Virus record (IMG/VR): IMGVR_UViG_3300008450_000406
Coordinates: 1-25,263 of that record
Direction: 5' to 3' (one strand)
Origin: a virus
Length of the DNA: 25,263 nucleotides
The translations under genes were made by a program, and so were the position numbers. The notes below the pieces were generated by a model. That model saw only the letters and a list, made by a program, of their open reading frames with translations, made no database searches and was not told where the DNA came from. This document shows, one piece after another, positions 1-25,263 of the stretch. Position 1 is the stretch's first letter; every line of letters starts with the position of its first letter.

Positions 1-579
1 TAGGCCGATGTCGCCGCCGTTGATGATCTTCGTCATCCGCACCACGTCGCCGGTGTCGGCAACTGCATTCAGGTTCTTGGTGTTCCAGAACCAGAGAGCC
101 GAGGCCAGTGCGCCCTCCTTAGTTTCCAACCACTCGGCGGCTTCCTCTGCCGTCATGTCGTAGTCCTTGGCAAAGCGGGTGTAGTTGTCCCGCCCGGTCA
201 ATTGTTTAAGACCGCGGCCAATAAATTTGGCTCCGTCCCCAGGCTGGGTATTGCCAAGTTTGCTGGTGCGGAACTCATCCATGTAGACGTAGTTCGCAAT
301 TTTCTCAGGGTTCCGAGCATACTCGGCAGCGTTGCGCTTGCCTGGTCCGAAGTACCGAGGGAAGACACGCTCAAGCGATTGCTGGGAATAATTGAGGTTC
401 TCGCGCAGCTGAACGAAGTCAGCTGACTCGTGGGCGCACTGGCTAGTAAAGCCAGCAATACGCTCTGGGGTCGTGATGCCATACTTAGGCAGCGCCTTGT
501 TCAGCTCCTCGCACCAGGCATCCACTTCCTTGTTGGTCGGGATCATGGCACGCAGTTGGTCAACGGTCAGAAGGGTCAT
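1..579 (-). CDS. GH19 (chitinase-type) endolysin, partial at the left edge
   Basis: This is a glycoside hydrolase family 19 enzyme used as an endolysin that cuts the peptidoglycan sugar backbone. It opens with ATG at 579 and stays open for 193 codons to position 1, so the C-terminus lies outside the window. Family hallmarks are visible: AHES at residues 49-52 with E51 as the likely general acid, ENLNYS at 60-65 with E60 as the likely second acid, FIGRGLKQLTGRDNY at 119-133, and INGG at 186-189. There is no signal peptide, so a holin should be needed for access to the wall. An AGGAG SD lies seven bases before the ATG and overlaps the TAG stop of the nuclease gene upstream, which suggests translational coupling. 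The family assignment is firm; only the missing end is unknown. Confidence 0.93.
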   Translation of the reverse strand, partial: MTLLTVDQLRAMIPTNKEVDAWCEELNKALPKYGITTPERIAGFTSQCAHESADFVQLRENLNYSQQSLERVFPRYFGPGKRNAAEYARNPEKIANYVYMDEFRTSKLGNTQPGDGAKFIGRGLKQLTGRDNYTRFAKDYDMTAEEAAEWLETKEGALASALWFWNTKNLNAVADTGDVVRMTKIINGGDIGL

Positions 580-589
580 TCACTTTCTC

Positions 590-991
590 CTATTCGCACC
601 AGGATTGTTTCGCATCGCCCTTGTACGGACGGGCAAGGCCCGCAGAGATCAGGCTTTCGGCTAGGCTCTGGTGGTCCAAGTAGACATCGCCCAGCACACG
701 GCCACCATACTTATCCCACTTCAAGATCTGCACATCGATCTCCGTGGCATTGGCGACCGCGTCTTTTGTAAACGCGCTGGCTTTCTTAGCCAAGGCGGCC
801 TCGGCATCGCATTGAGCGCGAGGTGCTTTCTCAGGCGTATCTATGCCGATGACCCTGATCGACAGCTTGGGCGGCAGAGGCTCTGGCAGAAAGTCCACCG
901 CGATCTCTACCGTGTCGCCATCGATCACGCGGGTGATCTCATAGGCATGAGCAGGCGCAGCCGTCAGCAGGAGCAGGGCCAGCCATTTCAT
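590..991 (-). CDS. Secreted staphylococcal-type thermonuclease (SNase fold)
   Basis: This 133-residue protein has a signal peptide (hydrophobic LALLLLTAAPAHA, likely cleaved after A16) followed by a complete SNase-like domain. The residues matching the staphylococcal nuclease active site are present: VIDGDT at 22-27 (D24, D26), R46, DTPE at 51-54 (D51, E54), and R98 in KYGGRVLG. C61 and C132 could form a disulfide after export. The predicted activity is calcium-dependent cleavage of DNA or RNA in the periplasm or medium. The start overlaps the stop of the preceding gene by four bases (ATGA), and the endolysin starts 10 bases after its stop. This context suggests a role at lysis or in degrading extracellular DNA, but the role is inference. 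Confidence 0.92.
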   Translation of the reverse strand: MKWLALLLLTAAPAHAYEITRVIDGDTVEIAVDFLPEPLPPKLSIRVIGIDTPEKAPRAQCDAEAALAKKASAFTKDAVANATEIDVQILKWDKYGGRVLGDVYLDHQSLAESLISAGLARPYKGDAKQSWCE

Positions 992-1203
992 TTCTTCGGC
1001 TTCTTCTTCAGGACCGCGCCAAGCACAGCCTCCTGCGCCACGTCCTTGCCCATGCCGCCGAGCAGATCGCCGACGTTGCCCGTGGCCGCAACCTTGATGG
1101 CGTTCTCCACCGGGTCAGGCAGGTTCACCTTGTCCAACACAGCATCGACCACCTTCTCCTTAGCCTTGCGACCAATGAGCATTCCAACCATGCGTCCGAT
1201 CAT
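988..1203 (-). CDS. Small basic amphipathic protein of unknown function
   Basis: This 71-residue product is not one I recognise. It has a Met- and Gly-containing N-terminus (MIGRMVGMLIGRKAKEK), a central stretch that looks helical (VVDAVLDKV, then VENAIKVAATGNVGDLLGG), and a very basic tail (LKKKPKK). The composition fits a small membrane-associated or amphipathic helical protein, although no segment is a clear transmembrane helix. Both neighbours overlap it by four bases (the two-pass membrane gene upstream and the exported nuclease downstream), so it belongs to the lysis operon. It could modulate the holin, but nothing in the sequence proves this. Confidence 0.75.
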   Translation of the reverse strand: MIGRMVGMLIGRKAKEKVVDAVLDKVNLPDPVENAIKVAATGNVGDLLGGMGKDVAQEAVLGAVLKKKPKK

Positions 1204-1487
1204 TCGGTGTACTCCTGTGTCGGCGGCTCGTCGTTGTTGCCACCGCGTTGCTTTCCATTGCCAGCAGCCATTACACCGCCCAGCGCACCCACGATAAACG
1301 CAGCAATTGGACTTAATAGCTCAAAAAACCGCCGATCGTTCTCGCTCGACTCGCCCATCGGCTGGGTCACGAAGATCAGGCTGAACAGCACTGCGCCAAT
1401 GATGCCGCCCAGAATGACCACTAGGGAAATCCCAACGGTGTAGCGCAGCTTGGCTTCCATGATCTCAGGATCGTTCTTGCTAGACAT
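1200..1487 (-). CDS. Two-pass membrane protein, holin candidate
   Basis: From the ATG at 1487 this encodes 95 residues. Two hydrophobic helices stand out, about residues 17-41 (VGISLVVILGGIIGAVLF core) and 55-77 (LLSPIAAFIVGALGGVMAAG core), joined by a short polar loop. The C-terminus is hydrophilic and Gly/Asn/Glu-rich. Size and topology fit a class II holin, with both ends in the cytoplasm. The ATG at 1487 overlaps the TGA of the previous gene by one base. An upstream in-frame start at 1550 would add a His/Arg-rich leader inside that gene and is less likely. It is the best holin candidate in the cassette, which also has a signal-less GH19 endolysin. The function is inferred from topology and context. 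Confidence 0.8.
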   Translation of the reverse strand: MSSKNDPEIMEAKLRYTVGISLVVILGGIIGAVLFSLIFVTQPMGESSENDRRFFELLSPIAAFIVGALGGVMAAGNGKQRGGNNDEPPTQEYTE

Positions 1488-1675
1488 CAGTTGCCTCCTG
1501 TCAGAGCGTCCGCGCACATGCCCGTGCGAAGACAGATGGGTGGGGTGCATTCAACCGCAGACCAGTTGGCCGGGTCTTGGCAAGGGTAGCGGTAGAACCC
1601 GTCACCAGACAGGTAGAAGATCGCACCCAAGGCGGCAATGAAGCCCAGCCAAACGAAGTTCTCAAGTTTCATCAT
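1487..1675 (-). CDS. Small Cys-rich one-pass membrane protein
   Basis: This 62-residue protein has one N-terminal hydrophobic segment (about residues 6-22, FVWLGFIAALGAIFYL) and a short C-terminal domain with four cysteines (C32, C43, C48, C54). The cysteine spacing, with PCQDPANW and CTPPIC, suggests a disulfide-bonded periplasmic knot. I recall similar small proteins in marine podoviruses, with no known function. The start is either ATG at 1675, overlapping the previous stop as ATGA, or the adjacent ATG at 1672. A start at 1714 would place the leader inside the upstream gene and is unlikely. Function is unknown; a lysis accessory role is suggested only by position. Confidence 0.8.
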   Translation of the reverse strand: MMKLENFVWLGFIAALGAIFYLSGDGFYRYPCQDPANWSAVECTPPICLRTGMCADALTGGN

Positions 1676-2103
1676 TGCATCGGGTTCCTTATGAGGTCGT
1701 CCATAGCTTTCCACAGGTCCTCGATCTCGGCATCGTACTTCTCCAGCTTGCCCGCGAGGCCGCTGCTGACGCTGTCAGACTTCTCTACCATAGAGCGCAG
1801 GTCCATCAACTCTTTCTGTTGCTCAAGGATGCCCGCCATCTGGGTCGAGATTGCCGACAGCTTGGGGGCAAGGCCCCTAACGTCGTTGTCCTGTATGGCC
1901 TGCTCCAGAGTTTGCACCCGACTCTCAACGCCCAAGACGCCATCCACGCTCTCCTCAACAGCCCAGAAACGGTTGACGGTATCGTAGCCCACGTAGATCG
2001 TGCCGCTGATTGCCGACAAGACAGGCACAGCGGCGGCGAACCACCAGCCCTTTACGTCAAAGCCCGCAATCCGCAAGCCGTTGGTTTCAGCTTCCTCGCT
2101 CAC
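1672..2103 (-). CDS. Membrane-anchored coiled-coil protein
   Basis: This encodes 143 residues from a GTG start at 2103 that overlaps the previous stop by four bases. After a short acidic N-terminus there is one hydrophobic helix (about residues 20-40, WWFAAAVPVLSAISGTIYVG), then a long helical region with heptad-like Leu/Val/Ile spacing (VESRVQTLEQAI, LSAISTQMAGILEQQKELMDL, LAGKLEKYDAEIEDLWKAMDDL). This is a membrane anchor plus coiled coil. Similar proteins occur in late regions of marine podoviruses as far as I recall, without a proven role. An inner-membrane spanin or a holin regulator are possible roles; neither is shown by sequence. No strong SD precedes the GTG, so translational coupling is likely. 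Confidence 0.82.
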   Translation of the reverse strand: MSEEAETNGLRIAGFDVKGWWFAAAVPVLSAISGTIYVGYDTVNRFWAVEESVDGVLGVESRVQTLEQAIQDNDVRGLAPKLSAISTQMAGILEQQKELMDLRSMVEKSDSVSSGLAGKLEKYDAEIEDLWKAMDDLIRNPMQ

Positions 2104-2849
2104 GAGCCGTACCCGGCAGCGTACACGTCAGCCAGCGTCACAGTGTCAGCACCAAGCAGCCCTTGCAGGCCGATGCCGAAGACGTTGGTCGCGGAGATGT
2201 TCATAATGTCAGCCGTGGCAGAGTAGGCCACCGTCGCGCCGTAGAGGCTGGTGCCGCTGTTGGCTGCGTAGGCGTCAACCGTCCCGGTCATGGTCGTGTT
2301 GCGAGATGCGGCCAAGAAAGCGCCAGCATCGCGGGCGTAGGTCTGCACTGCGCCGAGAGCGTTGTTGTAGTTGCTCACGTCGGCGGCGCTGATCGTCATG
2401 TCGTTGTTGGTCAGGATCGTCTGGAAGGCCATCTGCTCCTGCACGGTGTCGGCGTTGGCGGCCATGTTCGCAACCGCCTGCACCTCCATCAAAACCGCAG
2501 TTGCGGCAACGAGGTTATCGACAGCCGTATCGAGATTTGCCATCGTTGCAACGTAGTTATCCTGAAACAACAATTCGGCGTTATAGTACGTCGCGTCGAT
2601 CACCCCCTGCACATCAGCGTTGTAATCAAGCCTCATCTGCTCAGTGACAGTCGCCGTCTGCATGATGCCGGGAGCGAGGATGTCGCCTTGCTCAGCACTG
2701 TAGACCGCACCAGCCGTCAGGCTCTGAGCCGCGTTCAGTTGGTTAAGGATTGTCTGGGCTGACCCCTCCAGCGCCGTCATCGTCGGATCGGCGTGAGCGG
2801 CGGAAACGCTCAGACAGAGTAGGGCCGCTGTTCTCTTGAGGTACGACAT
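2100..2849 (-). CDS. Secreted protein of unknown function, rich in Ala, Thr and Asn
   Basis: From the ATG at 2849 this encodes 249 residues beginning with a clear signal peptide (SYLKRTAALLCLSVSAAHA, likely cleaved after A20). The mature part is rich in Ala, Thr, Asn and Asp, has almost no Lys or Cys, and looks helical in its first two thirds (for example NLDTAVDNLVAATAVLMEVQ). I do not recognise a domain. The start is supported by GGAGAGG nine bases upstream; an upstream in-frame TTG at 2867 lies on that SD and is rejected. The first 107 bases are also coding in another frame, as the C-terminus of the preceding gene. Export to the periplasm is well supported; function is not known. Confidence 0.85.
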   Translation of the reverse strand: MSYLKRTAALLCLSVSAAHADPTMTALEGSAQTILNQLNAAQSLTAGAVYSAEQGDILAPGIMQTATVTEQMRLDYNADVQGVIDATYYNAELLFQDNYVATMANLDTAVDNLVAATAVLMEVQAVANMAANADTVQEQMAFQTILTNNDMTISAADVSNYNNALGAVQTYARDAGAFLAASRNTTMTGTVDAYAANSGTSLYGATVAYSATADIMNISATNVFGIGLQGLLGADTVTLADVYAAGYGS

Positions 2850-3456
2850 CGGGCAGTTCCTCTCCAATGCGAAGGAAGGTGTCCCAGAAGGACCGATCTT
2901 GGGCGTATCCTACCACATAGGTATGCGGGTTGTCACGCATAGCCAGATAGCCCTCGCGGCCCACCAGCAGCTTGCCCGTCTCAATGCTGTAGATCGGACA
3001 AGGTGTGCTGGCCAGCGCCATTGCTTTGTATACCTTGGCGTTGTCGCACATGACCGAAATGCCGCTGACCTGCAGGCCCAGCCCCCCAGCTTCTTGCGGT
3101 GTGCCGAGCAGCCTTGCATCTTTGCGGCGGTTGCACTCAGGGTCTTGCTCCATGCTGCCCTCGGCCCTGCCGAAGATGCTGATCTGGAAAGCCTGCTGTT
3201 TCGGGATCAGGCAGCTATCATTGCCGCCGCCGCCCATGACTGTCGGCGCTGCGGCTGTCGGCACGGGCGTAGAGAACGGAGACGAGCCAGCGCCGTTGTA
3301 GTTCCGCGTCTCACTAGTCGAGACGTTGCCGCTGTCAATTGTGGAGTTGGTGTTGCCGGAGTTGGTGTTCAGGTCGCCCGTGACTTGGGCGCTGGCGGTG
3401 GCTGTCAGTAGACAGAGCAGAGCGCACCCATAACGTCCCGCGTATCGCCAGAGCAT
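2743..3456 (-). CDS. Secreted protein with NYNGAGSS motif, unknown function
   Basis: From the ATG at 3456 this encodes 237 residues with a signal peptide ending LLTATASA (cleavage near residue 23). The mature N-terminus is a low-complexity Asn/Thr/Ser stretch (GDLNTNSGNTNST), followed by NYNGAGSSP at 52-60, a Pro/Ala linker, and a domain with four cysteines (C82, C108, C137, C153). The C-terminus is charged (RFRRSRRSDDDG). Proteins with a similar NYNGAGSS block occur in marine podoviruses and cyanophages as I recall, with no assigned role. A GTG at 3525 preceded by AAGG gives a 23-residue longer form with a long basic leader and cannot be excluded. Both ends overlap neighbouring genes (52 bases upstream, 107 downstream). 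Confidence 0.82.
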   Translation of the reverse strand: MLWRYAGRYGCALLCLLTATASAQVTGDLNTNSGNTNSTIDSGNVSTSETRNYNGAGSSPFSTPVPTAAAPTVMGGGGNDSCLIPKQQAFQISIFGRAEGSMEQDPECNRRKDARLLGTPQEAGGLGLQVSGISVMCDNAKVYKAMALASTPCPIYSIETGKLLVGREGYLAMRDNPHTYVVGYAQDRSFWDTFLRIGEELPDVVPQENSGPTLSERFRRSRRSDDDGAGGVSPDNP

Positions 3457-3620
3457 AGCAGTTCGTTGGCCGCGTCTCCGTGCGCCATATAGTAAAGCGT
3501 TTCCGCGTTCTGTCTGATCTCGCACTGGCGGTCACCTTTCGGGCAGGCCGTCGTGTAGGCCACGGACGATACAGTAACAGGGCCGCAGCCAGCGACCAAG
3601 AGGACGAGTGCTAGTCTCAT
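3405..3620 (-). CDS. Small lipoprotein, possible outer-membrane spanin partner
   Basis: This 71-residue protein begins with a short lipoprotein signal: MRLALVLLVAGC gives a lipobox (LVAGC) with C12 as the lipid-bearing residue. The residue after it is Gly, not Asp, so sorting to the outer membrane is expected. The mature part has four more cysteines (C26, C33, C56, C68), enough for two disulfides. The start overlaps the stop of the membrane coiled-coil gene before it by four bases. That gene order resembles inner/outer spanin pairs, but the mature sequence is not Pro-rich as many outer spanins are, so the role is a hypothesis. The 3' end overlaps the next gene by 52 bases. Confidence 0.82.
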   Translation of the reverse strand: MRLALVLLVAGCGPVTVSSVAYTTACPKGDRQCEIRQNAETLYYMAHGDAANELLCSGDTRDVMGALCSVY

Positions 3621-3859
3621 CTGCTAAGGCTCCGCATCAGTTCGTCGATCTTCTTGTCGAGGTTATCCAGCCGCGAGATGACCCGGTTCATGTCGGTGTG
3701 CATGTCGGCTCGCGTAACGTAGTCACGGGCGACTTCCTCGCGTGTGCGGTTTAGCAGGATTTGCAGCCGCTTCACTTCCTCGACATGGTTTTTCAGCACC
3801 CAGCCGATCAGGCCGAGTGCTGCGCTAAGACCGAGACTCCAGAGCATCTCGGGTGTCAT
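3617..3859 (-). CDS. One-pass membrane coiled-coil protein in the lysis cassette
   Basis: This 80-residue protein has an N-terminal hydrophobic helix (about residues 5-23, MLWSLGLSAALGLIGWVL) followed by one continuous helical region to the end with heptad-spaced hydrophobics (LQILLNRTREEV, MNRVISRLDNLDKKIDELM). The basic residues directly after the membrane helix suggest that the coiled coil is cytoplasmic, as in some small holin-associated (XhlA-like) proteins. An inner spanin would need the reverse topology. It starts with an ATGA overlap on the preceding gene and overlaps the following lipoprotein gene in the same way. Membrane location is well supported; the exact role is open. Confidence 0.83.
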   Translation of the reverse strand: MTPEMLWSLGLSAALGLIGWVLKNHVEEVKRLQILLNRTREEVARDYVTRADMHTDMNRVISRLDNLDKKIDELMRSLSR

Positions 3860-4047
3860 GCGTCTGCCTCTTGGATCACCAGATCGCCAGCGTCCACCTG
3901 ACGCATGATCTCGTCGTAATGGCGGTTGCCGGGGTGCAGGGGGACAAAGATTTCTTCACCCTCAATAGTGGCCTTCATGGAGACGTTCTGGCCTGTGAGG
4001 CTGTCCTTGGCATACTTAACCGAGGTGATGTTCATGGTGTTCATCAT
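3856..4047 (-). CDS. Small protein following the fibre genes, unknown function
   Basis: From ATG at 4047 this encodes 63 residues. It has no signal peptide or membrane helix and looks like a small mixed alpha/beta protein (ITSVKYAKDSLTGQNVSMKA, then VPLHPGNRHYDEIMRQV). I recall similar short proteins directly after fibre genes in marine phages, with no proven function; a fibre assembly or accessory role is plausible from position only. A GGAG SD seven bases upstream and a single-base gap after the preceding stop support this start. A longer in-frame reading to 4218 would lie inside the receptor-binding gene and has unlikely composition. The stop overlaps the next start by four bases. Confidence 0.8.
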   Translation of the reverse strand: MMNTMNITSVKYAKDSLTGQNVSMKATIEGEEIFVPLHPGNRHYDEIMRQVDAGDLVIQEADA

Positions 4048-4048
4048 G

Positions 4049-5116
4049 TCAAAGCTCCGCGTCCACTGCGATATATGCGCTAGGGGTTGCCCCGTTATAC
4101 ATAGAAACAGCTTGTGCCGTGGTGTAACCAGATGTTGGCACGTTAAAGCTAATTTGAAATTGCATACCCCCACTTGCGTGTAGGGTTGAAGCCGTCCCAG
4201 TCCGTGTCCCCGCGCCATTATAAAAGTTGTAAGTAGACGGCGCAGAAATAGACGGAGTTGCCCGCATAGTGGTTTGAAGGGTAAAACTCATGCGGTCTAC
4301 TGAACCTGACGAGTTGGCTACACCTGAACCTACCGGGTCAACCATTTTAAAGTAATACCTTTGACAACGAACAAACTCAGGTCCGATCTCAGGCTGCTTG
4401 TAGAGGTCCGTCGCCGCCGTGGTGTGGGTGCCTTGCTTGATGTGGATGCCCCAAAGGTCAACGCCGATGGTTTGCAGGCCGAGGGAGTTGGTGTTGGCAT
4501 TGAAGTCAGAACCAGCAGAAGTCCAGAACCTAAGCTGGAGATAGTCGTTGCCGTTGGTCCCCAAGGTTTTTCCGCTGATCGACGGCACGGCAAACGTCAG
4601 CGCAAACGCAGCCCAAGACCCCGTGAGAGTAACGGTTTGCGGCGAGACAAAAACCCGAGAGGACGGAGAACCGCCAGTGCCAAAGTCCTGAATGCACTGC
4701 ACAGCCACGTTGCCCGAGCCAGACGAGCGGCGCATCCAGCCAAGGACCGTAATGGTCTGCCCAGCGTAGTTGCGGACGCCTTCAATGCTTTGCACTGTGA
4801 TGGCATACTGTGCAGCAGTCGATTGCCCGCTTACCGATTGGCGAAGAAAGAACGATGGGTTGTTGTTGCCAAACGTGTCGCCAAGGGTGAACGCCTGACG
4901 GGACTGCGAGAAGCTGCCACCAGAAAATTCACTATACCAACGGTCAGGTAGATACCCCGACGCCGTGCTACTCGTCCCCCGCTGCCAGAAGTCGAAGGCC
5001 CCGTTGATGATGCGGTTTTCAGGGTCAAGAACACCGGGGCGCAGAGGCACAGTGTTGATCGTAGCCGTGTTGCCACCAGAGGCGTCGAGGATCGCGTTTG
5101 TGCGGAGTTGGGACAT
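4049..5116 (-). CDS. Receptor-binding tail protein candidate with jelly-roll-like domain
   Basis: This 355-residue protein starts MSQLRTNAILDASGGNTATI, a short N-terminus of the kind found on phage tail adhesins. Residues 34-47 (NRIINGAFDFWQRG) and 58-60 (DRW) match the opening of carbohydrate-binding, jelly-roll-like domains seen in phage fibres. The rest of this part is beta-rich with Gly/Ser/Thr turns to about residue 228. A later segment has RCQRYYFK (250-257), a motif I recall as recurrent in such proteins, and a Ser/Thr/Gly-rich C-terminal beta domain follows. It lies last in the fibre cluster, so it probably forms a distal part that touches the host surface. The ATG overlaps the TAA of the previous gene by one base, with GGAGG seven bases upstream. 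Confidence 0.82.
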   Translation of the reverse strand: MSQLRTNAILDASGGNTATINTVPLRPGVLDPENRIINGAFDFWQRGTSSTASGYLPDRWYSEFSGGSFSQSRQAFTLGDTFGNNNPSFFLRQSVSGQSTAAQYAITVQSIEGVRNYAGQTITVLGWMRRSSGSGNVAVQCIQDFGTGGSPSSRVFVSPQTVTLTGSWAAFALTFAVPSISGKTLGTNGNDYLQLRFWTSAGSDFNANTNSLGLQTIGVDLWGIHIKQGTHTTAATDLYKQPEIGPEFVRCQRYYFKMVDPVGSGVANSSGSVDRMSFTLQTTMRATPSISAPSTYNFYNGAGTRTGTASTLHASGGMQFQISFNVPTSGYTTAQAVSMYNGATPSAYIAVDAEL

Positions 5117-6141
5117 TAGTTGGCCTCCAGTGCGGTGATGCGGGCTTCGAGGGCTTCGATGCGGGTCATGGCCTCTTGCAGAGCCTTCAAGGCGGCGTAG
5201 TGCAGATCGGCCTCATAGATTGACTTGAGCGGCACACCATCTGCCGGGGTTTCACCAAAGCCGTCGTTGCTGACAAACTCAGGTGCCACGCTTTCGACCT
5301 GTTGGGCGATGACGCCAATGTTGTCGTCTTCGTGCGACTGATCCCGATACTTGTAGGTGACGACCTCAAGCGCCTTGATCTTGTCCCAGTACGAACCGAG
5401 AGGGGCAATGTCGGTCTTCGCCCGCTCGTCAGACAGGTTGACGTTGTTGGCGCTAAAATTAGCAATGCCGCCGTTCACTTGGACATAAAAACGATAGCCG
5501 TTGTTCGTGGCGTTCAAGTTGTAAACATGGTAAAAGTTTGCTGCTCCAGCCGCATTTGCGGTGGAAGTCATAGTCGTGCCGTTGGTGTTAATCTCAAGGC
5601 CCGTTGAGACAGTTACTCCAGAAGCAGTCTTCCCCACCAGCAGGTTCCCGTTGCTGTCGATGCGGGCGCGTTCGGTGTTGTTGGTCACGAAAACTTGTGG
5701 GTGATTGGTAAGCGTTCCAAATATGCCAGATGTTGAGCCATTGGCTTGCATGTATGTGGTAACGCCGCTGGCATCAGAGCTTGCGGAAGCAATGACGTTT
5801 GATCCTCCAGAACTTACTGCATGAAGCCTAAAACCCGCTGTGGGGCTGCTGGTCCCAATGCCCACGTTGCCTGATGCGTCGATACGCATGCTCTCAGCCC
5901 CACCTTCCGCGAAGGCAATCGTATCCGCAGCCGGGAAGAAGATACCCGTGTTGCTGTCACCCGTGGGGTAGATCGCAGGCGCACCAGCGCTGCCCGCTGG
6001 CACCTCGTTGGCGAGACCCGAGACGTTCACAGTCCCCGTCGCATCCGGCAGCGTCAGCGTCCGATCCGTGTTCGAGTTGGGCGAGGCGAGGGTGAAGTTC
6101 CCCGTGCCAGAGGCATTTCCACTTAGCGTAATACGGGACAT
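5116..6141 (-). CDS. Tail fibre protein with C-terminal S74 chaperone (second copy)
   Basis: This 341-residue protein has a beta-rich fibre body and a C-terminal S74 (endosialidase-type intramolecular chaperone) domain from about residue 235. The domain begins LSDERAKTDI; S237 and K242 match the Ser-Lys pair that drives autocleavage after trimer folding. It ends in a heptad coiled coil (LQEAMTRIEALEARITALEAN). Residues 62-101 and 152-170 are nearly the same as blocks in the preceding fibre gene, which shows that the two are paralogues or share exchanged modules. The N-terminus (SGNASGTGNFTLASPNSN, then RTLTLPDATGTV) is typical of phage fibres. The start overlaps the previous stop by one base, and a GGAGG lies seven bases upstream. 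Confidence 0.9.
   Translation of the reverse strand: MSRITLSGNASGTGNFTLASPNSNTDRTLTLPDATGTVNVSGLANEVPAGSAGAPAIYPTGDSNTGIFFPAADTIAFAEGGAESMRIDASGNVGIGTSSPTAGFRLHAVSSGGSNVIASASSDASGVTTYMQANGSTSGIFGTLTNHPQVFVTNNTERARIDSNGNLLVGKTASGVTVSTGLEINTNGTTMTSTANAAGAANFYHVYNLNATNNGYRFYVQVNGGIANFSANNVNLSDERAKTDIAPLGSYWDKIKALEVVTYKYRDQSHEDDNIGVIAQQVESVAPEFVSNDGFGETPADGVPLKSIYEADLHYAALKALQEAMTRIEALEARITALEAN
5658..5685. repeat. Direct repeat shared by the two S74 fibre genes (copy 1)
   Basis: These 28 bases are identical to 6677-6704 in the neighbouring fibre gene. They encode NNTERARI and adjoining residues in both proteins. The flanking sequence is less similar, so the pair marks a conserved module border and a possible recombination site. 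Confidence 0.75.
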
Positions 6142-7040
6142 CAGTTTGCCTCCAATTGTGCTTTGAGGCTGTCAACCTCGGCCTTGAGTTCCTGAACGGC
6201 TTTCACCAAGGTGGCGACCAAGAACGAGGTGTCTACGCCCTGATACTGCGGGTTGCCATCGGCATCTACAGCGTCCTTCTCACCCGTCACGCAATCAGGC
6301 ACGACAGCTTGCAGTTCATGCGCGATGAAGCCTTGGCCGTCCGAGCCGTCAGCCTTCCATGTGTAGGTCACAGGGTTCAACTGGGCAATCTTCGCCAGAG
6401 CATCCTGCATGGGCTGGACGTTCTCTTTCAGGCGGTAGTCGGAGGAGGTGACGTAAGAGGTGGCGGTGGTCGTTACATCAATGCGGCCTACCTGCGTGGT
6501 GTCCCTAAGAAATGCTGCCACGGCCCCGTTGCTAGTTCTGCGTCTAATAAAAAGAGACGCGTTGGCGCTCCGTGACAGTGAGATGGCACCAGCGCCCTCA
6601 ATAGAACAACCATCCGCAGAGCCACTAAATACGTCTATATTGCTGGTTTGCCCTACAGTTACAACTCCGTCAGAGCCGATGCGGGCGCGTTCGGTGTTGT
6701 TGGTATTGAAAATCAACGCGGCATTGTCTTGTACGTTGATGTAAGTGTTGCCGCCACTTACTTGTTGGAATACGGAACCGTTCGTAGAGCCGCTGTCCCT
6801 TACCCTGTAGCCGGGAGAGCTTCCAAGCACATCAACTCGCCAACCCGGCGAACTCGTCCCGACCCCCAAGTCGCCATCCGCATCAAACCGAGCAACCTCA
6901 ACCCCACCTTCGGCGAAGGCGATGGTATCAGCCGCAGGGAAGAACACCCCGGTGTTGGTGTCCTCGCCCTGCACAGCCGGAGTGGAGGCCGAGCCGTTGG
7001 CACCCGCGATGCCAGTTGTTCCGTTGAGCGTCAAAGCCAT
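6141..7040 (-). CDS. Tail fibre protein with C-terminal S74 chaperone (first copy)
   Basis: From ATG at 7040 this encodes 299 residues. The N-terminus (ALTLNGTTGIAGANGSAST) and the following beta-rich body are typical of phage fibres. The S74 domain starts near residue 199 with SSDYRLKENV; S200 and K205 are the likely autocleavage pair. It continues with LNPVTYTWKADG and GFIAHELQAVVPD, and ends in a short coiled coil (VQELKAEVDSLKAQLEAN). The chaperone is expected to trimerise and fold the fibre, then be cut off. A TTG at 7043 directly before the ATG is an alternative start but adds only one residue. The ATG overlaps the preceding TGA; no strong SD is seen, so translation probably depends on coupling. 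Confidence 0.9.
   Translation of the reverse strand: MALTLNGTTGIAGANGSASTPAVQGEDTNTGVFFPAADTIAFAEGGVEVARFDADGDLGVGTSSPGWRVDVLGSSPGYRVRDSGSTNGSVFQQVSGGNTYINVQDNAALIFNTNNTERARIGSDGVVTVGQTSNIDVFSGSADGCSIEGAGAISLSRSANASLFIRRRTSNGAVAAFLRDTTQVGRIDVTTTATSYVTSSDYRLKENVQPMQDALAKIAQLNPVTYTWKADGSDGQGFIAHELQAVVPDCVTGEKDAVDADGNPQYQGVDTSFLVATLVKAVQELKAEVDSLKAQLEAN
6677..6704. repeat. Direct repeat shared by the two S74 fibre genes (copy 2)
   Basis: This copy is identical over 28 bases to 5658-5685, offset by 1,019 bases in the same orientation. Recombination between the two would fuse the fibre genes in frame and delete one chaperone domain. Confidence 0.75.
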
Positions 7041-8272
7041 CAAAGCACCACGTAGTTTGAGCCAGAGGGAATAGTCACGGTCACGCCTGAGTTAATAGAA
7101 ATCGGGCCGACCGACATTGCGTTTTTGTTCGTGGTCAGCGTGTAGTTCGTGGTGACAGTCTGACCGTTCTCAATGAAGATCTCATCTGCACCGCCGCCCG
7201 TCGCACCGCCGCCGACCGATCCCCAAGCAGAGCCGTTGTAGCCCTCGAACTTGGTGACATCGCTGTTGAAGCGGAAGTAACCAGCGGCAGGCGTACCATC
7301 GCGCTGAGCCTGCGTGCCGGTCGGAATGACAGCAGATCCAGTGTCAGATGTCTTGGCAACCCGGTTGGCAGCCAGGGCAGCCGATGCAGCCGCAGCCGTG
7401 GCAGAGTTGCTTGCGTTGGTTGCCGACGTAGCAGCAGCCGATGCAGAAGAAGAGGCATTGCTGGCCTGGGTCGTAGCGGTCGAGGCCGAAGAGGAAGCCG
7501 AGCTGGCCGAGCCAGCCGAGGCAGTGGCAGAGTTGGCTGCGTTGGTGGCCGAAGTTGCCGCTGCAGACGCAGACGATGCAGCAGCCGAGGCTGACGTGGC
7601 CGCCGCAGCCGCGTCAACAATCAACGCCCACTTGGCCACATCAGCGTTGCTGCTGATCGGCTGAGATCCAGTGGAGGTGTGCGCCGTCACGCAGATGTAG
7701 ATGTTATCGTTTGACGTATCCTTGACGATGTCGCGCTCAGCAAAGGCCGTGCTGGTGGCCCAGTTGCCGCGATAGGTGCCAAGCTCCTGGGCAACCGACA
7801 ACTCGCCGGCGCTGTTGAAAGCGAAGACCTTGCTGGCACGGTCAGCAGCCGACACCGTGAATTCGGTCGAGCCGATCGTGTTGGTGCGCGATGCCTTGAT
7901 CGATCGGCCCAGCTCTTCGTCATGCTGCTGCACGATGAACGTCAGCTTGTCCAAGGCATCTTCCAGCGACTGAGCCGGGAACGGATCGTTCTCAACCAGA
8001 TCCAGCTCTTGCACCAGATCCTGCTCGCGCAGAATGGTCAGCGTCTCACCAGATGCCGGCGCCGTCAGCATGGTGACGTTGCCGCCGCCTGCGTTGCCGA
8101 CACCGCTGACAGTGTAGTGCGTGGTGATCGTCTTGACGGTCTCAGTGCCAGTGGCCGAGCGCACGATGACGGTCAGGTCATCCTGGTCAAAGATCTTGAA
8201 AGAGTAAGCAAAGACAGTGGTCGAGCCATTGCCGTTAAACTGTACCCTACTGGTGCTGCTGCTGACGGTCAT
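7040..8272 (-). CDS. T7 gp17-like tail fibre with Ala/Ser-rich stalk
   Basis: This 410-residue fibre attaches to the tail through an N-terminal domain like that of T7 gp17: RVQFNGNGSTTVFAYSFKIF (9-28) and the block through LDKLTFIVQQHDEELGRSI (to about 125). Residues 167-217 (YRGNWATSTAFAERDIV, then WALIVD) resemble small carbohydrate-binding modules with conserved Trp residues. Residues 220-303 are almost pure Ala, Ser, Thr and Asn, forming a repetitive stalk. A GYFRFNSDVTKFEGYNGSAW module (331-350) and a beta-rich end finish the protein. The SD (AGGAG) overlaps the stop of the gene before, six bases from the ATG. It probably joins the tail to the S74-bearing fibres that follow. Confidence 0.9.
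   Translation of the reverse strand: MTVSSSTSRVQFNGNGSTTVFAYSFKIFDQDDLTVIVRSATGTETVKTITTHYTVSGVGNAGGGNVTMLTAPASGETLTILREQDLVQELDLVENDPFPAQSLEDALDKLTFIVQQHDEELGRSIKASRTNTIGSTEFTVSAADRASKVFAFNSAGELSVAQELGTYRGNWATSTAFAERDIVKDTSNDNIYICVTAHTSTGSQPISSNADVAKWALIVDAAAAATSASAAASSASAAATSATNAANSATASAGSASSASSSASTATTQASNASSSASAAATSATNASNSATAAAASAALAANRVAKTSDTGSAVIPTGTQAQRDGTPAAGYFRFNSDVTKFEGYNGSAWGSVGGGATGGGADEIFIENGQTVTTNYTLTTNKNAMSVGPISINSGVTVTIPSGSNYVVL
7364..7615 (-). repeat. Ala/Ser-rich stalk repeat in the gp17-like fibre gene
   Basis: These 252 bases encode residues 220-303 of the fibre, almost only Ala, Ser, Thr and Asn. A 19-residue unit, SSASAAATSATN followed by AANSATA or ASNSATA, occurs at residues 233-251 and again at 275-293. 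The 42-residue offset is six heptads. The DNA copies have diverged at third positions while the protein is conserved, so the repeat is old and under protein-level selection. Confidence 0.7.
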
Positions 8273-8275
8273 GGC

Positions 8276-11200
8276 TCACTCCTGATTTTCCTCTTGAGCT
8301 TTCCTGTCTTGCAGGTCTCGATATGCCTGCGCCAAGTTAGCATACTGCGGTTCGCTCAGCAATTTTTCTAAGCCGGCATCCATAAATGCGCGGTTGAGCC
8401 TTTTGACCATTAATTTCTTTTGGTCGTCAGACGCTGCAGTGTACTCGCGAGTGAAGATCAATTGCTCCAACGACTCGCGGAAGTAGGCTACGCCGCGACC
8501 ATGAAGATTTAACGGCGTTTCGTTCTTGGCAATCCGCACCCAATCAGACTTGGCTCCGTTGCTAAGCTTGATGCCTCCGACGGTTTCAGGGTTGTTAAGT
8601 GGCCAGCCACTAGCATCTTGCGCCAGACGCATCAGCTCGCTTTCAACGACGTTCAGTTCCCGTCCTGGCTTGATGGTCATGCCGCTGGTCAAGTTCCAAA
8701 GCGCCAAGCCTGGACGCGCCCAAAAGCTTGTATCCTCTGCGCCGATCGCGTTGCCGAGCGTGTCGTACTGAATGGCGTTCAGATCTCGCTCATCGGCAAA
8801 CCTGCTATCCTGCTGCTGAAACGCACGCAAAGTAGTAAATGCCTCAAGCATCATCCTGCCAGAATCGGCCTTTGGCAGACCAATAACATCATACCTTGGG
8901 TTGCCATCTCTGTCTGTGAAGTTGGGATCGCCTGCTGCGTGAGCAGTCTCCACATCGACCATTGTGTAATACTCTACGTCGTCACGCGGTTCGACCTTTG
9001 TAGGATCAAGAGTTGTTTCAATGCTACGCTGCAAAGAACTCACAGGGCTAGGTACTCCTGCTGGAGTAGCTGCATATGCTGGGCTTTTCAAAATCCGCAT
9101 AGGATCTTGATACGAGAAGGCATCATAAAGCTGAGAAATGCCCTCCAACATTGGAAGCTCTTTGTAGTACTCAGCGACAGATCCAATCATAGCCCCAGCC
9201 ATAGTCTGAGCCTTTGTAATGTCATTTGCTGCTTTCCAGGCATCAGGTATCGAAGCGCCCAACCCGATTATGGAAGCGTAAACGCCAAAGCCCGAATAGT
9301 TGACATAGTCAAGAGGACCATTCGGTCGGCCATACTCATCGTAAAGCGGCAGAAAATCACCGTCTTGATCAACCGGGAAGTCTTTGCCACGGAAGACAAA
9401 GCTGTAAGGCTGCCAGCCAGGAGGCAGAGCCTGGCGTTCTTTTGCATCGAAAGGGGTTGAGCTTGTGATCCTGCCTTCAAGGGCCATGTTTGCAACCACG
9501 CCCATCGTCATCCCAGCCACGCTCCAACGGCCAAGCGCAAGCTGCTGCGCCTTCGGGCCGTTGTAGCCCAACATATCTTTGTACACTTGGATTCTGCCGG
9601 GGATTGGCAGTCGCTCCAAGACGCGCAGGATTTCGTTTGTTGGGGCCGTTGAGAAAGGCACGACAATCCTGCCCAGAAACGGAATTTGTTGAAACTGTGA
9701 CGCGAGCTTTCCGAGAACGCCTGCGTCCAAGGTCATGGTGTCATAGCGTGCTTTGTAGATTAGATCTTCAGACACAGCACGCGGATCAAGAAGAACCATG
9801 CCTGCTTCATCAAGAGCCTTTTGCGGATCTTCACCAGCACGCAACCCAGCCTGATAGCGCCGGTGCGCTGAAACGTACAGTTCGCCACGCTGCGAAATTG
9901 TCTTGAAGAATTCGTCTCCAGCCAGCAATGCTCGGAAACCGATTCTAGTCATTTTGCCGAAGTTGTCGATTGCACGCGCATAGAGAGTGCCACTGTTCTC
10001 TCCCGTCCACCTGATCGCGCCAACGCTGTATTCCAGCTTGTTCATCTGATCTGTCGGGATTTCTGTTCTGAAAGCTTTGCCCGCAATTTTAAATGCGTCG
10101 CTGGCACTCTCAAGCCAACCCCTTACCCGGTACATAGCATCGGCCATGTAGACCTGATCCTCGCGCAGATTGTATGGGGTATTCTTGCCTTTCACTTTTC
10201 TGATTGCTGCGCCCCAGGCTCCGGCCAACATTTCCTCTGGCAACTGCGCGGCCATGAAGCCCATCGTTCCGATGATATTTTTCGCTTGCGTTCTCGGCGA
10301 AGATAGCAAGCCAGCCAAGTAAAGCTCAGAGACAACGTCTGAGGTTCTGGCAAGAAAACCACGCTGCGACATGTCATTGATTGCTTTAAGCTTCTCACCC
10401 TCTGGGAGTTTTCCGAAGGACAAGATGCGCTCAGCCAGAGCGTCTGTCGCGTCATCAGTGCCTGAGTCGCGCAGGAAGTTTTTCGCTTCTTCGCTCAAAC
10501 GCTGGGCGTTCAGCTCACCAGACACAGGAATGCGGAAAGATTGCAGCGCACGAGCCGCTTCAGTCTGCGCACCCTTAAGCTGGAGCTGAATGCCTGCATG
10601 GATCGCAAGCTGGCGGCGGAATGCCAACCGATCGGTTGATGTAGCCGCACCCGTCTTGATCGACTCGGCCATAGTTGCCAGCTTGGTTGCGCTGCGCACA
10701 AGCAAATCTCGGGCCGCAACCATCTCTGCCGCATTCAACGAACCTTCGCCGACCTTGCGGGCAAGCAACGTGCGCGACAAGCCTATTTCATCAGCCGCAA
10801 GCTTTGCCGCGTCTTCGATCGTTGTCTTGTTGGAAATCACCCCACGGGTAACAGCAAGCTGTTGATCTTTAAGGGTTTCTGCGACAGCCGTGATGGTGGC
10901 CTTCACATCATCCGTGGTGTTCATGTAGTCGAAGTTGAAGTCACCGCCATCCTGCAGGCTCTTGATCTCCAGATCTCGCTTGGACAGAGCATCAAGAATA
11001 GGGTCGGTGATCTCTTCGGGAGCAACTGCCGTTTCGGCGCGGAAGCCTCGGGCATCAGCGGTCAGGGCTTTCTGCGCGTCGGTGCGGATAGCATTTGCGC
11101 CTTCAGCGGCCTCTGCTGCCTGCTGGTTCAGCGCGTCGGTGGCCGATTGCAGAACGTCTGGTGCCACTGGTGCCGGCGGCGCATTGACGCCTGGCGCTTG

Positions 11201-11596
11201 CATCCCACGCTCCTGAAACCGCCGCACGCCTTCCGGCGACAGCACCTGCGGTGCCAGAGCTTCCTGGGCTGCCCGCTCAGAAAAGTCTCCCATGTCAGCG
11301 AATAGCCGACGCTCATTCGGCGTAGGTATCCGCTGAACCACGCCTGCGCCAATGGTCGGACCAACAGCAGGCGCAAAGCGCGGATCTGCCATGCCCGCTC
11401 CAGACGGCGCAGCGGCTGGCGGCACTTCGCCAATCACGCTGCGGCCAAGCTTTTGCAGCAGCTCCTTGAATGCCCCACCCTGCGCGACCCGCGTCAGTTG
11501 CTCGGGCGCACCTGCAAACTCAGTTGGTGCGCCTGCAGCGTCCATAGCGGATCGCTGCATCTGCTCGGTCGAAAGCTGGTTGGGGTCGATTGCCAT
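8276..11596 (-). CDS. Large internal virion (DNA ejection) protein, gp16-like position
   Basis: This 1106-residue protein is the largest in the window and sits where podoviruses carry the gp16-type ejection protein. It looks mostly helical. The N-terminal 200 residues are Ala/Pro/Gln-rich and disordered-looking. A conserved-looking core follows, with LAGLLSSPRTQAKNIIGTMG (427-446) and RAIDNFGKMTRIGFRALLAG (541-560). Hydrophobic stretches such as LAGAWGAAI and VAGMTMGVVANMAL could insert in a membrane during ejection. I see no lysozyme or transglycosylase motif, unlike T7 gp16, so peptidoglycan cutting is not supported here. AGAGG lies seven bases before the ATG. Assignment to the ejection complex rests on size, composition and gene order. 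Confidence 0.8.
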   Translation of the reverse strand: MAIDPNQLSTEQMQRSAMDAAGAPTEFAGAPEQLTRVAQGGAFKELLQKLGRSVIGEVPPAAAPSGAGMADPRFAPAVGPTIGAGVVQRIPTPNERRLFADMGDFSERAAQEALAPQVLSPEGVRRFQERGMQAPGVNAPPAPVAPDVLQSATDALNQQAAEAAEGANAIRTDAQKALTADARGFRAETAVAPEEITDPILDALSKRDLEIKSLQDGGDFNFDYMNTTDDVKATITAVAETLKDQQLAVTRGVISNKTTIEDAAKLAADEIGLSRTLLARKVGEGSLNAAEMVAARDLLVRSATKLATMAESIKTGAATSTDRLAFRRQLAIHAGIQLQLKGAQTEAARALQSFRIPVSGELNAQRLSEEAKNFLRDSGTDDATDALAERILSFGKLPEGEKLKAINDMSQRGFLARTSDVVSELYLAGLLSSPRTQAKNIIGTMGFMAAQLPEEMLAGAWGAAIRKVKGKNTPYNLREDQVYMADAMYRVRGWLESASDAFKIAGKAFRTEIPTDQMNKLEYSVGAIRWTGENSGTLYARAIDNFGKMTRIGFRALLAGDEFFKTISQRGELYVSAHRRYQAGLRAGEDPQKALDEAGMVLLDPRAVSEDLIYKARYDTMTLDAGVLGKLASQFQQIPFLGRIVVPFSTAPTNEILRVLERLPIPGRIQVYKDMLGYNGPKAQQLALGRWSVAGMTMGVVANMALEGRITSSTPFDAKERQALPPGWQPYSFVFRGKDFPVDQDGDFLPLYDEYGRPNGPLDYVNYSGFGVYASIIGLGASIPDAWKAANDITKAQTMAGAMIGSVAEYYKELPMLEGISQLYDAFSYQDPMRILKSPAYAATPAGVPSPVSSLQRSIETTLDPTKVEPRDDVEYYTMVDVETAHAAGDPNFTDRDGNPRYDVIGLPKADSGRMMLEAFTTLRAFQQQDSRFADERDLNAIQYDTLGNAIGAEDTSFWARPGLALWNLTSGMTIKPGRELNVVESELMRLAQDASGWPLNNPETVGGIKLSNGAKSDWVRIAKNETPLNLHGRGVAYFRESLEQLIFTREYTAASDDQKKLMVKRLNRAFMDAGLEKLLSEPQYANLAQAYRDLQDRKAQEENQE

Positions 11597-11609
11597 TGGA
11601 GCGCCTCTG

Positions 11610-11798
11610 TTACTTCTTGCGGAACTGCTCGGGCAGCTCTTCCTCTAGCTCAGACCCAAAGATCTCAGGCGCTTCGCCAAAGTATGCGAGTTCAATGTAT
11701 TGCTCGCGGGTCATGGGCAAATTGAACTTACGCATGACCGCAAGAATACCGTCACTGTTGTTCCCAGGTTGGGGGCCGGATACCGCCTGCTCGCTCAC
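11610..11798 (-). CDS. Small acidic protein between ejection-protein genes
   Basis: This 62-residue protein starts at GTG 11798, supported by a strong AAGGAG SD eight bases upstream. That start makes the first 47 bases overlap the end of the 774-residue gene in another frame. An ATG at 11735 would avoid the overlap but lacks comparable SD support. The C-terminal half is distinctive (MTREQYIELAYFGEAPEIFG, then an acidic ELEEELPEQFRKK). I recall short proteins with a similar acidic ending near virion-protein genes of marine podoviruses, with no known function. A role as a chaperone or minor virion part is possible. The next gene starts 13 bases after its stop. Confidence 0.78.
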   Translation of the reverse strand: MSEQAVSGPQPGNNSDGILAVMRKFNLPMTREQYIELAYFGEAPEIFGSELEEELPEQFRKK

Positions 11799-14076
11799 TT
11801 ACCAAACTCCTTGCCTCGTCAATTTCAATTTCGCCGTTGCGGTATCTTGTCCAGATCGCATCGACATCGGCATTGTTCTTTGCGGTCTTGAACGTGTCAG
11901 GGAATAGGCCACGCACCGCTTCCCATGTGATAGACTGCATCTGCCGTGGGAGTATACCACGCTCTGCAGCCGCGCGTCGATACGCCTCTGCGTACAAACC
12001 GTAGTTGCCAGACATGCCTGTGGTCGAGGAGCCTTTTGTCGTGCCTCGCCCAGCAACGCTGATGTTCTTGAAGTTGTGATCGACCTCAAGAGAGTTGCCG
12101 GATAGCGGGCGCATCAAACCTGCGGCTACAGCGTGCGTGTCGATCGTCACATCGCCATACGGCGAGTTGGGGTCATAGATGTTGTTGTAGAAGTTTCTGA
12201 CCTTGTGGCGCTCGCCCATCAAGCGCGAGATCGTGTTGACATCGCCATTCGATTCAATCGCACCGATAGCCTTGCCGATCTCGTTCAGCGAACCCCAAGC
12301 CACGCGAGAGGCCGATCCGTCTGCATTGCGTGCAACATCCAAGAAGTCACCTTCTGGAGACACAACCCGATAGTCAGGGATCTTGTAGGTTTGGTCGTGC
12401 AGACGGACGAACAAAGCACGCAGCGTATTTTGAACCGCCGGATCTGGGTCGGTGATCTGATTATACGACTTGCCCTTGATGGCCTGCAGCAAAGGTTCGT
12501 ACTTGGGTTTGTTCAAAGATTCGATGCCTCTGAACGTGGCTTCCATTTCAGAGGTGAACGATGTCGGCGTATTGCCCTTTGGCTTGATGACATCAAGCAC
12601 TCGCTCGGCCAAGCTCACATTCTGATACCAATCTTTTTGCGGAGACAGTGCCGCAAGTGCGCCAGCAATTGAGGTGTCTGGCACGCCATAATCTTTTGAC
12701 CAGCGCTCAGTGATGTTGCGTGCGCCGTCGTACCAGAGCTGGCTGCGCGTGCGGGTGTCTTCTGGCACTTGATCGTGCAGATAGAGCAGGTTGTCCTTCA
12801 CATGCGTGATGAACTGCTCTGCGGTTTCTTCCGTTGTTGCGTCGGGAGCGGGCCGCATATTCGGGTAATCTCTGGTGATGCCGACGTTGTAGTCAAACAG
12901 CTTCGGCTCTTTCTTCAGCTCCTCCAAACCGACAACCAGTGTGCCGGTCATCGGGTCTTCTTGAGCTTTCATAGCCGTTGGGAAGCGGGTTGAGATGCGA
13001 CCAGGCAATCCACCTTGGATCGCGCCAGTGCCATCAACAGCCGCAGCTCCCAAGCTTTGCGGCGTGCCGGCAGGCTGGAAGATCTCCATCAGCATGTCCT
13101 TGTCGCCTTGGGCGATGGCACGGCTGGTGCCGATCGCGTCGGCAAGCATGTTCTTTGCGAAAGGGGACGCCTCTCGCAACAAGTTTTTAGCAGGATCGGT
13201 CAGGCCATTAATAAGTGGCACGAATTCAGCAACGCCAAGTGTCGTTAGACCAATCCCGATTGCCGCATCAATCGCACCGACCTTCATCATGTTTGTGTCG
13301 CCAGATGCGATACCATCGCTGATCATCTTGTAGCCAGAATTGAAGGTGCGAGCGCCCTCGTCTACGGTTTCTGCCCCGCCATACGCAGGGACCGTGACAC
13401 CTGCGAAATCGGTAAAGAGTTTGGAAAACGCACGGACATCGCTTGGGTCGTCTAGGTTTTCTTGGCCAATTATGCTTTGCAATGCTGAACTGATCGCATC
13501 GCCAATAGCTCCAGTAGGCTCTCGGTTGGGGTCGAGCGTGTTGAAAATTACGCCCTGCACGCCCTCACGCAAACTTGTTTCCCGTGGCATTACCATCTCA
13601 GCGCCAGGCTGCTGCGCATACTGCGCCATCTGATCTGGCGTCAGCTTCATCGCATTAAGGATGTTGGGCTGCGCCATGTATTGCTCATTGCGGGATTTCT
13701 CATACTGCAAAATTTCTGCTTGAGAATACCCAGCCATGTCATAGTCGTCAAAACTTGGATCTTTGCCGCCAATATTGCTGGGATTGCTCTTAAAGTTTTT
13801 TGAAAAAGTATCGATGTCTTCTGAAGCTGGAACGGCTGCGGCAACCGCAGCATCCGTCTCTACCATTTGCTTCGGCGTCACAAGCCGATCGCCCACGCGC
13901 ATCCTGCCGCCAGACGGCAGATCAATGTAAACCGACTCCGTGTTGCGGTTGGGGTTGCTGACAACGTAACCACCACGCACGTTATTGATTGAAACGCCTG
14001 AGTATGCCTTGATTCGAGCCGCTTCATTGTAGCGGGTCATCTCAAGGTCGGTGTCATTGTTCAGCGTGTAAGCCAT
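11752..14076 (-). CDS. Large virion protein with C-terminal endonuclease III/HhH-GPD-like motifs
   Basis: This 774-residue protein lies in the block of internal virion proteins and is probably ejected with the DNA. Residues 1-380 look virion-like, with a hydrophobic stretch near 266-290 (AIDAAIGIGLTTLGVAEFVP). The C-terminal part differs. ALSPQKDWYQN (476-486) resembles the LSAQATDVSVN helix of endonuclease III, HKVRNFYNNI (624-633) sits where a helix-hairpin-helix is expected, and VTIDTHAV (643-650) resembles the catalytic VDTH of HhH-GPD glycosylases, with D646 as the candidate acid. NYGLYAEAYRRAAAERG (691-707) and QSITWEAVR follow. The spacing between motifs is about 70 residues longer than in endonuclease III, so there would be an insertion. 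The fold and activity are inference. The start overlaps the previous stop by one base, with GGGGA upstream. Confidence 0.83.
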   Translation of the reverse strand: MAYTLNNDTDLEMTRYNEAARIKAYSGVSINNVRGGYVVSNPNRNTESVYIDLPSGGRMRVGDRLVTPKQMVETDAAVAAAVPASEDIDTFSKNFKSNPSNIGGKDPSFDDYDMAGYSQAEILQYEKSRNEQYMAQPNILNAMKLTPDQMAQYAQQPGAEMVMPRETSLREGVQGVIFNTLDPNREPTGAIGDAISSALQSIIGQENLDDPSDVRAFSKLFTDFAGVTVPAYGGAETVDEGARTFNSGYKMISDGIASGDTNMMKVGAIDAAIGIGLTTLGVAEFVPLINGLTDPAKNLLREASPFAKNMLADAIGTSRAIAQGDKDMLMEIFQPAGTPQSLGAAAVDGTGAIQGGLPGRISTRFPTAMKAQEDPMTGTLVVGLEELKKEPKLFDYNVGITRDYPNMRPAPDATTEETAEQFITHVKDNLLYLHDQVPEDTRTRSQLWYDGARNITERWSKDYGVPDTSIAGALAALSPQKDWYQNVSLAERVLDVIKPKGNTPTSFTSEMEATFRGIESLNKPKYEPLLQAIKGKSYNQITDPDPAVQNTLRALFVRLHDQTYKIPDYRVVSPEGDFLDVARNADGSASRVAWGSLNEIGKAIGAIESNGDVNTISRLMGERHKVRNFYNNIYDPNSPYGDVTIDTHAVAAGLMRPLSGNSLEVDHNFKNISVAGRGTTKGSSTTGMSGNYGLYAEAYRRAAAERGILPRQMQSITWEAVRGLFPDTFKTAKNNADVDAIWTRYRNGEIEIDEARSLVSERAGGIRPPTWEQQ

Positions 14077-15845
14077 TACTGGTTCCCCATCATTTGCATC
14101 ATGTAGATGATCTCACCCTTAACGCTATTGTAAACACTGGTTTGCGCCTGTGTCGGCTCTGGGAGGAGTGAAGAGTACCATGCCTCAAGAGATTGCAGCT
14201 CGTTGCCTGGGGGAAAGTCTGGAATATTGCCAGCAATGAACCTGTGCGATTGATCCTGAAGGTATTCCTGCAACTGATTTTGCAATTTGACTCGGAATGT
14301 GACCATGCGCTCTTCGATAAGCTGCTGCGCGAGCTGCGAAGTCTCTTCGCGTGTCATCCTGTCGCCCTCAGATATTCTGCGGTTTGTCTCTTCCCGAAGC
14401 TTAGAGCTGACATAAAACCATGCAGCTTCAGCTTCTTTCGATGCAGCATCATTAGCGCCTGCAGCCTTGTTGTACCTAAAGGCTGCAGCCACCTGATCAT
14501 CGACCGCACGAAAGGCTTCGTCCGCCTCGGTTTGGATACTAGCGGTCAGTTCTTTCCAATCCTTCAACGTCAGGTCACCCTGTGATGCGTTGAGAGTGGC
14601 TTGGGTCAAGTTGCCGGTGTCCGCCTTTTGGATCAAGGACGCATAAACACTTGGGTTTGTTTCAGCAGCAAACGGGCCAAGAGTGTTGGGGTTCTTGTGC
14701 GTGTCAAGGCTCTTGCGCTGCTCTTGGCTCATGGCGTTGCGGCTATCTAATATCCTGGTAACCACATCAAGATATTGCTTGCCATTGATCTCCTTAGACG
14801 GGTCAATGTTAAAAAGCTGCAAGTCTTTTGCCGTCATCATCCCAACAAGACGAGCCGTGAGATCTGCACTGGCTTCCGCAGTGACAGAAACGCCAAACGC
14901 TGAATTGTACAGATCGCCATTTTGCTTAGTGACGCGAGCCTCAAATTCAGTGCGCATCTCGTCAAGCGCACCATCGATCTTGTTGGCATTGGTCAGCGCT
15001 TCGCCAAGCGCCTTTGTCGCAATGTCTGGTCTGGCCATGCCAAGAACGGTCAGAGTGTAAGCACCATCAGGTCCAAGACCAGAGAGTTCTGCAGCTTCTT
15101 CAGCGGTCATTTCTCCAGCATTAACCAGCGCTTGATACTCAAGAGCAGCGGCAAGTGATAAGGCCTTGCTAGGATCTCCGCCAACGTAACCAAGTGTCAC
15201 GTTGTCAACGATCTTATTGAGCATCTCCGTATTCACAACCGCCGCCACTTCTGGCGATATAATCCCAGCGCGGATGTCCGACTCGGTCTCAACTGTTTGA
15301 GCAGTCAAAAGCATGGAAGCCATTTCTGCGTTCGTGCGGGGATCGCTAAGGGTATTGACCAATTCATCCTGCCGAGCTTTTGAAGCAGCAGCGGCTCTGG
15401 CCTTGATGTTAGATTCAACAGCATCGCGCAACTGGAACCGCATGGTTAGTTCTTGCTGGTTGAAGCGGGCGTTGAATGCGTCCGTCATCGATCGGCTGGA
15501 CAATCCATCCGTCAGGCGATCACGCATTTCCTTGATCGAAACCTGCCAAGCGCCCGTGCCTTTTTCGTTTAGAACGTCTCCGAGACGCGAGCTTTCTTTC
15601 AGGCTATCGGCAAGATTGCGCATCTGCTCTTCAGCGCCAAGCAGTGCTTCATTGTACTCAATCTTGGCCTCCGCTTCGGCCCGAGCCAGAGCGTACTTAT
15701 TCACCTGGGTGAAAGCTTCCCCAAGCACTTCACCCTTGCGCAGCTCTGCCTGCACAAAGACGTTGGGGTCCATTCGCGCCCTGATGCTTGCGCCAGGCGC
15801 TTCTGATGTTGCGGCAGCTTCAGAGCGGAAGACCGGGATGCGCAT
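14076..15845 (-). CDS. Internal virion protein, helical, gp15-like position
   Basis: This 589-residue protein is predicted to be almost wholly helical, rich in Ala, Glu, Leu and Arg (for example QVNKYALARAEAEAKIEYN and VKLQNQLQEYLQDQSHRF). It has no signal peptide, membrane segment or enzyme motif that I can see. Its place after the gp14-like gene and before two larger virion proteins matches the gp15 slot in T7-type phages, where such proteins form part of the ejected channel. EMTAEEAAELSGLGPDGAYT in the middle is a helical linker of unknown meaning. The ATG follows the previous stop by three bases, and an AGG SD overlaps that stop. Assignment is by position and composition, not by a recognised domain. 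Confidence 0.8.
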   Translation of the reverse strand: MRIPVFRSEAAATSEAPGASIRARMDPNVFVQAELRKGEVLGEAFTQVNKYALARAEAEAKIEYNEALLGAEEQMRNLADSLKESSRLGDVLNEKGTGAWQVSIKEMRDRLTDGLSSRSMTDAFNARFNQQELTMRFQLRDAVESNIKARAAAASKARQDELVNTLSDPRTNAEMASMLLTAQTVETESDIRAGIISPEVAAVVNTEMLNKIVDNVTLGYVGGDPSKALSLAAALEYQALVNAGEMTAEEAAELSGLGPDGAYTLTVLGMARPDIATKALGEALTNANKIDGALDEMRTEFEARVTKQNGDLYNSAFGVSVTAEASADLTARLVGMMTAKDLQLFNIDPSKEINGKQYLDVVTRILDSRNAMSQEQRKSLDTHKNPNTLGPFAAETNPSVYASLIQKADTGNLTQATLNASQGDLTLKDWKELTASIQTEADEAFRAVDDQVAAAFRYNKAAGANDAASKEAEAAWFYVSSKLREETNRRISEGDRMTREETSQLAQQLIEERMVTFRVKLQNQLQEYLQDQSHRFIAGNIPDFPPGNELQSLEAWYSSLLPEPTQAQTSVYNSVKGEIIYMMQMMGNQ

Positions 15846-15848
15846 GGA

Positions 15849-16370
15849 TTACCTGCCAAACAGTTTATATTCGTAGCCAATCTGAGCAGCTTGGCCGACC
15901 GAGCCGATCAGGCTTGCCGTTCCTGCTGCGCGTAGCCCAGACGCCTGAGCCTGACCGCCCATGCGGGAAAGCTCCGCATTCAGTCTGGCCGACTCTTGCT
16001 CGTCTGAGATCTGCATGTTCGTAATCTCTTTGTTGAACTCGGCCACATCCTGTTCATACTGGAATTCGCGAGCATTCTCACGCAGTATTTGCAGCGGAGA
16101 GCCTTGAGAAATGTCAAATCCGGCAAAGCCAAAGCCAGCCCGCACTGCGCCCTGCACGTCTCTCTCAAACGCTTTCTTGCTGCGCTCAGCTTGGGTCAGG
16201 AAGTTTGCATTGAAGATCTGGCGCTGACGCTCAAGCAGGTCGATGTCGCGCTCAATGATCTTGGCATTGAACTCGCCCGCACGCTGCGCTGCCGCAGCGG
16301 CCTTGTCAGATGAGCGCTTGGCTTGCGCCCCACCAAGCAGGGAGGCTCCAAGGGCTAAGATCTGGAACAT
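15849..16370 (-). CDS. Internal virion protein, gp14-like
   Basis: This 173-residue protein has a hydrophobic N-terminus (MFQILALGASLLGGAQA), a long Ala/Arg/Glu-rich helix, and a central GFDISQGSPLQILRENA segment. The G-x-SPL-x-IL pattern recurs in small internal virion proteins of podoviruses. The C-terminus is Gly/Ala-rich (GLRAAGTASLIGSVGQAAQIG), which could act as a second membrane-active helix, as expected for the gp14-type protein that makes the outer-membrane pore during ejection. The ATG at 16370 has GAGG six bases upstream, overlapping the stop of the gene before. A GTG at 16373 would have too short a spacing. Confidence 0.82.
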   Translation of the reverse strand: MFQILALGASLLGGAQAKRSSDKAAAAAQRAGEFNAKIIERDIDLLERQRQIFNANFLTQAERSKKAFERDVQGAVRAGFGFAGFDISQGSPLQILRENAREFQYEQDVAEFNKEITNMQISDEQESARLNAELSRMGGQAQASGLRAAGTASLIGSVGQAAQIGYEYKLFGR

Positions 16371-16378
16371 CACTCACC

Positions 16379-18382
16379 TCATTTGTCGAAGGTGTTCATG
16401 CGCGGGAACAGCGCAAGAACCGTTAGTGGGAGCGGCTGAGTTTGCCGCGCATAGATGCGATCGTCATCGTCAAAGCCGCCTTCGAACTCAACATCCTTGT
16501 CGCCGGTGAACAACGGCACAGCCTGGTCCATCGACATGGAGCTGTCGCGGAAGTAGATGCGGTCAAGCTTGTCCGAGCCGCTCCCGATCTCAGCGCCGAC
16601 AGTCTCATGCAGTCGAACCGTAATGGCGTGGATGCGCTTGGGCTTGCCTTGGCTCGTGCCGTCAACAGATCCAGCCTCCAGGCGCAAGGTCTCCATCACG
16701 CTGCTGTAGCCGTAGCCGATAGCCGCAACCGTGGTGGAGACGTTCAGATCCACAGCGCCATTGGCCACCGTCTTGTCCTGGTGGCTTGCGCCGTTGGCCA
16801 GGATCGAAACCGTCTCGCCCTGCAGGTGGTGCAGGCCAGACAGGGTGGTCACGGCGCTGCCACTGTAGGCTAGGCCGCTGTCCACAAAGAAAGCGCCAGT
16901 GGTCACACCGCCGAAGCTGAATGGCTTCATCAGCTCAATGTACCGCTTGGTCACGCCGTTGATCGTGCGCTTGACGACCATGTACAGCTCGTCCTCGCCA
17001 GTGTCGGTTGGCAACGTGGCAACGCTTTCAACGACCGCTTGGCCACCGCTGAAGGTGCCACCGATCACATGCTTGTGAAACGCGACCACCTGCTCCTCGC
17101 GGCGGTAGGTCATGCCGACAAGCGTGCCATCAGCTCTCACCATCCAGATGACGCTGTCAGGCTCTTGCTGGTAGGCGAACTGCGTGATGCCGCCCTCGGT
17201 GATATGCTCAGCCAGGATCGACATGTCGGGCGCCTGATAGGCGTCAGCATTGATGTCACCGACGTACTTGAATTCGCGGATCTTGCGATTGCCGCGCTGC
17301 AGAAACAGCGTCACGTCGGCAACCTGCACAGGTTCGATCGGCGCAGTGCCATAGTTCGAGTACTTGCGGATCAGTGTCGTGGTTGGTGTCACAGGCCCAT
17401 CGCTGGTGGCCGTCACGACGTATTCGCCGCCAGAGGTGCCAAGGGTCAGAACCCTGGTGGCCGACAGATAGCGGATCGCGTTTACCTGGTTGGAGGCGAT
17501 CGTGTAGATCAGCGCGTCATCAGCAGCAGTGCCGACCGTGAAATTCAGGTAGTCGCCGTTCTTTGAGAACCACAGCGTCTGCGGGTTGTTGTTGGTGTTT
17601 GCAAACACCAGGCGCTGCTCAAAGAAGGTCACCACGCTTGGGCGGTTGTTTGAACCGCTAAGGCCAGGCGTAGGCGAGCCAGAGATCGTTGCGGTGGCCA
17701 GCGTCCAGGCTGCAGATCCAGTGCGCGACAGCACGCGGATGTCGTAGCTGGGATGCACGATGTACATCGTGTCAGCCGATTGCGCATAGCGCAGGTTGAA
17801 CAGATCGGCCTCAACATACGGGGTCGAGATCTGGTAGATTTTGTCAGCCGTGCCGCCCGAGGTGAACGTCGTAAACGCGGTTGTATTGATCGCCGCACCG
17901 AACAGATCGGTCAGCGTAAAGGTGTTGGTCGTCGCGTTGGCCACAATGTAATTGCGGTCATTCAACTGCGTCATGCCACCGACGCCGGTGATGTAGATCT
18001 CTTCGCCGTTGCTGAAGCCGTGCGAGTTGGACGTGATCACACCAGGGTTGGCCTTCGTCACAGCAGTGATCGTCTTGGCCGAGCCGGTCAGAACCTGCAG
18101 GCCATTGCGGTACACCCGCATGGTCTCAGGCCCAAACTCCAAGATGTAGGTGTCGCTGGTCTTGAACTGAAACGGGATCAGGCGAGCCTTGGCTGCGCTG
18201 TTCTTGACCTCTCCAAGGAACTCAGTGCCTGGCCGGCGGGTTACACCACCGTGCGGCATGACCACCATGTTGGTCAGATCCGACAAACCTTGGCGGTATT
18301 TCTCAAGAGTGATTTGGCCCTCAAGCCGTGGCGAGATCTCGCCTGCAGTGAATGAGCTTAAAGCCGGTGCTGAACGAGCCAT
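16379..18382 (-). CDS. Tail tubular protein B (T7 gp12-like)
   Basis: This 667-residue protein is the tail nozzle component. The N-terminus is diagnostic: FTAGEISPRLEGQITLEKYR (11-30), then NMVVMPHGGVTRRPGTEFLG and FQFKTSDTYILEFG. Residues about 103-178 form an extra beta domain with HGFSNGEEIYITGVGGM and LNDRNYIVANATTNTFTL, like the FCCH-type modules often found in these proteins. The remainder is beta-propeller-like, with NRPSVVTFFEQRLVFANTNN and MTYRREEQVVAFHKHVIGG. It would form the distal tail tube below tail tubular protein A. The ATG overlaps the previous TGA by one base, so the two tail proteins are likely made in a coupled ratio. Confidence 0.94.
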   Translation of the reverse strand: MARSAPALSSFTAGEISPRLEGQITLEKYRQGLSDLTNMVVMPHGGVTRRPGTEFLGEVKNSAAKARLIPFQFKTSDTYILEFGPETMRVYRNGLQVLTGSAKTITAVTKANPGVITSNSHGFSNGEEIYITGVGGMTQLNDRNYIVANATTNTFTLTDLFGAAINTTAFTTFTSGGTADKIYQISTPYVEADLFNLRYAQSADTMYIVHPSYDIRVLSRTGSAAWTLATATISGSPTPGLSGSNNRPSVVTFFEQRLVFANTNNNPQTLWFSKNGDYLNFTVGTAADDALIYTIASNQVNAIRYLSATRVLTLGTSGGEYVVTATSDGPVTPTTTLIRKYSNYGTAPIEPVQVADVTLFLQRGNRKIREFKYVGDINADAYQAPDMSILAEHITEGGITQFAYQQEPDSVIWMVRADGTLVGMTYRREEQVVAFHKHVIGGTFSGGQAVVESVATLPTDTGEDELYMVVKRTINGVTKRYIELMKPFSFGGVTTGAFFVDSGLAYSGSAVTTLSGLHHLQGETVSILANGASHQDKTVANGAVDLNVSTTVAAIGYGYSSVMETLRLEAGSVDGTSQGKPKRIHAITVRLHETVGAEIGSGSDKLDRIYFRDSSMSMDQAVPLFTGDKDVEFEGGFDDDDRIYARQTQPLPLTVLALFPRMNTFDK

Positions 18383-18987
18383 CAGAACCTCGATTCGATA
18401 AAGTCACTTGCCTCAAGCTTCTGCGGCGCACCTTCGGTCGCATCAACAAACCGAGCCTCGCGCAGCTTCTCATCATAGAGCGCGGTCACAAGCTGCACGA
18501 CCGTGGTCGATCCAGTGACAGCATAGGCGATCTCCATCGCCAGACGCGCAGCCAAAGCCTCAACCAGGCTGGCATCGTATTCCTGCGGGTCAGTTACCCG
18601 CGCAACATATTTGATCCGAGCCGTGCCTTCGTCCGTAAGAAGCTTACGACCCTCAATGACAAACACCGGGCCTCCGCGATTGGAGAACATGTTGTCTTGC
18701 GGGTAGGACAGCGAGCCATTGCTAAACTCAAGCACCCGCAAGCAGTACGGGTCGGTCGGCAGCGCGTACTGGTAGGAATACCCAAACGCAGGGGTTTGCG
18801 TCTCCTGGGCCAGCTCAGCGCGGCGGATTAGGCAATTCCAAGGATGGGAGCGAAAGACAGCATCGCGGGCAGATTCATAGCGCTGGTTGACCAGGCGCCC
18901 TGCCTTGCTGTTTTCATCGAAGCTAGAAATGTTCGAGCCACCGATCATGTTGAGCGCGTAGTTCGCAATATCAACTGTGCTTGTCAT
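18382..18987 (-). CDS. Tail tubular protein A (T7 gp11-like)
   Basis: This 201-residue protein is the adaptor ring between portal and tail nozzle. Family features include VDIANYALNMIGGSNISSFD (5-24), RYESARDAVFRSHPWNCLIR (36-55), RAELA, and the acidic-aromatic part YALPTDPYCLRVLEF. Length is close to T7 gp11. Its SD (AAGGGG, 18995-19000) is seven bases from the ATG and can be masked by a hairpin with the CCCCTT upstream, so its translation may depend on RNA structure. It is the first gene after the only hairpin-bearing gap in the window and leads the tail module. Confidence 0.94.
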   Translation of the reverse strand: MTSTVDIANYALNMIGGSNISSFDENSKAGRLVNQRYESARDAVFRSHPWNCLIRRAELAQETQTPAFGYSYQYALPTDPYCLRVLEFSNGSLSYPQDNMFSNRGGPVFVIEGRKLLTDEGTARIKYVARVTDPQEYDASLVEALAARLAMEIAYAVTGSTTVVQLVTALYDEKLREARFVDATEGAPQKLEASDFIESRF

Positions 18988-18994
18988 CGGATCG

Positions 18995-19014
18995 CCCCTT
19001 GTGGTGGTAAGGGG
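18995..19014 (-). promoter_or_regulatory. SD-masking hairpin before the tail tubular A gene
   Basis: In the minus-strand RNA, CCCCUU (19014-19009) can pair with AAGGGG (19000-18995) across the eight-base loop ACCACCAC, giving a six-pair stem. AAGGGG is the SD of the tail tubular A gene, seven bases before its ATG, so the hairpin would block initiation. The same CCCCUU is also the right arm of the stronger nine-pair stem at 19008-19033, so the two cannot form together. The pairing is read directly from the sequence; a regulatory effect is inference. Confidence 0.5.
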
Positions 19015-19041
19015 GCAGTTGCCCGCCCCCTTAGTTTTTTT
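19008..19041 (+). terminator. Rho-independent terminator-like hairpin facing the plus direction
   Basis: A perfect nine-pair stem, TAAGGGGGC (19008-19016) with GCCCCCTTA (19025-19033), encloses an eight-base loop and is followed on the plus strand by G and seven Ts (19035-19041). That is a textbook intrinsic terminator for transcripts running left to right, although all genes here run the other way. In minus-strand transcripts the stem forms right after the cement gene stop but has no following U tract, so it would act as a plain RNA hairpin. T7 also has a terminator after its capsid gene, but in the coding direction. Confidence 0.75.
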
Positions 19042-19501
19042 AGTCGAGAGCGTACATGATGGTCAGCTCAATGGTGCCGCTGGCAGTAGCACCGCCAAGC
19101 GTCACCGTGACCGGCATCCCGTTCGCGTTGGCATCAACCTCAGTACCAGAACCCAGAGCCAGAGTGGCAAGGATCGTGGTCTTGGCAGCCGAAGCAGTCG
19201 AAGTAGCTGCCAGATAGGCGGCAGCCGACAGCGACACAGCAGCACCCGAGTGGTTGGTGTGGGCGCCATAACCAACCGACAGGGTGGTCGAGGAGCCGAG
19301 AGCATCATTCGCCAAGAAGCCGGAGATGAGACGAGCATTGTCCGGCAGGACAAACATCTCAATCACATCGCCCGAAGGCAGCGAGGAGGCCTCATAAGTC
19401 CCGTGCGCGATGCGAACACGGCCAGCAAGCTCGTTGGCCTTGTTCTTAACGGTCGGGTTTGCACGAGTGTTCGTGCGTTGCGCAGAATAAACAGTAGCCA
19501 T
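19040..19501 (-). CDS. Probable capsid cement/decoration protein
   Basis: This 153-residue protein follows the major capsid gene by 11 bases. Its N-terminus is polar (MATVYSAQRTNTRANPTVKN). The rest is beta-rich with many Ala, Ser, Thr and Gly residues (IEMFVLPDNARLISGFL, TTLSVGYGAHTNHSG, MPVTVTLGGATASGTIELTI). Size, position and composition fit a decoration protein such as the cement protein next to the capsid gene in Bordetella phage BPP-1. I do not see a decisive domain motif, so this is context plus composition. AAGGAG seven bases before the ATG is one of the strongest SDs in the window, as expected for a high-copy virion protein. Its stop codon is followed directly by an A-rich stretch and a strong hairpin. 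Confidence 0.8.
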   Translation of the reverse strand: MATVYSAQRTNTRANPTVKNKANELAGRVRIAHGTYEASSLPSGDVIEMFVLPDNARLISGFLANDALGSSTTLSVGYGAHTNHSGAAVSLSAAAYLAATSTASAAKTTILATLALGSGTEVDANANGMPVTVTLGGATASGTIELTIMYALD

Positions 19502-19512
19502 TGCTCTTCTCC

Positions 19513-20376
19513 TTATTCGGTGCAGAGGACTTCAACGACCTTCTTCTCTTCCATGCGGGTGGCGCCAAGCGTCATCGCATAGTAGATCTGGGTCGCATAC
19601 GACTTGTCAGCACGCTCATCAATGCGGGCAGTCGGCTCACGGCCAACAGCCACCTTGATACCGTCCATCGCCCAAGCGAAGACACGGCGAGCAGCCGAAC
19701 CATCAACACCAAGGCGGTTGGTGACGATGAAGTTGAAGCCAACAAAGCTGTTGATTTCGCCCATCGCCAGGGCCTTGACGGTGTTGAAGTCCGACGAGGT
19801 AACCGTGGTGCTGTTCAGCAGGTTCGTGATCTGCTTCGGCGAGACCGCGATGTAGCGCGGGATCGACGGATCAACGTCACCAGCGTCAAGGATTTCCTTG
19901 GCCTGGATCAGTTTCGCCAGCGTCAAGCCAGTGGCGCCAGCGGCGATCTGGTTGGTTGCAGTAGCGAAAGCAGTCGAGGTGCTGCCGTCTTTGCCGGTCA
20001 ACGCGGTGCCAAGGGCAGCCGAGATGATCACGTCGTCCATCGCACGACCCATAGCTGCAGCAGCAGCACGCGAGTAGGTCGAGGTCGGATCGACAAGCAG
20101 GCGAACCTTGTCCTGGTCGTCAATCAGGTCGGCATATTCATAGTCCGACATGGTGACCATACGACGCGAGTGCGGCGTATCAATCAGGGGGGTGTCTGCA
20201 TGACGCGAGGTGCGCAGGACAGCAGCAGCGCTACCGACCTGGTCGAAGAAGGCTTTTTCGCCGTTCACAGTTTCCACGTCTACCGCATTGCGCAGCAGCG
20301 AACCCATCTGCTGCGAGAGCATCTGGACGTTCGAGGAAAACTGATTGACGAATGCCGTAGTGATTTGAGTAGACAT
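19513..20376 (-). CDS. Major capsid protein (HK97 fold expected)
   Basis: This 287-residue protein is of the type found in BPP-1-like and other podoviruses. It opens ITTAFVNQFSSNVQMLSQQM (5-24), followed by GEKAFFDQVG, a region with RRMVTMSDYEYADLIDDQDK, and TSTYSRAAAAAMGRAMDDVI. Later come PRYIAVSPKQITNLLNST, GFNFIVTNRL and YYAMTLGATRMEEKKVVEVL. These match the spine-helix and beta elements expected for an HK97-fold shell protein of about this size. A GGAG SD lies nine bases before the ATG. The scaffold gene upstream and a probable cement gene downstream complete the shell set. Confidence 0.93.
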   Translation of the reverse strand: MSTQITTAFVNQFSSNVQMLSQQMGSLLRNAVDVETVNGEKAFFDQVGSAAAVLRTSRHADTPLIDTPHSRRMVTMSDYEYADLIDDQDKVRLLVDPTSTYSRAAAAAMGRAMDDVIISAALGTALTGKDGSTSTAFATATNQIAAGATGLTLAKLIQAKEILDAGDVDPSIPRYIAVSPKQITNLLNSTTVTSSDFNTVKALAMGEINSFVGFNFIVTNRLGVDGSAARRVFAWAMDGIKVAVGREPTARIDERADKSYATQIYYAMTLGATRMEEKKVVEVLCTE

Positions 20377-20382
20377 CTGTCT

Positions 20383-20508
20383 TCACTCCAACAAAGGTTT
20401 CAGGGTGCTACGCTCGATTGTCCCATGCGGGGTCGGGCTTACTGCTTGGGCAGTCAATCCGCCTGTCTCACAAGCTTGGCGTGCGGGTCCGAAGATTGTC
20501 CGCTGCAT
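20383..20508 (-). CDS. Possible 41-residue ORF filling the scaffold-capsid gap
   Basis: The space between the scaffold and capsid genes is open in one frame for its whole length. An ATG at 20508 overlaps the scaffold TGA (TGATG), and 41 codons follow to a TGA at 20383, six bases before the capsid ATG. The last codons (Leu-Leu-Glu-stop) contain the GGAG that serves as SD for the capsid gene, the same arrangement seen at several real junctions here. The product starts MQRTIFGPARQACETGG and ends TLKPLLE; it is polar, with one Cys, no membrane segment and no family I recognise. A small hairpin (20441-20454, five pairs) lies inside. It could also be a non-coding spacer. Confidence 0.4.
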   Translation of the reverse strand: MQRTIFGPARQACETGGLTAQAVSPTPHGTIERSTLKPLLE

Positions 20509-21314
20509 CACATGTACTCTCTAAGGCGAAGAGCCTCATCGACATACGCACGATGCTCAGGGTGGAATTTATCCCAATATGGGGTTCCCTGTCTAGTAAT
20601 CTCAGAGATCTTGCTCTGAGCTTCTGTCGGGGTCATCACAAGCTCGCTTGCTTCGCCCAACAATTTGTCCTCGCCGATCTCTCGCGCAAGGTTTGCAAAC
20701 ATCTTCACGATCGCCGGATGGTCACCCAACAGCCGGCCATCAGCCAGCTCGACCGTGTCAAGCAGCTCAGTGTTGCCCAAGAACGTGACAGCCGCCTTGT
20801 GCGCAAGCTGCACCTGCTGGTCAAACGCCTGGCCCCACTCGCGGCGCAGCTCCTGCTCGCCCTCAAGCCGAGATGCCTCCAAGCTCTCTTCCATAGATGC
20901 ACGCGACTGCGTCACAGTGCCTTCCAAGAACTGGGCAATCCGGCTGGCCTGTCTGCCGTTCAGCCCAGCCTCAAAGGCCGCAGTGCGAAACGCCTCAAGC
21001 TCAGCATCGCGCATGACATCAGGGCCAACCTTCAGCTCATAGCCCTTGGGATTGTCCGGCGCACCCAGCCGCTTGTACACCTGCCGCCACTCATCATCCG
21101 TGGCCGACTTGCCTGGCAGCGGGATCTTGTCCGCGCCAATCATCCGCTGCGCATGGACATAGCTCTTGGCCAGCGAAACAGGGTCAGTAAAATTGCGCAG
21201 GCTTGGCTCAGCCCGCAAATCATCTGGCAGGCTGTCAAAGAACCCGACAGGTGCAGCCGGAGCTGCGGTCGCGACTTCTTGAGATCCAGTAGCCTGGGTT
21301 GTCTCTTCGCTCAT
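20508..21314 (-). CDS. Scaffolding (capsid assembly) protein
   Basis: This 268-residue protein is directly upstream of the capsid gene. After a disordered acidic/Ala-rich start it has FFDSLPDDLRAEPSLRNFTD (25-44) and LAKSYVHAQRMIGADKIPLP (49-68), a pattern common in podovirus scaffold proteins. It then continues as a helical, charged protein (for example TVTQSRASMEESLEASRLEG, then LRREWGQAFDQQVQLAHKAA). The C-terminus is short and mixed-charge (YVDEALRLREYM), the usual contact end with the capsid. It would guide procapsid assembly and leave before or during packaging. GAGG is eight bases before the ATG, and the start overlaps the previous stop by four bases. Confidence 0.88.
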   Translation of the reverse strand: MSEETTQATGSQEVATAAPAAPVGFFDSLPDDLRAEPSLRNFTDPVSLAKSYVHAQRMIGADKIPLPGKSATDDEWRQVYKRLGAPDNPKGYELKVGPDVMRDAELEAFRTAAFEAGLNGRQASRIAQFLEGTVTQSRASMEESLEASRLEGEQELRREWGQAFDQQVQLAHKAAVTFLGNTELLDTVELADGRLLGDHPAIVKMFANLAREIGEDKLLGEASELVMTPTEAQSKISEITRQGTPYWDKFHPEHRAYVDEALRLREYM

Positions 21315-21529
21315 GTATCTTCCCTCATCCCGCCCTCGGAGAGCATCCTGACGACCAAAAGCACAGCATCACGCTGTCCCTCCTTGAAGGCGGAATAGTG
21401 AGGATCGCCAGGAACAAACGTGCTGGCCTCAAACGCAAACCGCGCTTTGAGGTCAGCCAATACCTTCTGGCCGTCTTCGGTGTTGAACGTCCGACGATAC
21501 GCCAGCTTCAGATCTTCAATCTGCTTCAT
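21311..21529 (-). CDS. Bbp19-family small phage protein
   Basis: This 72-residue protein matches the small family named after Bbp19 of Bordetella phage BPP-1: YRRTFNTEDGQKVLADLKAR (11-30), STFVPGDPHYSAFKEGQRDA (36-55), then LLVVRML. The family sits between portal and scaffold genes in many podoviruses and has no firmly established role. A minor head-assembly part is the usual guess. Both junctions overlap by four bases (ATGA), and the SD (GGGGG) lies in the last codons of the portal gene. The match is recognised from memory of the family, not from a search. Confidence 0.85.
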   Translation of the reverse strand: MKQIEDLKLAYRRTFNTEDGQKVLADLKARFAFEASTFVPGDPHYSAFKEGQRDAVLLVVRMLSEGGMREDT

Positions 21530-23130
21530 GCCATACCCCCAGGAAGACCGCCGACAGCCTTAACGAGCGGTGCCACGTTCTTGGCCTGCTCGCTCTCCAT
21601 CATGTCTCGCTCCATCTGCGCTTGCTGCTGCTGCGCCTGCTGAGCCTGCCGGCGAATACGGGCAACCTCTTCATCCGATCGGATAACCCGCGCCGGAATG
21701 CCCGTCACCTCGACCAGATACTGCACCAGCTTGTCGGCATCCAGGTAATCCATCACAGGCGCAATCTCGGCCACCTGCATCATTACCTCAAACCCGCGCA
21801 GCATTGACTGCAGATCAGTCAACTTCTGAGCCTTCGCCAGCGGCGACACATACTCAATGTCGATGTCCTGACCTTGTAGCTCCTCCGGTGCAGGAGGGAG
21901 AAGGCCCGCCCGGAGGAGCAGTGCAAAGGCGCGAGAGATCAGAGGCTGCAGCAGCTCCGATTGCAAACGGCCCAGAACCGGCCCGAGCAACCGCATCTTC
22001 TCTTCGTTCCGTTGCAACACCTCGGTCGCCGTCATCGCCGAACCCTGCGCCAACAGCAACTGATCCACATAAAACGCCTGGCGAATAGCCATCCGGCGCT
22101 GCTCTTCCATGTTCAAACCCAGCGGATTGTTCGCGCCAATCTGCAAAGGCTCAATCCGATCGCGGGTGCCAGAACGGTAGAAGTTCAACGATCCAGGCGT
22201 CGTGCGGATCGGCAGCATGAACCCATCATCCGGCGCCATCAGCGGCGGATCTACCTGCTTCTGAGCCGCACGGATTGTCGTCTCCGACATCTTGTTCAGC
22301 ATCTTCACGTCCGGCAGCGCCGTCATGGCGGGCGATCGGCCATACGTCGAAACCGAATCCTTCACAAACCGAGGCACCATGAACGGGAATTCGTCAAACC
22401 CGCTCTCAGACAACAGCGCCTTGGTCGCCTTATGATAATAAACCGACGCAATCGGCTTGTTCTTCGCAACCTTGCCCTTGGTCTCACCGCGCGGGTAAAC
22501 CACATGGACAATCTCATGCTCCTTGTACGGCTCGTTCTTGGCATCATTCAGCACGCCAGTGGGCAACTTGTCCCCAAACTGCTGCATCATCGCCCGAGCC
22601 GTCATCTTGAACTTGCGATACACCGTATCAACAAGACCCTGCGAATCCTCAGAAATGCAAATCTCGGCAATGTGCCGAGTGCCAAACCGCAGATTGTCGC
22701 CGTCAATGTCCAGGTAAATGGCACCGGTGCCAAACACCACCAGGTCATAGTACAGCTCATGCACTTCCTGCTGGAAGTTCGAACGATGAAACGCCTGGTA
22801 CATCTGGTCGATGCACACCTCCAACCACTCATTCGCAGCGTCATTGCGCTGCAAACCAGGGTTACGATACCGCAAGGAAAACCACGGCGTACTCGGGCTG
22901 GTCATCATCCCATGCAACGACGCAGACAACAGCTCAACCGCGTGAATAGCCGTGCCGTCAAAAATCAACTCAGTGCGCTTGTCACCCTGAGTACGCTTCT
23001 TGGTGATGTCAGCCTTGCGCGGCAACATGTAATCCGCCAGCTCTTGCCAGTGCTTCTCCCAGTTCGACCGGGAATTCGACAAGTCCTGATAACGACGATC
23101 AAGCTTCGCAACCAGCGGATCAACCTGCAT
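21526..23130 (-). CDS. Portal (head-to-tail connector) protein, T7 gp8-like
   Basis: This 534-residue protein forms the ring at the capsid vertex through which DNA is packaged. The N-terminal signature is clear: RRYQDLSNSRSNWEKHWQEL (about 11-30), then DYMLPRK, LIFDGTAIHAVELLSASLHG and MMTSPSTPWFSLR. ELYYDLVVFGTGAIYLD and the wing-like region through SVYYHKATKALLSESGFDEF follow, and a Gln-rich helical C-terminus (RRQAQQAQQQQAQMERDMME) closes it. Length matches the T7 connector. The ATG at 23130 has GGGAG six bases upstream and overlaps the previous TGA by one base. A GTG at 23133 is possible but its spacing is too short. Confidence 0.95.
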   Translation of the reverse strand: MQVDPLVAKLDRRYQDLSNSRSNWEKHWQELADYMLPRKADITKKRTQGDKRTELIFDGTAIHAVELLSASLHGMMTSPSTPWFSLRYRNPGLQRNDAANEWLEVCIDQMYQAFHRSNFQQEVHELYYDLVVFGTGAIYLDIDGDNLRFGTRHIAEICISEDSQGLVDTVYRKFKMTARAMMQQFGDKLPTGVLNDAKNEPYKEHEIVHVVYPRGETKGKVAKNKPIASVYYHKATKALLSESGFDEFPFMVPRFVKDSVSTYGRSPAMTALPDVKMLNKMSETTIRAAQKQVDPPLMAPDDGFMLPIRTTPGSLNFYRSGTRDRIEPLQIGANNPLGLNMEEQRRMAIRQAFYVDQLLLAQGSAMTATEVLQRNEEKMRLLGPVLGRLQSELLQPLISRAFALLLRAGLLPPAPEELQGQDIDIEYVSPLAKAQKLTDLQSMLRGFEVMMQVAEIAPVMDYLDADKLVQYLVEVTGIPARVIRSDEEVARIRRQAQQAQQQQAQMERDMMESEQAKNVAPLVKAVGGLPGGMA

Positions 23131-23333
23131 CACATGCTCCCATAGCTCGACATCAAAGACCGACGCGCCCGGTCCTCTTTCGTCTTCTTCTTAACCGCAC
23201 CGCCCTCCATCCGACCAGCCATCTTCTGGTTCAAACGCTCCAGCGGATCTACGTCAACAGAAGCCGACATGCCCTTCGCAACCTGGTTCGACTTGCGCCC
23301 CATCATGCCAGCAATCATCTTGCCATCCATCAT
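23130..23333 (-). CDS. Small Met-rich basic protein in the head module
   Basis: This 67-residue protein is rich in Met, Lys and Gly (MMDGKMIAGMMGRKSNQVAK at the start, KKKTKEDRARRSLMSSYGSM at the end) and has no cysteine or membrane segment. I do not recognise it. It lies between the Pro/Ala-rich protein and the portal gene, overlapping the first by four bases and the ATG of the second by one. The position suggests a minor head protein or packaging accessory. Start could be either of the two adjacent ATG codons (23333 or 23330). Confidence 0.72.
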   Translation of the reverse strand: MMDGKMIAGMMGRKSNQVAKGMSASVDVDPLERLNQKMAGRMEGGAVKKKTKEDRARRSLMSSYGSM

Positions 23334-23800
23334 TGGATCAAGCCCCCGCCCATCAGCGAACGACGACGACGCAACTGGCCCGTTGGCTCTTCTTCAGCCA
23401 ACAAACCCTGCGCACTCGTCAAAATCGTAGACGCACGGCCACCCTGCGTACTCTCAACCGCAGCAGCCTCGGCCTCACTGGTCGTCGGAGCAGCCAAATC
23501 AACCGGCGCAGGGGCAGCAGGCGGTACAGGCGTAGGCGCGGGCGGCGGCGCAGCAGGCTTAGGCGCAGGTTTAGGAGCAGGCCTCTCAGCAGCTTGGCGA
23601 CGATCCTCACGATCCTCACGGCGGTTACGACGCTCCATCGATTCCGCTAGCTGACGCTCGCCAGCACTCAGCATCGACGATCGCTGCGCAGCCTGAATGT
23701 CCCGGCCAATCGATCGGGTCGTGCCGCCAGCACCACTGGCATTGCCACCACCCAAACCCAAAGCACGACCAATATCGCGCACTATGTCCCGTATTGCCAT
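23330..23800 (-). CDS. Pro/Ala-rich protein between terminase and portal
   Basis: This 156-residue protein has three parts: a helical N-terminus (IRDIVRDIGRALGLGGG), a charged segment (ESMERRNRREDREDRRQ at 54-70), and a disordered Pro/Ala linker (about 71-105, PAPKPAPKPAAPPPAPTPVP). It ends with GGRASTILTSAQGLL and LRRRRSLMGGG. The G-R-A-S-T-I-L-T block and basic tail recall a short protein that accompanies the portal in BPP-1-like podoviruses. No catalytic motif is present. It begins nine bases after the terminase stop. A role as a minor head or packaging protein is inferred only from position. Confidence 0.78.
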   Translation of the reverse strand: MAIRDIVRDIGRALGLGGGNASGAGGTTRSIGRDIQAAQRSSMLSAGERQLAESMERRNRREDREDRRQAAERPAPKPAPKPAAPPPAPTPVPPAAPAPVDLAAPTTSEAEAAAVESTQGGRASTILTSAQGLLAEEEPTGQLRRRRSLMGGGLIQ

Positions 23801-23809
23801 CCCGTCACC

Positions 23810-25099
23810 TCATGCCGCAAACGGATCGTAGTCCATCTCCGCCTGCCGTTGTGGAGCCTTCAACATAGGCCCAGCCTCTCTATACCCAACCGCAAAGTAC
23901 CGAAACGCATCAGACGCATGACTCGTCCAATCATGCACAGGATTCGCCCGAAAACTCCGCGTCCGCTCATTGTACGCACGATGATACGACCGCAATGCCT
24001 CCAAACCAACATTACACCGATCCCGGTCAAACCACAAACGCGGGATCAACATCTGAGCCGCATGAATGCCATCCTCAATCGGTAACCTAGGCACAACCCG
24101 AAAGTTCAAACCCAAGTCCCAGGCAACCTCACGCCTACTCTTCCCGCTTCCCAACTCCCGAACCTCTATATCATGCGGCGCATTATGTGTCCCGTACAAA
24201 TATCCCCGCTTGTTCAACACCTCACAATAATGCGGCAAACCCTCGTTCCGAGCCTCATAGAAATCAATCACATGTACCGCACGACCAACCGTCTGCGTAA
24301 ACCAAACCGCCGTGCTATCCCCAACCCCCAAATCCCACCAAGTATCAACCTTGTGCGCAGGATCATACGGAACCTTGCAAATCCGACCACCAGCCTGCGC
24401 AGCCTCCAACTCCTTCCCGTAAATCGCACCAGGAATGTTCGCATTCCAACTGCACTCAAATTCCTGCTGGTATTGGTCATCCGTCATCGTCTGCTTGGCA
24501 GCCGTCAATTCCTCTTCGTCTAGAATGCCTGTCTCGCTGGCCTTGTTCACAACACACAGCCAATCATCATTGCTGCTGGCCTGCTCATACAAATCGTAAA
24601 AAGCATTGTGACCCTTCGGCGTGCCGACAAACACAGCCCAACCCTTCCGATCCGACAGCGCCGGTCGAATAACCTCGGGGAACACATTCTCAGGCATCTG
24701 CGCAACCTCGTCCATCACGCAGCCGTCCAAGTAAATACCCCGCAAGCTGTCCGGGTTCTCGGCACCGAGCAAGCTAATCCGACCGCCAGTGGGCAGGTCA
24801 CACCGCAATTCCGTCTCGTGAAACTTCACTCCAGGGATCGCACCCGCAAACTGCTTCAAATAATCCCATGCCACGTTTTTCGCCTGCCTGTAGGTCGGCG
24901 CCATGTACGCATAACGCGGATTCGACTTCCGCGACATGATCGCATCACGCAAAATGTGATTGATCGCCCAAACCGTCTTGCCAAATCGGCGGTGACACAC
25001 AACCACACCCCACCGCTTGGCATCCATCGCCGCGTGCAAGTCACGCTGCAATGGCCGCGGGGCGTATGGGATCACGATGTTCTGGCTCTTGGAAGACAT
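23810..25099 (-). CDS. terL: Terminase large subunit (packaging ATPase and nuclease)
   Basis: This 429-residue enzyme powers DNA entry into the capsid and cuts the concatemer. The ATPase part shows Walker A HRRFGKT (36-42, K41), Walker B CVMDE (127-131, D130 and E131) and the coupling motif VGTPKG (158-163). The RNase H-like nuclease part shows DTWWDLG (252-258, D256), E367 in GLEALRSYH, and HDWTSHASDAFRY (389-401, D397) for metal binding. The ATG at 25099 has GAGG six bases upstream. An in-frame GTG at 25243 would add 48 Pro/Arg-rich residues read from a G-tract and is rejected. All motifs are intact, so it should be active. Confidence 0.96.
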   Translation of the reverse strand: MSSKSQNIVIPYAPRPLQRDLHAAMDAKRWGVVVCHRRFGKTVWAINHILRDAIMSRKSNPRYAYMAPTYRQAKNVAWDYLKQFAGAIPGVKFHETELRCDLPTGGRISLLGAENPDSLRGIYLDGCVMDEVAQMPENVFPEVIRPALSDRKGWAVFVGTPKGHNAFYDLYEQASSNDDWLCVVNKASETGILDEEELTAAKQTMTDDQYQQEFECSWNANIPGAIYGKELEAAQAGGRICKVPYDPAHKVDTWWDLGVGDSTAVWFTQTVGRAVHVIDFYEARNEGLPHYCEVLNKRGYLYGTHNAPHDIEVRELGSGKSRREVAWDLGLNFRVVPRLPIEDGIHAAQMLIPRLWFDRDRCNVGLEALRSYHRAYNERTRSFRANPVHDWTSHASDAFRYFAVGYREAGPMLKAPQRQAEMDYDPFAA

Positions 25100-25134
25100 G
25101 GCAGCCTCAGTGTGTGGATGTTTCGTAGACCCGT

Positions 25135-25148
25135 TATATCGCCATATA
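25135..25148. promoter_or_regulatory. AT-rich inverted repeat upstream of the terminase gene
   Basis: TATAT (25135-25139) and ATATA (25144-25148) form a perfect five-base inverted repeat around CGCC, about 36 bases upstream of the terminase ATG. It is the most AT-rich spot in the 164-base leader and could be a -10 region or a protein-binding site. On the minus strand TATAAC overlaps it, but no good -35 sequence stands at the expected distance. Confidence 0.25.
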
Positions 25149-25155
25149 GGTCGGC

Positions 25156-25186
25156 GGGTTGTTTGGCGGGGGGTGGGGGGTCGGGG
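25156..25186 (+). other. G-tract cluster, possible G-quadruplex
   Basis: Four G runs (3, 6, 6 and 4 bases) lie within 31 bases on the plus strand in the leader upstream of the terminase gene. The last three are separated by only T and TC. The first loop is nine bases, longer than the usual limit, so a three-layer quadruplex would rely on splitting the six-base runs. In minus-strand RNA the region is C-rich. Confidence 0.4.
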
Positions 25187-25263
25187 CCGTGGATTCTGGC
25201 GGTCCAGACCGGGTAGGCCATTGATATTGCTGCGGAAAATCACGGGGGGTATGCCTTGCAGCC

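Follow-up and report, generated by a model that had tools for sequence, protein, structure and literature searches.

A predicted OGG-type DNA glycosylase domain in a probable ejection protein of a T7-like podovirus

What would a domain resembling a DNA repair enzyme be doing in a protein encoded among the internal virion genes of a phage? The question arises from a 25-kb piece of a T7-like podovirus (IMG/VR record IMGVR_UViG_3300008450_000406; the whole stretch analysed, 25,263 nucleotides, is hereafter called the window), in which the initial annotation had recognized, in the C-terminal part of a 774-aa protein, three motifs ordered as in endonuclease III. All three lie where they had been reported, and the numbering of D646 and H648 is correct. 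The gene and the elements of its domain are the following:

11752..14076, minus strand: gene of the 774-aa protein, whose C-terminal half is glycosylase-like (open reading frame; DUF7178; phrog_3842)
11905..12834, minus strand: DUF7178/OGG-like HhH-GPD domain, residues ~415-724 (AlphaFold pLDDT 94.3, helix order, Foldseek link)
12619..12651, minus strand: ALSPQKDWYQN, residues 476-486, corresponding to LSAQATDVSVN of endonuclease III
12292..12585, minus strand: fused-clade insertion, residues ~498-595, made of helices plus a beta hairpin (model and alignment)
12190..12222, minus strand: helix-hairpin-helix LMGERHKVRNF, residues 619-629 (hhalign and conservation)
12202-12204, minus strand: K625, predicted Schiff-base lysine, within LMGERHKVRNF
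12190-12192, minus strand: F629, predicted base-stacking residue, within LMGERHKVRNF
12127..12150, minus strand: VTIDTHAV, residues 643-650 (hhalign and conservation; OGG counterparts)
12139-12141, minus strand: D646, predicted catalytic residue, within VTIDTHAV
within VTIDTHAV, minus strand: H648, predicted phosphate-contacting residue (OGG counterparts)
12004..12114, minus strand: second clade-specific insertion, residues ~655-691 (alignment)
11917..11940, minus strand: MQSITWEA, residues 713-720, with Q714 and W718 (OGG counterparts, conservation)

The motifs are almost invariant across the family alignment, including S478 and N486 within ALSPQKDWYQN. Their spacing exceeds that of endonuclease III because of the clade-specific insertion in residues ~498-595; the initial annotation had proposed either an insertion or a convergent match, and the former is what we found, since ~80 residues are present only in the fused clade (relatives in which the domain is part of a longer protein, as here) and absent from free-standing relatives.

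The 774-aa protein matches the Pfam family DUF7178 (PF23802) with an E-value of 8e-27 and 94.8 bits, for a curated cut-off of 27 bits, as well as phrog_3842 (E 1e-27), two families that carry an “unknown function” label in Pfam and PHROGs. The protein has no match to Pfam HhH-GPD (PF00730) at E<=1, a match that is common in this superfamily but that divergent members may lack, and no direct match to known glycosylase families in Pfam or NCBIfam; phmmer with the whole protein against the PDB gave none either. The HhH-GPD link is, thus, visible only via profile-profile and fold comparison. Fused-type relatives number 381 in one IMG/VR scan, and an alignment-based IMG/VR scan returned at least about 600 relatives. 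The DUF7178/phrog_3842 phage proteins are direct homologues of our domain, but most are free-standing rather than part of a virion protein, and their function is itself a prediction; these free-standing proteins of ~200 aa occur in cyanophages, roseophages (SIO1 gp9), Celeribacter phage P12053L, and many actinophages. A few of them already bear a depositor's label of “glycosylase” or “N-glycosylase/DNA lyase”, so that the superfamily idea has some precedent. We found no paper mentioning DUF7178 in the literature searched, and searches for 8-oxoG glycosylases of phages or for glycosylases carried in virions gave nothing relevant.

The AlphaFold model of residues 360-774 (model residue n is protein residue n+359) has a mean pLDDT of 94.3 from 57 sequences. 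Foldseek of this domain, insertions included, against the PDB was weak, the best relevant match being AGOG at a probability of 0.54; in BFVD, the same model matches free-standing phage members (S-CBP42 G8EYE9, E 8e-6; Tefunt, E 7.5e-5). Because the fused clade carries two insertions and its PDB match is weak, we repeated the comparison with a free-standing member that lacks them, P12053L gp02 (pLDDT 96.2, from 71 sequences), whose ten helices recur in the same order in the model of the 774-aa domain. Its ranks 1-38 against the PDB are all HhH-GPD glycosylases, 37 of OGG type and one endonuclease III, and the first unrelated protein comes at rank 39 with a probability of 0.08. The top four matches have probabilities of 0.99-1.00 and TM values of 0.52-0.56, with OGG2, AGOG, and OGG1 as best matches (MjOgg 0.99-1.00, AGOG 0.99, SsOgg 0.98, TmOgg 0.97, hOGG1/mOGG1 up to 0.97). 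One has to keep in mind that no Foldseek E-value against the PDB was below 0.001 for either model (best 0.046); with values above 0.04 for P12053L gp02, the glycosylase call draws on the consistency of the matches in addition to their score. The predicted fold of the free-standing member is nonetheless of the HhH-GPD kind that the initial annotation had called for.

Comparisons made without structure prediction point the same way. Searching 177,635 PDB sequences with the DUF7178 profile gave seven matches at E<10, six of which are 8-oxoguanine glycosylases (best E 0.0058); in the HMMER alignment of the family with OGG2, the hairpin is offset by one residue, which makes the lysine pairing inexact. 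With hhalign, the free-standing family aligned to an endonuclease III/MutY set with a score of 32.3 (P 3.5e-4, for a probability of only 37%), while 149 column shuffles had a mean of 12.1, a standard deviation of 2.1, and a maximum of 23.1, and the reversed alignment scored 13.0. This alignment pairs the family lysine with endonuclease III K120 and the family aspartate with D138, as does a smaller alignment. Scores in the MutY direction were weak, and the fused-clade alignment was uninformative against endonuclease III, probably because family-specific insertions and shallow diversity dominate it. The E. coli endonuclease III sequence that we used aligns over nearly its full length with the bacterial orthologues retrieved. 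The fold, the PDB profile search, and the profile-profile alignment, thus, agree in support of placing the family among the HhH-GPD DNA glycosylases, closest to OGG2, AGOG, and OGG1. The HhH-GPD reading of the endonuclease III-like motifs holds; endonuclease III as nearest kin does not, the OGG-type enzymes being closer.

Ten columns are invariant in 71 free-standing members: G23, W26, Y27, S56, K118, F122, D135, Q183, A184, and W187. Five of them (K118, F122, D135, Q183, and W187) correspond to K625, F629, D646, Q714, and W718 of the 774-aa protein, which are invariant wherever covered in 37 fused and 71 free-standing sequences, one fused sequence ending before Q714. They occupy the positions of hOGG1 K249, C253, D268, Q315, and F319, a mapping made after the fold matches were known and, therefore, not a formal statistical test. 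The family, as judged from its alignments, holds a lysine, an aromatic residue at K+4, an aspartate, a glutamine, and a tryptophan at Q+4 in the OGG arrangement. D646, proposed from the start as the catalytic acid, is conserved in 108/108 sequences and aligned to endonuclease III D138, in keeping with the predicted role. K625, at the second HhH helix, had not been named by the initial annotation, which asked only whether a lysine was conserved; it is present in 108/108 and predicts AP-lyase activity. H648 was expected to be conserved as well: it is a histidine in 37/37 fused proteins, but His or Trp (44/27) in free-standing ones, since the D+2 residue alternates between the two as in OGG enzymes. 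Indeed, hOGG1 contacts the phosphate with a His after the Asp (H270), and CacOGG1 with a Trp (W243) (PMC3397491).

The pocket residues can be read against known structures. In AGOG, 8-oxoG is sandwiched by F146 (the catalytic K142 + 4) and W212 (D208 + 4), with contacts that include K142 and D174 (PMC9638937). hOGG1 uses F319 and Q315, with K249 and C253 as its K and K+4 pair, while OGG2 and AGOG use W198/W222, D194/D218 replacing Q315 (PMC3397491). In our family, the base-stacking aromatic of Q714-x3-W718 stands four residues past the Gln/Asp reader and is invariant where aligned. OGG2 (MjOgg 3FHF/3KNT, SsOgg 3FHG, TmOgg 3N0U) gives the best fold and profile matches: it shares a compact all-helical domain devoid of the OGG1 A-domain, the catalytic K and D, and the Trp at the base-stacking position, but identity is 12-14%, the family has Q where OGG2 has D194, and the 774-aa protein adds two insertions and an attached virion protein. 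AGOG (Pa-AGOG 1XQP), matched by the free-standing member at a probability of 0.99, shares the aromatic sandwich of F (K+4) and W, like Pab-AGOG F146/W212; its HhH differs, however, and its K-D gap is 32 residues versus 21 here and 17 in the P12053L protein. With hOGG1, the likeness lies in the Q315/F319 pair (Q714/W718) and in the D+2 His (H270), the His/Trp alternation of the family paralleling hOGG1 H270/CacOGG1 W243, although the N-terminal beta A-domain of OGG1 is missing from the family. Endonuclease III (Nth) has the LSxQ...N, KA, HhH-K, and VDTH motifs in the same order, with K120 and D138 as counterparts, but the family fold is closer to OGG; the C-terminal cysteines of its 4Fe-4S cluster were found neither in the family alignment nor in the 774-aa protein. 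Since the counterpart of the N7-H reader of 8-oxoG (OGG1 G42, AGOG Q24, the OGG2 C-terminal K207) was not located in the DUF7178 family, any specificity for 8-oxoG is tentative.

The genomic setting of the gene bears on where such an enzyme would act. The minus strand reads, in order, terminase, head-tail connector (portal position), scaffold/protease-like, major head protein, tail tube A, tail tube B, gp14-like, 589-aa, 774-aa, 1106-aa, and tail fibre genes, the immediate neighbours being:

15849..16373, minus strand: T7 gp14-like internal virion protein gene (phrog_418; T7_gp14 below cut-off, E 1.8e-4)
14076..15845, minus strand: 589-aa protein of the ejection block, syntenic (no known family)
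8276..11596, minus strand: 1106-aa internal virion protein (phrog_6651; synteny)

The 589-aa protein matches no Pfam family above cut-off and no PHROG, and is strictly syntenic in relatives. The order from tail tube A to the fibre is kept in dozens of relatives, and a second clade has the domain gene in the same place without recognisable genes for the gp14-like and 589-aa proteins. The 774-aa protein is, thus, probably an ejection (internal virion) protein, its gene position being what points to packaging and injection. Elsewhere in the window, an SNase-like gene (PF00565, E 1.7e-12; 593-991, minus strand) adjoins the lysis gene.

In other phages, the domain is found inside proteins of 542 aa to 3,120 aa, encoded between portal and head genes in the two cases read, and some relatives carry fused ART-PolyVal, inorganic pyrophosphatase (InPase), methyltransferase, or LPD22 domains. 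In a tree of the shared core, the window-type fused sequences form one clade (support 0.999), and the fusions L371 (0.952) and L325 (0.852) are placed elsewhere; the fusion, therefore, probably arose more than once. The ART-PolyVal, InPase, and LPD22 domains recall the polyvalent proteins, multidomain phage proteins proposed to act early in infection (PMC5512222); the word “glycosylase” is absent from the text of that paper.

Alongside the family membership, predicted fold, conserved active-site positions, and gene position reported above, we consider it fairly probable that the C-terminal half of the 774-aa protein is a bifunctional OGG-type glycosylase/AP lyase that is packaged and injected. 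In this reading, the domain would flip a damaged or modified purine into its pocket, where the base would be sandwiched by F629 and W718 and recognised by Q714; K625, aided by D646, would then attack C1', releasing the base, and cleave at the abasic site. Packaged alongside the other internal virion proteins, the protein would enter the cell together with the genome and act there on the incoming phage DNA or, as infection starts, on host DNA. The more likely use seems to be repair of guanine oxidised in the incoming DNA: it is the simplest one for viruses exposed in water, and the free-standing domain in other marine phages would fit. This would suggest a base-excision enzyme inside the particles of some phages, making repair of their own DNA versus attack on host bases a testable matter. 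It also provides a family listed as unknown by Pfam and PHROGs with a predicted fold, active site, and activity; members are spread among cyanophages, roseophages, actinophages, and numerous podoviruses recovered from environmental samples. Both fold and chemistry are already known; in the sources searched, we found described neither the placement of DUF7178 in the OGG branch, active site included, nor its presence in ejection-block proteins.

The enzyme could also be active with another specificity and serve offence or counter-defence, excising a modified or normal purine of the host or a base that marks DNA for attack. The company of ART, InPase, and LPD domains, as in polyvalent proteins, and the missing OGG N7-H reader would suit such a role; the conserved pocket residues are, however, those of 8-oxoG enzymes, and many phages encode the family as a separate protein, which could also be the case for a repair enzyme, so that we hold this role to be unlikely. 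We are just as doubtful of its broadest form, in which a large group of aquatic podoviruses would inject a virion OGG-type glycosylase/AP lyase against host guanines or a defence-related base at entry; if true, base excision would be a weapon of infection, not repair. Less likely still is a catalytically dead HhH-GPD fold that would only bind or bend DNA, for example by organising the genome end in the core or guiding ejection. The domain does sit in a probable structural protein, and HhH elements bind DNA non-specifically, but one would expect a module that only binds DNA to have lost some of the catalytic K and D and the pocket F, Q, and W, which are invariant in 108 sequences, free-standing early genes included. 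HhH-fold pyrophosphorylases with glycosylase-like chemistry have been proposed in hypermodified phages, and the phage setting could, thus, suggest a base-modification enzyme; we give this very little credit, as no modification genes were recognised in the 25-kb window and the conserved residues match OGG down to the Schiff-base lysine. Convergence of motifs in an unrelated helical virion protein, to which the weak whole-domain Foldseek result against the PDB could point, was the least probable of all and was rejected, as the free-standing fold, the PDB profile search, and the profile-profile alignment agree independently.

Some further members of the family deserve mention. Roseobacter phage CRP-738, for one, has a homologue. 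The free-standing gene lies near a thymidylate synthase gene in SIO1 and P12053L (ThyX in the latter, where it is near the start of the record). In Tunturiibacter phage Tunturi_3 (L209:2959-3555), a free-standing DUF7178 is labelled “portal protein”, probably a misannotation, and a ~3,100-aa protein of Rhodobacteraceae phage LS06-2018-MD07 labelled only “methyltransferase” contains DUF7178. A ~2,040-aa protein of virus Rctr197k (L174) seems to hold a tandem DUF7178 pair, the second copy keeping QAxTW without the LSP motif, and on a 138-kb virus contig (G021, L110), two genes, for proteins of 546 aa and 754 aa, each have a DUF7178 domain of fused type. Lastly, a fused-type copy on a Jannaschia seohaensis contig (L176), in a Rhodobacteraceae genome and perhaps in a prophage, points to alphaproteobacterial hosts.
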